DNA of 64,000 nucleotides, from contig NZ_VNWP01000006.1 in NCBI RefSeq assembly GCF_014224355.1, positions 62,001 to 126,000 on the forward strand, written 5' to 3'. Both the position numbers and the translations under genes were made by a program. The stretch comes from Synechococcus sp. BSA11S (lineage in GTDB: Bacteria > Cyanobacteriota > Cyanobacteriia > PCC-6307 > Cyanobiaceae). Below the pieces are notes generated by a model, which made no database searches, was not told the DNA's origin, and saw only the letters and a list, made by a program, of their open reading frames with translations. This document shows positions 1 to 64,000 of this stretch, in pieces; within the stretch, counting starts at the first letter, position 1; the number at the start of each line of letters is the position of its first letter.

Positions 1-156
1 GGGATTGCTGAGCTGACCGGTGAGTTTGGCGGTCTGGGTGGCCCAGTCGCCCTTGAGGACTGAGGCCAGGGGGCCAGAGAGGGCCAGACCTCCAGCCAGT
101 CCAAGCAGCGTCGCCAAGAGAAGCGGGACTCGGCGGGATCTGGGGCTGGAGGTCAT
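1..156 (-). CDS. N-terminal fragment of an exported or membrane-anchored protein
   Basis: An open reading frame starts with ATG at 156 on the minus strand and runs off the left edge, giving 52 residues. After a short basic start (SPRSRR) comes a hydrophobic run (VPLLLATLLGLAGGLALSG). This looks like a signal peptide or membrane anchor, followed by polar sequence (KGDWATQTAKLTGQ). The family cannot be told from this fragment. The 243 bases between it and the upstream ParB-like gene hold only a five-base inverted repeat (TGAAA/TTTCA at 300-314) and no convincing promoter. Confidence 0.5.
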   Translation of the reverse strand, partial: MTSSPRSRRVPLLLATLLGLAGGLALSGPLASVLKGDWATQTAKLTGQLSNP

Positions 157-399
157 CGGCACCGAAGGAGGGTGAGGCTTCATGGACGCCTGGCCGTGGA
201 AGCCGGCCCGACGGCCCGGAGCTCAGAGGGGAGAAAGCCTGAAGCGCAGGGCATGGGCGTCAGCCATCGATGGGACTGATCCCACCGGTTGTCACGTTGA
301 TGAAACCTTATTTCATCCACACCGTCCAGATCCCATTGTCCCTGGGTGGCAATGGTCCAGTTCCCCTGCTGGACCCGGGCTGTGGCTGCCGGCCCGCGT

Positions 400-1041
400 T
401 CAGGGGGGCGGCGGGCCGCCCTGCCCGCCCCGGGCGCGCACCAGGCGTCTGGCCTCGGGCAATGCGGGGTCCAGATCCATCGAGTTGAAGGCCGGCAGGT
501 CCTGGCGACGCAACCAGCTGCCCCAGTGAAACTCCAGGAAGGGCACCTGGGGTTGGGCGCGGATCAGACCCTCCTGCTTCAGCTTCCAGACCAGGCTGCG
601 GAAGGGATCGTCCTCCAGGCCGGCCAGGTCCATGGGCAGGCGCTCCGGCGGGTGGGGCCCCCGGCCGCCGGCATCGCGCAGATACAGCCAGCCGCGGCGG
701 TTCAGCTCTTCAAGGCAGTGGGTGCGACTGGCACCGGAGAGCACCAGCACCACCGCACAGAACGCCGTGGCATCGGCATCCACGTCCAGCAGAGCCCTCA
801 GCCGGTGATGACGGTCGATCATCCAGTGCTCCCCGGCACTGCTCACGGCCACCGGAACCGGCCGGGTGCGCAGATAACGGCGCCGTTCCGCCGCCGTTTC
901 CATGCTGAAATCCCGGGCTCTGGAGCGCACCTCCGCCAGTCCGAGGCACAGCTGGGTGGGCTGAAGCCTGCTGATGGGCAGCTCCAGGAGGTCCTGCCTG
1001 GCCAGGGGCGGCAGCTCGAAGGGACCGGATGTCTGGGCCAT
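400..1041 (-). CDS. ParB-like protein (ParBc_2 / putative ParB-like nuclease family)
   Basis: This 213-residue protein has the signature of the short ParB-like family (ParBc_2 type). It has a leading segment LPISRLQPTQLCLGLAEV, then RDFSMETAAERRRYL, then a core WMIDRHHRLRALLD that matches the D-R-H-H-R-L element of ParB/Srx folds. It lacks the helix-turn-helix DNA-binding part of chromosomal ParB, so a plasmid- or chromosome-segregation role should not be assumed. The C-terminus is Gly/Pro-rich (GGQGGPPPP). It lies 58 bases downstream of the ABC exporter gene on the same strand and may be cotranscribed with it. The substrate is unknown. Confidence 0.75.
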   Translation of the reverse strand: MAQTSGPFELPPLARQDLLELPISRLQPTQLCLGLAEVRSRARDFSMETAAERRRYLRTRPVPVAVSSAGEHWMIDRHHRLRALLDVDADATAFCAVVLVLSGASRTHCLEELNRRGWLYLRDAGGRGPHPPERLPMDLAGLEDDPFRSLVWKLKQEGLIRAQPQVPFLEFHWGSWLRRQDLPAFNSMDLDPALPEARRLVRARGGQGGPPPP

Positions 1042-1099
1042 GGGCGAGGGCCCGCCGCCGCTGGGGACCTGGAATCACTGTGGATCCATGGTGGAGCAT

Positions 1100-2896
1100 T
1101 CAGGCCAGGAGTGCCTCGTTTTCGCGCAGGCCGGCCTGAACCCTCCAGAGCCGGGCGTAGGCCCCTCCTTCGCGCAGCAGGTCGTCGTGACGGCCCTGCT
1201 CCACGATGCGGCCCTGCTCCATCACCACGATCCGGTCGGCGTGGCGCACCGTGCTGAGCCGGTGGGCGATCACCAGGGTGGTGCGCTCGGCCGTGATCTG
1301 CTCGAGCGAGCGCTGGATGGCGGCTTCTGTTTCGTTGTCGACGGCAGCGGTGGCTTCATCGAGGATCAGCACGGGAGGGTTCTTGAGAATCGCCCTGGCC
1401 AGGGCGATGCGCTGGCGTTGGCCGCCCGAGAGCCGCTGCCCCCGTTCCCCCACAACGGTGTCGTAGCCCAGGGGAAGGGCCTCGATGAACACGCTCGCTT
1501 CGGCCAGGGCCGCAGCCCTTGCGATGGCGGTAGGGCTGGCGGCGAAGCTCCCGTAGGCGATGTTCTCGGCCACGGTGCCGTGAAAGAGGAACACCTCCTG
1601 GCTCACGAGGCCGATGGCGTGGCGAAGGTCGCCCAGCTGAAGCTCCTGGATCGGCTGGCCGTCGAGCAGGATCTCGCCCTGCTGCACCGCGTAGAGCCTC
1701 AAGAGCAGCTTGACCAGGGTGCTTTTGCCGGAGCCGGTGGCGCCCACCAGGCCCACCGTGTGTCCGGCTGGAACCGACAGGGAGAAGTCGACCAGCAGCG
1801 GCTCGCGTCCCTGGTAGCCGAAGCCCACGGAGCGGAACTCCAGCGCGCCGCGCACCCCTGCCAGGGGCAGCGGGCGATCGCCGCCTGGGATCGCGATCGG
1901 TGTTTCGAGCAGGTCGAGCACCCGGTTGCTGGAGGCCATGGCCCGCTGAAAGTCGTCGAGTGTGCGTCCCAGGGTGGTGAGGGGCCAGAGCAGCCGCTGG
2001 GTGATGAACACCAGGAAGCTGTAGGTGCCCACGGCGATGGTGCCCCGCCAGGCCTGCAGTCCACCGACCACCAGGATCGCCAGAAAGGCGAAGAGGATGG
2101 CAAAACGGATCAGGGGAATGAAGGCGGCGGAGACACGGATGGCCCGCCTGTTGCTGCTGCGGTAGGCCTCACTCTGGTGGCTGATCCGCTCCAGTTCCCA
2201 GGCTTCGGCGGCATAGCTCTTGATCGTCAGCATGCCGCCGAGGTTGTTCGATAGGCTGCTGTTGAGATCACCGGCACGTTCACGCACCTCCCGGTAACGG
2301 GGAGCCAGCCGCTTCTGAAACAGAATCGAGCCCCAGAGGATCACTGGAATGGGGAGAAAGGCTGCGCCTGCCACATCGGGGGAGAGGGCCGCCATCACAC
2401 TCCCCACCGCCAGCACAGTGGTGGTCAGTTGCAGCAGTTCATTGGCACCGTGGTCAAGAAAACGCTCCAGCTGGTTGATGTCGTCGTTGAGAATGGCCAT
2501 CAGGCGGCCAGTGCTTCCGGCCTCGAAGAAGGCCATCTCGAGCTGCTGCAAGTGGCCGTAAGCCTCGAGCCTGAGCTCGTGCTGCATGGTCTGGGCGAGG
2601 TTGCGCCAGAGCACCCCATAGAGGTACTCGAACAGGGACTCGGCGCTCCAGATCAGAAAGGAAGCGACCGCCAGGGCGGTGAGCTGGGAGGGGACCGTTC
2701 GCAGCCCCAGGTCCGCCAGCCAGGAGGTCTGCTGGCGGACCACCACATCCACCGCCAGGCCGATCAGCACGGGCGGGGCCAGATCGAACAGTTTGTTCAG
2801 CACTGAGCAGACCGAGGCCAGCCAGACCAGACGGCGGTGGGGCCTCAGGGCCTTCAGCAGCCGGCTGATCGGGGAGCGGTTGCGCGGGTGGGTCAT
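1100..2896 (-). CDS. ABC exporter, fused permease and ATPase (MsbA/ABCB type)
   Basis: This 598-residue half-transporter should work as a homodimer in the cytoplasmic membrane. The N-terminal ~320 residues form the six-helix exporter domain. The C-terminal nucleotide-binding domain carries Walker A GATGSGKST, Q-loop region GLVSQEVFLF, signature LSGGQRQRIALARA, Walker B VLILDEATAAVD and the H-loop AHRLSTV. Length and order are typical of lipid or multidrug exporters. The substrate cannot be deduced. The ATG start gives a basic N-terminus (THPRNRSPISRLLKALRPHRR) before the first helix. The gene lies between the ParB-like and RRM-protein genes on the same strand. Confidence 0.93.
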   Translation of the reverse strand: MTHPRNRSPISRLLKALRPHRRLVWLASVCSVLNKLFDLAPPVLIGLAVDVVVRQQTSWLADLGLRTVPSQLTALAVASFLIWSAESLFEYLYGVLWRNLAQTMQHELRLEAYGHLQQLEMAFFEAGSTGRLMAILNDDINQLERFLDHGANELLQLTTTVLAVGSVMAALSPDVAGAAFLPIPVILWGSILFQKRLAPRYREVRERAGDLNSSLSNNLGGMLTIKSYAAEAWELERISHQSEAYRSSNRRAIRVSAAFIPLIRFAILFAFLAILVVGGLQAWRGTIAVGTYSFLVFITQRLLWPLTTLGRTLDDFQRAMASSNRVLDLLETPIAIPGGDRPLPLAGVRGALEFRSVGFGYQGREPLLVDFSLSVPAGHTVGLVGATGSGKSTLVKLLLRLYAVQQGEILLDGQPIQELQLGDLRHAIGLVSQEVFLFHGTVAENIAYGSFAASPTAIARAAALAEASVFIEALPLGYDTVVGERGQRLSGGQRQRIALARAILKNPPVLILDEATAAVDNETEAAIQRSLEQITAERTTLVIAHRLSTVRHADRIVVMEQGRIVEQGRHDDLLREGGAYARLWRVQAGLRENEALLA

Positions 2897-2970
2897 GGAA
2901 TCAGGCAGTTCGCCTTCAGTCTGAACACCACCCGATCAGCCGAAGCCCGAGGCGGGTCTGCGCTGAAGGG

Positions 2971-3297
2971 TCACCAGCGGCCGCCACCTCCGTAGCCGCC
3001 ACCACCACCGCCTCCGTAGCCGCCACCGCCGCCACGCTGACCACCGCCGCTGCGCTCACGGGGACTGGCTTTGTTGACCCGAATCATGCGACCCATCCAC
3101 TCCACATCCTGGAGATCGTCGATCGCCTTCTGCTCTGAAGCGTCGTCGGTGAGCTCCACGAAGGCGAAGCCACGCTTGCGGCCGGTTTCGCGATCAAGAG
3201 GCAGGCTGCATTGACGGACTTCGCCGTACTGGCCGAAAAGATCAAGCAAATCCTCCCGTTCGGCCTGGAAGGAGAGATTGCCAACGTAAATAGTCAT
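2971..3297 (-). CDS. rbp: Glycine-rich RNA-binding protein with one RRM (cyanobacterial Rbp)
   Basis: This 108-residue protein has a single RNA-recognition motif. RNP-2 is IYVGNLSF at residues 3-10 and RNP-1 is KRGFAFVEL near residues 42-50. A short Gly/Tyr-rich tail (GGGGYGGGGGGGYGGGG) ends in RW. This is the classic cyanobacterial Rbp layout, whose members bind single-stranded RNA and are often cold-induced or involved in mRNA localisation. The ATG start sits just before the first beta strand, leaving no spare N-terminal sequence. A long leader precedes it (see 3298-3632). Confidence 0.93.
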   Translation of the reverse strand: MTIYVGNLSFQAEREDLLDLFGQYGEVRQCSLPLDRETGRKRGFAFVELTDDASEQKAIDDLQDVEWMGRMIRVNKASPRERSGGGQRGGGGGYGGGGGGGYGGGGRW

Positions 3298-3414
3298 TCC
3301 TTGAAGGGAACCTGGAACTGATTCGTGAATGCTTGGGGTTCCTCAAGGACTGCCCGTCTGGAGCGGGTCCTTTGGAGCTGATCGATGGGAGCCTTGGAGC
3401 CTGGAATCGGATCA

Positions 3415-3420
3415 ATTTTA
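3415..3420 (-). promoter_or_regulatory. Candidate -10 box for rbp in the 3298-3632 gene-free stretch
   Basis: The 335 bases between rbp and the small gene at 3633 hold no convincing gene on either strand. On the minus strand they contain TAAAAT (5 of 6 matches to TATAAT), about 118 bases upstream of the rbp start. This would give a leader of roughly 110 bases. No good -35 box lies 16-18 bases upstream. A long leader would fit the cold-responsive RNA-binding genes of cyanobacteria, but that is inference. Confidence 0.3.
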
Positions 3421-3632
3421 CAGGATGTCCACAGGTCTCGCTGGCATCGTCTTGGCGCTGTGCCCTGGGACACCGTTTTTGGCCTGCACCCCAGCGTCGT
3501 TCTGGCGGGCCTGAATCGTCCCGGCGTTGATGGCGAAGCATGAAGTGGAGTGGAAGGAAATCCAAAGAAAAGAGGGCGTCTGAGCAGGGTGCTCCAATGT
3601 CATGAAACCAAGACTTAAGTGATCCCGAAGCA

Positions 3633-3833
3633 ATGCCTGCCCCCGTTCCCTGGAGCCTGGACTGGTGTGACGATGGTGAACTCGCCGCCCAGGATCGTTT
3701 TGATCTCCTCCAGACCCTTGTCGTCTGTGAAACTCCAGAAGCTCAACCAAGCCTGATTGCCGCCATCGAAACCCTCTCCGTCACTCAGCTGAGTGTGGTC
3801 GGCACCGATGATGTCACCAGCCTGTGCGCCTGA
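3633..3833 (+). CDS. Small hypothetical acidic protein
   Basis: A 66-residue reading frame starts with ATG and has a soluble, acidic composition (starts MPAPVPWSLDWCDDGEL, ends TDDVTSLCA). It looks more like real protein than the Arg/Pro/Gly-rich shadow frames nearby. Its stop codon is two bases from the stop of the convergent gene at 3836, and the two stops lie in a perfect 10-base palindrome (CTGAGCTCAG, 3830-3839). I do not recognise a family. Confidence 0.45.
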   Translation: MPAPVPWSLDWCDDGELAAQDRFDLLQTLVVCETPEAQPSLIAAIETLSVTQLSVVGTDDVTSLCA

Positions 3834-3835
3834 GC

Positions 3836-4198
3836 TCAGAGGCTGTAGTGGGCCATGGTGCGCTGACGGCAGGTGGTCTGGGCCACATCCAGCCCAGCGC
3901 CCTGGTTCACCTCATCGAGAAAGCAGGAGCAGGCGAAAGTTCCGAGGCCCGGGGGCAGGGCCTTGCGGGCTGCCTGGAAGGCCGCGCTGACGGTGGCGAG
4001 ACAGAGCTTGCTGACCTGCTGATCACGCTGGCTGGTGGAAGCAGAGGCCATCACGGTGGCTTCTGCTTCCACGGCCCCGGCCATGGTCAGCTCCGCCAGG
4101 CCTGCCAGAGCAAGGGTGGCCAGGGGCAACAGCAGCACAGTGGTCGAAGCGGACTTGGTCCGTTGAGCGCTGGCCGCTGTGCTGTGAAGAGCTGACAT
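3836..4198 (-). CDS. Small secreted or membrane-anchored hypothetical protein
   Basis: This 120-residue protein has a hydrophobic stretch (TTVLLLPLATLALAGLAEL, residues ~19-37) that suits a signal peptide or anchor. It is followed by a helix-rich region ending in a cysteine-containing tail (FACSCFLDE and TTCRQ). The Cys pattern resembles small conserved picocyanobacterial exported proteins, but I cannot name the family. It follows the DeaD-type helicase gene on the same strand with a gap of about 40 bases. Confidence 0.6.
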   Translation of the reverse strand: MSALHSTAASAQRTKSASTTVLLLPLATLALAGLAELTMAGAVEAEATVMASASTSQRDQQVSKLCLATVSAAFQAARKALPPGLGTFACSCFLDEVNQGAGLDVAQTTCRQRTMAHYSL

Positions 4199-4236
4199 GG
4201 AATAGGAGAGACGCCGGATTGAATTGCAGGGCTGAC

Positions 4237-6207
4237 TCAGGACTTGTGGCGGGTGATCTGGAGCTCCTTGTTCATCACCCGCAGCCGCCGCAGCGCATTG
4301 AACACATCTTCGGGCATCCCACTGGGAAGATCCACGGTGCTGTGCGTGTCGAAGATCTGGATGCGCCCGATGCTGCGGCCGTTCAGTCCTGCTTCATTGG
4401 CGATGGCACCGACGATGTTGCCGGGCTTGACCCGGTCCTGCCAGCCCACCTCGATCCGGAACCGTTCCATGTCGGCCTCCGGAGGTGAGGAGGCTTCCAG
4501 GCGGCTGGAACCACTGCGGGAGGAGCCCCCACGGGGATCACTGCGACGGTCGTCATCGCTGCCGCGCTGGCGGTCCCGGCTGGGGGAAGTTTGGCGCCAG
4601 GTCTCTGGCCCTTGAATCAGCAGGGGCCTGTCGCCGACGGCCAGTTGCAGGGCGGCGAGGGCCAGTTGCTCGGGGGTGGCGCTGATCTCGCTGCCGACCC
4701 GCTGCAGGATTTCGCTGAGAAGGGCCAGTTCCTGTTCATTGGAGCGAGGGGTCCCCACCAAGGTGGTGAGCCGTTCCCGCAGGCGATCGAGGCGACTCTG
4801 GTTGATGTCGGCATTGGTGGGCACCTCCATCGGGCTGATGGGTTTGCCGACGGCCCGTTCCAGTCCGCCGAGGAAACGTCTTTCCCGGGGGGTGAGAAAG
4901 AGGATCGCGTCACCCTGACGGCCGGCCCTGCCCGTGCGGCCGATGCGGTGCACATAGGCTTCGCTGTCGAAGGGGATGTCGTAATTGATCACCAGGGTGA
5001 TCCGCTCCACATCCAGCCCGCGGGCGGCCACGTCCGTGGCCACCAGCACATTCACCTGACCGCTGCGCAACCGCTCCACGGTGCGTTCCCGCTGGTTCTG
5101 GGGCACATCCCCGTTGAGCACCGCCACGTCGTAGCCCTGTTGTTCCAGGGCTTCCGAAACGGTGAGGGTGATGGCTTTGGTGCGGGCGAAGATGATCACA
5201 CCCTCGCTGCTCTCGGCTTCGAGCACACGGGTGAGGGCTTCCAGTTTCTGGCCACCGTGCACCACCAGGTGGCGCTGACGGATCGTGCTGTTCTCAGCAC
5301 CCTTCTGCTGGATGGTGACCTCAGCCGGGTTCTGCAGATACTTGCGGGACAGTCGGCGGATCTCCGCAGGCATGGTGGCGGAGAAGAGCACCACCTGCCG
5401 CTGTTCCGGCAGTTGCTCCAGCACCCACTCCACGTCGTCGATGAAGCCCATGCGCAACATCTCATCGGCCTCATCGAGAACAAGGCAGCGAAGAGCGGAG
5501 AGATCGAGGGTGCCCTGGCGCATGTGGTCCATCACCCTGCCGGGGGTGCCCACAACGATCTGAACGCCCCGCTTGAGGCGAATGATCTGGTCTCGGAAGT
5601 CGGCGCCGCCGTAGATGGGCAACACCCGCACCTGGGGAAGCTTGGCTGCATAGCCGTTGAAGGCTTCGGCCACCTGGAGCGCCAGTTCGCGGGTGGGGGT
5701 GAGAACCAGCACCTGGGGGGTGCGCTGCTGGGGATCGAGGCGAGCCAGGAGGGGCAGGGCAAAGGCCGCGGTCTTGCCGGTGCCGGTCTGGGCCTGGCCC
5801 ACCAGATCGCGACCGAGCATCAGCTCGGGTATGGCGGCCTTCTGAATGGGTGAAGGATCGCTGTAGCCGCAATCCGCCACAGCGCCGAGGATCTCAGCCC
5901 CAAGCCCGAACCCCGCAAATCCACCGGCAGGCTCCTCTAGAGCTCCTTGAGGCTGCTCATCAAGCGGCCCGATCAGAGTGGATTCGACGGCAATGGCCGT
6001 GAGGTCGCCGCTGGCTTCACCAGCCGTTGACTCTGGCCCTTCGAGGGCACTCAGATCGACACGGCTGGAGAGGGTGGAGTTGCTGGGCTGGATGGAAGGG
6101 GTGGTGGTGATGGGATCGCTCGCGGTGGGATGAAATGGAAGATGGGCGGGATGGGCGCTCAAGTCGATGGAGCACGCAAAGCTCTCGCTCGCGTTGGGCT
6201 GGGTCAC
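4237..6207 (-). CDS. deaD: DEAD-box RNA helicase with C-terminal DbpA-type RNA-binding domain (DeaD/CsdA family)
   Basis: This ATP-dependent RNA helicase probably unwinds structured RNA in cold response and ribosome assembly. Visible motifs are Q motif (GYSDPSPIQKAAIP), Walker [27 protein letters not shown] in VLDEADEML, SAT, FARTK, and ARGLDVERI followed by [11 protein letters not shown]. The last ~75 residues form the DbpA-like RNA-binding fold (VGWQDRVKPGNIVGAIANEA). A Ser/Arg-rich linker precedes it. I chose GTG at 6207 (VTQPNASESF). An in-frame GTG at 6279 would add 24 residues of non-conserved-looking sequence. The ~80-residue acidic extension before the Q motif is unusually long. Confidence 0.92.
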   Translation of the reverse strand: MTQPNASESFACSIDLSAHPAHLPFHPTASDPITTTPSIQPSNSTLSSRVDLSALEGPESTAGEASGDLTAIAVESTLIGPLDEQPQGALEEPAGGFAGFGLGAEILGAVADCGYSDPSPIQKAAIPELMLGRDLVGQAQTGTGKTAAFALPLLARLDPQQRTPQVLVLTPTRELALQVAEAFNGYAAKLPQVRVLPIYGGADFRDQIIRLKRGVQIVVGTPGRVMDHMRQGTLDLSALRCLVLDEADEMLRMGFIDDVEWVLEQLPEQRQVVLFSATMPAEIRRLSRKYLQNPAEVTIQQKGAENSTIRQRHLVVHGGQKLEALTRVLEAESSEGVIIFARTKAITLTVSEALEQQGYDVAVLNGDVPQNQRERTVERLRSGQVNVLVATDVAARGLDVERITLVINYDIPFDSEAYVHRIGRTGRAGRQGDAILFLTPRERRFLGGLERAVGKPISPMEVPTNADINQSRLDRLRERLTTLVGTPRSNEQELALLSEILQRVGSEISATPEQLALAALQLAVGDRPLLIQGPETWRQTSPSRDRQRGSDDDRRSDPRGGSSRSGSSRLEASSPPEADMERFRIEVGWQDRVKPGNIVGAIANEAGLNGRSIGRIQIFDTHSTVDLPSGMPEDVFNALRRLRVMNKELQITRHKS

Positions 6208-6303
6208 GATGAGTTGATGGGGCCTTGGCCTGGGAATTCCTTCAACGCAGGCCGGCAGGTACCCGTATCTCGCGGCCACAGGGCCTGAAGAAAGACTGCC
6301 TTG

Positions 6304-6318
6304 CCCTTTATCAAAGGG
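6304..6318 (-). promoter_or_regulatory. Perfect stem-loop in the deaD leader, with nearby TAAGAT -10 candidate
   Basis: On the minus strand CCCTTT-GAT-AAAGGG forms a perfect six-base stem upstream of deaD. A TAAGAT (5 of 6 to TATAAT) lies just upstream, near 6328-6333. If transcription starts from that box, the stem-loop lies at the very 5' end of the message. Structured leaders are known for cold-shock helicase mRNAs. A regulatory role here is inference. Confidence 0.3.
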
Positions 6319-6347
6319 GGAATAGAAATCTTAGCACCCGAACACAT

Positions 6348-6365
6348 CCAGGCCCCAAGGCCTGG
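6348..6365 (-). terminator. Perfect 7-bp inverted repeat after the cupin gene
   Basis: CCAGGCC-CCAA-GGCCTGG lies three bases beyond the cupin stop codon. It could terminate the cupin transcript before the deaD promoter. No T-run follows, so a rho-independent terminator is only a possibility. Confidence 0.35.
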
Positions 6366-6368
6366 TCA

Positions 6369-6764
6369 TCAGCCCAGTCGTCCGTAGGCATCCTCGAACC
6401 GTTCGATGTCGTTGTCGCTGAGTTCCTCGCCACGCTGCACTTCCAGGATCATCAGTCCCCGTGTTCCGGCACTGGCCCGATGGATCGCCAGAGTGGGGAT
6501 GCTCAGAGTGCTGCCAGGGAAAGCCCTCAGCCGCTCGCCCCGGCACTCCAGCAGGCCGTCACCCTCCACGACCACCCAGAGTTCGCTGCGGTGGCGGTGC
6601 CGCTGCAGGCTGATGCGGCCGCCTGGATGGAGCCAGAGCCGCTTGATCAGATAGCCGGGACCGCTGGAGAGGATTTCGAACCAGCCCCACGGGCGCTCGC
6701 AACGGAGCTCGGGTCGCCCGCGGGGTTCTGCCATCCGGGCTGGCGGCCCTGCGCCCTCAGACAA
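6369..6764 (-). CDS. Cupin protein of the mannose-6-phosphate isomerase type II family
   Basis: This 131-residue single cupin matches the C-terminal isomerase domain of bifunctional mannose-1-phosphate guanylyltransferase/mannose-6-phosphate isomerase. It has the entry motif RPWGWFEIL, a GYLIKRLWLHPGGRISLQRH strand pair, metal-binding His (QRHRHRSELW), and VVVEGDGLLECRGER. The guanylyltransferase domain is absent, as in many stand-alone cyanobacterial copies. A role in mannose or GDP-mannose supply for surface polysaccharide is plausible. Its start overlaps the end of the next upstream small gene by eight bases. Confidence 0.85.
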   Translation of the reverse strand: MSEGAGPPARMAEPRGRPELRCERPWGWFEILSSGPGYLIKRLWLHPGGRISLQRHRHRSELWVVVEGDGLLECRGERLRAFPGSTLSIPTLAIHRASAGTRGLMILEVQRGEELSDNDIERFEDAYGRLG

Positions 6765-6978
6765 AGGCGGCTGGCTTCCAGGCCTGGGCCCGGGCCTGGC
6801 TGATCTCGGCGATCTTGTCGTGGGCGTGAAGGCGGCGCTGGATCTGGTTGGTGCAACCCTGCCAGGTGGGGGGAGTGCTGCTGGCGTCGAAGCAGGCCTC
6901 GCTGCGGTCGTCCATCATCCGGCCGAGGGTGGGTTCTCCTCCCTTGGGGTCCGGCAGCAGGAGGTAGTAACGGATCAT
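6757..6978 (-). CDS. Small conserved-looking hypothetical protein (73 aa)
   Basis: The reading frame is longer, but the protein-like part begins at ATG 6978 ([20 protein letters not shown]) and gives 73 residues. Sequence before it is Arg/Pro-rich and shadow-like. The protein is soluble, contains two Cys (SEACFD and WQGCTNQ) and ends in WKPAAFV. It overlaps the cupin start by eight bases, so the two are probably translated from one message. It is divergent from glnN across about 170 bases. I do not recognise the family. Confidence 0.65.
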
Positions 6979-7082
6979 GGGGACCGAGCTGGGGACAGGT
7001 CCAGTCTGTCCCATGGCGGAGGGGACGCCAGCTCGGCGGTGCCATCGGCACCGATCCAGTGTGCAGGCTGCACGGCTTCTCT

Positions 7083-7096
7083 GTAGCAACCGCTTC
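7083..7096 (+). promoter_or_regulatory. Possible degenerate NtcA site upstream of glnN
   Basis: GTA-N8-TTC differs at one of six defined positions from the NtcA consensus GTA-N8-TAC. Twenty bases on is TACTTG, a weak -10 candidate (7116-7121). The arrangement is close to that of NtcA-activated promoters, and glnN is a known target type for nitrogen control in cyanobacteria. The site itself is weak. If it is real, translation must start at 7149 and not at 7059. Confidence 0.25.
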
Positions 7097-7148
7097 ATCC
7101 CGGGGCAAGGCTGCCTACTTGGATGTGTTTCCAGACACACGGTCTTCA

Positions 7149-9317
7149 ATGCCCAGCTCCCCGCGTCTCGACGCCATTCAGCGCACCCAGCAACGACCGG
7201 CGGCGGCGACCGCCCCTGCGGCACCCCTGCAGGACATCTGGGCAGTTGACGTCTTCAATCTCTCCAAGATGAAGTCGTCCTTGCCAAAGGAGATCTTCAA
7301 GTCAATCCAGAAAACCATCAAGGACGGCGGCAAGCTTGATGTCTCGGTTGCCAATGTGGTGGCTCAGGCAATGAAGGACTGGGCCGTGAGCCGCGGCGCT
7401 CTGTATTACGCCCACGTTTTCTACCCCCTCACCAACTCCACCGCTGAGAAGCACGACGGTTTCATCTCCACCCAGAGTGACGGCTCCGCCATCTGTGAGT
7501 TCACCGGCAAAGTTCTTGTGCAGGGGGAGCCTGACGGCTCTTCCTTCCCCAACGGCGGCATCCGCTCCACCTTCGAGGCCCGCGGGTACACCGCCTGGGA
7601 TATCACCAGCCCTGCCTACCTGATGGCGACGCCCAATGGCGTCACCCTCTGCATCCCCACGGTCTTCGTGTCATGGACTGGCGAGGCCCTCGACAAGAAG
7701 ACCCCGCTGCTGCGCTCCAACGCAGCCATGAACAAACAGGCTCAGCGTCTGCTCAAGCTGCTGGGCAACTCCGATGTGGCTCCGGTCAACTCCAGCTGTG
7801 GCGCTGAACAGGAGTATTTCCTGGTGGACAGCGCCTTCGTGAGCCTCCGCCCCGACCTGTTGCTCTCGGGCCGCACCCTGTTCGGCAATCCGTCTGCCAA
7901 GGGTCAGCAATTCGACGACCACTACTTCGGCGCCATCCCCCAGCGGGTCCAGGTCTTCATGCAGGACGTGGAGCAGCAGATGTACAGGCTGGGTATTCCC
8001 GCCAAGACCCGCCACAACGAAGTGGCCCCCGGTCAGTTCGAGATCGCTCCCTTCTTCGAGGCGGCCAACGTGGCCACCGACCACCAGCAGCTGACGATGA
8101 CGCTGCTCAAGAACACGGCGCGAAAGCATGGCATGAACTGCCTGCTGCACGAGAAGCCCTTTGAGGGCATCAACGGTTCCGGCAAGCACGTGAACTGGTC
8201 GGTGGGCAACTCCACCCAGGGCAACCTGCTGGATCCCGGCAGCAGCCCCGAGGAGAACATGCAGTTCCTGCTGTTCTGCGGGGCCGTGATCCGCGGTGCC
8301 CACCTCTATGGCCCGCTGCTGCGTGCCGTGGTGGCCACGGCTGGCAATGATCACCGCCTGGGCGCCAATGAAGCACCTCCGGCGATCATCTCGGTCTACC
8401 TCGGCAGCCAGCTGCAGGAGGTCTACACGATGATCAAGGACGGGAATCTCGGCAGCACCGACCACGGTGGCCTGATGCAACTGGGTGTCGACACCCTGCC
8501 GGAATTCCCCAAGGATCCCGGCGACCGCAACCGCACCTCCCCCTTCGCCTTCACCGGCAACCGTTTCGAATTCAGGGCCGTGGGCTCGAATCAGTCGGTG
8601 GCTGGGCCGCTCGTGGCCATGAACACGATTCTGGCCGATTCACTCGAGTACATGTGCAACGAACTGGAGGCCAAGATGGGGGCCGGGGAGTCGCTGGAAT
8701 CGGCTGCCGCCTCGGTGCTGAAGGCCATCATGGAAGCCCACGGCAACGTCGTCTTCGGCGGCGACGGCTACTCCAGCGAATGGCACCAGATGGCTGTCAA
8801 CGAGCGAGGACTGGAGAACCTGCCGACCACCGCCGATGCCCTGCTGGTGCTGGAGCGCGACTCCGTCAAGGACCTCTTCGCCCGGATGGGTGTGCTCACA
8901 CCGGTGGAACTTCAGAGCCGCTTTGAGGTCTACGCCGAGCAATACGTGCTGGCCGTCGAGGTCGAGGCCAAGCTGGCCCTTCAGATCGCCCGCACCCAGG
9001 TGTATCCCGCGGTGATGCAGTACCTCGGAGATCTGGCCAATTCCCTGCGCTATCAGGAAGATCTGGGCCTTCCCCCCGATCGTGCGATGGCCGGACGCAT
9101 CGCCACTCTCAACCAGGAACTCCTGGCCAACTGCACGGCGCTTGAGTCGGCCCTGGCCAGTGCCCCCCACGGTTCTGCCGCCCACATGCGGCATTGCGCC
9201 GACGGCCTGCTGCCGCTGATGCACAAGATCCGGGAGGCCGTAGATGGCCTGGAGACCCTGGTCGATGACAAGGCCTGGCCGCTGCCCACTTACCAGGAGA
9301 TGCTGTTCATCCGCTGA
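7149..9317 (+). CDS. glnN: Type III glutamine synthetase
   Basis: This enzyme makes glutamine from glutamate, ammonium and ATP in the cytoplasm. GSIII is the large dodecameric form found in several cyanobacteria and Bacteroides. At 722 residues from ATG 7149 it matches the usual GSIII length. The further upstream ATG at 7059 would add 30 residues without family support. Motifs include [20 protein letters not shown] near the N-terminus, [14 protein letters not shown], the ATP-region [12 protein letters not shown], and [20 protein letters not shown]. It faces recD, with a strong hairpin between them. Expression under nitrogen limitation is expected from family knowledge. Confidence 0.97.
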
Positions 9318-9334
9318 ACCGGCTCGGCTGGCTC

Positions 9335-9356
9335 GGCTGCCCTCAGACGGGCAGCC
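9335..9356. terminator. Hairpin between convergent glnN and recD
   Basis: GGCTGCCC-TCAGAC-GGGCAGCC forms a perfect eight-base stem with a six-base loop. It starts 18 bases after the glnN stop, and the recD stop codon lies in the loop. It could end transcription in both directions. Neither side has a T-run. Confidence 0.45.
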
Positions 9357-11043
9357 ACCCCTGGCCTTCGGGGGTGATCAGCACGGCCTCCTGCCGGGCC
9401 CTGGTGAGGGCCGTGTAGAGCAGCCGCCGGTCCCAGCGGCTCTCGCTTTCCGGCATCAGCACCAGCACCTCTTGGTACTGGCTTCCCTGGGATTTGTGGA
9501 TCGTGATCGCAAAGGCCGCCTCGGCAGCGGCCATCCGGCTGGGATGAACCAGACGCGATCCGGCCATGCCCTCACTGCTGTCGTCACCAGGTTCCTGGCT
9601 TCCCCAGAACAGCAGCCTGCGCTCACCGTCAGCTTTCACCACCACCCCCACGTCACCATTGGCCAGCCCCTGCTCCGGCAGGTTGCGCTGGCAGAGCACC
9701 GGCGTTCCAGGAGGCCATCCGCCTGGTCCCCGGCTCCAGTCGGCTCCCAGAAGCTGCTGGTTCAGCCTCTCCACCCCCCAGGGCCCACGACGGGTGGGGG
9801 CCAGCACCACGCAACGCTCAAGACACTCCAGCAGCTCCCCCGCCAGCTCGTGCTGGCCGGGGGTCCAGCGGCAGGCCAGCTCAGAAAGCTGCGCCTGATG
9901 GGCCTGCAGCCGCTTGAGCAGCGCAGTGGGCCTCTGGCCTGAAGCGGAGCGCCACCAGCTGAGGTTGTCTGAGCCTCCCAGCTGGCTGAGACCCTGCAGA
10001 AATCCTGGGCCGTCACCCCGCCGCAGCCGCTCGGCCGCAAGGGCAAGGGCCCCGTCATTGCGGTAGGCGGTGGTCAGCTCGATCGCGGCGTTGCCCAGGG
10101 ATGCGCGCCGGGCCGGGGCCTGGAGTTCCTGCAGCACCGCCCCGGGTCCCACCGGAGCCAATTGTTCGGGATCTCCCACCAGCAGCAGCTGGGCTGCCGC
10201 GGGAAGGGCCTCCAGCAGGGCGGCCATCAGGGGGAGATCCAGCATCGACACCTCATCCACCACCAGCAGATCCAGCGTCAGCGGCTGCTCCCGGTTGCGC
10301 CCGAATCCGTCCCCGCGGCTTTCCAGCAGACGATGCAGGGTGGTGCAGGGGATGGCGGCCAGCTGCAAGCGCAGGGGCCGCGGCAGGCTGGAGCCAGCCA
10401 CGGTGATCGCCTGGCGCAGGCGAGCGGCGGCCTTGCCTGTGGGCGCCGCCAGGTGAATCCGCCAGGCCGGACGCTCCTCCAGCACGGCGGCCAGCATCTG
10501 CACGACGGTGCTGGTCTTGCCGGTGCCGGGTCCTCCGCCGAGCAACACCAGCCCCTGGCTGAGCAGGGCCTCCACGGCCGCCTGCTGACGGGGGTCCAGG
10601 GTGCCCCGCCGCCTGGCCCGCTCAGAGGCGGCCTGCCGGCTCTCGAGGCTCAACGGGGGCTGCACGGCACCTCTGGCCCGTTGCTCCAGCTGGGCCATGG
10701 TGGCCTCCAGCACCATCAGCCAGCGTCGCCAGCCCACGCCCCGTTCGTTGAGCACAACCGGTGAGGGGCAGTCTTCCTCCGGTGCCGACGTCTGCTCCGG
10801 TCGCTGGATCCAACCGCAACGCACCAGGGCCTGGCGGTGGCCCTCAGGCCAGTGCTCGGGGCTCTCAATGCCCTCGGGGGCAGGGCCGTCCAGCGGCAGC
10901 TGCAGGTCTCCTCGCACCAGAGCTGCGCTCAGGGCTTGGATCAGCTCTTCCAGCAGGGGATCGGCCTTCAGGCCGTAGAGCCTGGGCAGGGCTTCTGCCA
11001 GGGCAGGTCCCAGGGGGGTGAAGGGGAGCTGGTGTGGTGTCAT
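9343..11043 (-). CDS. recD: RecD, exodeoxyribonuclease V alpha subunit
   Basis: This is the 5'-3' superfamily 1B helicase subunit of RecBCD, which processes double-strand breaks for recombination. It has 566 residues. Walker A is GGGPGTGKTST at ~168-178, followed by AAPTGKAAARL, the DEXD-type box VVDEVSMLDLPL, GDPEQLAPVGPG, and the C-terminal motif AITIHKSQGSQYQEVLVLMP. The N-terminal ~150 residues are the less-conserved RecB-interaction region. The start overlaps the recB stop by four bases (ATGA), which indicates translational coupling in a recC-recB-recD operon. Confidence 0.95.
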   Translation of the reverse strand: MTPHQLPFTPLGPALAEALPRLYGLKADPLLEELIQALSAALVRGDLQLPLDGPAPEGIESPEHWPEGHRQALVRCGWIQRPEQTSAPEEDCPSPVVLNERGVGWRRWLMVLEATMAQLEQRARGAVQPPLSLESRQAASERARRRGTLDPRQQAAVEALLSQGLVLLGGGPGTGKTSTVVQMLAAVLEERPAWRIHLAAPTGKAAARLRQAITVAGSSLPRPLRLQLAAIPCTTLHRLLESRGDGFGRNREQPLTLDLLVVDEVSMLDLPLMAALLEALPAAAQLLLVGDPEQLAPVGPGAVLQELQAPARRASLGNAAIELTTAYRNDGALALAAERLRRGDGPGFLQGLSQLGGSDNLSWWRSASGQRPTALLKRLQAHQAQLSELACRWTPGQHELAGELLECLERCVVLAPTRRGPWGVERLNQQLLGADWSRGPGGWPPGTPVLCQRNLPEQGLANGDVGVVVKADGERRLLFWGSQEPGDDSSEGMAGSRLVHPSRMAAAEAAFAITIHKSQGSQYQEVLVLMPESESRWDRRLLYTALTRARQEAVLITPEGQGWLPV

Positions 11044-14000
11044 GGCTGACCCTCCCGCAGCAGAGCATCGAGGGCTTCAAGCCTCCCCAGGGGGGCCTCT
11101 TCCACGAACACTCCGGGCACCGAGAGCTCCGCCATCGTCAGGCCGGGTGGTGGGCAGATGGCACCGGGGACGCCCCGCAGGAAGATGTAGACATAGCCGC
11201 CGAGATCGCGTTCGGCGCTGTAGCCCGGCAGGCGCCAGCCCAGGTAGCGGTGCAGGGCCACCAGATAGAGATGAGCCTGCAGCGGGTAATGGTGGCTCTC
11301 CATCACAGCCGCCATGGCGGCTCGCCCGTAGTCGGTGGGCCCACAGGAGATCGGCCGGCCCTGGGGATCGCTCAGCCCCAGCCAGTTGCTTTTCCAGTCG
11401 GCCACCCACCAGCGCTCCCGTCCGTCAGCCCCCGGGGCGGTGAAGACCAGATCGATCGAACCGGTGAGAAAGCCGCGGCTGGCCACCCCCAGCCCCGCCA
11501 GACGCTTGGCATAGGCCCCGGTGAAACTCCCTTCCGGGTGTCGGCTGAACACCTGGGCCAGACCCTGGGCCCTCACCAGCGCCTCTCCTGCGGAAGCACC
11601 TGAGTCCAGGGCCAGGGGGAGATCGAAGGACATCTCGCGCAGCTGCCGCCGGGGATCCAGATCAGCCAGACGCACGTCGCCCAGGGGGCCTCCCAGGGGG
11701 GTGTGGCGGAGCTGCTCGAGAAACCGGAGGGTGGCCGGGACGTGCTCCGGCGCCAGCCCAGCACGCTCCAGCTCCCCCTCCACCAGCTCGAGATGGGCTG
11801 GGTGGTCACCGGGCAGGCGGTGGTCAACCCGCTCCAGGATGCGGTGCAGGCAATCACCGGCACCGGCACCGCGCGGGAACGCTGCCAGGGGGCCGTTCCC
11901 CCGATCCGGGTTGATGGGGGCATGTCCTTGATCGCGCCGGTCGTCGTCATCGCTGCGGGTGCGATCGCTTCCTGGGCGATCGATGGCATCGGTTTCGCGC
12001 CCCTCCTCGATGGCTTCCGGGGCCAGGGACTCCCCATGGGCGGCCTGGGTCCAGCTGGAGTAGCTGCTGCGACCCCAGCCCGAGAACAGAGACCAGCTGG
12101 GCACGGGGCCGGTGCGCAGGTTCCCGGAGGCCGCCGGGGGCTTCCAGCGCAGTTCGGCCGGCTGCTCGGCAGCGCCGCTGATCAGGGTGATCGGCAGGGA
12201 GCGCCGCTGGATCTCCCCCTCGAGCTGCTCGAGCCACTGCTGGTCGGAGTGATCGTCGTAGAGGTCGTCGTCCTGTCCCAGGGGCGGCAGGGGGCGGTCG
12301 CTGAACAGCCAGGGGATCAGGGGATTGCTGCCCTGGCCCTTCGCCGGACCGAAACCGAGCACCAGCAGCTCCCGGGCGCGGGTGAGCGCCACGTAGGCCA
12401 GCCGTTCCCGCTCCGCCGCCAGGGCGGCCTGCTCCTGCTCGGCCGCCTCCTGACCAGGTCCCCAGCGCTGATCGAGATGGACATCCAGCTGGGGCTGGCC
12501 GACGTTCGTGGGGGTCCAGCGGCGTCCTGGGGCCTTGGAGCCCCGACGGCTGGCGCTGCCCACCCCCTGCCAGAAGTAGGGACAGATCACCACGGGGAAT
12601 TCGAGACCCTTGCTGCGGTGAACCGTGACAACCCCCACTGCGGAGGTCACCGCATCACTGTGGGGCTGGTGGTTCTCCGGCACCGTTTCGGGTGGGTGCA
12701 GCCGCCGCCGCCGCAACCAGTCGGCGATGGCGGCGGCCCCGAGCTGCTGCTGGTGCAGTCGCTCCTGCACCAGTTCGGCGCATTGCTGCAGGTCAGCCAG
12801 CCAGCGCCCGTTCAGGGAGAGACGGGCCAGCTGGTCGCTGCGCAGCAGCCGCCCCAGGGTGGCGAGCAGTCCGTCGCCGGGCAGGCGCTCGGCGAGGCGG
12901 GCCAGCTGGCCGGAGAGGTGATCCCACTCCTGGCTGCCGGTGCTCTCCAGCTGCTGGGGACTCCAGCCCAGCAGGGGGGAGGCGGCCAGCAGCCGCAGCC
13001 GCGCTCCGCTGCCCGGTTCGGCGAGGGCATCGAGCAACCGCTGCAGCAGGGTGGCCCCCTCTCCGGCGAACACATCCCCCTGGCTGAGCAGGCGGCTGGC
13101 CAGGCCACGCCGCTCCAGGCTCCTGCGCAGGTCCTCGGCCTGCTGGTGCCGGTCCACCAGCAGACAGATGTCGGAGGGCTCCAGGGGCCGGCTCCCCTCA
13201 CCTTCAGCCACCCGCCATCCGCGCAGCAGCAGATCAAGCACCAGGGCCGCCGTCCGATCACTCACGCGCTTTTCCATTGCGCCGCGGCTGGGGGGGGGCT
13301 CACCAGCAGAACGGTCGCCCCCCAGCCAGAGCAGTTGCAGGGGATGCTCCCCCGCAGGGAGGATCAGGGCCTCGCACCCGCTGGGGCGGGCGGCCCGCAG
13401 GGGGGACACCGACAGCGCCGAGCGGGGGAGGCCCGGGCTGAGCAGGCGGTTGATCGCGTCGAGCAGGGCTGGCGAGGAGCGGAAGTTGCGCGTGAGTCGG
13501 TGGTTGGCGGCGGCGCTCCTGCTGGCCGTGCGGTAGGTGTCGAGATCACCTCCCCGGAAGCGGTAGATGGCCTGTTTGGGATCTCCCACCAGCACCAGCA
13601 GCTGCCGAGGCCGGGCCCGTGGAGCTGCGAAAGCCTGGTGGAGGATGCGCCACTGGAGGGGATCGGTGTCCTGGAACTCATCGATCAGTGCCGCCCCGTA
13701 GCGCTGGGAGATGGCTTCGATCAGGCCAGGCCGGAGGGTCCCGTCGTCGCCGGGATCCAGGCCAAGCAGCAGGTCTCCGTAGCTCATGCGGCCTCCCCGC
13801 TGACGTCGCCGTGCCAGCTCGGCCCGGCCCCAGTGGCAGAAATGGCTCAGTACCGACTCGGCCGCACCGTCCACCAGGGCAGCCGCGGCCTCCAGCAACG
13901 GGCGTTCGGGCAGCCGTGGCCGCGGACCCTCCAGCGCGGCCGCCGCCTCGCTGACCGGTCCCGGATGGAAGTAGTCGGGAATCCAGCTGGTCCTGTCCTC

Positions 14001-14909
14001 CAGCAGCTCGGCGTAGGAGCCCGGACACGGCTGAGCCTGCAGCCAGGTGCCCAGCTGCTGGGCGCGTTTGAGGCGGGGCTTGGCGCTGTAGGAGCCCTTG
14101 CTCTTGATTCCGGCCTGCTTGCGCTCGCTCGCCGCGGCGCAGAGGGCCTGCTCCAAGGCCTCGCCCCGCTGGTCCCAGAGGGCCTGAAAACGGCGCCAGT
14201 CAGCCTCCCACTGGCTCAGCCACTGGGGCGGCAGGGGGCTCTCGGGGTCCCAGCCCTCCGGCAGCTCCGGGCTGGCCAGGGTCGGATCTCCCTCGAGCAT
14301 CGCCAGCAGCGTCTTGAGCGCCGAAATCCGCACCCCCCGGCCGATCAGTCCCTTGAGGGCGTGGGCCGGCAGGGGCAGCACCTGCTGCTGCCAGTAGTCG
14401 TGGACCACCTGCTCCTGCAGCAGCGCCCCGTCGTTCTCCAGCTCCAGCTCCGGAGTCAGGCCCGCCTCCAGGGCCTGGCGCTGCAGGCTGCGGTGGCAGA
14501 ACCCGTGGATCGTGGTGATGTCGGCGGAGCCCAGCTCCTCCAGCGCCAGCAGCAGCTGGGCGCGCAGACGCTCCTGCCCCTCGGCCGGAACCTGCGCCAG
14601 CCACTCCCTCAGCTCCTGATCGAGCCCCTCGTGGCCGGCCGGATCAGGGGCCTGGAGCAGCAGCTGGGCCTGCTGCAGCCTCCGGCCGATCCGATCCCTG
14701 AGTTCGGCGGCCGCGGCATTGGTGAAGGTGACCACCAGCAGGGATCGCAGGGACAGCTGCCGCTCCCCCACCAGCCGCAGCACCAGATGGGCGAGGGTGA
14801 AGGTCTTGCCGGTTCCGGCACTGGCCTCGATCAGGTGCACCCCGGGATCCAGCGGCAGACCGTTGGCCGCCAGCTCCGCCGGCTGGGCTGTGGCGCTGGC
14901 GCTGGTCAT
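11040..14909 (-). CDS. recB: RecB, exodeoxyribonuclease V beta subunit
   Basis: This 1289-residue protein is the 3'-5' UvrD-like helicase plus nuclease of RecBCD. The N-terminus has Walker A IEASAGTGKTFTLAHL. Later motifs are TTIHGFCHRSL, ALIDEFQDTDPLQW, LVLVGDPKQAIYRFRGGD, TVHRSKGLEFPVVICP and LAYVALTRARELLVLG. The C-terminal RecB-family nuclease core is intact (GSIDLVF followed by WWVADWKSN, then a downstream LYLVALHRYL segment). Length and motif order are normal, so the enzyme is probably active. It overlaps recC and recD by four bases on each side. Confidence 0.96.
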   Translation of the reverse strand: MTSASATAQPAELAANGLPLDPGVHLIEASAGTGKTFTLAHLVLRLVGERQLSLRSLLVVTFTNAAAAELRDRIGRRLQQAQLLLQAPDPAGHEGLDQELREWLAQVPAEGQERLRAQLLLALEELGSADITTIHGFCHRSLQRQALEAGLTPELELENDGALLQEQVVHDYWQQQVLPLPAHALKGLIGRGVRISALKTLLAMLEGDPTLASPELPEGWDPESPLPPQWLSQWEADWRRFQALWDQRGEALEQALCAAASERKQAGIKSKGSYSAKPRLKRAQQLGTWLQAQPCPGSYAELLEDRTSWIPDYFHPGPVSEAAAALEGPRPRLPERPLLEAAAALVDGAAESVLSHFCHWGRAELARRRQRGGRMSYGDLLLGLDPGDDGTLRPGLIEAISQRYGAALIDEFQDTDPLQWRILHQAFAAPRARPRQLLVLVGDPKQAIYRFRGGDLDTYRTASRSAAANHRLTRNFRSSPALLDAINRLLSPGLPRSALSVSPLRAARPSGCEALILPAGEHPLQLLWLGGDRSAGEPPPSRGAMEKRVSDRTAALVLDLLLRGWRVAEGEGSRPLEPSDICLLVDRHQQAEDLRRSLERRGLASRLLSQGDVFAGEGATLLQRLLDALAEPGSGARLRLLAASPLLGWSPQQLESTGSQEWDHLSGQLARLAERLPGDGLLATLGRLLRSDQLARLSLNGRWLADLQQCAELVQERLHQQQLGAAAIADWLRRRRLHPPETVPENHQPHSDAVTSAVGVVTVHRSKGLEFPVVICPYFWQGVGSASRRGSKAPGRRWTPTNVGQPQLDVHLDQRWGPGQEAAEQEQAALAAERERLAYVALTRARELLVLGFGPAKGQGSNPLIPWLFSDRPLPPLGQDDDLYDDHSDQQWLEQLEGEIQRRSLPITLISGAAEQPAELRWKPPAASGNLRTGPVPSWSLFSGWGRSSYSSWTQAAHGESLAPEAIEEGRETDAIDRPGSDRTRSDDDDRRDQGHAPINPDRGNGPLAAFPRGAGAGDCLHRILERVDHRLPGDHPAHLELVEGELERAGLAPEHVPATLRFLEQLRHTPLGGPLGDVRLADLDPRRQLREMSFDLPLALDSGASAGEALVRAQGLAQVFSRHPEGSFTGAYAKRLAGLGVASRGFLTGSIDLVFTAPGADGRERWWVADWKSNWLGLSDPQGRPISCGPTDYGRAAMAAVMESHHYPLQAHLYLVALHRYLGWRLPGYSAERDLGGYVYIFLRGVPGAICPPPGLTMAELSVPGVFVEEAPLGRLEALDALLREGQP

Positions 14910-17900
14910 GGCTTCAGCTGCTGCTCCAGCAGCGGTTCATGCAGGGCCAGTGCCAGGGAGGAGAACGCCCCGAAATCGCCACGCAGCAGGGATTCTCCCG
15001 GGCAGTCGCGGCCGAAGCTGAGGGCCATCGCTTCCTGCAGTCGTTCCCCGTCCGTCCAGGGAGGAACTCCTTCCCAGCGCTGGAGAGCCTTGCCGGCTCC
15101 ATCGCCGGGACGCTTGTGTTCGGCCTCGGCGTAGGCCCAGCCGGTTTCAGGGGGCACCGGCCAGCAGTGGTGGCGATGGCTTTGCCGCCAGCTCAGCAAC
15201 TGCTGCAGCTGCTCGGTGGCGGCCTCCGCCCCGATGGCCTGCAGCCCCTGCACCACCACGAAACAGTCCTTTTCGCGGGCGATCAGGATCCCCTGCCGGG
15301 GAGGATGACCGCTGGCCGTCGCCAGCAAGAGCCGCAGCCAGAGATCGAGCCGGTGGGGGGTGCGTGCCTGGGCGGTGTGAACCAGGACCAGTTGATCGCC
15401 GCGCCAGTCGAGCTCCGCCTCCAGGGGGTGGTCGAGGGGGCCGGGCTGCCAGCGATGGAGCTGGCGGCGAGGTTCCCCCAGCTGAGTCAGCAGCAGCTGA
15501 AGCGACGACCAGCGCCGGCCGAGGGCCTCCCCCTCCAGCTCGCCCGCCGTCAGGGGAGGGGCAAGGCCCCGGCCCCGCCAGATCCGGGACCAGTCGGGTG
15601 GCGTGGGGTCGTGGCCGCCGCGGGCCAGCTGGTCGCGCAACAGTCGGGAGCGCTGCCGCTCATCGAGGCTGAGGGGTTCGAGGTCCTCCACCGGGTCGGC
15701 CCACTCCCTTGGCCGCAGGCCCAGCTGCCGCAGCCAGCTGTCCTGGGGCGCCATCAGCCAGCGGCGCAGATCATCGAATGGATCGCTGCCGGGATCGTTC
15801 TCGAGCGCCTGTGACGGCTCGGGTGGTTCACGCAGGGCCAGGGGTTGAATCGGTTGTGCCGCCAAGGCCGGATCGTCGAGGCGCTGGCGGGCCTGCTGCA
15901 GCCGTTGGTCGCAGCTGGGGGCCGGCCGGTGCTCCGCAGCCAGAAAATTGCGCCGATCCAGCGGGTTCACCGGGTGCACCATCTGCAGCCCATCGAACCC
16001 CTCGCTGCCGAGATCGGCATGCAGCTGATCCAGCCACTGGCGTACCGGTGCCGGCGGCGGGAGGGGGTCGCCCCTGCGCTCATCCCGGCTGCTCCAGCAG
16101 ATCAGCAGATGATCACGGGCGGAGAGCAGAGCTTCCAGCAGCACGTAGCGGTCCTGGTCGGCCGGGTCGGGATCGCCCAGCAGGCGTTGGTGCTCCATCG
16201 GATGGAAGCTGGGTCGCTGCCGCCGGCGTGGGAACACCTCCGCGTCCAGGCCCATCAGCACGATCACCCGGTAGGGGATGGCCCGCATCGGCTCGAGGGC
16301 GCTGATCGTCAGGGCGCCGCTGCGGTGACCGAAGCGGCCGCTGTCGGCTGACAGCCGCTCCTGCAGCACCGCCGCCACCACCATGGCCGGGATCCTCAGC
16401 GAGCAGCCGGAGGCCCCCTCGCTCCAGTCGGCGATGGCCTGGTGAATCGTCGGCAGTTCCCAGGCCCGCTCGCCGCCATCGCCGAAAAGGTCCTCGAGCA
16501 GGGCCCGGAGGCAGGGGGCCCAGTCGTGGGCGGTGCGGCTGCGGCGCAGCTGGCCCAGGGCCTGCCTGAGGCCGGTGAGCAGCCGGATCCAGCGCCCCTG
16601 GCTCTCGGGTGTGCCGACCAGGGGATAGGGCGCGCAGTCGCCGATGGCCAGCCCGGGCTGATCGGGGAGCACCAGGCCCAGCAGCAGGCGATCGATCGCC
16701 CAGCTCAGGGTGTGCTGCTCGAGGCCGCCGCGCTCGCCCCCATCCAGCCCCCAGCGGAAGCCACTGGCCTGCAGCGCCCTGGTGATGGCGGCGGCCTCCT
16801 CTGGTTCCAGATCGTGGTGCTTCTGCAGAGCTGTGCTCTCGAGCAGCCCTTCCAGGCCTGAGGCGGTGAGGCGCTCACCCGCCAGGCGCAGCAGCTGGAG
16901 CAGGGTCTGGGCGATGCCGGTGTCATCGAGCTGGCTGCGGTCGGTGAGCCGCCAGGGCAGCTCCACCCCGGTGGCGTCGCTGTCGGAGAAGACCGAGGCC
17001 AGCAGGGGCGCCAGCCGGTCCACCTGGGGAGTCATGACCAGGATGTGGCGCGGCTCGAGGCTGGGGTCTGCCGCCAGCAGCTGCAGCAGGCGATCCCGCA
17101 CGATCTGCACCTGCCGCAGTGTCCCCGGGCAGGGGTGGAACTCCAGGGAGTGGTCATCCGCTGCCCGCTGCAGGGGCTGCTGCGCCGCTGGCTGGGCGAG
17201 TTGCTCCTGGATCTGCTCCAGCAGGCTCGCTCTCCGCTGGGCAGCGGCCGCCGCCGTGGCCGGCAACAGGAACAGATCACGTTCCTCTGCGCTGCCCAGC
17301 TGCCACTCCCCGGTGCCCTCCAGCAACTGCTGGTACTCACCTCCGAGGCGGCCGAAACGCGCCTCGAGCCCCGGGGTCTTCAGCAACCAGTCAAGGCCGA
17401 AGGGTTGCTCCAGGGCCAGGGCGTCCTGGAGCTCGCGGCGCCGTTCGATGCAGCGCTGCCAGAGGTCGGCACAGGGGGTGAGCAGGTAGATCTCCACCGG
17501 CACCACCAGGGCCAGGGCCTGGAGCAGCTGCACCTGCACCGGCGGGGCGCTGCTGAGTCCGAACAGGCGAAGGGGGGCGGAAATCCCCACGCCGCTGATC
17601 CGGCCCTGACGCAACTGCTCGATCAGCTCCAGCATCCTCAGCCCGAAGGGCTTCCGCTGCAGTCGATCACGCAACAGCTGGACCAGAAGGGGCTGCCAGC
17701 GCAGTGCCTCAGGCAGAGGATCTCCGAGGCTGTCCCCAGAGCCGCCCTGCCACCAGGCCTGAGCCATGGCGGGCCTGTACAGGCTGATGTCGTCGAGGGC
17801 ATCGGCGATCGCCCGTGCCAGTTGCCAGAGGGGGGCATCCAGTTCGCCCCCCTCGTCGCGGCACTCCAGCCAGCGTCGCAGCGGGGCGGCTTCGGGGACC

Positions 17901-18214
17901 TCCACCAACTGTGGCAGCAACTCGAGCACCGGCCAGACCAGGTCGGTGGCCCGCCAGGGATCGCTGCCCTCACCCTCCTCCTCCAGGAGGTGCTGGACGA
18001 GGGCGCGCAGATGGCTGCCGGGAAAGGGGAAGCGGATGTTGGCGGCGATGCCGCCCAGCTTCAGGGCCAGTTGCTCTCCCAGCCAGCGACTGGTGGGCCA
18101 GGTGTTCACCACCACAGACACCGTCTCGAAGGGGTCGGGGGGCGTCTGAAGCAGGTGCTCTCCCAGCAGCTGGGCGAGCAGGTCGGCCCTGTTGCTGCGA
18201 TACACCGTCAGCAT
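14906..18214 (-). CDS. recC: RecC, exodeoxyribonuclease V gamma subunit
   Basis: This 1102-residue RecC scans single-stranded DNA for recombination hotspots and holds the RecBCD complex together. It starts with the family signature YRSNRADLL, followed by VVVNTWPTSRWL and GGIAANIRFPFPGS. Internal landmarks are HILVMTPQVDRLAPLL, MRAIPYRVIVLMGLDAEVFP and RYVLLEALLSARDHLLICW. It is the first gene of the recC-recB-recD operon. The upstream phosphatase gene ends 10 bases earlier and may belong to the same transcript. Confidence 0.95.
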   Translation of the reverse strand: MLTVYRSNRADLLAQLLGEHLLQTPPDPFETVSVVVNTWPTSRWLGEQLALKLGGIAANIRFPFPGSHLRALVQHLLEEEGEGSDPWRATDLVWPVLELLPQLVEVPEAAPLRRWLECRDEGGELDAPLWQLARAIADALDDISLYRPAMAQAWWQGGSGDSLGDPLPEALRWQPLLVQLLRDRLQRKPFGLRMLELIEQLRQGRISGVGISAPLRLFGLSSAPPVQVQLLQALALVVPVEIYLLTPCADLWQRCIERRRELQDALALEQPFGLDWLLKTPGLEARFGRLGGEYQQLLEGTGEWQLGSAEERDLFLLPATAAAAAQRRASLLEQIQEQLAQPAAQQPLQRAADDHSLEFHPCPGTLRQVQIVRDRLLQLLAADPSLEPRHILVMTPQVDRLAPLLASVFSDSDATGVELPWRLTDRSQLDDTGIAQTLLQLLRLAGERLTASGLEGLLESTALQKHHDLEPEEAAAITRALQASGFRWGLDGGERGGLEQHTLSWAIDRLLLGLVLPDQPGLAIGDCAPYPLVGTPESQGRWIRLLTGLRQALGQLRRSRTAHDWAPCLRALLEDLFGDGGERAWELPTIHQAIADWSEGASGCSLRIPAMVVAAVLQERLSADSGRFGHRSGALTISALEPMRAIPYRVIVLMGLDAEVFPRRRQRPSFHPMEHQRLLGDPDPADQDRYVLLEALLSARDHLLICWSSRDERRGDPLPPPAPVRQWLDQLHADLGSEGFDGLQMVHPVNPLDRRNFLAAEHRPAPSCDQRLQQARQRLDDPALAAQPIQPLALREPPEPSQALENDPGSDPFDDLRRWLMAPQDSWLRQLGLRPREWADPVEDLEPLSLDERQRSRLLRDQLARGGHDPTPPDWSRIWRGRGLAPPLTAGELEGEALGRRWSSLQLLLTQLGEPRRQLHRWQPGPLDHPLEAELDWRGDQLVLVHTAQARTPHRLDLWLRLLLATASGHPPRQGILIAREKDCFVVVQGLQAIGAEAATEQLQQLLSWRQSHRHHCWPVPPETGWAYAEAEHKRPGDGAGKALQRWEGVPPWTDGERLQEAMALSFGRDCPGESLLRGDFGAFSSLALALHEPLLEQQLKP

Positions 18215-18224
18215 CGGGTCGCTG

Positions 18225-18905
18225 TCAGCGGGACCCGGCCACGGGCTCGGACGAACAGATCAGCCCCGGGGCCGGAAGCTGGGGTGAGATGCTGCGCAGG
18301 CCGGGCACGCTGCGCTGCTCGGTGGTTTCCGGGCAGTAGGCGGTCAACCGACCCCCATAGCAGGCGCCCGTGTCGATCTTGACGATGCCGTTGGCGCTGC
18401 GCTCCACCCGTGCCACGGGAGTGTGGCCGATCACCACATCCCCGAAGCGGCCGTCGTACTGGCTCCAGAAGGTCTGACGGATGGAGAGGTCGGGCAGCCA
18501 GCTGGAGGGATCGAAGCCGGCATGGGTCGCCACCCACCCCCTGCCCCAGTAGGCCAGGGGAAGGCTGTCGAGGCGTTCCCGCCACAGACGGCACTGGCGG
18601 CTGCCGAGCTGTCGGTAGGTGTCGCACCCTGCCAGGGCCGGATCAGCGACACCGCGCTGGCGGGTGAGTGCCCTGAGCAGGCTCTGCTCGTGGTTTCCTC
18701 TCAGCCAGACAGCTCGACCCTCCTGCACCAGCCCCCAGGCCAGCTGCATGGTGCGCTCGATCTGTGGTCCGCGGTTGATCAGATCGCCGCAAAAGAGCAG
18801 ACGGTCGGTGTCCGGAAGTCTGCTGATCAGATCCTGGAAAGCTGTGGCGCAGCCATGGACGTCCCCGATCACCCAGTGACGGAAGGGCTGCGGTGGGGAC
18901 GCCAT
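18225..18905 (-). CDS. Calcineurin-like metallophosphoesterase (PP2A-type Ser/Thr phosphatase, PrpA-like)
   Basis: This is a two-metal phosphoesterase of 226 residues from ATG 18905. It shows the standard motifs GDVHGC (residues 14-19), GDLINRGP, RGNHEQ and THAGFDP, with VIGHTP near the C-terminus. A start further upstream (18962) would add 19 residues without motif content. These proteins dephosphorylate Ser/Thr/Tyr phosphoproteins or dinucleoside polyphosphates, and the substrate here is unknown. The gene lies just upstream of recC and is divergent from the Nif11-like gene. Confidence 0.88.
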   Translation of the reverse strand: MASPPQPFRHWVIGDVHGCATAFQDLISRLPDTDRLLFCGDLINRGPQIERTMQLAWGLVQEGRAVWLRGNHEQSLLRALTRQRGVADPALAGCDTYRQLGSRQCRLWRERLDSLPLAYWGRGWVATHAGFDPSSWLPDLSIRQTFWSQYDGRFGDVVIGHTPVARVERSANGIVKIDTGACYGGRLTAYCPETTEQRSVPGLRSISPQLPAPGLICSSEPVAGSR

Positions 18906-19033
18906 GCAGAAGTTGCGCCGAAGTGAGAACTGCGCTTCCCACAGTCTGGCCCCTGGAATCAACTTTTGTCAGCCCACCACCGCCAACCGGCTGGCTGATG
19001 CTGGTACGGTCCGATCCATGCCGCTGGGATCCG

Positions 19034-19378
19034 ATGAATCCTGCTTCCCTCCCGGTTCCGCAGAAAGTGCAGGCTCTGGTGAAGGCTCTGAATGGGGCGA
19101 AGCGCACCAATGAGGCCCTGGCCCGCTGCCGTGACGGTGAGGCGATGATCGAAGTGCTGGTGGATGCCTCCCGCAAGCTCGGTCTCGGCCTCAGCCGTGA
19201 GGATCTGCTGGCAACCCCCCCGATCCGCGACTGGATCTGGTGGAAGAACAAGGAAGCCCTGCTTACCATCGGCGACAATGCGCCCCGCTACCAGCAGGAC
19301 GGGGGCCAGGGGCGCGCACCTCGCCGGACGGCGGAGGGTGAGCCCGAGCCCCGCCGTCGCTTCCTCGGACTGTTCTGA
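19034..19378 (+). CDS. Nif11-like domain small protein
   Basis: This 114-residue protein starts at ATG 19034. Residues ~10-55 (VQALVKALNGAK, then ASRKLGLGLSREDL) follow the helical spacing of the Nif11 N-terminal domain. The conserved-looking block IRDWIWWKNKEALLTIGDN comes next, then a basic Arg/Pro-rich tail ending FLGLF. There is no Gly-Gly cleavage site and no Cys-rich core after the domain, so it is not an evident lanthipeptide precursor. No modification enzyme is adjacent. It is probably a stand-alone conserved cyanobacterial protein of unknown role. Confidence 0.6.
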   Translation: MNPASLPVPQKVQALVKALNGAKRTNEALARCRDGEAMIEVLVDASRKLGLGLSREDLLATPPIRDWIWWKNKEALLTIGDNAPRYQQDGGQGRAPRRTAEGEPEPRRRFLGLF

Positions 19379-19525
19379 GCGCCGGCCTGTTCCGGATGAT
19401 CACCAGCTGCTGGGTCCCGGAGCGGCCACCGAATCGGCGCAACCTGCGCGATCTGAGACATGAAAGCGATCTCTCAAGGAAATCCTTTGATTTGAGGACG
19501 GGAAGGGCGTGGTCCAGCTGACACC

Positions 19526-19717
19526 ATGAACAGATCTAGACGTCAGCACGTCAACACCTTGATCACCACGGATCTCCACTGGCAAAAAAATGGAGAGTTG
19601 CATCCCGACGATGTCGCTCGCCTGAGGGAGCGGTTGCTTGCCGATGCCGCCCTCAATCCGGTGCAGCTTCAGCTGCTGGATGGGTGGATGGTCACCAGGC
19701 AGAAACAGACGGCCTGA
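19526..19717 (+). CDS. Small hypothetical protein (63 aa)
   Basis: A soluble, charged 63-residue protein (starts MNRSRRQHVNTLITTDLHWQ, ends DGWMVTRQKQTA) with a predicted helical middle (DDVARLRERLLADAAL). The composition is protein-like. The run of seven A bases at ~19585 encodes Gln-Lys-Asn and is a possible slippage site. It is convergent with ycf54. No family is recognised. Confidence 0.6.
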   Translation: MNRSRRQHVNTLITTDLHWQKNGELHPDDVARLRERLLADAALNPVQLQLLDGWMVTRQKQTA

Positions 19718-19765
19718 GCGGGGTGGGGTTCGCCGCTCTGTCTCCCCGGCCCGGCACCCTCAGGC
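19712..19765. terminator. Inverted repeat carrying both stop codons of a convergent pair
   Basis: GCCTGAG (19712-19718) and CTCAGGC (19759-19765) are perfect seven-base complements separated by 40 bases. The first arm contains the TGA of the small plus-strand gene, and the second contains the TCA (stop on the minus strand) of ycf54. The intervening sequence is G/C-rich and can fold further. It may be a bidirectional transcript end. Confidence 0.35.
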
Positions 19766-20098
19766 GTCGAGGATCTGGGCGAAGGGATCCTCAATCGCAG
19801 CAGTGGGAGCCTCGAAGCTGCCCTTGGCCACGAATTCCAGCCGCAGCTTCAGGAAATCGATGAACTTGGAATCGGTGGAGATCACCGCCGCGGCCGGGCT
19901 CGGCACCGTGGTGGCGAGCCCGGCCAGTTCGGGCGCCTTCAGAAAGGCCGGACGTCGCACCAGCCAGAAGTCGATGGCTTTGCCCACCTCGCCGTAGTTG
20001 CGCACCCGTTCCCGCAGGACCTCCTCCAGGGGTTCCTCCACCGTCAGGAATTCCTCACTGGCCGCGATGAAGTGGTAGGTGGTGGGGGAGGTGCTCAT
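19760..20098 (-). CDS. ycf54: Ycf54, MgPME cyclase complex protein (DUF2488)
   Basis: This 112-residue protein matches Ycf54, which is needed for assembly and activity of the oxygen-dependent Mg-protoporphyrin IX monomethyl ester cyclase in chlorophyll synthesis. Recognisable segments are [40 protein letters not shown] and [19 protein letters not shown], closing with GSFEAPT. The catalytic cyclase subunit AcsF is encoded in this window at 47367-48458. The ycf54 start overlaps the pdxJ stop by four bases (ATGA), so the two are translationally coupled. Confidence 0.93.
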
Positions 20099-20844
20099 GG
20101 AGTGGTGCCGCTGAACAGAGGGTCGCGGCGTGGATTCTGGATCAGGGCCCGCATCTCCTTCACGGCCCTGCGCAATCCCACCGCCAGGGCTCTGGCCACG
20201 ATCGTGTGGCCGATGTTCAGTTCCTCCATGCCCTCGATCGCTGCGATCGGCTCCACGTTCTGGTACGTGAGGCCATGGCCGGCATTGACCCGCAGCCCGA
20301 GGGAGCGGGCCACAAAGCTGCCCTCCTGGAGTCGGGCCAGTTCCCGCAGTTGTTCATCCCAGGCGGCTTCGGCGTAGGCACCGGTGTGCAGCTCCACCCA
20401 GCGGGCCCCGCTGGCACGGCTGGCCTCCAGCTGGGCGGCCACGGGATCCACGAACAGGCTCACGGGGATGCCCGCTCCCTGCAGACGGCCCACCAGGGAC
20501 TGAAGGACCTCCAGCTGGGTCACCACGTCAAGGCCCCCTTCGGTGGTGACCTCCAGGCGATGTTCCGGCACCAGGGTCACCATGTCGGGATGGATCCGCA
20601 GGGCGATCGCCTCCATCTCGGCTGTGGCGGCCATCTCCAGGTTGAGGCGGCTGCGCACCGTGGCCCGAAGTAACTCCACGTCACGCTCCTGGATGTGGCG
20701 CCGGTCTTCGCGCAGGTGCACGGTGATTCCATCGGCACCCCCCAGCTCCGCGAGCAGCGCCAGGGTGACCGGATCGGGTTCCCGGGCCTGGCGGGCCTGG
20801 CGCACGTTGGCGATGTGATCGATGTTCACGCCAAGGCTGGCCAT
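20095..20844 (-). CDS. pdxJ: Pyridoxine 5'-phosphate synthase PdxJ
   Basis: PdxJ condenses 1-deoxy-D-xylulose 5-phosphate with 3-amino-2-oxopropyl phosphate to form pyridoxine 5'-phosphate. The 249-residue protein begins [15 protein letters not shown], a family signature. It continues with [63 protein letters not shown] and [13 protein letters not shown]. All phosphate- and metal-site segments are present. It is the first gene of a two-gene unit with ycf54. Confidence 0.97.
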
Positions 20845-20919
20845 GGCTTCGCGGCGATGCTGTTGAGACCGTTGATCCTATGGATTCAACCCGGGCTCCC
20901 CAGCGGCGGTGGTGAGTCG

Positions 20920-21780
20920 ATGCGGCGGCGACGGTTCGATCAACCGCAGAGGCAACTGCCCGTGCCTGGAAACCAGGCCCTGTGGTGCCCTTTAGCTTTC
21001 AGCCATCGAGATGTGCGGCTTCAGGTGACGGCCGAGACGAAGGAAGTGACCCGGGAACCCGGGAGGAGCGCGCCGAATCAGCGCTCCAGCCTGGTGGCGC
21101 GGGAGGGCAATGTCTGCCGTGGCATCAGCCCGGTGCTGGCGCCGATGGCGATGCTCGTGACCCAGGATCTGGCTCTTCCGGGCTTTTTCAGTTCGATCGC
21201 GGTGCTCGGGTCCGAGCATCTGCCGCTGCAGGGGCCGGTCTTGCTGGCCCCCACTCACCGGGCCCGCTGGGACGCGCTGCTGCTGCCCCACGCCGCCGGC
21301 CGACGGGTCAGTGGACGCGATTGCCGTTTCATGGTCACCGCCACGGAGATGAAGGGGCTCCAAGGCTGGTTTCTGGATCGCCTGGGATGTTTCCCGATTG
21401 ATCAGCGGCGGCCGGGCACCAGGGTCCTCCGCTATGCGGTGGACCTGCTGGCGGCCTCGGAGCAGCTGGTGGTGTTTCCGGAAGGTCAGATCCGCCGTCA
21501 GGATGAGCCGATCCGGCTTCAGCAGGGTTTGGGGCGGCTTGCGTTCCTGGCCGCCAGCCAGGGGGTGGATGTGCGCGTGGTCCCTGTCGGCATCGGCTAC
21601 AGCCAGGCCCGACCGCACTGGCGTGGCGAGGCGGCCCTGGCTTTCGCGCCCCCCCTGGCCGTGGCGGGCGATGGTGGGCGCGCTGCGGTCAGGGCGTTCA
21701 ATGAGCGACTGGCGGCGGCGATGCAATCAGCTGAGGAAGCGGCCCGCGTCGCGGTGGGGCGTCCCTTCGCTTCCCCGTAG
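20920..21780 (+). CDS. plsC: 1-acyl-sn-glycerol-3-phosphate acyltransferase (PlsC family)
   Basis: This enzyme probably acylates lysophosphatidic acid in membrane-lipid synthesis. The catalytic HX4D motif is THRARWDALLLP, the glycerol-3-phosphate-binding motif is VVFPEGQIRR, and GCFPIDQ is the intermediate motif. From ATG 20920 it has 286 residues. The first ~75 residues are less conserved-looking and the true start may be further downstream (for example at MAMLVTQDLALPGFF). The most upstream candidate overlaps pdxJ in antisense and is unlikely. The exported-protein gene begins 29 bases after its stop. Confidence 0.85.
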   Translation: MRRRRFDQPQRQLPVPGNQALWCPLAFSHRDVRLQVTAETKEVTREPGRSAPNQRSSLVAREGNVCRGISPVLAPMAMLVTQDLALPGFFSSIAVLGSEHLPLQGPVLLAPTHRARWDALLLPHAAGRRVSGRDCRFMVTATEMKGLQGWFLDRLGCFPIDQRRPGTRVLRYAVDLLAASEQLVVFPEGQIRRQDEPIRLQQGLGRLAFLAASQGVDVRVVPVGIGYSQARPHWRGEAALAFAPPLAVAGDGGRAAVRAFNERLAAAMQSAEEAARVAVGRPFASP

Positions 21781-21808
21781 AGTCCAGTCGACTTTCGGTG
21801 TTGCCCCC

Positions 21809-22345
21809 GTGCGCCGGCCTCACGTTGCCCTCGGGCTTGCCCTGGCGGCAACCCTGTTCCCCCTCTGCCCGATCCTGCCCCTCCAGGCCCAGGGTGAGCC
21901 CCAGAAAGTGCTGGAGGGTTCGGCGGGAACCTTCAATCTTCAGGCTGTCAGGGATCTGCTCAGCCGCGGCGATGGGGCTGTGGCCCGGGGTGACCTGGCC
22001 TCCGCCCGCAAGGATTACGACCAGGCCAGGGATGCCAGCCTGCGCTTGCTGGGGTTCTATCGGGATCTGAGTGGATCCTTCCGCGGCCTCGACGCGCGCA
22101 TCCCCAGGGAGATGGACCAGAAGGGTCGCGAGTCCCTGGAGCTGCTGGCCCAGTCCAATCTGCGCCTGGCCGCCCTGCTGCGGCGCCAGAATCAGCCTGA
22201 GGTGGCAGTGCCGCTGCTGGTGGAGGTGGTGAAGGTGATGACGCCCACCCGTGAGGAGGGTCGACGCGCCTACCAGACCCTGGTGGAACTCGGCTTCGCC
22301 ACGATTCCCTACACCGCCGGCGCTGATGCCCCGGCCTCGCCGTAA
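21809..22345 (+). CDS. Secreted helical-repeat protein, conserved hypothetical
   Basis: From GTG 21809 the protein has 178 residues and a signal peptide (RRPHVALGLALAATLFPLCP, then PLQAQGE). The mature part is alpha-helical and TPR-like (GDGAVARGDLASARKDYDQA and LLAQSNLRLAALLRRQNQPE, with VAVPLLVEVVKVM). Proteins with this arrangement are widespread in picocyanobacteria without assigned function. The open frame extends much further upstream only because it overlaps plsC in another frame. The GTG gives the signal peptide the correct position. Confidence 0.8.
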   Translation: MRRPHVALGLALAATLFPLCPILPLQAQGEPQKVLEGSAGTFNLQAVRDLLSRGDGAVARGDLASARKDYDQARDASLRLLGFYRDLSGSFRGLDARIPREMDQKGRESLELLAQSNLRLAALLRRQNQPEVAVPLLVEVVKVMTPTREEGRRAYQTLVELGFATIPYTAGADAPASP

Positions 22346-22399
22346 GGCAGGCAAGCCCCACGGCTTCTAGATTTCCCGTCTTGTGGATGGACCCCAGTC

Positions 22400-22642
22400 A
22401 TGGTGCAGTCGGAGCAGGTGAAGGAGGCGATCTGCGCAAGCCTTCCCGATGCTCAGGTGGAGGTGGAGGATCTCACCGGAGGTGGCGACCACCTCCAGGT
22501 GAAGGTGGTTTCATCCGCTTTCGCGGGGCTCTCACGCATCAAGCAGCACCAGCTGGTCTATGGGGCCCTGCGCCGTGAGCTGGCCAGCGAGGCCATCCAT
22601 GCTCTGGCCCTGCAAACCACCGTTCCCATCGGTGTGGGCTGA
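22400..22642 (+). CDS. BolA family protein
   Basis: This 80-residue BolA-like protein has the conserved ending of the fold, with [17 protein letters not shown] carrying the invariant His that helps bind a shared [2Fe-2S] cluster. BolA proteins form heterodimers with monothiol glutaredoxins in iron sensing and Fe-S trafficking. The monothiol glutaredoxin gene begins 51 bases downstream on the same strand, which supports that partnership. Confidence 0.93.
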
Positions 22643-22693
22643 TCCCTTCGATCGTTTCGTCCCCAACCAACCCTTCTTTTTCTCCTGGCACCC

Positions 22694-23017
22694 ATGGACA
22701 GCGCCGTCAAGCAACGCATCGACAGCCTCGTGAGCAGCAGCCCGATCGTGGTGTTCATGAAGGGCTCGAAGCTGATGCCCCAGTGCGGGTTCTCGAACAA
22801 CGTGGTTCAGATCCTCAACTCCCTGGGCATGCCGTTCGAAACCTTTGACGTGCTCTCCGATGCGGAGATCCGGCAAGGCATCAAGGAGTATTCCGAGTGG
22901 CCCACCATCCCCCAGGTTTATCTGAACGGGGAGTTCATCGGCGGCTCCGACATCCTGATCGAGATGTACAACTCGGGCGAGCTGCGTGAAACCCTCACGG
23001 TGGCACTGGCCAGCTAG
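22694..23017 (+). CDS. grxD: Monothiol glutaredoxin, Grx4/GrxD family
   Basis: This 107-residue single-domain monothiol glutaredoxin has the CGFS active site at residues 31-34 and the glutathione-binding segments VVFMKGSKLMPQ, WPTIPQVYLNGEFIGG and CD-like end SDILIEMYNSGEL. Family members bind a glutathione-ligated [2Fe-2S] cluster and pass it to acceptors or to BolA. The adjacent bolA gene makes this a Grx-BolA module. Confidence 0.97.
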   Translation: MDSAVKQRIDSLVSSSPIVVFMKGSKLMPQCGFSNNVVQILNSLGMPFETFDVLSDAEIRQGIKEYSEWPTIPQVYLNGEFIGGSDILIEMYNSGELRETLTVALAS

Positions 23018-23025
23018 TGATTCAG

Positions 23026-23045
23026 GCCCAGCCACTTCGCTGGGC
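23026..23045 (+). terminator. Hairpin after grxD
   Basis: GCCCAGC-CACTTC-GCTGGGC is a perfect seven-base stem with a six-base loop, nine bases after the grxD stop. It could terminate the bolA-grxD message. No T-run follows. Confidence 0.4.
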
Positions 23046-23091
23046 TCCACGGACCGCTGACCGGCAAGCGATGAATCAGTGGGAGGGATGA

Positions 23092-23358
23092 TCAGTTGCG
23101 GCTGTTCTCGAACAGGGTGCTCAGGTTGCCGTCGGGTCCGATGAAGCTGGAGGGGTCCATGATCCAGCGCTCGATCAGGTCTTCGAGGCGGCGTTGATCC
23201 AGGGGTTGGAGCACGGCGCTGCGGCGCAGGGCATGCAGATAGCCATCGGCATAGAGCCTCAGCTCCGACGGACTGTGGTAGCGGCTGGCCAGGTCCTGGC
23301 AGGCGTCACAGAGCGACTGAAAGTGTCGGATGGCGTCGGGATTCTGCAGCGCGGTCAT
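23092..23358 (-). CDS. DUF6761-like small conserved cyanobacterial protein
   Basis: This 88-residue soluble protein has the pattern I associate with DUF6761: an opening DAIRHFQSLCDACQDL, a central LRLYADGYLHALRRS, and LEDLIERWIMDPSSF. The function is unknown. It is convergent with grxD and divergent from the response-regulator gene. Confidence 0.75.
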   Translation of the reverse strand: MTALQNPDAIRHFQSLCDACQDLASRYHSPSELRLYADGYLHALRRSAVLQPLDQRRLEDLIERWIMDPSSFIGPDGNLSTLFENSRN

Positions 23359-23533
23359 TGGGGCACAGGCTGTCTGGGCGGGGGTGGCATCGATCGATAC
23401 CGACTGCTCCCGGGGTGTATCAGGTAGCCTAAAGAATCACCCGTGGCCGCGTGTGGCGCTCACACCAAAGCCTGATTCCACCCCTCCCCCTTCCCCCAGC
23501 CTGAAGCTGGAGTCACGTTCGGGTGGATCCGCC

Positions 23534-24271
23534 ATGTTGAAGCGGGTCCTGGTGGTCGACCCCCATCCCACCCTGCGCACGGTCCTGGCCCAGCGCCTCC
23601 GTCAGGACGGCCATCTGGCCGCCGCCGTAGCCACGGCGGCGGAAGCTCTCCAGCTCTGTGACGACCAGACTCCTGACCTGCTGGTGAGCGCCGAGCTTCT
23701 CGAGGAGAGCACGGCCCTGCGTCTGGCGGCCCATCTCCGTTCTCCGGTGATGGTGCTCACGGCCCGCACCGGGGTGGATCCTGTGGTGGCGCTGCTCGAT
23801 GCCGGTGCCGACGACGTCCTGCGCAAGCCCTTCGGCCTCGAGGAGCTGGCCGCCCGTTGCCGCAGCCTGCTGCGGCGCAGTGGCACCGGTCTGCAGGAGC
23901 GGGTCTGTGTCGGGCCCCTGGAGGTGCACCTGCTGTTGCGGCAGGTCACACTGAGGGATCAGCCCGTGGAGCTCAGCCCCCGGGAGTTTGCTCTGCTCTG
24001 CGCTCTGTTGATGCCTCCGGGGATGGTCCGCAGCCGCCAGGAGTTGCTGCGCATGGCCTGGCCCCCATTCAGTGGCGGGCCCCGCTCCGTCGACACCCAG
24101 GTCCTCACCCTGCGCCGCAAGCTCGAACTGGCCGGTCTCGGCGAGGGCGGTGGCATTGAAACCGTGCGCCAGCAGGGCTACCGCTTCAGCCTGGAAACCC
24201 TGCCCGATGCTCAGGAGCCTTCCATCGGCTCCCCCGGCAATGTGCGACACCAGGCCACCAGTGCCAGCTGA
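23534..24271 (+). CDS. OmpR-type response regulator with a degenerate receiver domain
   Basis: This 245-residue protein has a receiver-like domain (1-115) and an OmpR/PhoB winged-helix domain (~125-230; ELSPREFALLCALL, SRQELLRMAW, SVDTQVLTLRRKLE, IETVRQQGYRFSLE). The receiver keeps D9, T76 (VLTART) and K98 (RKPF). The second acidic-pocket residue is P10 (VVDPHP), and the usual phospho-acceptor Asp position is A53 (PDLLVSAELLEES). Phosphorylation control is therefore unlikely. I chose ATG 23534. A GTG at 23453 would add a Pro-rich 27-residue tail. Confidence 0.9.
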   Translation: MLKRVLVVDPHPTLRTVLAQRLRQDGHLAAAVATAAEALQLCDDQTPDLLVSAELLEESTALRLAAHLRSPVMVLTARTGVDPVVALLDAGADDVLRKPFGLEELAARCRSLLRRSGTGLQERVCVGPLEVHLLLRQVTLRDQPVELSPREFALLCALLMPPGMVRSRQELLRMAWPPFSGGPRSVDTQVLTLRRKLELAGLGEGGGIETVRQQGYRFSLETLPDAQEPSIGSPGNVRHQATSAS

Positions 24272-24286
24272 GCCATCGGCTCAGCT
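24266..24286. terminator. Nine-base stem-loop formed by two convergent stop codons
   Basis: AGCTGAGCC-ATC-GGCTCAGCT is a perfect nine-base stem with a three-base loop. The left arm contains the TGA of the regulator gene. The right arm contains the TCA that is the minus-strand stop of the next gene. It is the tightest example of this arrangement in the window and a good bidirectional-terminator candidate. Confidence 0.45.
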
Positions 24287-24850
24287 CAGGTTCTTGAAAC
24301 CGTCCATGGGCAGGGCGGCGAACACCACCACCTCGGCCAGCAGCAGCACCAGCGACAGTCCCGCCAGGGCCCAGTAGGTCCAGGGCGGGGAAATCCTTCC
24401 CACTCCGGAGAGATCGAGGCCGCTGGTGCGTTGGATCTGCAGCAGGAAGGCTGGGAAGCGGGCCACCCGCTGGGGCAGCAGCAACCGGCGTCCATCCTGT
24501 GCCTTCAGGTAGAAGACCCGTCCGCCCTGGCTTGTGCCCAGGCTGGCCAGACCCTGCACCTGATCCCAGGGGAGTTGCCAGCCCCGGCGCAGCAGCCAGG
24601 CGCACCAGAGAGGGTGTCCCACCGTGATGCCCTGGCGATCCAGGCTGACCCGTTCACTGAGCAGCGCTCCCACCAGAACGAAACCAGCCGGCAGGGCGGC
24701 CGTGAGCCAGGGCCGCAGTGCGGGCGGGGCCAGCAGAGGCAGGGGCAGCACCAGGGCCAGGTAAAGCCCGAGCAGGGTGAGCCGGATCAACGGCGCCACC
24801 GGGTAGATCTGAGCCTGCTCCGGTGTTGAACCCGGTGGGTTGGTGGACAT
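24281..24850 (-). CDS. Integral membrane protein, conserved hypothetical
   Basis: This 189-residue protein has three likely membrane helices. Two are near the N-terminus (LIRLTLLGLYLALVLPLPLL and AALPAGFVLVGALL) and one is at the C-terminus (YWALAGLSLVLLLAEVVVF). Between them lies a beta-rich cytoplasmic segment (VSLDRQGITVGHPLW and VFYLKAQDGRRLLLP) resembling a bacterial PH-like region. It is the downstream neighbour of the small gene at 24856, with a five-base gap. The function is unknown. Confidence 0.75.
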   Translation of the reverse strand: MSTNPPGSTPEQAQIYPVAPLIRLTLLGLYLALVLPLPLLAPPALRPWLTAALPAGFVLVGALLSERVSLDRQGITVGHPLWCAWLLRRGWQLPWDQVQGLASLGTSQGGRVFYLKAQDGRRLLLPQRVARFPAFLLQIQRTSGLDLSGVGRISPPWTYWALAGLSLVLLLAEVVVFAALPMDGFKNLS

Positions 24851-24855
24851 GGGGT

Positions 24856-25089
24856 TCAGCCCCGACCGAACAGTTCAGCTTCGCGGCCGCGCCAGAAGGT
24901 GCCCAGTCGCATCAGGTCTTCATGGGCATCCTGGACCCGGCGCAGGTACTCATCGGCCCCGAGCGAGTCCTTCTCCTCCTTGAGTCGGCTCAGCCGCAAC
25001 TGAAGCAGAAGCCAGGGCTTGGTGAGGGCATCGTTCTGCTCCAGGTAACGGGCGAGATCCTCGTGGTTCGGGGTGGGGACGGGACCCAT
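24856..25089 (-). CDS. Small helical hypothetical protein
   Basis: From ATG 25089 this is a 77-residue charged, helical protein (HEDLARYLEQNDALTKPWLL, LQLRLSRLKEEKDSLGADEY, FWRGREAELFGRG). A GTG at 25116 is an alternative start. The reading frame upstream of that is shadow-like. It lies between crtH and the membrane protein on the same strand. No function is assigned. Confidence 0.65.
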   Translation of the reverse strand: MGPVPTPNHEDLARYLEQNDALTKPWLLLQLRLSRLKEEKDSLGADEYLRRVQDAHEDLMRLGTFWRGREAELFGRG

Positions 25090-25187
25090 GGAGGCTGGAG
25101 TCTGAAGGGCGTTCACGCTATGGAGCGTGACCTGGGCCCGCGAGTCGGGTGGGGTCGGGTTTCCGGCGCGGCCCTCTCGGCTCAGGC

Positions 25188-26723
25188 TCAATCCGGCAGG
25201 GCCCAGGGGTTGAGGCCCAGGTCGGCGCCGACCCGGTGGGCACAGGCGAAGCCACTGAAGGCCACCGCATTCAGCCCCTGGCCAGGGAAGCAGGAGTCGC
25301 CCACGAGATAGAGCCCGGGGATGCCGCTGCGGTTGAAGGGCATCGGCAGCAGCCCCGGCAGGCGCAGGGCCGGCACCGGTCCATAGCTGCCCTGGTGGCG
25401 GCCCAGAAAGCGGCGATGGCTGCGGGGAGTCCCCACCTCCCGGTGGGTGATCGCTGCTCCCAGGCCGGGCAGGATCAGCTCCAGCCGACGGATCAGGCGA
25501 TCGGCGGCCGCTTGCTTCGCGCTGCGGTAGTCACCCGGTGAGAGCCCCTGCCAGGTTTCCATGCTCGAGGGGGTGAAAGCATGGACGATCTGTCTCCCCT
25601 GGGGCGCCAGGCCCGGGTCGAGCAGGGTGGGGATCGAGACGAAGACCGTGCCCTGCTCGGCCTCCATCGCGCTCCACTCCTCCAGCAGCAGGTGATGGCA
25701 GTGGCTGCCGGCTGGAACCGCTTCGGCCCGCACCCCCAGATGCAGCGAGAGGAAGGAAGGCGAGGCCTTGTAGCGCCGGCGCCAGGTGTGCTCGGAGGCG
25801 GGCACCTGCGCCTCCTCCACCAGGCCACCGAAGGTGTCCCAGCGGGTGGCGTTGGAGATCACCCGGGCGGCCCGGATCGTCTCTCCGCTCGCCAGCTCCA
25901 CCCCCACGGCCTTGCCGCCATCGATCAGCACCCGGGTGACGCGGGCCCGGTAGCGGATCGCGCCACCATGGCGCTCCAGTCCACGCACCAGGTGCCGGGC
26001 GATCGAGCCCACGCCGCCGCGGGGATAGTTGATGCCACCGGCATGACGGTCGGAGAAGACCATGCCGGCGTTGATCATCGGGGTGCGATCCGCAGGCATC
26101 ACCGACCAGCAGAAACACTCCATGTCGATGAATTTCAGCAGCGCCGGATCGCGGATGTGCTGACGCGCCACATCACCCACATTCACCGGCAGCCAGCGGG
26201 CCAGGCCGAGGCAGGCCAGCGGCGCCCGGAAGAACACCTTCGCCAGATAGGCCGGATCCTCCAGCGAGAGCAGCGGCATCGCGTCGAGGCAGCGGAAGAC
26301 GCTCCAGCAGGTGTCGTAGAACCGACGGATGCCACGGGCTTCGTGGGGGAAAAGGGCGCTGAGTCGGGCGATGAAGCGTTCGTAGTCGCGATCGACCGCC
26401 ACGGTGAGACCCCCGGGGAGGTGGTATTCGAGCTGGGCGGGATCGGGGATGGTCTCCTGGCGTTCCCCGACATCGGCCAGGGCGCGGGTGAGCAGATTGG
26501 TGTGACCGCGCTCCCCGAAGCCGAAGATCATCGAGGCGCCCACGTCGAAGGTGTAGCCCTGGCGCTCGAAGCTGCCGCCGCTGCCACCGGGAATCAGGTA
26601 CCGCTCGAGGACCAGCACCCGCGCCCCCTTGGCGGCCAGCTGGGTGGCCGTCACCAGGCCACCGATGCCGGAGCCGATCACCACGGCATCCCAGTCCAGG
26701 GAGCAAGCCGGGTCGGTGGCCAT
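25188..26723 (-). CDS. crtH: Carotenoid isomerase CrtH (prolycopene isomerase, CRTISO)
   Basis: This FAD-dependent enzyme converts poly-cis lycopene to all-trans lycopene at the thylakoid or plasma membrane. The dinucleotide-binding motif is VVIGSGIGGLVTATQLAAKG, followed by VLVLERYLIPGGSGGSF and GYTFDVGASMIFGFG. CRTISO-type segments include FIDMECFCWSVMPADRTPMI, GGINYPRGGVGSIARHL and the C-terminal LYLVGDSCFPGQGLNAVAFS. I chose ATG 26723 (511 residues). The frame stays open to 26795 and would overlap trmFO. No desaturase gene is adjacent. Confidence 0.93.
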   Translation of the reverse strand: MATDPACSLDWDAVVIGSGIGGLVTATQLAAKGARVLVLERYLIPGGSGGSFERQGYTFDVGASMIFGFGERGHTNLLTRALADVGERQETIPDPAQLEYHLPGGLTVAVDRDYERFIARLSALFPHEARGIRRFYDTCWSVFRCLDAMPLLSLEDPAYLAKVFFRAPLACLGLARWLPVNVGDVARQHIRDPALLKFIDMECFCWSVMPADRTPMINAGMVFSDRHAGGINYPRGGVGSIARHLVRGLERHGGAIRYRARVTRVLIDGGKAVGVELASGETIRAARVISNATRWDTFGGLVEEAQVPASEHTWRRRYKASPSFLSLHLGVRAEAVPAGSHCHHLLLEEWSAMEAEQGTVFVSIPTLLDPGLAPQGRQIVHAFTPSSMETWQGLSPGDYRSAKQAAADRLIRRLELILPGLGAAITHREVGTPRSHRRFLGRHQGSYGPVPALRLPGLLPMPFNRSGIPGLYLVGDSCFPGQGLNAVAFSGFACAHRVGADLGLNPWALPD

Positions 26724-26787
26724 CGTGCTGGCGGGGCTGGAGAGGACGCTCACTGGGATGGGCCGGGGCCTGCAGTCAGATTCGACC

Positions 26788-28149
26788 CTAGGCAAAGGTC
26801 AGGACAGCACTGCGGGCTTCGGGTCTGAACGGGGCCAGATCAGCCAGGGAGCGGTCGCGGTAGGCGCCGTAGCGGGCCCGTTTCTCCCGCACCCGCACAC
26901 TCAGCTCGGGCATCAGCCCGAAGTTGGGTGGCATCGGCTGGAACTTCGCGCTTGGGGCTTCGGCGATGAAGTGGGTGAGGGCGCCGATCATGGTGGTGGG
27001 CGGCAGCGTGATCGGGCTCTGGCCATGGGCAAGCCTGGCGGCGTTGGTGCCGGCCAGCCAGCCCCCGGCCACGGCGGCCGCATAGCCCTCGGTGCCGGTG
27101 ATCTGGCCCGCCGCCAGCAGGGTGGGCCGCTGCCGGAACTGCAGGGTGGGATCCAGCAGCTGCGGGGCCTCGAGAAAGGTGTTGCGGTGCATCACCCCGA
27201 AACGCACGAACTCGGCGTTCTCCAGACCTGGAATCAGGCGCAGCACCCGTTTCTGCTCGCCCCACTTCAGGTTGGTCTGAAAGCCCACCAGGTTCCAGAG
27301 CCGCCCCTCGCGATCTTCCTGGCGCAACTGCACCACGGCATGGGCCCGCCTGGCCCGCCGCACATCACGGTCGTGGAGGTCACCCCAGCGCGGATCCCAG
27401 AGGCCGATCGGTTTGAGCGGGCCGTAGCGCATCGTGTCATCGCCGCGGCGGGCCAGCTCCTCGATCGGTAGGCAGCCCTCGAAATAACTGGCACTCTCCT
27501 GCTCGAAGTCCTTGAGCTCGGCCTGCTCGGCCGCCAGCAACGCCTCCCGGAAGACCTGGTACTGCTCCCGGTCCATGGGGCAGTTGATGTAGTCGGCGTC
27601 GCCCTTGTCGTAGCGACTGGCGCGGAAGGCCACGTCGAGGTCGATGCTCTCGCCGGCCACGATCGGGCTGGCGGCGTCGAAGAAATGGCAGTCGTCGCGC
27701 CCGGTGAAACGGCGCAGATCCTCGGCCAGGGGGTCGCTGGTGAGAGGTCCGGTGGCCAGCACGGTGAGTTCGTCCGGCGCGGGCAGGCGCAGCTGCTCCA
27801 CCCGCTCCACCTGGATCAGGGGATGGCTTTCGAGCGTGCGGGTGAGGCTGGCACTGAACTGACCACGGTCCACCGCCAGGGCGCCGCCGGCTGGCACGGC
27901 GTGGTTGTCGGCGCTGTTGATCACCAGCGAACCCAGCTGTCGCAGTTCTTCCTGCAGCAGTCCAGCGGCCCGATCACTGGAGAGGGCGCCGAAACTGTTG
28001 CTGCACACCAGCTCAGCGAATTCGGCACTGTGGTGGGCGGGGGAGCGCCGCACGGGACGCATCTCCACCAGCTTCACAGGCAAACCTGCCTGGGCGATCT
28101 GCCAGGCCGCTTCGGTGCCGGCAAGACCGGCACCGATCACCAGAACCAT
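26788..28149 (-). CDS. trmFO: TrmFO, folate- and FAD-dependent tRNA (uracil-54-C5-)-methyltransferase
   Basis: TrmFO makes ribothymidine at tRNA position 54 using methylenetetrahydrofolate. The 453-residue protein opens with [20 protein letters not shown] and EMRP, then has [20 protein letters not shown]. It also has [33 protein letters not shown], and near the C-terminus [20 protein letters not shown]. Length and motifs are normal. Its ATG shares one base with the psbY stop (TGATG), so translation is likely coupled. Confidence 0.96.
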
Positions 28150-28271
28150 CAGGCGCGGGAACGCTTGAGCATCAGTTGCAACTGGCCGATGGCCGCACGG
28201 CCGATGTTGAACACGGCCCAGCCCACAGCGATCAGGATCGGGGCAGTAACCAGCAGCAGCCGAGCGTCCAT
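28149..28271 (-). CDS. psbY: Photosystem II protein PsbY
   Basis: This 40-residue one-helix protein is peripheral to photosystem II near cytochrome b559. The sequence has the PsbY form: [20 protein letters not shown] as the membrane helix, followed by [11 protein letters not shown] and a basic tail KRSRA. Its TGA overlaps the trmFO ATG. A TAAGAT box lies 24 bases upstream. Confidence 0.93.
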
Positions 28272-28294
28272 CGAAGAAGAATCATCGTGGAGCA

Positions 28295-28300
28295 ATCTTA
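28295..28300 (-). promoter_or_regulatory. Candidate -10 box for psbY
   Basis: TAAGAT (5 of 6 to TATAAT) on the minus strand lies 24 bases before the psbY start, which leaves room for a short leader. No clear -35 hexamer is seen. The same hexamer occurs upstream of deaD. Confidence 0.35.
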
Positions 28301-28357
28301 CGGACATCCGCAGCCGCCCCAGAAAGGCTCCTGGGCGGTTGATCCAAATCGCAGCAT

Positions 28358-28861
28358 TCAGGCCGCGCGAGCGGCATGGGTGGCGGCCAGCTGGCTGTAG
28401 TCCAGGGCGTGCTGGGACTGCGCGGCGGCCTCGCTCTCACTGAGGGTTCGTTTCGCCTTGGCCGGGATGCCCGCCACCAGGGTGCGTGCGGGCACGTCCC
28501 GGGTCACCACCGCCCCTGCGGCCACCAGGGCTCCCTCCCCCACCCTCACCCCATTGAGAACGATCGCGCCGATGCCGATCAGGCAGCCATCGCCGACCTG
28601 CGCGCCGTGGACGACGGCGCGGTGGCCGATGGTCACCTTCGAGCCGATCAGCACCGGTTGGCCTGGATCCCCGTGCAGCACGGCCCCGTCCTGGATGTTG
28701 CTGTTGGCTCCGATCTCGATGCTGCAGAGGTCGCCCCGGGCCACGGCCATCGGCCAGAGGCTCGCTCCGGCGCCGATGCGCACGTCCCCGATCACCACGG
28801 CGGAGGGGGCCACCCAGGCTTCGGGGTGAACGCTGGGCTCGGGCCAGGGCAAGGAGGGCAT
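28358..28861 (-). CDS. Gamma-carbonic-anhydrase-like hexapeptide-repeat protein
   Basis: This 167-residue left-handed beta-helix protein is of the gamma-carbonic-anhydrase/PaaY/YrdA family. Hexapeptide turns run from [20 protein letters not shown] to [17 protein letters not shown]. The three metal-ligand His positions are present (VLHGD, and GHRAVVHG with two). The end is [12 protein letters not shown]. It may be a carbonic anhydrase or only structurally related. It is not the CcmM form, since it has no RbcS-like repeats. An imperfect G/C-rich hairpin between it and psbY may separate the transcripts. Confidence 0.88.
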
Positions 28862-28980
28862 GGGGGCGGGATGGCTGCCGGGGGATCAGCGCCCCCTGAT
28901 GACCCGACCATGCTCTCTTGGAGGAGGTGACCCCTGGGTGATACTTTCCATGGGTGCTCGAAAGGGCAGTCCATCCCGGC

Positions 28981-29052
28981 GGGTCGCTAGCTCAGCGGTA
29001 GAGCACTCGGCTTTTAACCGATTGGTCCTGAGTTCGAATCTCAGGCGACCCA
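28981..29052 (+). tRNA. trnK: tRNA-Lys (anticodon TTT)
   Basis: This is a 72-base cloverleaf. The acceptor arms are GGGTCGC and GCGACCC, the D-arm is GCTC/GAGC, the anticodon stem is CTCGG/CCGAT with loop CTTTTAA, and the T-arm is CTGAG-TTCGAAT-CTCAG. The anticodon is at 29013-29015. The 3' CCA is not encoded. No intron is present. Confidence 0.98.
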
Positions 29053-29080
29053 TGATTCACAGAATGCCGACGACCGTGTC

Positions 29081-29099
29081 GCTGAGATCCTGTCTCAGC
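29081..29099 (+). terminator. Stem-loop downstream of tRNA-Lys
   Basis: GCTGAGA-TCCTG-TCTCAGC is a perfect seven-base stem 29 bases after the tRNA. It may mark the 3' end or processing of the tRNA precursor, or belong to the leader of the small gene at 29165. No T-run follows. Confidence 0.35.
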
Positions 29100-29164
29100 C
29101 AAGCTGACCGGCTATGACTGCCCTGTGGAGGGCTGGGCGACGCCCCATTGCCTGCTCAGGTTCC

Positions 29165-29380
29165 ATGGATGATCTTCTCAATCAGCCGCCCGTCTGCCAC
29201 CAACAGGACTGGCGCCGGATCCGCGATGCTCTGCGCTATCTGGGCAGGGATCTGCACCGACGCTCCTATGGCGTTGATGCCCAGCGCCGTGAACTGCTCT
29301 GGGCCGAGATGGATGCCTGCCTGAAGCTGGCGGATCGGATCGGCGCCACGCTTCCGGAAATGGAGACCTGGGCCGACTGA
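29165..29380 (+). CDS. Small conserved-looking hypothetical protein (71 aa)
   Basis: From ATG 29165 this is a soluble 71-residue protein (MDDLLNQPPVCHQQDW at the start, LRYLGRDLHRRSYGVDAQRR in the middle, then LWAEMDACLKLADRIG). The frame is open 17 codons further upstream, but that part is shadow-like. It is helical and has no recognised domain. It is downstream of tRNA-Lys. Confidence 0.6.
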   Translation: MDDLLNQPPVCHQQDWRRIRDALRYLGRDLHRRSYGVDAQRRELLWAEMDACLKLADRIGATLPEMETWAD

Positions 29381-29724
29381 CGGCGGAATCATCCGAGACC
29401 GCATCCATGGGCAGGGGCTGTGCATGCTCCTTTCCAGGAGAGGAGTTGCCCTGACTGGCTTGTTTGGTTCATGGGAATTCAGGGCTGTGCTGATGGGCGG
29501 CATTGGCCATGGCTTAAGGTGAACCAAGTCAATGTCGCCTCCTCATGACCAGGTGGAAGATTCATGGCTACCTTGAGTGCTGAAACTCTTTTCTACTCAG
29601 GATCGGTCTTCTCTGCTCAGAGCGAATAGTTATTGCGAGTCCAGTTCGCTTTCCTGATCGGATCACAGGGTTGCCCTCGAGCCGCTTCACTTTCTTGCCT
29701 TTTTCAATCTTCGTCTGTTGATTT
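29381..29724 (+). promoter_or_regulatory. Gene-free leader region upstream of bicA
   Basis: This 344-base stretch has no credible gene on either strand. Its second half (from ~29500) is noticeably richer in A/T than the surroundings, with pyrimidine-rich tracts just before the bicA ATG. BicA genes in other cyanobacteria can be inducible by low CO2. I could not identify a firm promoter or a LysR-type (CmpR/CcmR) half-site pair. Confidence 0.35.
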
Positions 29725-31416
29725 ATGGTTGCTCCCGCCTCAGTTGCACGACCCGGCAGAAGCGGGCGTATTTTCAACTACATCGGTCGCAACAACATCC
29801 GGGGGGATTTCTTCGGTGGCCTTACTGCGGCCGTGATTGCCCTGCCGATGGCCCTGGCTTTTGGGGTGGCCTCCGGAGCAGGAGCCGCGGCAGGGCTGTG
29901 GTCGGCCGCCATCATCGGCCTGGTCACAGCCCTCTTCGGCGGCACGCCCTCGCTGATCTCGGAGCCCACAGGCCCGATGACGGTGGTGTTCACCGCTGTG
30001 CTGGCCACACTCACCACCAGGGCTGATTCCCCCGCCCAGGCCCTGGCCATCGCCTTCACCGTGGTGATGCTCTCCGGGGTGTTTCAGATTCTCTACGGGG
30101 TGCTCCGTCTGGGCCGCTACATCACCCAGATGCCCTACACGGTGATTTCGGGTTTCATGAGCGGCATCGGCACGATCCTGATCGTGTTGCAGATCGGCCC
30201 GCTGCTTGGCCAGGCACCTCCTCCGGGTGGCGTGCTCGGAACACTTCAGGCCGTGCCGCAACTGCTTCAGGGCATCCAGCCGATGGAAACGGCGCTGGCC
30301 CTGATCACCCTGGCCCTGCTCTGGTTAACTCCGGAGCGTGTCAAACGCCTGATCCCGGTGCCGCTGCTGGCGCTGATCGTTGGCACGATCCTTTCCCTGG
30401 TGGCGTTCCAGGGGGTTGAGCTGCGCCGCATCGGTGAGATCCCCAGCGGTCTGCCGCAGCTCACGCTGCCAGCTCTGGGACCTGATGTGCTGCAACTGGT
30501 GGTGATCAATGCCGCCTTGCTGGGCATGCTCGGCTCGATCGACTGCCTGCTCACCTGCCTCGTATCCGACAGTCTCACCCGCACCGAGCATCAATCCGAC
30601 AAGGAACTTGTGGGTCAGGGCCTTGCCAACATCGTGGCCGGTCTCTGTGGGGCTCTGCCCGGATCAGGAGCCACCACCGCCACGGTGGTGAACATCCAGG
30701 CCGGGGGCCGTACGGGCCTCTCGGGCCTGTTCAGAGCGTTGATCCTCGCCCTCTTGATCCTCGCTGGATCGGGTCTCGCCTCACAGATTCCTCTGGCTGT
30801 GCTGGCGGCGATCGTGTTCAAGGTGGGTCTCGATATCGTCGACTGGGGCTTCCTGGTGCGCGTGCCCCAGCTCTCCAGAAAAGGGGCCCTGATCACTTAT
30901 GTGGTGATTGCCCTGACGGTGTTGGTGGACCTGATGGTGGCCGTGGGTGTCGGCATTTTCATCGCCAACATCATCACCATCGACAAGATGAGCCTGATGC
31001 AGAGCAAGGCCGTCAAGGCTGTCAGCACGGCTGACGATGCTCTTGAACTCAGCGATCAAGACAAGCGGCTTCTCGATCAGGCCGGGGGACGCGTGCTCCT
31101 GTTTCAGCTCAATGGCGCGATGATCTTCGGCGTGGCCAAGACCATCAACCGTGAACACAACGCCATCAGCGATTGTGATGCGGTCATCTTCGATCTCTCG
31201 GGTGTCTACCACCTCGGGCTGACTGCTGCCCTGGCGATCGAGAATGCCGTTGAGGAGGCGATTGATGTCGGTCGCAATGTCTATGTGGTCGGAGCGGGCG
31301 GCACCACCCGTAAACGGCTGGATCAGCTCAAGCTGTTCCAGCTGCTTCCGGAGGATCACACCGAACTCACTCTCCATGAGGCCCTCACCCATGCCGTGGA
31401 GGCCCAGCGCAGCTGA
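29725..31416 (+). CDS. bicA: BicA, sodium-dependent bicarbonate transporter (SulP family)
   Basis: BicA is a plasma-membrane high-flux, low-affinity bicarbonate importer of the CO2-concentrating mechanism. The 563-residue protein contains the BicA-type opening FNYIGRNNIRGDFFGGLTAA, then GGTPSLISEPTGPMTVV, PYTVISGFMSGIGTILI and GMLGSIDCLLTCLVSDSLTR, with HQSDKELVGQGLAN next. A C-terminal STAS domain (~435-560) includes LLFQLNGAMIFGVAKTINRE and VIFDLSGVYHLGLTAALAIE. These match BicA more closely than a generic sulfate permease. The ~16-residue extension before the conserved start is slightly long. Confidence 0.94.
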   Translation: MVAPASVARPGRSGRIFNYIGRNNIRGDFFGGLTAAVIALPMALAFGVASGAGAAAGLWSAAIIGLVTALFGGTPSLISEPTGPMTVVFTAVLATLTTRADSPAQALAIAFTVVMLSGVFQILYGVLRLGRYITQMPYTVISGFMSGIGTILIVLQIGPLLGQAPPPGGVLGTLQAVPQLLQGIQPMETALALITLALLWLTPERVKRLIPVPLLALIVGTILSLVAFQGVELRRIGEIPSGLPQLTLPALGPDVLQLVVINAALLGMLGSIDCLLTCLVSDSLTRTEHQSDKELVGQGLANIVAGLCGALPGSGATTATVVNIQAGGRTGLSGLFRALILALLILAGSGLASQIPLAVLAAIVFKVGLDIVDWGFLVRVPQLSRKGALITYVVIALTVLVDLMVAVGVGIFIANIITIDKMSLMQSKAVKAVSTADDALELSDQDKRLLDQAGGRVLLFQLNGAMIFGVAKTINREHNAISDCDAVIFDLSGVYHLGLTAALAIENAVEEAIDVGRNVYVVGAGGTTRKRLDQLKLFQLLPEDHTELTLHEALTHAVEAQRS

Positions 31417-31442
31417 GCCGAGCCTCCAATGGCAAGGCTCAG
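31413..31442. terminator. Inverted repeat over the stops of bicA and its convergent neighbour
   Basis: CTGAGCC and GGCTCAG are perfect seven-base complements with a 16-base loop. The first contains the bicA TGA and the second the minus-strand stop of the gene at 31439. It is likely a shared transcript end. No T-run is present. Confidence 0.4.
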
Positions 31443-32362
31443 GCGGATCCGAAGGCAACCTGGCAGGCGGCATTGAGCAGTTCTGCTTCAGAGGCGCTGG
31501 TCGGTTCCCGGCCATCCAGCAGGCCACGGTTGCAGTCGGCTGAGAGCTGGTAGGTGCTCCCATCAGCGGTGACAGCGAAGCTGACACCCTGGGAGCCCGA
31601 GGGCTGAACGGAGCCGTACAGCAACTGGTAGTCGGTGTTGGGCACCACGATGTAGGTGGTGTTGGTGCTCACCGCGTTATCAACGGCACTGTTGATGATG
31701 GCTGCCGTGGCCAGGGAGGCCACACCCCAGGTTGCGGCTCTTGCTCCCCACCATCCCCAGCTGGGAGACGACCATCCGCCGTACCAGCCGTGATTCCACG
31801 GCCGCGCCACGCCCCAGCCCGGGCGAGCCCAGCCGGCATTCACGTTGACATTGTTGATGTTCACACGCCGATTCGCGTTCCAGTTCACGTTTCGGTTGAC
31901 GTTCCGGTTCAAATCCCGGTTCCGGTTGACATTCCGATTCGCATCCCGGTTGACGTTTCGGTTCATGTCGCGGTTGGTGGTCCGGTTGCTGCCGCGATTG
32001 CCATCACGGCTGACGCCGCTGGACCCTGAAGGCCGTTGGATCGACGGCCGTGCCGAGGGCGAGGACACCCTGTTGCTCCAGCCACCACTCGGACGTGTGT
32101 TGCCCCTGTTCAGACTCGAGCCGGAGCGGCTGAAGCCGCTACGGGCTCGGGAGCCCCCACCGCCTCCGCCGCGACTGCCGCCGCCTCCACGACTGCCACC
32201 CCCGCTTCGGCCACCACCGCCGCGACCGCCCCCTCGTGCAATCAGCTCAGCTTGGCTGACTCCGTGGCCAGACTCACCAGGCTTCTCCAGCGCAAGGGTT
32301 GCGCCAGCGGGCAGGGCGAGGACACACGAGAGCAGCAGGCCCAATCCAGCAGTTTCTTTCAT
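31439..32362 (-). CDS. Secreted low-complexity protein with Gly-rich and Asn-Arg repeat regions
   Basis: This 307-residue protein has a signal peptide (residues 1-25, LGLLLSCVLALPAGATLA). It is followed by a Gly/Ser/Arg-rich segment (43-80), then a repeat region (122-176) with units such as NRNVNRDANRNVNRNRD. Next is a Trp/Gly-rich stretch (178-212), and last a conserved-looking C-terminal domain with two Cys (SADCNRG, NAACQVAFG). It is probably located in the periplasm or at the cell surface, and the basic repeats could bind polyanions. No family is recognised. Its start overlaps the stop of the upstream secreted-protein gene by four bases. Confidence 0.7.
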   Translation of the reverse strand: MKETAGLGLLLSCVLALPAGATLALEKPGESGHGVSQAELIARGGGRGGGGRSGGGSRGGGGSRGGGGGGSRARSGFSRSGSSLNRGNTRPSGGWSNRVSSPSARPSIQRPSGSSGVSRDGNRGSNRTTNRDMNRNVNRDANRNVNRNRDLNRNVNRNVNWNANRRVNINNVNVNAGWARPGWGVARPWNHGWYGGWSSPSWGWWGARAATWGVASLATAAIINSAVDNAVSTNTTYIVVPNTDYQLLYGSVQPSGSQGVSFAVTADGSTYQLSADCNRGLLDGREPTSASEAELLNAACQVAFGSA

Positions 32363-32853
32363 TGGCTCACCACCTTGCAGCCGTCGTCGTAGCAGCTGGC
32401 ATCGACCCGGCCGTCTTCGCCGAAGTGGACCATCACGTGGTCACGGTCTTTCATCAGGACGGGACGGGCCTGGCGGACGCTGTTGAGATAGTTGGGGTTG
32501 ATGACACACAGATCGGTGCCGTCGTAACAGATGGTGTTCGTCGAGAAGCGGACCTCGGCCCGCTGAACAGGCGACCACGACTTCGTGTCTTGAGCCCAGC
32601 GATCCATACGCACGGGTTCATCTCTGACTCGGACGGTCAAGGCCTCTGTGCCGATCTTGTGTCGGTAGAGGGTGGAGCCTCCCTCATTGACGGCCTCGAC
32701 GATACAGGCTTTGGAGTCACCACCCTTGACACTGCACTGGGTGGTGAGGCGGTAAAGAACCTCGCTTTTCGCTTCTCCGGCGCTCAGGAGACCGGTGGAG
32801 AACAATGCCGCCACGACAATGCCGCCGCGCAACAGAAACTGACGTAGAGACAT
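32359..32853 (-). CDS. Secreted cysteine-containing hypothetical protein
   Basis: From ATG 32853 this is a 164-residue protein with a signal peptide (SLRQFLLRGGIVVAALFSTG, then LLSAGEAKS). The mature part is beta-rich with six Cys in pairs (TTQCSVKGGDSKACIVE, TICYDGTDLCVIN, SCYDDGCKVV), consistent with disulfide bonds outside the cytoplasm. An ATG at 32880 would add nine residues. It overlaps the Asn-Arg-repeat gene by four bases, so the two secreted proteins are coexpressed and may act together. Confidence 0.72.
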   Translation of the reverse strand: MSLRQFLLRGGIVVAALFSTGLLSAGEAKSEVLYRLTTQCSVKGGDSKACIVEAVNEGGSTLYRHKIGTEALTVRVRDEPVRMDRWAQDTKSWSPVQRAEVRFSTNTICYDGTDLCVINPNYLNSVRQARPVLMKDRDHVMVHFGEDGRVDASCYDDGCKVVSQ

Positions 32854-33024
32854 GGGCAGGGTTTGCAGTCGTGGAGACATGGGGTTAAGGGTTGCAGCCT
32901 GCAGCCATCAACCTGAATTCAACGTACCAAGAGGGTCGGGCCCAGGCAGAAATCGTTTCACCTCTTCGTTCAGCCCCTGATGCCATGGGGCCATCCCTGC
33001 TCGGCACGTGGTTCAGCACATCCT

Positions 33025-33156
33025 TCAGCCCCCCGGAAGCGGTGGGCTGAAGAAACCGAGCGAATTCAGCCACAACCCCAGCAGGAGCAGCGGCAGAAAC
33101 ACTGCACCGGCGATCTGAAGCTTGACTGTGGTGGCAGAGCGGTCCTTCGGGGCCAT
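33025..33156 (-). CDS. Very small single-helix membrane protein (43 aa)
   Basis: This short frame is easy to miss. ATG 33156 gives 43 residues: a polar basic head (MAPKDRSATTVKLQ), one membrane helix (IAGAVFLPLLLLGLWLNSLG) and a short FFSPPLPGG tail. The composition and layout are those of a genuine small membrane protein. It sits between the secreted-protein pair and the PfkB gene. No family is known to me. Confidence 0.5.
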   Translation of the reverse strand: MAPKDRSATTVKLQIAGAVFLPLLLLGLWLNSLGFFSPPLPGG

Positions 33157-33211
33157 GGCCGTGGGGGAGCCGGTGGAGGAGTTGCCATCCTGAAGCACCC
33201 TCTGAGCCTGG

Positions 33212-34093
33212 ATGTCCGTCGCGTTCCCGTCCCGGTCGTGGAGTCTGCCGCCCCTGCCGCCCCTGCGACTGGCGGTGGTGGGCCACGTGGAGTGGGTCAG
33301 CTTCGTGACGGTGGAACACCTGCCGCTGGCGGGCCAGATCCAGCATGCTCTCGAGACCCTGGAGCAACCCGCCGGTGGCGGCGCCGTGGTGGCCGCTCAG
33401 TTCAGCAGGCTCACGGACCATCCAGTGGCCTTCTTCACCGCCCTGGGCCGCGATGCCCTCGGAGAGAGGGCCGCCGCTGAGCTCCGTGCCATGGGGCTGG
33501 AGCTGCACGTGGCCTGGCGCGAGGCCCCCACCCGTCGGGCGATCACCTTCGTGGAGGCCAGCGGGGAGCGCACTATCACCGTGATCGGCGAGCGGCTTGC
33601 TCCTGCCGCCAGCGATCCCCTGCCCTGGCCGGAGCTGGCCGCCTGCGACGGGGTGTTCGTGACCGCTGCCGATGTGGCCGCCCTGCGGCTGGCCCGCCAT
33701 GGGCGGGTGCTGGCGGCCACCCCCCGCGTGCGACTGCCTGTGCTGCAGGCCGCCGGTGTCCAGCTCGACGCCCTGATCGGCAGCGCCCGTGATCGCGCGG
33801 AGCGTTACCAGCCCGGGGACCTCAGCCCCGCTCCTCGCCTCTATGTGGCCACCGAGGCCGAGCAGGGCGGCTTCACGGTTCCCGGAGGCCGCTTTGCCGC
33901 CCTTGAGCGCAGGGATCCACCGGTGGATGCCTATGGCGCCGGCGACAGCTTCGCGGCGGGTTTCACGGCGGCCCTGGCCGCCGGCTGGGAGCGGCCAGCC
34001 GCCCTGGAACTGGCCTGCCGCTGCGGCTCGGCCGCCCTTGATGGGCGCGGAGCCTATGCCTCCCAGTGGCGCGCCCGCCGCGGTGTGGCGTGA
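33212..34093 (+). CDS. PfkB-family carbohydrate kinase
   Basis: This 293-residue sugar or nucleoside kinase is of the ribokinase/PfkB superfamily. The N-terminal motif is LRLAVVGHVEWVSF, followed by AGGGAVVAAQFSRL and FFTALGRDALG. The catalytic motif near the C-terminus is VDAYGAGDSFAAGF, with the base Asp in GAGDSF. The sugar substrate cannot be predicted. The start is uncertain, since the first ~17 residues are Pro/Ser-rich and a downstream start near LRLAVVGH is possible. It is convergent with the L,D-transpeptidase gene. Confidence 0.88.
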   Translation: MSVAFPSRSWSLPPLPPLRLAVVGHVEWVSFVTVEHLPLAGQIQHALETLEQPAGGGAVVAAQFSRLTDHPVAFFTALGRDALGERAAAELRAMGLELHVAWREAPTRRAITFVEASGERTITVIGERLAPAASDPLPWPELAACDGVFVTAADVAALRLARHGRVLAATPRVRLPVLQAAGVQLDALIGSARDRAERYQPGDLSPAPRLYVATEAEQGGFTVPGGRFAALERRDPPVDAYGAGDSFAAGFTAALAAGWERPAALELACRCGSAALDGRGAYASQWRARRGVA

Positions 34094-34115
34094 ACCGGAC
34101 CCGTGGATGTCGCCG

Positions 34116-34697
34116 TCACTGGATCACCACAAGCTCCCGGGTGCCGCTGTCCTCCAGCAGTGTCGCCAGCCTGCGCAGATCGTCGCCGCGGATCAGTCCG
34201 ATGCAGCCATCGGTGCCGCTTTCGGGGCCCAGCCCCGCGCTTGGATCGTGGTGGATTCCCAGGCCAAGGCGCGCCGTGGGGAACTGTGGCTCCAGCCCGA
34301 TCCAGAGCACCCGCCCGAGTTCCACGGGATCGTCGGGTTCGATGGCGCTGATGTCGGTGAGCCGGTAACGCCCAGGCGGCAGGGGCGCCTGGCTGCCCAG
34401 CCGGTGTCGATCCGCTCCCTGACGGGAGGCCCTGCCCACCAGGGCCTCGAAGCTGCGGCTCCTCTGCCCTGGAACGTCCAGTTGCAGCTGCCAGACCGGA
34501 TCACCTGTGGCGGGGAGGTGGCGTGGACCGCGCTTGAGGGTGAAGACGGCGTCCTGCCGGGGTGAAGGATGCCCAACCCTGCCCGGAGCCAGACGGGCGG
34601 AGGCTCCCGCCCCGGCCATGAGCGTGAACGCCCAGGCCATGGCGCAGGCCATGGGATGGGCCGCCCAGCGGGTGGCCTTGCGTCCGGTTTGACCCAT
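34116..34697 (-). CDS. L,D-transpeptidase (YkuD) family protein, exported
   Basis: This 193-residue protein has an N-terminal hydrophobic export signal (MACAMAWAFTLMAGAGASA). The catalytic block is GLGIHHDPSAGLG followed by GTDGCIGLI, with nucleophile Cys165 and upstream His149/150. This is the YkuD arrangement, although the common S-H-G-C-I-R form is replaced by T-D-G-C-I-G. It likely crosslinks or remodels peptidoglycan in the periplasm. It ends near the convergent PfkB gene. Confidence 0.78.
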   Translation of the reverse strand: MGQTGRKATRWAAHPMACAMAWAFTLMAGAGASARLAPGRVGHPSPRQDAVFTLKRGPRHLPATGDPVWQLQLDVPGQRSRSFEALVGRASRQGADRHRLGSQAPLPPGRYRLTDISAIEPDDPVELGRVLWIGLEPQFPTARLGLGIHHDPSAGLGPESGTDGCIGLIRGDDLRRLATLLEDSGTRELVVIQ

Positions 34698-34840
34698 CGC
34701 CTCGGTGCAGGGGACTGGTCATACCGGTCTTGCCGGCGCAGGCAATGGGCCATGGCCCGGAGCTGTCCCCACCTTCCAGGGGGCTCAGCCAGGATCCCTT
34801 CAAGGGGTGGGCCCCGGCCAAGCCCCCATGGAGGCCTGGT

Positions 34841-35389
34841 ATGGACCTGACACTGACCCGCAGCCCCGAAGCGGCGGAGCTGCTCGAGATGGAGAGGATC
34901 AGCCGCCGCCAGGGCAGTGGCCTGAAGGTTGACCAGCTGATCGGGCCCTGGCGTCTGCAGCGCACTTGGCCGCGGGGGAGTGAGCGGCCCGCTGGCCTGG
35001 CCAGTGGTCTCCTGCGTGGACTGGGTGCACGGCTGGTGATCGAAGCCCCTGGGCCCGGACAGGAGCTGGCCGAGCTGGCCATCCACAACAGCGTTCAGCT
35101 GGGAGGCCTCGTGCTGACCTTCTCGGGGCAGGCGCGTCTGGAGGGCAAACGGCCGCTGTTGCTCTTCCGCTTCGAGCGCCTCTGCCTGGCGCTGGGCCCC
35201 TGGCGGCCCCTCGACCGTCTGCTGCCCCATCCGCTCCCGTTCGCGCAGCAGCGGGCCGGGGTGCTGCCGTTCTTTGCGCTGATCGGTGGCGGAAGGGCCA
35301 GGGGTTGGTTGGCGGCCAGGGGTCGTGGCGGTGGCCTGGCGCTCTGGACCCTCGATGGCGCTGATGACACGGGCCTTGAGGGCGCCTAA
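34841..35389 (+). CDS. Conserved-looking cyanobacterial hypothetical protein (182 aa)
   Basis: From ATG 34841 (MDLTLTRSPEAAELLEMERI) this is a soluble 182-residue protein. Its beta-rich middle (IHNSVQLGGLVLTFSGQARL and KRPLLLFRFERLCLALG) and closing LPFFALIGGG, RGGGLALWTLDG loosely resemble the PAP/fibrillin lipid-associated fold. That similarity is weak. The frame upstream to 34730 is shadow-like. No function is assigned. Confidence 0.65.
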   Translation: MDLTLTRSPEAAELLEMERISRRQGSGLKVDQLIGPWRLQRTWPRGSERPAGLASGLLRGLGARLVIEAPGPGQELAELAIHNSVQLGGLVLTFSGQARLEGKRPLLLFRFERLCLALGPWRPLDRLLPHPLPFAQQRAGVLPFFALIGGGRARGWLAARGRGGGLALWTLDGADDTGLEGA

Positions 35390-35454
35390 CTTGCTACCAG
35401 AGCCCGGTCGCCCCGACCCTGAAACCCTTTCTGCAGGTTCTGTTTCTCACCTGG

Positions 35455-35574
35455 GTGGTGTTGCGTTGCCTCGACTGGTACGGCCGCTGGCGTGCCGCGC
35501 TGGCCAGGGACCGGCTCTCCAGCGAGTTCGCCCGGGAACTGCGGCGACGGGGCCTGATCCGTTCCCTGCGCTGA
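35455..35574 (+). CDS. Possible small membrane-associated protein with unusual start
   Basis: The frame ending with TGA at 35572 encodes hydrophobic then basic sequence (VLFLTWVVLRCLDWYGRWRA, LSSEFARELRRRGLIRSLR) that looks protein-like. It has no ATG. GTG at 35455 starts inside the hydrophobic part and gives 39 residues. The coding character begins earlier, around 35407, where only GTC, CTG and other rare starts exist. Either a non-canonical start or a sequencing error is possible. Confidence 0.35.
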   Translation: MVLRCLDWYGRWRAALARDRLSSEFARELRRRGLIRSLR

Positions 35575-35743
35575 GGCCACGCCCTGTGCGGCGATCACCC
35601 TCGTTGATCGCTCTCGCTTGATTCGCTTTTGTTGCTGTTGATGTGGGGCACGTCAACATCGGCAAAGCTCTGTCACAACTGCCTGCTTCCAGAGGCAGGA
35701 CCCGCCAGTTGCGGCCACGCTGGAGGCAGCTCATGGAGCCTTC

Positions 35744-35923
35744 ATGCATACCCACGATCTAGAAAACCACGACAATCTCTATGCCGAGGAAATGCCGATC
35801 CAGGGCAGTGAACCTGCGATGGAAGCCCGCAGCCATGTCTCCTGGGCCGTCATCGCCATGGCGGTGATGGTGGCAGTCCTGGCTGGAGTGGCCGCCGTGG
35901 GTCATGGTGGGTCGCTGGGCTGA
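35744..35923 (+). CDS. Small single-helix membrane protein (59 aa)
   Basis: ATG 35744 gives 59 residues: an acidic, His-containing N-terminus (MHTHDLENHDNLYAEEMPIQ) and one membrane helix (VSWAVIAMAVMVAVLAGVAA) ending in VGHGGSLG. The composition supports a real gene. The MAPEG gene starts 12 bases after its stop, suggesting a shared transcript. No family is recognised. Confidence 0.55.
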   Translation: MHTHDLENHDNLYAEEMPIQGSEPAMEARSHVSWAVIAMAVMVAVLAGVAAVGHGGSLG

Positions 35924-35934
35924 GTTTGAGCTCC

Positions 35935-36327
35935 ATGACCATTGCCCCCCTGCCCGGGCTGATCACCCTGCTGGCCGTGATCACCTTTCAGGCCACTGCC
36001 ATGCAGGTGGGCCGTGCGCGCCTGCGCGATGGGGTGAAGCCACCGCTGATGACCGGACCGCCGGCCTTTGAGCGGGCCGTTCGGGTGCAGCAGAACACCC
36101 TGGAGCAGCTGGCGGTGTTCCTGCCGGCTTTCTGGTTGGCGGTGCTGGTCTCCAATCCCACCGTGGCCTCGGTGCTCGGGGGCCTCTGGGTGCTGGGTCG
36201 GGTGCTCTATGCCGTGGGGTATCTGCGGGCTCCGGAGCAGCGGGCCCCGGGATTCGCCATCAGCTTCATCGCTTCGGCGCTGCTGCTGGTGATGGCCCTG
36301 GTGGGCTGCCTGATGCGCCTGCTCTGA
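35935..36327 (+). CDS. MAPEG family membrane protein
   Basis: This 130-residue protein has four membrane helices of the MAPEG (membrane-associated eicosanoid/glutathione metabolism) superfamily. The family signature ERAVRVQQNTLEQLAVFLPA is present, with helices around GLITLLAVITFQATA, FWLAVLVSN, VLGGLWVLGRVLYAVGYLR and ISFIASALLLVMALVG. A TTG at 35926 is an alternative start. The substrate is unknown, and glutathione-dependent detoxification is the usual guess for bacterial members. Confidence 0.88.
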   Translation: MTIAPLPGLITLLAVITFQATAMQVGRARLRDGVKPPLMTGPPAFERAVRVQQNTLEQLAVFLPAFWLAVLVSNPTVASVLGGLWVLGRVLYAVGYLRAPEQRAPGFAISFIASALLLVMALVGCLMRLL

Positions 36328-36388
36328 GCTGCTGGCCTACGCTCCGCTGCCAGGTTGCTGAATCCCCCTGGCTCCCCCGATCCCCCCC

Positions 36389-38059
36389 GTGAGCCCCCGC
36401 CTGCGGGGCCGCAACCTCCTCGCCGATCCCTCCCTCAACAAGGGAACGGCCTTCAGCCGCCGCGAACGCCTGGCGTTCGGGCTCGATGGCCTGCTGCCCC
36501 ATGCGGTGGAGAGCCTGGAGCTGCAGGTGGAGCGCCATTGGCAGGCCTTTCTCGGTCTTGGCAGCGACCTGGAGCGGTTCCGCTTCGCCGTGGCCCTGCG
36601 CCAGACGAACCTCACCCTCTTCCATCGCTTCCTGGAGGATCACATCGAGGCGGTGATGCCGATCGTGTACACCCCCACCGTGGGTTCGGCGATCCAGCGC
36701 TTCAGCCTCGATCACCGCTCCCCCTCTGAGGGTGTGTTCCTGGCGGCACCGGATCTGGAGAGGATCGACACGGTGCTGCGCCAGGCGGCGCCAGAGCAGG
36801 TGGATCTGATCCTGATCACCGACTCCCAGGGGATCCTCGGCATCGGTGATCAGGGCATCGGCGGCATCGAGATCTGCCTGGGCAAGCTGGCCGTCTACAC
36901 CCTCTGCTCCGGCCTGGATCCCTCCCGGGTGCTGCCCCTGGTGCTGGATGTGGGCACGGATCGCCCCGGGCTGCTGGAGAATCCCTTCTATCCCGGCTGG
37001 CGTCACCCTCGCCTCGATGGCTCCGACTACGACCGTTTCCTGAGCAGCACCGTGGAGGCTCTGCAACGGTTGTTTCCAGGGGCTCTGCTGCACTGGGAGG
37101 ACTTCGGCACCAGTCATGCCCACCAGCTCCTGGCGGAGTACCGCGAACGGGTGCCCAGCTTCAACGACGACATCCAGGGCACCCGCGGGGTGGCCTGCGC
37201 GGTGGTGCAGGCGGCCTCCCGAGGCGCCGGCCTGCGGCTGGAGGACCACCGCATCGTGGTGTTCGGGGCGGGAACTGCTGGCTGCGGCATCGCCGAAGGC
37301 CTGGTACGCCTGCTCACCAGGGCCGGCCTGAGTGAGGTTGAGGCGCGCCGACGCCTCTGGGCCATCGATCGCGAGGGTCTGGTGCTGGCGGATCAGCCCG
37401 GCCTCACCCCCATGGCCAGGGCCCTGGCCAGGGATCCGTCGGAGCGGGAGTCGTACGGGCGCGATCAATCCGGCCGGATCGGCCTCCTGGAGGTGGTGCG
37501 GGGGGTGAAACCCACCGTGCTGATCGGCACCTCCACCGTGGCCGGAGCCTTCACCCGCACGGTGGTGGAAACGATGGCCGCGGCGGTGGAGCGGCCAATC
37601 ATTTTGCCGCTCTCCAATCCCACGCGCCTGGCTGAGGCCGCCCCCGCCGATCTCTACGACTGGACGGCAGGTCGGGCCCTGGTGGCCAGCGGCAGCCCCT
37701 TCGAGCCGGTGGCCTGGCAGGGGAGCCATCGCCGGATCGGGCAGTGCAACAACTGTTTCCTGTTTCCCGGTCTGGGTTTCGCCAGCGTGGCGGTGGGGGC
37801 CGTGCAGGTGAGCGAAGCGATGATCGATGCCGGGCTCGACGCCCTGGCTGATCGGATTCCAGCTTCCCAGGATTCCAGCGCACCGCTGATGCCCGAGCTG
37901 ACGGAGGTGCGGCCGGTGTCGCGAGCCGTTGCCGAAGCCGTGGCGCTGGCGGCGGTGCGGGAGGGCCTCGCCAGCCGGGCCGCCACGGCCGAAGAAGCGA
38001 TGGAGCGGCTCGATCAGGCCACCTGGTCGGCGGCCTACAGGGATCTGGAGGCGATCTGA
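36389..38059 (+). CDS. NAD-dependent malic enzyme
   Basis: This 556-residue enzyme oxidatively decarboxylates malate to pyruvate. It starts with GTG. Motifs are MPIVYTPTVGSAIQRF, LITDSQGILGIGDQGIGGIE (active-site Tyr and metal region), WEDFGTSHAHQLL, FNDDIQGTRGVACAVVQ, IVVFGAGTAGCGIAEGL (dinucleotide binding) and IILPLSNPTRLAEAAPADLY. It belongs to the large (SfcA/MaeA-like) form. The nicotinamide preference is inferred from the family. It is convergent with the ferredoxin gene. Confidence 0.93.
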   Translation: MSPRLRGRNLLADPSLNKGTAFSRRERLAFGLDGLLPHAVESLELQVERHWQAFLGLGSDLERFRFAVALRQTNLTLFHRFLEDHIEAVMPIVYTPTVGSAIQRFSLDHRSPSEGVFLAAPDLERIDTVLRQAAPEQVDLILITDSQGILGIGDQGIGGIEICLGKLAVYTLCSGLDPSRVLPLVLDVGTDRPGLLENPFYPGWRHPRLDGSDYDRFLSSTVEALQRLFPGALLHWEDFGTSHAHQLLAEYRERVPSFNDDIQGTRGVACAVVQAASRGAGLRLEDHRIVVFGAGTAGCGIAEGLVRLLTRAGLSEVEARRRLWAIDREGLVLADQPGLTPMARALARDPSERESYGRDQSGRIGLLEVVRGVKPTVLIGTSTVAGAFTRTVVETMAAAVERPIILPLSNPTRLAEAAPADLYDWTAGRALVASGSPFEPVAWQGSHRRIGQCNNCFLFPGLGFASVAVGAVQVSEAMIDAGLDALADRIPASQDSSAPLMPELTEVRPVSRAVAEAVALAAVREGLASRAATAEEAMERLDQATWSAAYRDLEAI

Positions 38060-38089
38060 ACCGCTGGTCGTCTGCCTCCAGGGCCGGCT

Positions 38090-38371
38090 TCAGAGGTCGT
38101 CTTCGACGTTGGGCTTGATCGTGCAGTCTGAGAGTGGATAGCTGACGCAGAGCAGCGCGAAGCCTTCGGCGATCTGCTCGTCATCAAGGAAGCTCTGGTC
38201 CGACTGGTCGACGCTGCCGGAGAGGATCTTGCCGGCACAGGTGCTGCAGGCCCCTGCGCGGCAGGAGTAGGGCAGATCGATCGACTGCTCCTCGGCGGCA
38301 TCGAGGATGTACTGGTCGTCGGGGCAACTGAACGACTTGCCGTCTTCGAGGGTGATCGTGAAGGAGGCCAT
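38090..38371 (-). CDS. petF: Plant-type [2Fe-2S] ferredoxin
   Basis: This 93-residue ferredoxin has cluster ligands C37, C42, C45 and C75 ([11 protein letters not shown], then [11 protein letters not shown]). It is the PetF class that carries electrons from photosystem I to FNR and other acceptors. It is slightly shorter than the usual 97-99 residues and very acidic. Its copy-specific role is unknown. Its promoter region is shared with pntA. Confidence 0.94.
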
Positions 38372-38441
38372 GGATGGGGATCAGCGCAGAACTGCCCTCT
38401 CTTGCTAAACAGCGCGGAGCAGCTTTGGGGTAGCCCTCGTG

Positions 38442-38489
38442 ACAGAGGCACGCCATCACCGTGGCCGACCGGGGCAGGCACGCCTCTGT
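38442..38489. repeat. Nested inverted and direct repeats in the fdx-pntA divergent region
   Basis: ACAGAGGC (38442-38449) and GCCTCTGT (38482-38489) are perfect inverted copies. Inside them GGCACGCC occurs twice in the same direction (38447-38454 and 38477-38484), 30 bases apart and so about three helical turns. The arrangement could be an operator controlling the two divergent genes. No known regulator consensus is matched. Confidence 0.3.
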
Positions 38490-38580
38490 GTGGTGGCTTG
38501 AACACAACGTTCAGAGGCGACTTGCGTCTCTCCACCACGCGGACCCTCAATGGAGGAGGTGAGCACCGCTGGAGTTGTCT

Positions 38581-39744
38581 GTGGTCAGGGTCTTGGTTCC
38601 CATCGAAAGCCGGGTGGGGGAACGGCGCGTCGCCGCCACACCTGAAACGGTGCGCCGGCTGGTCGCCAAGAAATCCGAGGTGTTCATCGAGGCCGGCGCA
38701 GGGCTGGAAGCCGGATTCAGCGATGACGCCTTCAGCGAGGCAGGGGCCTCGATCGTGACCAAGGGCTGCCCCGACACCTGGAGCGGCGCCGAACTGGTGC
38801 TCTGCGTGCAGCCACCTCTGCAGGAATCCGACGGGGGATCGGGGGGACTCGAGCGTCTCCCCTCCGGCTGCGTGCTGGTGGGCCTGCTTGATCCCTACCT
38901 GAACCGTGCCCTGATCGAGCGGCTCAGCAGCAGGGGGCTCTCAACTCTGGCCATGGAGCTGCTGCCGCGCATCAGCCGCGCCCAGTCGATGGATGTGCTC
39001 TCCTCCCAGGCCAATATCGCCGGCTACAAGGCGGTGCTGCTGGCAGCGAGCGAACTGGATCGCTTCTTCCCGATGCTGATGACCGCCGCCGGCACGGTGC
39101 AGCCCGCCAAGGTCCTGGTGCTGGGCGCCGGCGTGGCCGGTCTGCAGGCGGTGGCCACGGCGCGCCGCCTTGGAGCGGTGGTGAAGGTGAGCGACGTGCG
39201 TCCCGCCGCCAAGGAACAGGTGGAGTCGCTGGGGGCCCGCTTCATTGATCCCCCCAGCCGTGAGGCCCCGGGTGAAGCAGGGGGCTATGCCCGCGAGGCC
39301 GGAGCCGCCTTCCTCGAGGCCCAGCGTCAGCAGCTCACCACCCATCTGGCCGAAGCCGACGCGGTGATCACAACCGCCCAGGTGCCAGGGCGGCCCGCGC
39401 CGTTGCTGATCACCGAAGAAATGCTCTTGGCCCTGCGCCCCGGCTCGGTGGTGGTGGACCTGGCGGTGTCCACCGGTGGCAACTGTGCCGGCAGCCAGCT
39501 CGACCGCACCGTGGAGATCGGAGGGGTGCGCATCATCGGCTCCTCCAACCTGCCGGCCTCGGTGCCACACCATGCCAGCGCCCTCTACGCCCGCAACCTG
39601 ACTTCCTTCCTCGAGCCCCTGTTCGCGGAAGAAGGCCTGCAACTTAACCCCGAGGATCCATTGCTCGACCCCTGTCTGATCTCCCACGCGGGCGCCTGTC
39701 GCCGCCCCGATCTCTGGCCCAGCCTCGAGGAGGTGACGGCATGA
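38581..39744 (+). CDS. pntA1: NAD(P) transhydrogenase subunit alpha part 1
   Basis: This is the soluble NAD(H)-binding domain I of proton-translocating transhydrogenase. It has 387 residues from GTG 38581, which is placed six bases after a GGAG. TTG 38575 would add two residues. Segments are VLVPIESRVGERRVAATPET, MELLPRISRAQSMDVLSSQA, VLVLGAGVAGLQAVATARRL and SVVVDLAVSTGGNCAGS. The protein stops before the membrane part, which is encoded separately. It overlaps pntA2 by four bases. Confidence 0.94.
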   Translation: MVRVLVPIESRVGERRVAATPETVRRLVAKKSEVFIEAGAGLEAGFSDDAFSEAGASIVTKGCPDTWSGAELVLCVQPPLQESDGGSGGLERLPSGCVLVGLLDPYLNRALIERLSSRGLSTLAMELLPRISRAQSMDVLSSQANIAGYKAVLLAASELDRFFPMLMTAAGTVQPAKVLVLGAGVAGLQAVATARRLGAVVKVSDVRPAAKEQVESLGARFIDPPSREAPGEAGGYAREAGAAFLEAQRQQLTTHLAEADAVITTAQVPGRPAPLLITEEMLLALRPGSVVVDLAVSTGGNCAGSQLDRTVEIGGVRIIGSSNLPASVPHHASALYARNLTSFLEPLFAEEGLQLNPEDPLLDPCLISHAGACRRPDLWPSLEEVTA

Positions 39745-40037
39745 GCGGTCATCTCGGTGGCACCGCCGCCCTCTGGGTTCTGGTGCTTGGAAGCCTGCTG
39801 GGGCTTGAACTGATCGGCAAGGTGCCCCCCACGCTGCACACGCCGTTGATGTCCGGGGCCAATGCCATCAGCGGCATCACCCTGCTGGCCGCGCTTGCCC
39901 TGATCGGTCAGGCTCCCACCCCTGCTCTGAAGCTGATCGGGGCCGTGGCCCTGGGCTTTGCCCTGTTCAACGTGGTGGGAGGGTTCCTCGTGACTGACCG
40001 GATGCTGGCGATGTTCCGCCGCAGGGAGGCGAACTGA
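39741..40037 (+). CDS. pntA2: NAD(P) transhydrogenase subunit alpha part 2 (membrane)
   Basis: This is a 98-residue membrane subunit with three helices and the family segment ELIGKVPPTLHTPLMSGANA followed by ISGITLLAAL, then GGFLVTDRMLAMF. The split alpha subunit is the normal cyanobacterial arrangement. It shares four bases with pntA1 and one base with pntB, so all three are coupled. Confidence 0.95.
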   Translation: MSGHLGGTAALWVLVLGSLLGLELIGKVPPTLHTPLMSGANAISGITLLAALALIGQAPTPALKLIGAVALGFALFNVVGGFLVTDRMLAMFRRREAN

Positions 40038-41452
40038 TGATTGAACTGACGATCGAACTCGGCTCCGTTCTGCTGCTGGCCTTCGGGCTCAAGGGACTGG
40101 CCAAGATCCGCACGGCCCGCAGCGCCAATGGCCTGGCTGCTCTGGCCCTCGGCCTGGCAGTGGTGGGCCTGCTGCTGCAGCAGGGTCTGGGCGGCTGGCC
40201 CTGGATGCTTCTGGGGCTGGGCATCGGCGGCGGCCTCGGTGCCGTGCTCGCCCTTCGGGTGGCGATGACCTCCATGCCCGAGACCGTGGCGCTCTTCAAC
40301 GGCTGCGGCGGCATGTCGTCGTTGCTGGTGGCGATCGGTGCCGTGCAGCTGCCCACCCCCCTGAACCTTGTGGGGCAGGTCTCGGTGCTGGTGTCGGTGC
40401 TGGTGGGTGCCATCACCTTCAGTGGCTCTCTGGTGGCGATGGGCAAGCTGCAGGAGTGGCTGGGGACCCCCGACTGGACCCTGCGCCCCCAGCGCCATGC
40501 GGTGAACATCCTCCTGGCGCTGGCCTGTCTGGCCTGCTGCGCGCTGGTGCTCAAGGGGGTTCCCGTGGCTCTGGCCCCCCTCACGGTGCTGGCCCTGCTG
40601 CTGGGGGTGGGTCTGACCCTGCCCGTGGGCGGTGCCGATATGCCAGTGGTGATCTCCCTGCTCAACTCCTATTCCGGGGTGGCGGCTGCCGCTGCCGGTT
40701 TCGTTGTGGGCAGCGAGCTGCTGATCGTGGCGGGCGCCATGGTGGGCGCGGCCGGCCTGATCCTCACCCAGGTGATGTGCACGGCCATGAACCGCTCGCT
40801 CACCTCCGTGCTGTTCGGTGGCGCCCTGGGTGCCGGATCGAGCCAGACCGGTGATGGCGATGGTGGCCGTGAGGAGTACACGAATGTGACCTCCTGCAGC
40901 CCCGAGGAATGTGCCCTCACCCTGGAGGCGGCCGAGCGGGTGATCTTCGTTCCCGGCTACGGCCTGGCCGTGGCCCAGGCTCAGCACAGCCTCAAGGAGC
41001 TCGCCCGTCTGCTCGAGCAGCACGGCATCGAGGTGCGCTACGCCATTCACCCGGTGGCCGGACGCATGCCGGGCCACATGAACGTGCTGCTGGCGGAAGC
41101 CGATGTTCCTTACGACCAGCTGGTCGAGATGGATGCAATCAACCCCGACTTCCCGCGCACCGATGTGGTGATCGTGCTGGGGGCCAACGACGTGGTCAAT
41201 CCCCGCGCCAAGAACGACCCGGCCAGCCCCCTCTACGGGATGCCTGTGCTGGAGGTGGATCAGGCCCGCACGGTGTTCGTGGTCAAACGCAGCCTGGGAT
41301 CGGGCTATGCCGGCATCCGCAACGACCTCTTTGAGCTGCCCCAGACCTCAATGGTGTTCGGCGACGCCAAGCAGGTGCTGCAGAGCCTGTTGCAGGAGCT
41401 GCGCTCCCTTGGCGTGGGCAAGGTGGCTGCGGGGGCTGGCGCCTCCCGCTGA
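40037..41452 (+). CDS. pntB: NAD(P) transhydrogenase subunit beta
   Basis: This 471-residue protein has an N-terminal membrane domain of about eight helices and a C-terminal NADP(H)-binding domain III. Landmarks are SMPETVALFNGCGGMSSLLV, GGADMPVVISLLNSYSGVAA, VIFVPGYGLAVAQAQH, YAIHPVAGRMPGHMNVLLAE and VIVLGANDVVNPRAK. Together with PntA1 and PntA2 it reduces NADP with NADH at the expense of the proton gradient, in the thylakoid or plasma membrane. Confidence 0.97.
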   Translation: MIELTIELGSVLLLAFGLKGLAKIRTARSANGLAALALGLAVVGLLLQQGLGGWPWMLLGLGIGGGLGAVLALRVAMTSMPETVALFNGCGGMSSLLVAIGAVQLPTPLNLVGQVSVLVSVLVGAITFSGSLVAMGKLQEWLGTPDWTLRPQRHAVNILLALACLACCALVLKGVPVALAPLTVLALLLGVGLTLPVGGADMPVVISLLNSYSGVAAAAAGFVVGSELLIVAGAMVGAAGLILTQVMCTAMNRSLTSVLFGGALGAGSSQTGDGDGGREEYTNVTSCSPEECALTLEAAERVIFVPGYGLAVAQAQHSLKELARLLEQHGIEVRYAIHPVAGRMPGHMNVLLAEADVPYDQLVEMDAINPDFPRTDVVIVLGANDVVNPRAKNDPASPLYGMPVLEVDQARTVFVVKRSLGSGYAGIRNDLFELPQTSMVFGDAKQVLQSLLQELRSLGVGKVAAGAGASR

Positions 41453-41461
41453 GCAACTGTT

Positions 41462-41482
41462 CCAGCCCTCAGGGAAGGCTGG
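41462..41482. terminator. Hairpin between pntB and its convergent neighbour
   Basis: CCAGCC and GGCTGG form a perfect six-base stem with a nine-base loop, ten bases after the pntB stop. The loop contains the minus-strand stop of the gene at 41469. No T-run is present. Confidence 0.35.
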
Positions 41483-41933
41483 CCAGCGGCGCCGGCCAAT
41501 CCCCTGGCAAGGCCCCCTGGGTTCGTCGGTTGCGGCGGCTTCGGGGGGCTTTCTCTGTTCCGTGCGGGGCCAGCTGAGCAGCCAGCTCCCTGAGGGCCAT
41601 GGCCGCATCGATCAGCAGCAGCACGGCCCACAGGAACAGCATCAGCAAGGTTCTGCCGATGGGCTCGGGCTGGCCGTGGGGTGAGTGCTGCCGGTGTGGC
41701 TCGGCGGCGATGGCTTCGCTGCTCTGCACTGGTCTGGCCGCCTCCGGGACGGCCTCCACCGAGGCGGGAAGGGACTGCTCGCCGTTCAGCGGTTGGGGTT
41801 GCTGGTGCGGTTGGGCCACACTCTCCTGCTCCAGCAGGGCCTGGGTGGTCTTCCAGGGGGTGGGGGGATGCAGGCGCCAGTAGGCCGCTCCCGGGGTGCC
41901 CCGACGACCACGGCTGGAGAGGGTGGTAATCAT
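41469..41933 (-). CDS. Conserved-looking hypothetical protein with one membrane helix
   Basis: From ATG 41933 this is a 154-residue protein. Its N-terminal part is conserved-looking (RGRRGTPGAAYWRLHPPTPW, KTTQALLEQESV), followed by a Gln/Pro/Ala-rich linker. One membrane helix (TLLMLFLWAVLLLIDAAMAL) precedes a basic, Arg-rich C-terminus. This suggests an anchored protein with the N-terminal module on one side of the membrane. The function is unknown. It is divergent from the RhlE-type helicase gene. Confidence 0.65.
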   Translation of the reverse strand: MITTLSSRGRRGTPGAAYWRLHPPTPWKTTQALLEQESVAQPHQQPQPLNGEQSLPASVEAVPEAARPVQSSEAIAAEPHRQHSPHGQPEPIGRTLLMLFLWAVLLLIDAAMALRELAAQLAPHGTEKAPRSRRNRRTQGALPGDWPAPLASLP

Positions 41934-42012
41934 CGCCACATCAAGACATGGATCCGAGGGTCTGGCCACTGTTCCCATCGCCACAGCCCTGTTCTCCTAG
42001 GTTAGGTGTCCC

Positions 42013-43422
42013 GTGAGGATTGCTCCGATTTCCCGTCTGACCCACCCAGCTCCGGGAGAGGAGCAGATCAGCCCTGTCGTTTCAGGGGCCGATCCAGCCA
42101 CTTCCGGAAGCCCGGTTCAGGATTTCGCCTCCTTCGGGTTGTCTGAGCCACTGCTCAAAGCAATTGCGCTGAAGGGCTACACCTGCCCCTCACCGATCCA
42201 GGTGCAGTCGATTCCGGCGGTGCTCGGCGGCCGTGATGTGATGGCCGCCGCCCAGACCGGCACCGGCAAGACCGCCGGCTTCACCCTTCCGATGCTGGAG
42301 CGGCTGCGGCATGGGCCCCATGCCCGCAACAACCAGGTCCGTGCTCTGGTGCTCACCCCCACCCGGGAGCTGGCTGCCCAGGTGGCGGAAAGTGTCCAGG
42401 CCTATGGCCGCTTCCTCGACCTGCGCGGCGACGTGGTCTTCGGCGGCGTCAAGATCAATCCCCAGATGCAGCGGCTGCGTCGCGGCGCCGACGTGCTGGT
42501 GGCCACCCCCGGCCGTCTGATGGATCTCTACCAGCAGAACGCGATCCGTTTCGACCGGCTCGAGATCCTGGTGCTGGATGAAGCCGACCGCATGCTCGAC
42601 ATGGGTTTCATCCGCGACATCCAGAAGATCCTGGCCCTGCTCCCTCCCAGGCGTCAGAACCTGCTGTTCTCAGCCACCTTCAATCCCTCGATCCGCAGGC
42701 TGGCCCACGGGCTGCTGCATCAGCCCCTGCAGCTGCAGGCCACACCCGAGAACCGTGCGGCCCCCCTGGTGGAGCAGGTGATGCATCCCTGCGACATGGC
42801 CCGCAAAGGAGACCTGCTCTCCCACCTGATCCGCAGCAACAACTGGCAGCAGGTGCTGGTCTTCTCCCGCACCAAACACGGCGCGAACCGGCTGGCCGAC
42901 CGCCTGAGCCAGGAGGGTGTCACCTCCATGGCCATCCACGGCAACAAGAGCCAGGGGGCCCGCACCCGCGCCCTGGCGAGTTTCAAGAGCGGGGAGCTGA
43001 GGGTGCTGGTGGCCACCGACCTCGCCGCCCGCGGCCTCGACATCGAGCAACTGCCCCATGTGGTCAATCTGGATCTGCCCAACGTGGCCGAGGACTACGT
43101 GCACCGGATCGGCCGTACCGGCCGGGCCGGCCAGAGCGGCCATGCGCTCTCCCTTGTGGCCGCCGAGGAACACGAACTGCTGCGCGCAATCGAGAAGCTG
43201 ATCGGCAATCCCCTGCCCCGAGCGGAGATCCCAGGCTTCGAGCCCACGATCCTCTCGGCGCCGCCCCTGGATCTCAGTGGCGGGCGGGGCAAGGGAGGCC
43301 GCCGTGGCGGTGGCCAGCGCGGTGGCCCTGGTTCTTCAGCGCCTCGGCGCAACGGGCCGCGCAGTGGCTCGCCCCGCAGCCAACCGCTTTCGCGGGAGAC
43401 CCGCCCCAGGGGTCGGGGCTGA
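42013..43422 (+). CDS. rhlE: DEAD-box RNA helicase, RhlE type
   Basis: This 469-residue ATP-dependent RNA helicase starts at GTG. Motifs are [20 protein letters not shown] with Q motif [83 protein letters not shown] and [15 protein letters not shown], then [18 protein letters not shown] Gly/Arg-rich basic tail ([15 protein letters not shown]) replaces any folded C-terminal domain, as in RhlE. It is the second DEAD-box helicase here and lacks the DbpA domain of the deaD product. Confidence 0.94.
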
Positions 43423-43446
43423 ACAGAGGGACTGGCCCCTCAGCCC
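43416..43446. terminator. Inverted repeat over the stops of rhlE and fmt
   Basis: GGGCTGA (43416-43422) and TCAGCCC (43440-43446) are perfect seven-base complements. The arms include the rhlE TGA and the fmt minus-strand stop. The 17-base loop has no T-run. It is a candidate bidirectional terminator. Confidence 0.35.
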
Positions 43447-44480
43447 AACCGATCTCCCACCTGTGCCCCCAGTTGCTGGATCAGGGCCTCGCCCGTCGCA
43501 GCACGCTTTCCCTCCAGCTGCGCCTCGCGGATCAGGAAGGGGCAGCCGCCGGTAGCCACCACCAGGCCCACGCCGCGGACCAGCTCCAGCACACATCCGG
43601 GTTCAGCGGCCTTGGCTTCAGCCAGTTCGGCGCGGCCCGGCTCACTCCAACGGACAGCCAGTTGGGCGCCGGCGGGCGTGAGCTGATCGGCCAGCCGCTG
43701 CACCAGTGGTTCGCTGGCCAGCAGCTTGAGCCGCTTGCCGCGCCACTTGGTGTGCGCGCCGGGATGCAGTCCCATCACCCGCCGGTGGATCGCCAGGCAC
43801 TGCGCGTTCCAGCTGATCGCGTAGTCGTCCTTCTGCAGCAGGCGGGCGTGGGTGAGGCCCTCCTGGAGCTGGGGATGGAGTCCAAGCCGCTGCCAGCGGT
43901 CGGTTTCAGCGCCCGGCCCCGCCGCAGCAATCCGGGGCATCGCCTCCACCAGCAGCTCGGCGGTGAGCCGGCTCAGGCGCTCCCCGAGCTGGTCCGCGTT
44001 CTCCAGCAGCCCGATCGAGAGGCGCCGCTCCAGCAGCACCGGGCCCGTGTCGAGACCCTCTTCCATGGCCATGATCCCCACGCCGGTCTCGGCGTCGCCT
44101 TCGATCAGGCACCACTGGATCGGGGCGGCGCCACGCCAGCGGGGCAGCAGCGAGCCATGGCCGTTCCAGCAGCCCAGCGGCGGCTGGGCCAGCACATCGG
44201 GAGGCAACAGTTGCCCGAAGGCCACCACCACCGACGCCTCCGCCCCTAGGGCCGCCAGCTGCGCCTGCAGCTCGGGTTCACGCCGGATGCGGCTGGGGGT
44301 GAACACCGGCAGACCCAGCTCCAGCGCCCGGGCCTTCACGGCCGAGGTCACCAACGCCGAGCCCCGTCCGCGGCGGCGATCGGGCTGACTGACCACCCCC
44401 ACCAGCTCATGGCCCGCTGCCCGCAGCGCCTCAAGGCTGGGCACCGCGTAGGCCGGGGTGCCCCAGAACAGGATCTTCAT
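43440..44480 (-). CDS. fmt: Methionyl-tRNA formyltransferase
   Basis: Fmt formylates initiator Met-tRNA using 10-formyltetrahydrofolate. The 346-residue protein opens ILFWGTPAYAVPSLEALRAA. It has the SQPDRRRGRG loop, the catalytic segment GHGSLLPRWRGAAPIQW (the Asn-His pair reads NGHGS) and the Asp region MEEGLDTGPVLL. The C-terminal tRNA-binding domain is present. It is the last gene after tldD-tldE, with a 24-base gap from tldE. Confidence 0.95.
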   Translation of the reverse strand: MKILFWGTPAYAVPSLEALRAAGHELVGVVSQPDRRRGRGSALVTSAVKARALELGLPVFTPSRIRREPELQAQLAALGAEASVVVAFGQLLPPDVLAQPPLGCWNGHGSLLPRWRGAAPIQWCLIEGDAETGVGIMAMEEGLDTGPVLLERRLSIGLLENADQLGERLSRLTAELLVEAMPRIAAAGPGAETDRWQRLGLHPQLQEGLTHARLLQKDDYAISWNAQCLAIHRRVMGLHPGAHTKWRGKRLKLLASEPLVQRLADQLTPAGAQLAVRWSEPGRAELAEAKAAEPGCVLELVRGVGLVVATGGCPFLIREAQLEGKRAATGEALIQQLGAQVGDRLG

Positions 44481-44504
44481 CGCCGGCTCCTCGCTCTGCT
44501 GGCC

Positions 44505-45878
44505 TCAGGCGTCGCCGGTGATCGAGAGACCTTCCACCCACACCATCGGGCAAACGCCGTCGGGGGTGACCTTGGGCTCCCCTTCGAAGCCCAGCAGTCC
44601 CTTGAGGACGGCGCGGATGTCGCCGGCCACGGTGGCGGCTTCGATCGAGCGGGCTTCGCCGCCCTGGATCAACCAGCCGTCGAAGGGGAGGGAGAACGAT
44701 CCCTGGCTGGCCTTGACGCCGGCATGGAGCGCCGAGAGCGAATCGATCCAGACGATGCCGTCCTGGCTGAAGCGATCAAGGCCCCGGGCGCCGGTCTGCT
44801 CATCGGAGCTGCCGGCAGGGCCGATCTCGTACCAGTGGGGCCCCACCGACACCTTGGCCCCCAGGCCGGCATGGCCGGTGGGGGCCACAGCGAAAGCGCG
44901 GGCCGTGGCTTCCGAGTGCAGGAAATGTCGCAGGAATCCTCCTTCCACCAGCGGCAGGCGCGCCACGGGCGTGCCCTCGCCATCGAAGCTGGTGGCTCCG
45001 ATGTTGCCTGGGTGCAGCCCGTTGTCGTGGATCGAGAGGAAGGGCACCGCCAGCTGAGTCCCCAGCGAGTCGCGCTGGCTGAGGCTGACCCCATCAAGCA
45101 CGGCGCGGGCATTGAAGAGGCTGCTGAAGGCGCCGATCAGGTCGAGAAAGGCCTCTGGGCTGAACACGCAGGTGTAGTGGCCGGTGGCGATCGGGGCGTA
45201 GTCGAGGTGCTGGATCGTGCGCTCAGCGGCTTCCTCGATGCAACCGGCCACATCCAGCTGCTCGGCGCCATAGGCCAGGCGCACGGCGCCGCTGCTGCGT
45301 GGCTTGCGGCCGTCTTCCTCGGCGCGGGCGTAGAGGTAGAGGCTGGCGGTGCTCAGCTGCTGCTCTCGGCAGGCCCCTTCGCTGTTGAGGTAGATCCGCT
45401 GGCTGCTGCGTTGGGCCAGACCGTTGTAAGGAACCGTGCTGATGGCCTGATGGCGGCCCAGTAACTCAGCTTCGGCCTGCTTGAGGGTTTCGAGCAACTC
45501 GAGGATGCCCCGGGGTTCGCTCAGGGGTTGATCCAGCGGGGCCAGGGGTGCCGTGGCCAGGGGCGAGAAGCCTGGCGTGTCATCGGGATTGCCGTAGGCA
45601 CTGGCATCCCGGGCGCCGCCGAGGGCCCGGGCCAGGCCGGCGGGGGAGAGATCGGTGGTGCTGGTGATGCCCACCAGCCCGTGGCCGTTCCAGGCCCGCA
45701 CCGTGATCGAGCTGCGCTGGGCTCCCTTGAGCTGCTTGGCCTCTCCCCGGTCCACCTGCACCGAGGTGTCGGTGCTGCAGGCGGCGCCCAGGTCCCAGCG
45801 GCTCACCCCCAGCTCTGAGGCCAGGGTCTGCAGCTGCTCGGCCAGATCGCTGGCGTGGAGGCTGGTGGAGTTGGCCAT
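44505..45878 (-). CDS. tldE: TldE/PmbA family modulator of the TldD protease
   Basis: This 457-residue protein is the non-catalytic partner of TldD. The frame runs on to 46154, but that part overlaps tldD in another frame, and ATG 45878 (MANSTSLHASDL) is placed three bases after the tldD stop. Family segments are VRAWNGHGLVGITSTTDLSP, HYTCVFSPEAFLDLIGAF and GHAGLGAKVSVGPHWYEIGP. It lacks the HExxxH metal motif, as expected. TldD/E process or degrade small peptides, including modified ones. Confidence 0.9.
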   Translation of the reverse strand: MANSTSLHASDLAEQLQTLASELGVSRWDLGAACSTDTSVQVDRGEAKQLKGAQRSSITVRAWNGHGLVGITSTTDLSPAGLARALGGARDASAYGNPDDTPGFSPLATAPLAPLDQPLSEPRGILELLETLKQAEAELLGRHQAISTVPYNGLAQRSSQRIYLNSEGACREQQLSTASLYLYARAEEDGRKPRSSGAVRLAYGAEQLDVAGCIEEAAERTIQHLDYAPIATGHYTCVFSPEAFLDLIGAFSSLFNARAVLDGVSLSQRDSLGTQLAVPFLSIHDNGLHPGNIGATSFDGEGTPVARLPLVEGGFLRHFLHSEATARAFAVAPTGHAGLGAKVSVGPHWYEIGPAGSSDEQTGARGLDRFSQDGIVWIDSLSALHAGVKASQGSFSLPFDGWLIQGGEARSIEAATVAGDIRAVLKGLLGFEGEPKVTPDGVCPMVWVEGLSITGDA

Positions 45879-45880
45879 GA

Positions 45881-47326
45881 TCAGCGCCCCCCCACGGTGA
45901 TGGTGTCCACCTTGATGTGGGGCTGCCCCACGGTCACGAAGATGCTGCCGCTCACTGAGCCGCAGAAGCCTGCAGCCAGCTCCAGATCGTTGGCGCACAT
46001 CGAGATGCGCGGCATCACCTCCTTGGCCTCGCCGATCAGCGTGGCCCCCTTCACCGGTTTGGTGAGCTGGCCGTCTTCGATCAGATAGCCCTCCTCCACG
46101 GCGAAGTTGAACTGGCCGGTGGGGCCCACACTGCCTCCCCCCATCGACTTGCAATACAGCCCCCGGTCAACCGAGCCGATCAGCTGCTCGGGGCTGTGGG
46201 GGCCGGCGGCGATGAAGGTGTTGCGCATGCGGCTGGCGGCGGCGAAGTTGTGGCTCTGGCGCCGGCCGCTGCCGGTGCGGGCATGGCCGGTGCGCAGCTC
46301 GCCGGCGCGGTCGGAGAGAAAGCGCTGCAGGACACCGTTCTCGATCAGAACCGTGCGCTCGGGCTCCATGCCCTCGTCGTCCATCGAGAGGCTGCCGAAG
46401 GCCCCATCACTGAGTCCTTCATCCACGGCGGTGACGGCCTCGTGGGCAATCGTGTCGCCCACCTTGTCGGCGAAGGGGGTGGTGCCCCGCTCCACCTGGG
46501 TGGTTTCAAGCAGGTGGCCGCAGGCTTCGTGGAAGATCACCCCGCCGAAGCGGTTGGCCAGCACCACGGGATAGGTGCCCGCGTCCACGTAGTCGGCATA
46601 GAGCATGGATCGGGCGCTGGCGCAGAGATCCACCGCCGAGGCCTGGGCATCCCACTGGCGCAGATCATCCGGGCGACCCGAGCTGCCATAGCGTCGCCCC
46701 AGGCTGGCGCGGTGGTCCCCGTCGGCCGCCAGGGCGTTGATCCCCACCGACTGGTGCAGCCGGATGTCACGGGCGAAGGTGCCGTCGCTGGCGGCCACCA
46801 GCACCTCCTGCCAGTCGCGGGCGTAGCTGCCGCGGCGCGCCTGGAAGTGCTCTCCATGGTGATCCAGGAGTGCCGTGGCTTCCAGCAGACGCGCTGTGGA
46901 CTCTTCCAGGCCGGGGCAATGCTGCAGCCAGTTCTCCTTGCTGGCCCCGTGGTCGCGCAGGGAGGCCAGGCCGGGGAAGCCGTGGGCGCCGAGGTTGCTG
47001 CGCGTGAGCCCCAGCATGCCCAGGGCCTGATCGAGGGCCTGAAGCAGGCCGGCCTCGCTCAGGTCGTTGGTGGAGACGAAGCCGTCGCGGTCTCCCAGGA
47101 ACACCCTCAGGCCAGCCCCACGGCCGAAGGCCGGACTGACGTTGGTGATGCGCTCCTGCTCCGCCAGCAGACCGATGTGGTCGGTGCTCTCGAGGAACAC
47201 CTCCACCAGGCTGGCTCCGGCGGCAGCGCCGGCGGCCAGCACGGTCTCGAGCCGGTCACGCCAGCGATTGTCGAGGCTGTCGCCCGTCAGGGAAGCCGTC
47301 AGTGAGGGAGTGGGAGTGGCGAGCAA
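45881..47326 (-). CDS. tldD: TldD family zinc metalloprotease
   Basis: This 481-residue catalytic subunit carries the zinc motif HEACGH in [15 protein letters not shown], with GEGD-like surroundings reduced to [12 protein letters not shown]. The C-terminal Cys-containing segment [20 protein letters not shown] is typical of TldD. It forms a heterodimer with the adjacent TldE. There is no obvious peptide-modification cluster next to it. The gene lies 40 bases after acsF on the same strand. Confidence 0.94.
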
Positions 47327-47366
47327 GACGGTTCAGAGAGGACCGTCAGGCTAACCAGGCTGACCC

Positions 47367-48458
47367 TCAGCGCACGGCAGGCTGAAACTCCTCGCTGCGG
47401 ATCGGCGCCATCAGGAACAGCTTGGCCATCTCCAGGCCATTGGCCATCCAGTAGGGGAGCTTGCGCAGGGCCCTGATCGGGGCCGGGGCTTCGCTGGCCT
47501 CGGCCTCGCTGAGGGCGGCGTTGTTGGTGACGATCCGCTCCAGGCGTGTGTAGAACTTGGGATGCTCCACATTGAGCACGACGGGGAAGACGCGGGCCGA
47601 CGTTTCGTTGGTCTTGGCGATCACCATCCTGTCGTACTCGCGGGCATCGAGACCGAGCGCCTCGTAGAACTCCTTGCGGGCCACATCGCGCACGTACATG
47701 GTGGCGAAGACCGCCAGAAGGAAGAAGCGGCACCACAGCCGGGCCTGCAGACCACGGACGGTGTCGGGCTGGGCCTTCATCAGGGCATCGAAGAAATCGC
47801 CGTGGCGGTTCTCGTCCTGGCACCAGTTCTCAAAGAAGTTGAAGATCGGGAAGATCTTGCTTTCGGGGTGCTTCTGCAGGTGGCGGTAGATGGCGATGTA
47901 ACGCCAGTAGCCGATCTTCTCGGAGAGGTAGGTGGCGTAGAAGATGAACTTCGGTTTGAAGAAGGTGTAGGCCTTGTTGGCGGTGAGGAAGCCGAGATCC
48001 AGCTGCAGGCCGAAATCACCCATCGACTTGTTCAGGAATCCGGCATGGCGCGCCTCATCCCGGGCCATGTGGGCAAAACACTCCGCCAGCAGTGGATTCT
48101 TCTCCTTGATCCGGCGGCTCAGCTCCTTGTAGAGCAGGAATCCGGAGAACTCCGAGGTGCAGCTCTGCTCAAGGAACTCCACGAACACCTTGCGGGTTTC
48201 GGGATCGAGCTTGTCGGCGGCGCCGTCGAACTCCTCGTTGCGCACGAAGTGGTGGCGGTTGTAGTCCTTGCGGAACTCCTCGCAGATCGCTTCGAGCTCC
48301 TGCTCGTTGGGCCGCAGATCCATGGCGGCCATCGCCTCGAAATCCGTGGTGTAGAAGCGGGGGGTGAGGATCGTGTCCTTCACCGGCTCCTTGAAGGCCT
48401 GGGCTTCAGGGGCGTTGGTGCCACGGGAGGCGGTGGGCGCAGCGACGGGGGGCACCAT
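47367..48458 (-). CDS. acsF: AcsF, oxygen-dependent Mg-protoporphyrin IX monomethyl ester cyclase
   Basis: This is the di-iron oxygenase that forms the isocyclic ring of protochlorophyllide. I chose ATG 48458 (363 residues, starting [13 protein letters not shown]); longer starts up to 48512 are possible. Di-iron ligand segments are [30 protein letters not shown] and [14 protein letters not shown]. The opening [20 protein letters not shown] is characteristic of AcsF. The partner subunit Ycf54 is encoded at 19760-20098. The gene sits in a minus-strand run after DUF2996. Confidence 0.96.
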
Positions 48459-48564
48459 GCGAGCAGACCAGCGGAGTGTTCGCTCCATCGTAGAAGGGCT
48501 TTCAGCGCTCACGGTCCGGATGTGAAGCAGCTGTGGAGTGGTCGTTGGGGTTTGGTCTGGCGGC

Positions 48565-48987
48565 TCAGTTGGGCCCCAGCCACTTCTGGCTGTTCAGCCG
48601 GGAGACCACCCGTGAGACCAGCAGGGGCAGGGTCGTCTTCTTCTCGTCGATCAGGAATGACTCCAGCAGGCTCGGCTCACTGCCCCCCTCAGCCAGGGAG
48701 ATGGTCTTGGCGGAGCTGATGCTGGCCTCGGTGAAGCAGAGCCAGAACCGGCGTTCTCCCGGGAAGGTGCCCATGACCTGCCAGCAGGAGCTGCCCACCA
48801 CCGGCATGGCTGCCTGCACGAAACTCAGCTGCGGAGTCGCACCGCCGAAGGCTGTGATCGCCTTGAGAAGGGCCGGCAGGAAGATCTCGGGAATGAACTC
48901 GGCAAAGGGCTTGTCCTCCAGAGCCGGCGGCTTGACCTTGGCTGCCGCAGGAGCAGGCTTCGGTGCGGGGCTGGCGGAGTCGCTCAC
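48565..48987 (-). CDS. DUF2996 protein
   Basis: From GTG 48987 this is a 140-residue protein with a Lys/Pro/Ala-rich N-terminal tail and the DUF2996 core. The core begins [20 protein letters not shown], has [20 protein letters not shown], and ends [20 protein letters not shown] and [11 protein letters not shown]. The family is specific to cyanobacteria and plastid-bearing organisms. Its function is not known to me. It is just upstream of acsF in the same direction, which is suggestive but not proof of a pigment role. Confidence 0.85.
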
Positions 48988-49086
48988 GGGATGGAGCCTC
49001 GGCTCGAAACACTGATCCGACTTTAGGCATCCCCGCACGGCACTCCATCGCCGCTTCTCCGAGGTGCTCCAGGTTCCTGGGGGGCC

Positions 49087-49590
49087 TCACCAGTCGTCGC
49101 CGGCGGGCACCTCCCAGCCCTCGGCATCCGGGCTGGTGGAGGGCGTGGCCGCGGCGGGGGTGCCGGCAGGACCGTCGCCGCTGCCGGTGCGCAGGATCCG
49201 GAACGGCACTGAGAGGGTGGGCGGCGGATCCTGGGGCGCCCGCTCGGGGCCGGCGCTGTCCGTGGGCGGCTGGTGCCTCTGGCGCCTCGCCTCGGGCTCG
49301 GGCATCTCCTCCCAGGGTTCAGATTCGCGCCGATCGCGGGCTCCAAGGGGTTGCACCGATCGCCGCCGCAGGGGCTGATCACCCGATTGCTGCAGGGCCA
49401 GGGCCGTCAGACCGGCGCTGAGGGCTGCGCCACCGCTGGCCGCCAGGGCCATCCAGGCCCCGATCGGCAGGGCCGGCGATGTCCAGATCAGCAGCCGCAG
49501 GCGAGTGGGGGGGGTGGGGTTGAAGGCCGCCACCAGAAGCACGGCCAGCAGTGGGGCCAGCAGAGGCAGAAGCAGGAGGCGTTGCAGCAC
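49087..49590 (-). CDS. Two-helix membrane hypothetical protein with Pro-rich tail
   Basis: This 167-residue protein has two N-terminal membrane helices (LLLLPLLAPLLAVLLVAAF and PIGAWMALAASGGAALSAGL) and a long hydrophilic, Arg/Pro/Glu-rich C-terminal region. It ends in a short motif (EGWEVPAGDDW) that looks conserved and could be a docking site. It lies between ubiX and DUF2996 in the same direction. I cannot assign a function. Confidence 0.6.
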   Translation of the reverse strand: MLQRLLLLPLLAPLLAVLLVAAFNPTPPTRLRLLIWTSPALPIGAWMALAASGGAALSAGLTALALQQSGDQPLRRRSVQPLGARDRRESEPWEEMPEPEARRQRHQPPTDSAGPERAPQDPPPTLSVPFRILRTGSGDGPAGTPAAATPSTSPDAEGWEVPAGDDW

Positions 49591-49631
49591 AGAGGAGAGA
49601 TCAGTCCGCGAAACAGACCGGCAGGCGGTGC

Positions 49632-50255
49632 TCAGAGGCTGGCCGCGGCGGCCACCGGACCATCCCAGCGCCGCAGGGCGCCGAGGTCGTAGCCCAGGCC
49701 ATCGAACACCCGGATCACCAGAAAGTCGACCATGTCCTCCAGGCTGGTGGGGTGGTGATACCAGGCGGGGATCGGTGGTGAGATGCGTGCCCCCGCCTCG
49801 GCCAGGGCCGTCAGGTTGCGCAGGTGCACCAGGTTCCAGGGCATCTCCCTGGGAGCAATCACCAGGGGCCGTCCCTCCTTGAGGTGTACATCAGCCACCC
49901 GCTCCACCAGGTCGAGAGCCACGCCGCTGGCGATGCGCCCCACTGTTCCCATGCTCGCCGGCAGGATCACCATGCCGCGGGTGCGGAAGCTGCCACTGGC
50001 GATCGCCGCCGCCTGGTCGTTCCATCGGTGGCAGCGCAACGAGCCGGTGCCTGTGCCCGTGCGCTCCCGCCAGAACCGGGTCTGGAGATCGGGTTCGGCC
50101 GGAATGCGCACCCCCTGCTCCGCCAGCCAGACCCCGAGGGCGCCGCGGCTGACGATCAGTTCGACCGTTTCACCGGCCTCCAGCAGCAGCTGAAGGGCGC
50201 GCTCGGCCAGGGGCATGGCGGAGGCACCCGACACCGCCAGAACCACCGGGTCCAT
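49632..50255 (-). CDS. ubiX: UbiX, flavin prenyltransferase
   Basis: UbiX makes the prenylated FMN cofactor used by UbiD decarboxylases, as in quinone biosynthesis. The 207-residue protein shows VLAVSGASAMPLAERALQLL, the loop GSFRTRGMVILPASMGTVGR (flavin contact), RPLVIAPREMPWNLVHLRNL, and a closing PPIPAWYHHPTSLEDMVDFL. A GTG immediately precedes the ATG. The start follows the upstream gene's TGA by three bases, so the pair is probably coupled. Confidence 0.94.
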   Translation of the reverse strand: MDPVVLAVSGASAMPLAERALQLLLEAGETVELIVSRGALGVWLAEQGVRIPAEPDLQTRFWRERTGTGTGSLRCHRWNDQAAAIASGSFRTRGMVILPASMGTVGRIASGVALDLVERVADVHLKEGRPLVIAPREMPWNLVHLRNLTALAEAGARISPPIPAWYHHPTSLEDMVDFLVIRVFDGLGYDLGALRRWDGPVAAAASL

Positions 50256-50258
50256 CAC

Positions 50259-52562
50259 TCAATCCCCCCGGTCTTCGGAGCCGGCATCCACTGTCGGGCT
50301 GCCCTTCTCGATTCCGTCCTCGACGCCCTCCTCCTCGCCTTCTGGCAGCAGCACGGCCAGATCGATCTGATGGCGCAGAGCGTCGACGTTCTGGATCTGA
50401 ACCTCCACCTGATCACCAAGCATGTAGGTACGGCGGTTCTTTCGGCCCACCAGACGGTTCTGGCGGGAGCGGTATTCGTACCAGTCGTCCTTCAGGGAAC
50501 TCACGTGCACCAGACCCTCCACCTGGGAGGGGGGGATCTCCACGAAGAAGCCGTAGCTCTGCACGCCGCTGATCACGCCGGTGAGGGTCTGGCCCACCAG
50601 GGGTTCCGCCGCCCGGGCCTGGGCCATGGCCACCAGGTCGGCCTCCACGTCGGCCGCAAAGCGTGCCCGGCCGTTGAGCCGCTGCACCATTGCATCGCTG
50701 CGGCCCTGCTGCAGCTCGGCGAGCTGGGTGGGGGTGAGCAGCGGCCAGTCGATCGTGCCGTGGCAGCTGGCGCTGGCCAGGTCGACCCTGGTCTTGTGGC
50801 GCACACTGGGACGGTCCTTGCCTTCGGTGAGCAGCAGCACCAGCACCTGCTGGTTCCAGAGATCGGCGTAGTGCAGGGAGGGCAGGCACCAGGGGGCGTA
50901 AGCGGCCGGCTCGCAGGCCAACTGATGGGCCTCCGCCGTGGCGCTCAGCTGGACGGGAGGAATGACGTCGCTGAGCTGACGTTGCAGCACCCTGCTGCGG
51001 TCGGTGGCCGCGAAGATGGCCACCAGGTCGTGGGCGGCCGGGGCATTGCCGTCGTCGCTCAGCTCCACAGGGATGTCGAGACCGAGGGCCGCCTTGGCCA
51101 CCTCATTGATCTCGGAGCCCTCCGCCGCAGGGTTGACGGCAAACAGGGCCGGCAGCCCGAGGGCCGCCAGGTGGGTACCGAGGGCACGGCCGGCGAGGAT
51201 CACCAGCTCGCGCAGCAGAGCGGTGGGTCGGTGGGCCGGCAGCTGCACCATCCAGCCATGGCGACGTTCCTCCGGGGCGGGGATGCAGAGGTCTCCCAGA
51301 GCCTCCAGGCTGGGGCGGGGGAGATCAAGCTCCAGGGATCCGGCCTCAAGCCGCCGCTGGCGCAGCAGCGCCGTGATCTCCACCAGCCGCTCCAGCTGGG
51401 GCAGCTGATCCTTGATCGGCTTCAGCGCCGCCGGGGTGGTGCGGGCCTTGGGCTTGCGGTCCGCCAGGGCCTGCAGGGCGGCGTCATCCACCACCGCGTC
51501 CACCTTGACGCTGGTGAGCGCAAAGCGGTAGTCGCTCAGCTCTCCCTGGTCGTTGCAACGCAGGCCCACCGAAACGGCGGCCTGCACCTCACCGGGCTTG
51601 AAGGCGGCGGCCTTGCCCAGGGCCGGGCTGAGCATGGGCAGCCAGCGGCGGCCGAGGCAGATGGATTCAGCCTGGTCCCGCAGCCAGAGATCGAGGCTGC
51701 CGCCGGGGGTGAGCCGCTCCGCCAGGGCAGGCACATGGACCCAGATCCTCAGGCCCTCCTCGCCTTCCTCCAGGGAGATGGCTGGCAGGATGGGGGCGTC
51801 CGCACCACTCCAGCTGTTGAGCACCAGGGTGGACAGGGCCGTCAGGTCGGTGCGGCCTTTCTCGCCGGGAGCCTTCAGGCTCGAGCGAGGGGCAGCCGGG
51901 CGCTGGCGCAGTCCGTGCTTGGTGAGCAGCAGATCGAGATCGGCTTCCTCACCGCCATTGATCGGCAGCCGCCGCTCGACGTGGCCCAGGGGTGGGAACT
52001 GCGCCACCGGATAGCGGTCGAGCAGCACCTCCACCACCGACTGCTTCTCGGGATCCAGGTAGCTGGCGTCAGAGCCAGGCAGCTCCACCGAAGTCAGCAG
52101 CCGGTCGTCGAGGGGGACGGCCAGGAGTCGGTCCTCCTGCTGTTCCACCTGGGCGAGCAGGTGAGTGGTGGCCCGCTCGAGGATGCACTGGACACCCCCT
52201 TCGGGAGAGCGGCGGCGCCCCCCTTCCCTGGTGATGCGCACCAGCACGCGGTCGCCGTTCCAGGCGTGGTTGAGCTGGTGATCCCGGATGTAGATGTCTT
52301 CACCACCGTCCTCGCGCAGGGCAAAGCAGAAGCCCTTGCTGGAGCAGCGCAGACGGGCTTCGATCAGGGTGTCGTCCTGACGCCGCTGGATGCCGTCCTC
52401 GGTTTCCACCAGCACCCCCAGCCGGCTCAGGCCCTCCAGGGCAATGCGCAACTGGGACTTGTCCGGCTTGAGGCTCAGGCCAAGCGCTTTCTCGAGCCTG
52501 GCCACCGGCAGGGCATCAGCGGCGGGGAGCTGGTCGAGCAGATGGGCGACCGTGAACTTCAT
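50259..52562 (-). CDS. zam: RNB-family protein (Zam/VacB-like) with altered catalytic motifs, plus S1 domain
   Basis: This 767-residue protein has an N-terminal winged-helix region (1-60), cold-shock-like OB segments (~65-200), an RNB-like domain (~240-580) and a C-terminal S1 domain (~658-740; TGVISGVQSYGFFVEIPPS, VEGLVHVSSL). The RNB catalytic D-L-D-D-A is replaced by PILPAIS (257-263), the HIADV motif reads HVPAL (276-280), and the S-P-I-R-R-Y segment reads PSLHYADL (561-568). It resembles the picocyanobacterial proteins named after zam (acetazolamide resistance). Hydrolytic activity looks unlikely. Start ATG 52562. Confidence 0.85.
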   Translation of the reverse strand: MKFTVAHLLDQLPAADALPVARLEKALGLSLKPDKSQLRIALEGLSRLGVLVETEDGIQRRQDDTLIEARLRCSSKGFCFALREDGGEDIYIRDHQLNHAWNGDRVLVRITREGGRRRSPEGGVQCILERATTHLLAQVEQQEDRLLAVPLDDRLLTSVELPGSDASYLDPEKQSVVEVLLDRYPVAQFPPLGHVERRLPINGGEEADLDLLLTKHGLRQRPAAPRSSLKAPGEKGRTDLTALSTLVLNSWSGADAPILPAISLEEGEEGLRIWVHVPALAERLTPGGSLDLWLRDQAESICLGRRWLPMLSPALGKAAAFKPGEVQAAVSVGLRCNDQGELSDYRFALTSVKVDAVVDDAALQALADRKPKARTTPAALKPIKDQLPQLERLVEITALLRQRRLEAGSLELDLPRPSLEALGDLCIPAPEERRHGWMVQLPAHRPTALLRELVILAGRALGTHLAALGLPALFAVNPAAEGSEINEVAKAALGLDIPVELSDDGNAPAAHDLVAIFAATDRSRVLQRQLSDVIPPVQLSATAEAHQLACEPAAYAPWCLPSLHYADLWNQQVLVLLLTEGKDRPSVRHKTRVDLASASCHGTIDWPLLTPTQLAELQQGRSDAMVQRLNGRARFAADVEADLVAMAQARAAEPLVGQTLTGVISGVQSYGFFVEIPPSQVEGLVHVSSLKDDWYEYRSRQNRLVGRKNRRTYMLGDQVEVQIQNVDALRHQIDLAVLLPEGEEEGVEDGIEKGSPTVDAGSEDRGD

Positions 52563-52659
52563 CGAACAGACAACGCGGAGTTGGAGGTGAGGCGCGCGGC
52601 AGGAAGCCGGCAGGGGCATGCAGCGAAGCCCCGGGGCATCGATGTCTCCGGCAACAACT

Positions 52660-52944
52660 TTACGGAGCGTCGGTTCCGGAGCGCAGGATCAGCCGCAGAC
52701 CGATCACCAGGAAGCCCAGCGAGGCCGCCAGCTGCAGAGCATCAGGGGGGATCAGGCTGGAGAGCGAGCCCCCCGCCAGGGCTCCCAGCAGGCTGGCGAG
52801 CACCAGGGCCCCCGCGCTGCCCAGGAACACCGCCAGGGTGTTGCTGGAGGTGCCGCTGATCGTCACGATCGTGAGCTGGGTCTTGTCGCCCAGTTCGGCC
52901 ACGAACACCGTCAGGAAGGTGGAGGCCAGGAGGGGCAGCTGCAT
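52660..52944 (-). CDS. GDT1/UPF0016 half-size membrane transporter, copy A
   Basis: This 94-residue protein has three membrane helices and the family motif VFVAELGDKTQL at residues ~13-24. GDT1/TMEM165 proteins transport Mn2+ or Ca2+. In cyanobacteria a member (Mnx) moves manganese for photosystem II. A half-size protein must pair with another. The second half-size gene lies 18 bases upstream on the same strand, so the two probably form a heterodimer. Confidence 0.9.
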   Translation of the reverse strand: MQLPLLASTFLTVFVAELGDKTQLTIVTISGTSSNTLAVFLGSAGALVLASLLGALAGGSLSSLIPPDALQLAASLGFLVIGLRLILRSGTDAP

Positions 52945-52962
52945 GGCTGGACCGGGGGGATC

Positions 52963-53400
52963 TCAGGGATTGGGCAAGGTCAGGACAGGCTGGAGCAGGC
53001 CCAGGCTGGCCTGACCCCCCAGCCAGAGGCCGAGGGACACCATCAGCACCCCAGAAATCCGCTCCAGGCGCTGGGCGGGCATCACCGCGGCCAACCAGCG
53101 GCCAAGCAACACCCCCACCAGGCTGGAGCAGATCAGGGCCAGGGCGGCTCCGGCGAATACCAGGCCGGGCCGCCCGGATTCGGCCGAGAGCAGCAGAGCC
53201 GCCAGCTGGGTCTTGTCGCCCAGTTCGGCCAGGAAGACCGTGGTGAAGGTGGTGAGGGCCACCGCCATGAAATCCATCGGTTCCGTGGTCACCGTTGCTT
53301 CGCCATCGGTTTCGAAGCCGCTCGCTTCACCGGCGGGTTCTGAGTCTGGCTCCGGCACCACGGGCTCCGGACTGGCGCTGGGGTCGACGCTGTCGCTCAT
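52963..53400 (-). CDS. GDT1/UPF0016 half-size membrane transporter, copy B
   Basis: From ATG 53400 this is a 145-residue protein. A 40-residue acidic, disordered N-terminus (DPSASPEPVVPEPDSEPAGE) precedes three helices with the motif VFLAELGDKTQLAALLL. The acidic tail is an addition not seen in copy A. The ATG overlaps the stop of the YkgJ gene by four bases (ATGA). Mn2+ or Ca2+ transport is inferred from the family. Confidence 0.9.
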   Translation of the reverse strand: MSDSVDPSASPEPVVPEPDSEPAGEASGFETDGEATVTTEPMDFMAVALTTFTTVFLAELGDKTQLAALLLSAESGRPGLVFAGAALALICSSLVGVLLGRWLAAVMPAQRLERISGVLMVSLGLWLGGQASLGLLQPVLTLPNP

Positions 53401-53801
53401 GGCTGGATCAGGAGGTCGGAGGCGGGCTGGGCCGCTCTGCGGCCACCCGGCTGCCGGGTGGCCCGCTCGAACCGACGCAACACAATGGAACGCCCCCCAT
53501 ATTCCTCTCGGATCTGCTGACGGCAGCAGGCGATCGCGAAGGCTTCGCCGGATTCGTCGGCCACGGCGAACAGCTGGGCCAGGGCCCCCACCCGGCAGAA
53601 GTCGGGCCTCTCGGCATAGATCCGGCAGGTTCTGGACCCAGTGTTGAAGTGGCGGCACCAGCCGTCTGCTCCCACCATCGACAGGTACAGCTGCCGCTGC
53701 TCGTCGCTGAGCACCTCGAGGGCCTCGCCCCTTAGCTCCGGGTCCAGTCGGCAGCAGGCTCCGCACCCGCTGATGCAGCTCCAGTGGGGTCCGGCTCCCA
53801 T
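53397..53801 (-). CDS. YkgJ-family cysteine-cluster protein
   Basis: This 134-residue protein has the Cys pattern of the Zn- or Fe-binding YkgJ/UPF0153 family ([42 protein letters not shown]). The metal is unknown. It is translated first in a coupled unit with the two GDT1 halves, suggesting a metal-homeostasis context. Its start is divergent from psb30 over about 117 bases. Confidence 0.88.
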
Positions 53802-53918
53802 CCGATCGGCTCCAACGGCTGTGACAAGCCGTCACAGTGGCATGGGAGCAGCACTGCCCGGGGCTTCCACGACTCGTACGCTGTCTCCCGGAACGCCTTA
53901 CATCCGAGCGCCGCATCC

Positions 53919-54026
53919 ATGGGAATCGATTTCCATCTGATCGCCAACTTTCTGGCGCTGGCCCTGGTCACCCTGGCGGGTCCGGCCGTGATCTTCATCC
54001 TCTTCTACAAGCGCGGGGCTCTCTGA
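53919..54026 (+). CDS. psb30: Photosystem II protein Psb30 (Ycf12)
   Basis: This 35-residue single-helix subunit is at the edge of the photosystem II core. The sequence matches the family: [20 protein letters not shown] with the terminal [13 protein letters not shown] 53919 gives the expected length. It is convergent with recJ. Confidence 0.95.
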
Positions 54027-54048
54027 TCCGCCTGGGGATCTGAACCGG

Positions 54049-54070
54049 GCGGTTGATCTTGATCAACCGC
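54049..54070. terminator. Perfect 10-base inverted repeat between psb30 and recJ
   Basis: GCGGTTGATC-TT-GATCAACCGC lies 22 bases after the psb30 stop, and the recJ stop follows immediately. With a realistic loop it folds into an eight-base stem. It probably ends both transcripts. No T-run is present. Confidence 0.5.
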
Positions 54071-55906
54071 TCAGGCCTGAAGGCCAAGAGCCAGGGCGGC
54101 CTCTTCGATCAGTGTGCGCAGGTAGGTCGGCTGATCCACAGCCGGGAGTTCCACGTGGAGCTCCCGGCCTTCCTCGTTGCGGATCAGGACGCCATCACCC
54201 TGACGGCGGCACCAGTAGGAGCGCTGCCGCCGCTTGAGCAGCACATCCCCGCTGCCGCTGCAACGCAGCCCCACCAGCTCCAGTTGCAACCGTTCCTGCC
54301 CCTGCCAGCTGTCGCTGCGCAGGCGATAGGCCACATCCACCAGCTCGGGAGCCGTGCCCTCCCCCTGCCAGCGCCAGGCCATCGCCCGCAGGCGGCTGCC
54401 CTGCTGCTCCAGCTCCAGCTGAAGGTGCCCGCCGCGCAGCAGCCGCTGGCTCACCACCCGGCAACCATTGCTCCAGAACACCGGCGCCGGCAGCCCCGCC
54501 CCCAGGGGCTCCAGTCGTTGCAGGTCGCGCCAGAAGCCGCGGGTGATCCGGCTGAGGGCCAGGCAGGCTTCCGGTTCCACCGGCGAGCCGCTGCCCCGGT
54601 CCCCCAGCCAGCTGGCTGCCAGCTGGTTGAGCTGCTCATGCAGATCCGCCAGCCGCTCGGCCTTCACGGTGAAGCCGCCGGCGGCGGGATGGCCGCCGTG
54701 GCGCTCCAGCAGAGCGCCGCAGTGGGCCAGGGCCCGATCGACCGCGAAGCCCCTGGGCGCCCGTACCGACGCCCGCAACCGGCCGCCCCCTTCCCCGGCG
54801 AGCAGTGCCACCGGCAAGCCGTAACGCTCCACCAGCCTGGCCGCGACGATGCCGATCACCCCGTGATGCCAGTGGGTCTGGGCGAGCAGCAGAAAGGGGG
54901 TGGGCTCGGGGCCATCGGCCTCCACCAGCGCCACCGCCTCCGCCTCGATCGCCTCGCAGAGCTCGCGCCGCTGGCGGTTGAGGGCCTCGCACTCCTGGGC
55001 CAGGGCCAGGGCACGGTCCTGGTCCTCTGTGGTGAGCAGATCCACCACCAGGGCCGGATCCCCAAGCCGCCCCACGGCGTTGATGCGCGGCGCCAGCTTG
55101 AACGCCACCGCTGTGGCATCGAGGGGCACCTCCCCCAGGCCCGCCAGTCGCTGGAGGGCCTGCAGCCCGGGCAGGGGTGAAGCATGCAGGCGCCTGAGGC
55201 CATCGCGCAGCCAGCGCCGGTTCACCCCCAGCAGGGGGGCCATGTCGGCCACCGTGCCGATGCAGAACAGGTCCAGCGCCATGGCGGTGGCATCGGCTCG
55301 GCCCAGTTCCGTGGACAGCACCATCGCCAGCAGATAGGCCAGTCCTACCCCCGCCAGGCCGCGGTAGGGGGAACCCTCGGGCGTGCAGGCGGGATGCAGC
55401 AGCGCCAGGTAGGGCGGGGATTCAGCAGGCAGGCTGTGGTGGTCGGTGAGGATCACCTCCACGCCCAGCTGCCGGGCCCGATCCAGGGCCTCCCGGGCGG
55501 CGATGCCGTTGTCCACCGTCACCAGCAGCCGCACCCCCTCGCCGGCCAGGCGGTCCACCATCGCGGCGTTGAGGCCATAGCCCTCGTCCTGGCGGCTGGG
55601 GATGGCGGCCCTCGGCCGTGCCCCCAGCCGAGCCAGAATCCCCACCAGCAGGGCGGTGCTGGTCATGCCGTCGGCGTCATAGTCGCCACAGATCGCCAGG
55701 GGCTCGGCCTGGGCGCAGGCCCGCACCAGGCGCTCCACCGCCAGCTCGAGGTCGGCGAAATGCTGCCGGGGATCGGGTGCGGCGCTGGGCTCCAGCAGTT
55801 CCGTGATCGCCTCGGGGCTGTCGTAGCCCCGCCGGCGCAGCACGGCCAGCAGCTCGGGCGGCAGGCCCAGGGCGGCCATTCCCCTGGCTGTGGCCCCGTC
55901 CGGCAA
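54071..55906 (-). CDS. recJ: RecJ, single-stranded-DNA 5'-3' exonuclease
   Basis: This 611-residue DHH-family nuclease acts in RecF-type recombination and mismatch repair. Motifs are CGDYDADGMTSTALLVG, LLVTVDNGIAA, ILTDHHSLP, HPACTPEGSPYRGLAGVGLA, and HWHHGVIGIVAARLVERYGLP with GRLRASVRAP and HCGALLERHGGHPAAGGFTV of the DHHA1 domain. The reported start is TTG. Coding-like sequence with the RecJ-typical WQLP segment continues about 18 codons upstream but has no ATG/GTG, so the true start is uncertain. Confidence 0.93.
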   Translation of the reverse strand: MPDGATARGMAALGLPPELLAVLRRRGYDSPEAITELLEPSAAPDPRQHFADLELAVERLVRACAQAEPLAICGDYDADGMTSTALLVGILARLGARPRAAIPSRQDEGYGLNAAMVDRLAGEGVRLLVTVDNGIAAREALDRARQLGVEVILTDHHSLPAESPPYLALLHPACTPEGSPYRGLAGVGLAYLLAMVLSTELGRADATAMALDLFCIGTVADMAPLLGVNRRWLRDGLRRLHASPLPGLQALQRLAGLGEVPLDATAVAFKLAPRINAVGRLGDPALVVDLLTTEDQDRALALAQECEALNRQRRELCEAIEAEAVALVEADGPEPTPFLLLAQTHWHHGVIGIVAARLVERYGLPVALLAGEGGGRLRASVRAPRGFAVDRALAHCGALLERHGGHPAAGGFTVKAERLADLHEQLNQLAASWLGDRGSGSPVEPEACLALSRITRGFWRDLQRLEPLGAGLPAPVFWSNGCRVVSQRLLRGGHLQLELEQQGSRLRAMAWRWQGEGTAPELVDVAYRLRSDSWQGQERLQLELVGLRCSGSGDVLLKRRQRSYWCRRQGDGVLIRNEEGRELHVELPAVDQPTYLRTLIEEAALALGLQA

Positions 55907-56053
55907 CGCCGGAAGGGGCGAGGGCAGTTGCCAGCGTTGCTCAGGTGGGTCGAAGGGCAGGGGAACCTCAGGCGTGCGGGATCATTCTGATCGGGTTGCC
56001 GCGGTTGAGCCGGCTGCTGCTGAACCCTCACAACCAGCCCCTAGCCTGGTGTG

Positions 56054-56830
56054 ATGGTTGCTGATGCTGTCCAGGGTTCCCTGCGCGCCCTGCTCTGGGA
56101 CGTGGACGGCACCCTGGCCGAAACCGAACTTGACGGCCACCGGGTCGCCTTCAACCGAGCCTTTGAGCAGCATGGCCTTCCCTGGCACTGGGACCGGGGC
56201 ACCTACATCAAGCTGCTGGCCATCAGCGGTGGGCGTGAGCGCCTGCACTGGTTTCTCTCCCGCCAAGGCGCAGCTGCGCCGGCCCCAGAGCTGCTCGAGT
56301 CCCTGCATAACGCCAAGCAGGGGCACTACCGCGCCCTTGTGGAGGCTGGCGAGGTGCGCCTGCGCTCTGGAGTGAGGCGTCTGATCGAGGCGGCGGCGGC
56401 GGCCGGGCTTCGGCAGGCGATCGTGACCACCAGTGGTCGGGAGGCGGTGGCCGCCCTGCTGGAGAACCAGCTCAGAGACCGGAGCCAGTTGCTGACGCCC
56501 AGGATCTGCGGGGAGGATGTGCGCGCCAAGAAGCCTGACCCCGAGGCCTACCACCTGGCCCTGCAGCGCCTGAAGCTGAACCCATCCCAGGCCGTGGCGC
56601 TGGAGGATTCTCCGGCGGGGCTGGCGGCCGCCACGGCGGCCGGTCTGCCCTGTCTGGTGACTCCCAGTGCCGCCACCTCTCAGGAGCCGCCTGCTGCCTA
56701 TGCCGCGGCCTCCGGTGTGGTGGACGGCCTGGGTGAGGCCGGTGCCCCGGTGGGTGTGCGGCACGGCCCCGCTTGTGCCCGCGGCCTGATCACGCTCTCC
56801 TACCTGGAGCAGTTGCTGCCAGCGCCATGA
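56054..56830 (+). CDS. HAD-superfamily phosphatase (CbbY-like)
   Basis: This 258-residue HAD hydrolase has motif I LLWDVDGTLAETE, motif II IVTTSGR, motif III KKPDPEAYHLAL and motif IV ALEDSPAGLAAATAAGL. The cap domain is helical (VAFNRAFEQHGLPWHWDRGT). CbbY-type members dephosphorylate sugar phosphates such as xylulose 1,5-bisphosphate, a Rubisco inhibitor. Its ATGA overlap with ycf20, which in turn overlaps glycerate kinase, suggests a role tied to Rubisco or photorespiratory metabolism. This is inference from context. Confidence 0.88.
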   Translation: MVADAVQGSLRALLWDVDGTLAETELDGHRVAFNRAFEQHGLPWHWDRGTYIKLLAISGGRERLHWFLSRQGAAAPAPELLESLHNAKQGHYRALVEAGEVRLRSGVRRLIEAAAAAGLRQAIVTTSGREAVAALLENQLRDRSQLLTPRICGEDVRAKKPDPEAYHLALQRLKLNPSQAVALEDSPAGLAAATAAGLPCLVTPSAATSQEPPAAYAAASGVVDGLGEAGAPVGVRHGPACARGLITLSYLEQLLPAP

Positions 56831-57171
56831 GCCCGTTGCCCGTGCAATCCACCCGGCTTGAGCAGGCCCTCGAGAGCGGCGCCCGCACGGCCTGGTCGGG
56901 ATGGCGCGGCAGTTGGCGCCACCGCAGCCTGTCTCTGCTCGCCCTGCTGCTCGGCCTGTTTGCCGGCAACAATGTCACCGCTTTCGTGACTTACCTGGTC
57001 GGGCCACGCCCCCTGGTGGTGCTGCTGCTGGTGGTGCTGGTGGAGCTGTTGGTTCGCCTGCGCAGTCACTGGGTGCGAGGGGAGCCCTCCCTGGGCTGGA
57101 TGCTCTGCGACAACCTGCGCATCGGGGTGGTCTACGCCGTGGTGCTGGAAGGATTCAAGCTCGGCTCGTGA
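56827..57171 (+). CDS. ycf20: Ycf20 (DUF565) membrane protein
   Basis: This 114-residue protein has two or three membrane helices (LSLLALLLGLFAGNNVTAFV and PLVVLLLVVLVELLVRL) and the family end NLRIGVVYAVVLEGFKLGS. Ycf20 is conserved in cyanobacteria and plastids. In algae a Ycf20-like protein affects non-photochemical quenching. It overlaps the HAD gene by four bases (ATGA) and the kinase gene by one base (TGATG). Confidence 0.9.
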   Translation: MSPLPVQSTRLEQALESGARTAWSGWRGSWRHRSLSLLALLLGLFAGNNVTAFVTYLVGPRPLVVLLLVVLVELLVRLRSHWVRGEPSLGWMLCDNLRIGVVYAVVLEGFKLGS

Positions 57172-58160
57172 TGCCACCCCCCACGCCTGGGCACCTCCCG
57201 GCGGGGCCTCACCACCGCTTGCTGATTCGCTGCGGTGTGGCTGACCCCCTGGCCTGGGAGCGGGAATGGCGGCAGTGTGTCGGCTCCGAGCAGGTCCCGC
57301 CGCACCCGAGCCTGCTCTGGGGTCTCACCCTCCCTTTGCTGAGCTGTTGCGCCTCGAAGCTGGCCAGCGCCCCTGGCACGCGCCCCCTGCTGATCGGGCT
57401 GAACGGGCCTGTGGGAGCGGGAAAGACCACTTTGGGGCGGCAGCTTGAGCGGCTTGCCCCACGCCGGGGCCTGCGCCTGGCTGTGGCGTCGATCGATGAC
57501 GCCTACCTGCCCTGGGAGCAGAGGCTCGAGCGGCTGGCTGGCAATCCCTTCGGGGTGAGCCGGGTTCCGCCCGGCAGCCACGACGTGGCCCTGTTGCTGG
57601 AGTGCCTGAGGCGCTGGCGCTCGGGAGAGCCGTTGCAGCTGCCCCGCTTCGACAAGCGTCTGCGGGGGGGCGAAGGGGATCGGGCCGGCTGGCGCCGCTA
57701 CGAGGCCGTCGATGTGCTTGTGCTGGAGGGCTGGCTGGTGGGTTGCCGTGCCCTGGGGGAGACGGTCCTCTCGCGGTTGATCGCCCGGCCCGCCTCGGCG
57801 TGGGCCAGCAGCCTGAGTGCCGCTGAGCTGGCCTGGTTGCCCCACTGGGACCGGGAGTTGCAGGCTTACAAGGCCCTCTGGGAGCAGCTCGATGGGCTCT
57901 GGTTGCTCAGGCCCAGCCGCTGGGGCCTTCCCCTGCGCTGGCGCCTGCAGGCGGAGGCCCATCAGCGCCGCTCCACAGGACAGGCTCTTCAGGCCGGAGA
58001 GGTGGCGGCGATCGTGCGGGCCAGCCTGGCCTCGCTTCCCCCGGAGCTCTATCAGGAGGTGCTGGCGACCGGCTCGGGCGGGGCTTTCTCCGCCGACGCC
58101 CTGATCAGACTGGATGGCCGGCGCCGCTGTGTCTGGAGCGGGCCGGCTGACGAAGGGTGA
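57171..58160 (+). CDS. glyK: D-glycerate 3-kinase (GLYK family)
   Basis: This enzyme phosphorylates D-glycerate to 3-phosphoglycerate, the last step of 2-phosphoglycolate salvage. The 329-residue protein carries a P-loop LNGPVGAGKTTLGRQL, then SIDDAYLPWEQR, the GLYK segment GNPFGVSRVPPGSHDVALLL, RFDKRLRGGEGDR and VLVLEGWLVGCRALGE. I took ATG 57171, which shares its A with the ycf20 stop. The longer frame overlaps ycf20. Confidence 0.87.
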   Translation: MPPPTPGHLPAGPHHRLLIRCGVADPLAWEREWRQCVGSEQVPPHPSLLWGLTLPLLSCCASKLASAPGTRPLLIGLNGPVGAGKTTLGRQLERLAPRRGLRLAVASIDDAYLPWEQRLERLAGNPFGVSRVPPGSHDVALLLECLRRWRSGEPLQLPRFDKRLRGGEGDRAGWRRYEAVDVLVLEGWLVGCRALGETVLSRLIARPASAWASSLSAAELAWLPHWDRELQAYKALWEQLDGLWLLRPSRWGLPLRWRLQAEAHQRRSTGQALQAGEVAAIVRASLASLPPELYQEVLATGSGGAFSADALIRLDGRRRCVWSGPADEG

Positions 58161-58229
58161 TCCTCAGACGCTGAAGGGGATCTGCACTGGGCCGTTGCCA
58201 CTGATCCGGTCTGCTGAACAGAGCGGTGC

Positions 58230-58409
58230 TCAGCTCTCGGCGTCGTCGTCGGATTCGTCGATCGGATACACGAAGCCCTGGGCCCGGCCACTCAACACAG
58301 CCTTGCCGAGCGACATCGCCTTGCGGGCAGCGACCGCCGCCTTGGCCTTCCAATGGGCATGGCGCTGGTTGCGCTTGCCTTTGGAGGTTTTCTTCTTGGG
58401 AACAGCCAT
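58230..58409 (-). CDS. rpmF: 50S ribosomal protein L32
   Basis: This 59-residue protein matches bacterial/plastid L32: [20 protein letters not shown] at the start, [17 protein letters not shown] in the middle, then [14 protein letters not shown] with an acidic end (DDDAES). There are no zinc-ribbon Cys, as in the Cys-free form. It is divergent from ftsH and convergent with glyK. Confidence 0.95.
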
Positions 58410-58493
58410 CCCGAGCGATCAGCCAAACAAAGATCTTCCGCCTTCGTGAGGCCTTTCGTCAAATCGCTAAGCTCCACCCAGAAGCAGAACCCT

Positions 58494-60425
58494 GTGAGCA
58501 GCCCGCGTCCGGTGCTCCCTCTCTGGCCGGAGGGTGATCCTGCTGTCCTGGCCGCAGCACCGTCCCAGCCGGAGGCCTCCGACTCCCCGACCCCGACCGG
58601 GGAGGGAGGATTGCTGCGCCGACTGGTGCGCCCCTCCGACCCCCCGCCGACTTACAGCGAACTCCTCTCCCTGATCCGCGGAGGCACGGTCAAGGAGCTG
58701 GAACTCTCCCCCAGGCAGCGGGAGGTTCAGGTGGAGTTCAAGGACGGCCGCAGCACCCGGGTGCCCGTCTTCGCCAACGATTCGCTGCTACTGCGCACAG
58801 CCGAGCAGAGCAGCGTTCCGCTCACCGTTCGCGATGACCGCCAGGACGAGGCCGCCGCGGGGCTGCTGGTGAACGTGCTGCTGGTGGTGCTGCTGCTGGG
58901 TGGTCTCACCCTGCTGCTGCGCCGCTCCTCCCAGGTGGCCAACAAGGCCATGGGCTTCGGCCGCAGCCAGCCCCGCCTGCAGCCGGAGGGCTCGGTCAGT
59001 GTGCGTTTCGAGGATGTGGCCGGCATCAATGAGGCCAAGGCCGAACTGCAGGAGGTGGTCAGCTTTCTGCGTCAACCGGAGCGTTTCACCGCTCTTGGAG
59101 CCAAGATCCCCAGGGGAGTGCTGCTGGTGGGCCCCCCGGGCACCGGCAAGACTCTGCTGGCCAAGGCGATCGCCGGAGAGGCGGGGGTGCCCTTCTTCTC
59201 GATGGCGGCCTCGGAGTTCGTGGAATTGTTTGTGGGGGTGGGCGCCAGCCGGGTGCGTGATCTGTTCAAGCGGGCCAAGGAGAAGGCCCCCTGCATCATC
59301 TTCATTGACGAGGTGGATGCGGTGGGGCGCCAGCGGGGCGCCGGCATCGGTGGTGGCAACGACGAGAGGGAGCAGACCCTCAACCAGCTGCTCACCGAAA
59401 TGGATGGATTCGAGCAGAATTCGGGGGTCATCCTGATTGCGGCCACCAACCGTCCCGATGTGCTGGATGTGGCCCTCACCCGGCCGGGGCGCTTCGACCG
59501 TCAGATCCAGGTGGATCTTCCCGACCGACGTGGCCGCGAAGCCATCCTGGCGGTGCATGCCCGCAGCCGCCCCCTCGATCCTTCCGTGTCGCTGAGCAGC
59601 TGGGCGGCGCGCACGCCTGGCTTCTCCGGTGCCGACCTGGCCAATCTTCTCAACGAGGGAGCCATCCTCACCGCCCGTCGCCATCGCAGCAGCATCGATG
59701 ATCAGTCGCTCAGTGATGCCCTTGAGCGCATCACCATGGGCCTGGCGGTGGCGCCCCTGCAGGACAGCGCCAAGAAACGGCTGATCGCGTATCACGAGGT
59801 CGGCCACGCCCTGCTCAGCTGTCTGGTTCCCCATGCCGACAGGCTCGACAAGGTGACCCTCCTGCCCCGTTCCGGTGGGGTCGGCGGTTTTGCCCGCACG
59901 ATGCCGGATGAGGAGATCCTCGATTCAGGACTGATCAGCAAGGCCTACCTTCAGGCCCGGCTTGTGGTGGTCATGGGCGGTCGTGCCGCCGAGCTGGTGG
60001 TCTTCGGTCCCAGTGAGATCACCCAGGGGGCCTCGGGGGATCTGCAGATGGCCACCCGCATCAGTCGTGAGATGGTCACCCGCTACGGCTTCTCCACCCT
60101 GGGTCCCGTCTCCCTTGAGGGAGATGGCGGTGAGGTGTTCCTGGGCCGCGATCTGATCCACACCCGCCCCAGCTACGCCGAATCCACCGGCCGTCAGATC
60201 GATCTTCAGGTGCGGCAACTTGCGGAGCAGGCGCTCGAGCAGGCTCTGGCCCTGCTTCGGCCCAGGCGTGTCCTGATGGATGAGCTGGTCGACCAGTTGA
60301 TCGAGCAGGAAACCCTGGGAGGCGATGCCTTCCGGGCGATCGTGGATCGCTTCGAATCCACCGGAGCGCTTCGCGCCGAGTCCGGCTCCGCCACAGCGGC
60401 CCTGCCCGTGGCGGGCCACGCCTGA
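58494..60425 (+). CDS. ftsH: FtsH-family AAA+ zinc metalloprotease lacking an evident first membrane helix
   Basis: From GTG 58494 the protein has 643 residues. A single membrane helix is seen (123-142, [20 protein letters not shown]). Then come AAA motifs Walker A GPPGTGKT (213-220), Walker [16 protein letters not shown], the second region of homology [10 protein letters not shown], and protease motif HEVGH (434-438). The FtsH extracytoplasmic segment is present ([20 protein letters not shown]), but the usual N-terminal helix is missing. A longer frame to 58353 gives a hydrophobic start only because it is antisense to Lys-rich rpmF. GTG 58446 is an alternative. Confidence 0.9.
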
Positions 60426-61406
60426 TCAGGTGAAGCGGATGTCGAGGCTGCGCAGGTAGGTGTGCAGGGCGGCGTCCTGGATCGGCAGCAGCAAGGCATC
60501 CTCACCGCTTTCGTTCACATGGCCGTGCCAGTGGCCCGGCGGTGTAACGAACGCGGCACCCGGCTCCCACTCCATCCGCACGGGGTTGCGGATCGTACCG
60601 TCGGGATTGAGCTCTGGCCCCGAGAGGGTGGCGCAGCCCGGTGCGCAGGCGATCACCAGATCCAGAGCCACCGACTGGTGACGGTGGGGGGGCTGCACGG
60701 CTCCCGCTGGCACCAGCCCGTACATCGCCCAGAGGGTGTGGGTCACGGTGCGGCTGTCGGGAAGATCGCTGTTGGCCAGCAGCAGGCTGAGTCGGTTGCT
60801 GCGGGCGCTGCTGGGATCCGCGGCCAGGGCGGCCAACTCCCGGCGCAGCCATTCGCCGGGGTAGTGGGTGGCCTCGAAACGGGCACGATCGGGGCTGACC
60901 CCCAGGTGGCTGAGCAGCGGCGCGTCGTGGACCCAGTAGAGAACGCTCTCTTCACAGGCTTCGAGCTGGGCGGCCTCGCCGCAGGGGAGCACGAACAGAT
61001 CCCCCTGGCTCCAGGCCTGATCGATCCCTCCACCCAGAGCGCCCGCCGGCCTCCGGCAGCGTCCGGCGCCGCGCCAGACATAAAACAGAAAGCTGGTGGC
61101 ATTGGCACCGGCGGCGACCGACTCCCCGGCCAGGATGCGGATGAAGCTGGCGCTCAGGGCCGGGCTGGTGGCCGGACCCTGACAGCCAAGCTCACGGCTG
61201 AGATCAAGAGGAAGGATCGCACTGGGGCCGCTGGCGTGCAGCTCGGGTCCCCAGCGACCTTCCGGTATCGGTTCGGTCAGTCCACGCCGAACGGGATTGG
61301 CCGCCTGGCGGTAGTCGAACAGCTGGGCCTTGCCTGCAGGCGCCATCGACAGGACAGCGCTTTCATCAGGCCGGAGGGCCACAGGAGCTTCAGGAGCCTG
61401 GGTCAT
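60426..61406 (-). CDS. Bicupin protein (gentisate dioxygenase-like)
   Basis: From ATG 61406 this is a 326-residue two-cupin protein. The C-terminal cupin has a metal-type motif (AVQPPHRHQSVALDLVI) and a later His in TPPGHWHGHVN. The N-terminal cupin (ATSFLFYVWRGAGRC, QGDLFVLPCGEA) lacks obvious His ligands. This resembles gentisate/1-hydroxy-2-naphthoate dioxygenase-like proteins, but no ring-cleavage pathway is nearby. Its stop abuts the ftsH stop exactly (palindrome TGATCA, 60423-60428). It lies downstream of the MoaD-like and thrC genes in the same direction. Confidence 0.75.
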   Translation of the reverse strand: MTQAPEAPVALRPDESAVLSMAPAGKAQLFDYRQAANPVRRGLTEPIPEGRWGPELHASGPSAILPLDLSRELGCQGPATSPALSASFIRILAGESVAAGANATSFLFYVWRGAGRCRRPAGALGGGIDQAWSQGDLFVLPCGEAAQLEACEESVLYWVHDAPLLSHLGVSPDRARFEATHYPGEWLRRELAALAADPSSARSNRLSLLLANSDLPDSRTVTHTLWAMYGLVPAGAVQPPHRHQSVALDLVIACAPGCATLSGPELNPDGTIRNPVRMEWEPGAAFVTPPGHWHGHVNESGEDALLLPIQDAALHTYLRSLDIRFT

Positions 61407-61472
61407 GAATCCAGCTGTGGATGGTGGAGGAGAGCCTATGGAGGCCAACCCTCCGGTTGTGGGCTTGCAGAA

Positions 61473-61748
61473 TCAGCCGCCGGCCACGGCGGGCACGATG
61501 CTCACCTCATCGCCGTCGGCCAGGGCTGTGGCCTGGTTGTCGAGGAATCGGATGTCCTCGCTGTTCACGTACACGTTCAGGAAGCGCCGCAGCTTGCCGC
61601 TCTCGTCGGTGAGCCTGGCGAGGATGCCGGGGAAGCGGCCTTCCAGGGCCTGGAGCAGCCCGTCGACGCTGGTGGCCTCGAGTTCAACGCTGGATTGATC
61701 CGCGGTGAATTTCTGCAGGGGGGTGGGGATCAGGACCTGAATTGCCAT
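61473..61748 (-). CDS. MoaD/ThiS-family sulfur-carrier-like protein
   Basis: This 91-residue ubiquitin-fold protein starts at ATG 61748 ([20 protein letters not shown]). It has the MoaD/ThiS core ([52 protein letters not shown]) and ends exactly in Gly-Gly. The exposed Gly-Gly is the site of thiocarboxylate formation in sulfur carriers. It is placed 69 bases downstream of thrC, not in a molybdopterin or thiamin cluster. A sulfur-carrier role tied to amino-acid synthesis is possible. Confidence 0.88.
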
Positions 61749-61817
61749 GGCGGATGGGGAGTGCGGCGGCAGCCGCAAAGTAAGGAAGGTGGTCGGGAGC
61801 GGAGCCCAGGTGACTCT

Positions 61818-63119
61818 TCAGACCCCGATCGGTTCCCAGCTGGCACGATGCAGTGACTGGGCCCGCTCCCAGGCGGCATTGAAGCTGGCGAGCTGGGGCT
61901 CGATCGTGAGCGGTTCGCCCACGGAGGAGGCCACGGCTTCGGTGGTCTTGAGGCCGTTGCCGGTGATGTAGGCCACGGTGGTTTCGCCGGAGTCGATCTT
62001 GCCCTGCTCCACCAGCTTCTTGAGCACCGCGATGGTGGTGCCCCCGGCGGTTTCGGTGAACACGCCCTCGGTTTCGGCCAGCAGCTTGATGCCGTCGATG
62101 ATCTCCTGGTCGCTCACGGCGGAGATCGAGCCCTTGGAGCGGTTGGCGATGTCGATGGCGTAGGGGCCGTCGGCTGGGTTGCCGATGGCGATCGACTTGG
62201 CGATCGTGTTGGGCTTCACCGGGGTGATGAAGTCGCGGCCCTCGGCGAAGGCCTGGGCGATTGGAGAGCAACCCTCGGCCTGGGCACCGCTGAAGCGCAC
62301 CGGCTTCTCGTCGACCAGGCCCACCTTGATGAATTCGTCGAAGCCCTTGCGGATCTTGGTGAACAGGGAACCGGAGGCCAGCGGCGCCACGATGTGATCC
62401 GGCAGCTGCCAGCCGAGCTGCTCGATCACTTCGTAGCCGAGGGTCTTGGAGCCCTCTGAGTAGTAGGGGCGCAGATTGATGTTCACGAAGCCCCAGCCGT
62501 AGGTGTTGGCCACCTCGGAGCAGAGGCGGTTCACCTGGTCGTAGTTGCCCTTCACCGCCATCAGGGTGGGGTTGTAGATCAGCGTGCCCAGCACCTTGCC
62601 CATCTCCAGATCACTGGGGATGAACACGCAGCACTCCAGGCCGGCGTGGGCGGCGATGGCGGCGGTGGAGTTGGCGAGGTTACCGGTGGAGGCACAGCTC
62701 ACCGTGGTGAAGCCGAGTTCGCGAGCGCGGGTGAGTGCCACCGACACCACCCGGTCCTTGAAGGAGAGCGTCGGCATGTTGACGCCGTCGTTCTTGATGT
62801 AGAGCTTCTTGAGTCCCAGGCGGCGGGCCAGCCGGTTGGCCTTGAGCAGTGGGGTGAAACCGGTGCCCACATCGATTGGGTCGCCTTCGATGGGCAGGAA
62901 TTCGCGGTAGCGCCAGATCGAGGTGGGGCCGGCCTCGATCGAGGCCCGGCTGACGCGGGCGCGAATGGCGTCGTAGTCGTAGACGACCTCGAGCGGCCCG
63001 AAGCAGACGTCTTCACAGACATGGCGGGCGCCGGCCTCGTAGGCGTGGCCGCATTCCTTGCAGCGCAGGCCCGTGAAGGTGGAACCTGAGAGGGCTGAGC
63101 GGGAAAGGGTGGCCGTCAC
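61818..63119 (-). CDS. thrC: Threonine synthase
   Basis: This PLP enzyme converts O-phospho-L-homoserine to threonine. The 433-residue protein starts MTATLSRSALSGSTFTGLRC with a zinc-ribbon-like CKECGHAYEAGARHVCEDVC. It then has VGTGFTPLLKANRLARRLGL, the PLP-Lys segment GVNMPTLSFKDRVVSVAL and CASTGNLANSTAAIAAHAG. The N-terminal Cys pattern is that of the long plant/cyanobacterial form. Upstream is a hairpin with a T-run (63172-63196) that could attenuate expression. A MoaD-like gene follows. Confidence 0.95.
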   Translation of the reverse strand: MTATLSRSALSGSTFTGLRCKECGHAYEAGARHVCEDVCFGPLEVVYDYDAIRARVSRASIEAGPTSIWRYREFLPIEGDPIDVGTGFTPLLKANRLARRLGLKKLYIKNDGVNMPTLSFKDRVVSVALTRARELGFTTVSCASTGNLANSTAAIAAHAGLECCVFIPSDLEMGKVLGTLIYNPTLMAVKGNYDQVNRLCSEVANTYGWGFVNINLRPYYSEGSKTLGYEVIEQLGWQLPDHIVAPLASGSLFTKIRKGFDEFIKVGLVDEKPVRFSGAQAEGCSPIAQAFAEGRDFITPVKPNTIAKSIAIGNPADGPYAIDIANRSKGSISAVSDQEIIDGIKLLAETEGVFTETAGGTTIAVLKKLVEQGKIDSGETTVAYITGNGLKTTEAVASSVGEPLTIEPQLASFNAAWERAQSLHRASWEPIGV

Positions 63120-63171
63120 GGTGGGACCCTGCGTTGAACATGGAGGCTAACAGCGCTGTCTGAGAGTCCAG

Positions 63172-63196
63172 TAAAAAGCCGACCTCGGAGATCGGG
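63172..63196 (-). terminator. Hairpin plus T-run in the thrC leader (possible attenuator)
   Basis: On the minus strand CCGATCT-CCG-AGGTCGG (one G-T pair) is followed by C and TTTTT, 53 bases before the thrC ATG. This is the only classical rho-independent signal I found. Nothing is coded on the minus strand upstream of it. It may therefore be an attenuator in the thrC leader, or it may block antisense read-through from the UPF0182 region. Confidence 0.5.
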
Positions 63197-63247
63197 TTAT
63201 GTGGAGGAATCGCCTGGCGTGGCCTTTCTGCCTAAGGTCACCTTGAA

Positions 63248-64000
63248 ATGACACCACCGATGCTGCGGCAACTGCGGCGCATTCCCTGGCCGTTGCTGGT
63301 ATCTGCGGCGGTGCTCACCCTCGCCACCACCCTTCTGCTGACGGCCCGTACCTGGGTGGAGTGGGAGTGGTTCACTCAGTTCGGCTGGGGCAGCGTGATC
63401 GTGCGTCGGTGGCTGCTGCAGGGCGCGGGACTCGTCCTGGGGCTGTCCCTGGGCGTGGGACTGCAGTCCTGGGTGGGATGGCTGTGGGCCAGGCCCGTGG
63501 TCGGAGAGGGCGAGAGATCCCGTTTCGCCCTGGCCCCTTTCCCCTATCTGCTGACGCTGATCGCGCTGGCGGCCGCCCAGATGCTGCCGTTGCTGCTGCT
63601 GCTGCGGCTGGCCCAGCGACTCCTTCTCAATCCCTTCGACCCGCATCGCCTGCATGGTCTGGTGGCCCTGGCGGACCTTTCCTGGCCGGCCGTGGCCTTG
63701 CTGGCCCCTCCAGTGCTGCTGGTCCTGCTGCGGGCGCCTCAGCGCGCGCCGCGGCTGCTTTCCGCCCTGGCCAGCGCCTTCGCCGCCGTGGCTCTGGCCA
63801 GGGGCTGGGGCTTCTGGTGCCTGGCCCTGATGGCTCCCGACACAGGGGTGAGTGAACCGATGCTCGGGGCGGACGTGAGTTTCGCCCTGGTGCGATTCCC
63901 CGCCCTGGCCTTCGGTCTCACCCTCGCTCTGAGCCTGGGCTGTGTCCACATGGCCGCAGCGCTCTGGGGACTGATGGCGCGTCCCCCCCAGCTCAGCGAC
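63248..64000 (+). CDS. UPF0182 family membrane protein (N-terminal part)
   Basis: The gene starts at ATG 63248 and runs off the right edge after 251 codons. It has about six membrane helices, for example WPLLVSAAVLTLATTLLL, GLVLGLSLGVGLQSWVG and FPYLLTLIALAAAQML. The UPF0182 segment GADVSFALVRFPALAFGL is present, and WTW-like WVEWEWFTQFGW lies after the first helix. UPF0182 proteins are large (~900 residues) membrane proteins of unknown function. Partial. Confidence 0.8.
   Translation, partial: MTPPMLRQLRRIPWPLLVSAAVLTLATTLLLTARTWVEWEWFTQFGWGSVIVRRWLLQGAGLVLGLSLGVGLQSWVGWLWARPVVGEGERSRFALAPFPYLLTLIALAAAQMLPLLLLLRLAQRLLLNPFDPHRLHGLVALADLSWPAVALLAPPVLLVLLRAPQRAPRLLSALASAFAAVALARGWGFWCLALMAPDTGVSEPMLGADVSFALVRFPALAFGLTLALSLGCVHMAAALWGLMARPPQLSD

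Follow-up and report, generated by a model that had tools for sequence, protein, structure and literature searches.

A degenerate nuclease site and a conserved cysteine pair in Zam, an RNase R-like protein of cyanobacteria

We find that the zam gene in the window (the whole 64,000-nucleotide stretch of Synechococcus sp. BSA11S DNA analysed here) encodes a protein in which, judged by alignment, every metal ligand and the catalytic Arg have been lost, the OB domains are constrained and a Cys pair is present; its fold is predicted to be intact. We consider it likely that Zam descends from an RNase R-like exonuclease, has lost the ability to coordinate the catalytic metal and is maintained because of its OB-fold domains, serving as a redox-gated adaptor of RNA decay. 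That Zam is a dead nuclease is already known: Thomas et al., 2022 (PMC9145284) described it as its own RNB-family clade across cyanobacteria with a degenerate active site, termed it a non-functional nuclease and suggested redox-controlled activation of RNase E. What we add is a graded and probably repeated erosion of the cutting site while the redox Cys pair is kept. The main point is thus published and in that sense ordinary, and the moderate interest of the case comes from this erosion and from a testable conflict in the literature, set out below.

The published work gives the physiological frame. In PCC 7002, Zam depends on two invariant redox-active cysteines of its first cold-shock domain (CSD1), C73 and C79; it affects phycocyanin synthesis and the photosystem ratio, Cys-to-Ser mutants phenocopy the deletion, and the purified protein shifts with redox state (PMC9145284). 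The reversible disulphide and the deletion phenotype (pigment, acetazolamide resistance) are known only for PCC 7002 and PCC 6803, and the acetazolamide resistance is viewed as an indirect effect (PMC9145284), which leaves the link to carbonic-anhydrase physiology drawn in the preliminary description weak. A search for later literature on Zam as a pseudonuclease returned none, a weak result given its narrow whole-word matching.

The zam gene and its former active site

The gene lies on the minus strand as an intact frame of 767 amino acids with zero internal stops; its start Met at 52562 aligns with Met1 of the orthologues, and a longer mechanical ORF reaching 52619 is an upstream extension of it. 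Pfam recovers OB_RNB (8.5e-20), CSD2, RNB (PF00773, 3.4e-44, 151.9 bits) and S1 (6e-12) in the order of RNase II/R. The preliminary description was therefore right about coordinates, strand, start, frame, domain order and the presence of S1, and all of its quoted strings were located (PILPAIS at residues 257-263, HVPAL at 276-280 and PSLHYADL at 561-568). The redox Cys pair C73/C79 had escaped it. The features are:

50259 to 52562, minus strand: zam, 767 amino acids, RNase R-type domain order with a degenerate RNB site
52365 to 52562, minus strand: N-terminal helical/winged-helix region, residues 1-66, from the secondary structure of the model
52170 to 52364, minus strand: CSD1 (OB fold), residues 67-131, the most constrained domain
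52326 to 52346, minus strand: CSSKGFC, residues 73-79, redox Cys pair C73/C79 in the L12 loop (redox role from PMC9145284)
51867 to 52169, minus strand: CSD2, residues 132-232
50823 to 51866, minus strand: RNB domain, residues 233-580, with low conservation among Zam
51783 to 51818, minus strand: former metal site, residues 249-260, NSWSGADAPILP, placed by alignment to E. coli RNase II/R
50862 to 50888, minus strand: former Arg motif, residues 559-567, with L563 in place of R500
50343 to 50606, minus strand: S1 domain, residues 653-740, with a near-invariant DDWYEYR

As reference columns we took D201/D207/D209/D210 of E. coli RNase II, equivalent to D272/D278/D280/D281 of RNase R; the metal columns of the two enzymes coincide in the alignment with Zam and the canonical cyanobacterial Rnb. 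In RNase II numbering, the window Zam has N249 for D201, P257 for D207, L259 for D209 and P260 for D210, so that none of the four acidic metal ligands is kept (0/4). R500 is replaced by L563, Y253 by Cys and Y313 by Asp, and E542 is still Glu; against the NCBIfam RNase R equivalog the protein scores 194.4 bits, below the cut-off of 597.85. The motifs PILPA and PSLHY/PALHY recur in 7 further full-length copies from the same genus, and an xPLP signature is present in nearly all of the window's family, f1 (one sequence reads PLL), which also lacks R500. Because the replacements are fixed in the genus and xPLP is found in nearly all of f1, sequencing error is rejected as the cause of the motif loss, and the three degenerate motif groups of the preliminary description hold up in alignment with RNase II/R and with other picocyanobacterial Zam.

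A model predicted from 89 aligned Zam (mean pLDDT 92.4, pTM 0.89) has as its best PDB match RNase R 5xgu (TM 0.84 by target length, 0.70 by query length), followed by RNase R 8cdu and then by Rrp44, Dis3L2, RNase II and the pseudonuclease Ssd1 of yeast (7am1, TM 0.58). These RNase R-like matches argue that the predicted fold is that of RNase R and has been kept.

Selection acts very unevenly along the gene. Among eight sequences of the genus (Nei-Gojobori), dN/dS is 0.12 for the whole of zam, 0.002 for CSD1, 0.021 for S1, 0.047 for residues 1-66 and 0.185 for RNB, and it reaches 0.49 around the former metal site (residues 244-266) vs. 0.074 in the corresponding catalytic loop of same-genus Rnb (five sequences, small numbers). 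Mean pairwise identity, with one Zam per genus, is 77% in CSD1, 73% in S1 and 40% in RNB, whereas Rnb shows the opposite order (38%, 37% and 56%, respectively); between genera within f1, identity is 36% in RNB vs. 73% in CSD1. These dN/dS values exclude a pseudogene. Together, the alignment, the structure model, the selection pattern and the literature back the conserved pseudo-nuclease proposed in the preliminary description, a reading that had already been published.

Site states and the cysteine pair across Zam proteins

We surveyed 160 Zam (41 family codes) and 26 cyanobacterial Rnb. All four acids are present in 26/26 Rnb and in 0/160 Zam; three acids (Asp or Glu) are kept in 11 Zam, two in 58, one in 51 and none in 40. 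D209 and D210 are kept together in 31/160 Zam from 11 families, nearly always with R500 (30), Y/F253 (31) and E542 (30), and nine Zam (f5, f8 and f23) keep D201, D209, D210, the aromatics, Arg500 and Glu542, having lost D207 alone (to Ala or Val). Such three-Asp and D209/D210 Zam refine the published view that a canonical site is missing from every Zam, which in the strict sense of four acids still holds, and these graded states are natural variants with which nuclease and non-nuclease functions could be told apart. All 80 named Nostocales Zam (L199-L278) carry Glu at D209 and Asn at D210 and keep Y253, R500 and E542, a uniformity that suggests a constrained non-canonical site and not free drift.

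In the tree, Zam is separated from E. coli RNase II/R as well as from cyanobacterial Rnb (split 95 SH-aLRT, with long branches), and the window protein falls on the Zam side. We mapped the residues on a mixture-model tree of 56 Zam from which the catalytic columns had been left out. A minimum of four changes is required there for D209+D210 and of six for D201, against four and ten, respectively, on a larger quick tree; deep Zam branches are long, the position of the root inside Zam is uncertain, and these counts carry no direction. Constraining the D209+D210 keepers to one clade is rejected (p-AU 0.002), and since they do not form one clade, loss of the site was probably repeated; regain of the residues seems unlikely, and we therefore read the changes as losses. 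Local cases give the same picture: KHDN sits beside KSDD (100/99 support), TTED inside a DADD/VxDD clade and, within f23, HVDD beside DADD and RVDD beside DVDD. We conclude, from sequence comparison, that the cutting site of Zam probably deteriorated on several independent occasions and not equally far each time, picocyanobacteria being one of the groups in which the erosion has gone furthest.

No catalytic residue comes close to the Cys pair in constancy, and this supports a non-nuclease function as the conserved one. Both cysteines are found in 153/160 Zam, including all members of 39/41 families; the CSD1 loop K/RLRCSSKGFCF is found in 142/160, and the window Zam carries C73 and C79 at the same positions as PCC 7002. 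The exceptions are f18 (6/6; in the readable sequences RLRFSRGSFW or similar takes the place of RLRCSSKGFCF) and f38 (its second Cys is replaced), and the six f18 Zam mean that a redox switch would not be universal. Two f44 genomes, which we take to be Gloeobacter violaceus and G. kilaueensis, have dead sites together with the Cys pair, and if this naming holds, the pair would be ancient.

Almost every genome of the genus has a full-length copy, and only a few of the examined Cyanobacteriia genomes are without the gene. The f18 Zam (L174 of G214, L090, L169-L171 and L167) are without part of RNB as well as the Cys pair, and the frame of L174 is broken into two pieces; G214 is presumably Gloeomargarita lithophora, of a lineage close to plastids, and plastids are, to our knowledge, without Zam. 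Two Cyanobacteriia genomes, G261 (99% complete; possibly Anthocerotibacter) and G233 (94%), have Rnb and gave no Zam match. One genome of the window's genus (G263) has zam split into two frames (L133 and L134), possibly by assembly error, given its 6% contamination.

Gene order around zam and the identity of Alr1240

The neighbours of zam in the window are:

49087 to 49590, minus strand: small ORF, hydrophobic at its start, lying between ubiX and DUF2996; Pfam gave no match
49632 to 50258, minus strand: ubiX (flavin prenyltransferase), abutting the zam stop; TIGR00421 at 156.8 bits, above the cut-off
52660 to 52944 and about 52963 to 53349, minus strand: two genes, each about half the usual size, with a GDT1 (divalent cation antiporter) domain, a short distance upstream of zam

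The preliminary description had zam heading a minus-strand run with ubiX and DUF2996. The placing of ubiX at the zam stop stands, but the small minus-strand ORF between ubiX and DUF2996 was overlooked, and because same-strand GDT1-domain genes lie directly upstream, as a GDT1 gene does in 21/22 family loci, zam is not clearly the head of the run. A counterpart of the small ORF lies downstream of zam in 16 family loci, and in Nostocales a membrane-type gene is found there.

In 89 loci from 24/41 families zam is followed on the same strand by ubiX; three-Asp and Glu-Asn types are among them, and the shared order supports the orthology of these Zam. Nostocales carry zam, ubiX and a small membrane-type gene in that order on a single strand; rnb there has rpmG-rpsR before it and an opposite-strand ORF after it (one locus). 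The Anabaena PCC 7120 transcription unit alr1240-alr1241-alr1242 (PMC10287535) fits the former and not rnb, so Alr1240 is very probably Zam, in agreement with Thomas et al.; PCC 7120 is absent from the 80 Nostocales loci, and this identity is argued from gene order. According to a review (PMC10989914), Alr1240 is able to break down unstructured RNA, and it binds RNase E 1:1 in the catalytic part and stimulates its cleavage. If Alr1240 is Glu-Asn like its 80/80 relatives, as we presume, its reported activity is in conflict with what is seen in RNase II, which D209N alone inactivates (PMC3293843): either Glu-Asn supports a weak activity, or a host RNase co-purified. This exposes a conflict in the literature: what has been described for Anabaena as an active RNase II that also activates RNase E is very probably a Zam in which the key Asp is replaced.

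Function of Zam and comparison with known systems

We reasoned that the RNB domain may be retained as a scaffold positioning CSD1/CSD2 and S1, and that Zam may bind RNA, RNase E or both and act in RNA decay as a redox-gated adaptor, the putative switch being a C73-C79 disulphide in the RNA-facing CSD1 loop. A second function would already have been present in an ancestral Zam still close to an active nuclease, and the nuclease residues may have been lost repeatedly because Rnb covers the exonuclease work. The RNase E part draws on one Anabaena protein reported as an active RNase II, which fits poorly with a dead enzyme, and we found no reports of an RNase E interaction for picocyanobacteria.

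More tentatively, and with slightly less than even confidence, we propose Zam as the bacterial equivalent of fungal Ssd1/Dis3L2. Its ancestor would have had two functions under redox control, as a nuclease and as a binder of RNA/RNase E; the Cys switch would have been acquired early and kept, and the site lost several times. Keepers of D201/D209/D210 (with the aromatics, Arg and Glu) may then still cut RNA, and Nostocales and picocyanobacterial Zam could not. If true, such an ancestor would qualify the published view that no Zam has a recognisable active site.

Zam might instead act by binding RNase E independently of RNA and not as an RNA binder, which we think unlikely. The 1:1 binding and enhanced cleavage reported for Alr1240 (PMC10989914) fit this, as do the loss of the RNB-channel RNA contacts R500 and Y253 in the window Zam and the behaviour of purified PCC 7002 Zam, which was inactive as a nuclease and bound none of the tested RNAs, with aggregation as a caveat (PMC9145284). 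However, the aromatic and basic RNA contacts of the RNase II CSD1 loop are kept in the K/RLRCSSKGFCF loop (PMC9145284). The RNA-binding part of the preliminary description is plausible, set against an aggregation-prone PCC 7002 protein that bound no RNA.

A Zam that is still a nuclease, through a metal site rebuilt by other acids or through weak activity of the altered site, appears highly improbable to us. The degradation of RNA by Alr1240, reported although 80/80 Nostocales Zam are Glu-Asn, and the three of four Asp kept in some other Zam speak for it; against it, the window Zam has no acid at any of the four positions, a single D209N inactivates RNase II, and the former catalytic loop evolves fast. 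Judged by sequence position, no new conserved cluster is present: the family-conserved RNB acids are scattered (239, 265, 282, 299, 391, 413, 424, 481 and others). Finally, that zam is decaying towards loss is hardly credible, for although RNB evolves faster than the remainder and f18 Zam are truncated or frame-broken, the full-length gene in nearly all genomes of the genus, its near-ubiquity in the examined Cyanobacteriia and the selection on CSD1 and S1 refute this for the window's lineage.

As a redox-gated adaptor, Zam would tie photosynthetic redox state to RNA turnover in nearly all oxygenic cyanobacteria. Its closest known counterparts, Zam of PCC 7002 and PCC 6803 (sll1910; PMC9145284), resemble the window Zam in domain order, in the degeneration of the site, in the numbering of C73/C79, in having CSD1 and S1 as their best conserved domains and in the presence of a canonical companion Rnb. 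The window Zam goes further than many others, which keep one to three acids and RNA-channel residues. E. coli and Bacillus RNase R (5xgu, 8cdu) have the same fold and domain order, but the four metal Asp and the Arg are all absent from the window Zam. Cyanobacterial Rnb differs from Zam in its intact active site, its rpmG-rpsR-rnb instead of zam-ubiX order and its opposite conservation pattern; the genome's own copy (G000:C12:102347-103216, sll1290 type) keeps D-E-DD plus Y, Y and R.

Yeast Ssd1 and fungal Dis3L2 resemble Zam in their RNase II-family fold, lost metal ligands and conserved cold-shock domains, the active-site signature having been lost independently at least four times there, starting from a nuclease-like ancestor (PMC8097288). 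Unlike Zam, Ssd1 has an independent eukaryotic (Dis3L2) origin and a different cellular role, and its structural match to the model is only TM 0.58. We know of no redox Cys pair in Ssd1 or fungal Dis3L2. With its fold predicted to be kept, its metal site lost and purifying selection elsewhere, the window Zam fits an RNase II-fold pseudonuclease.
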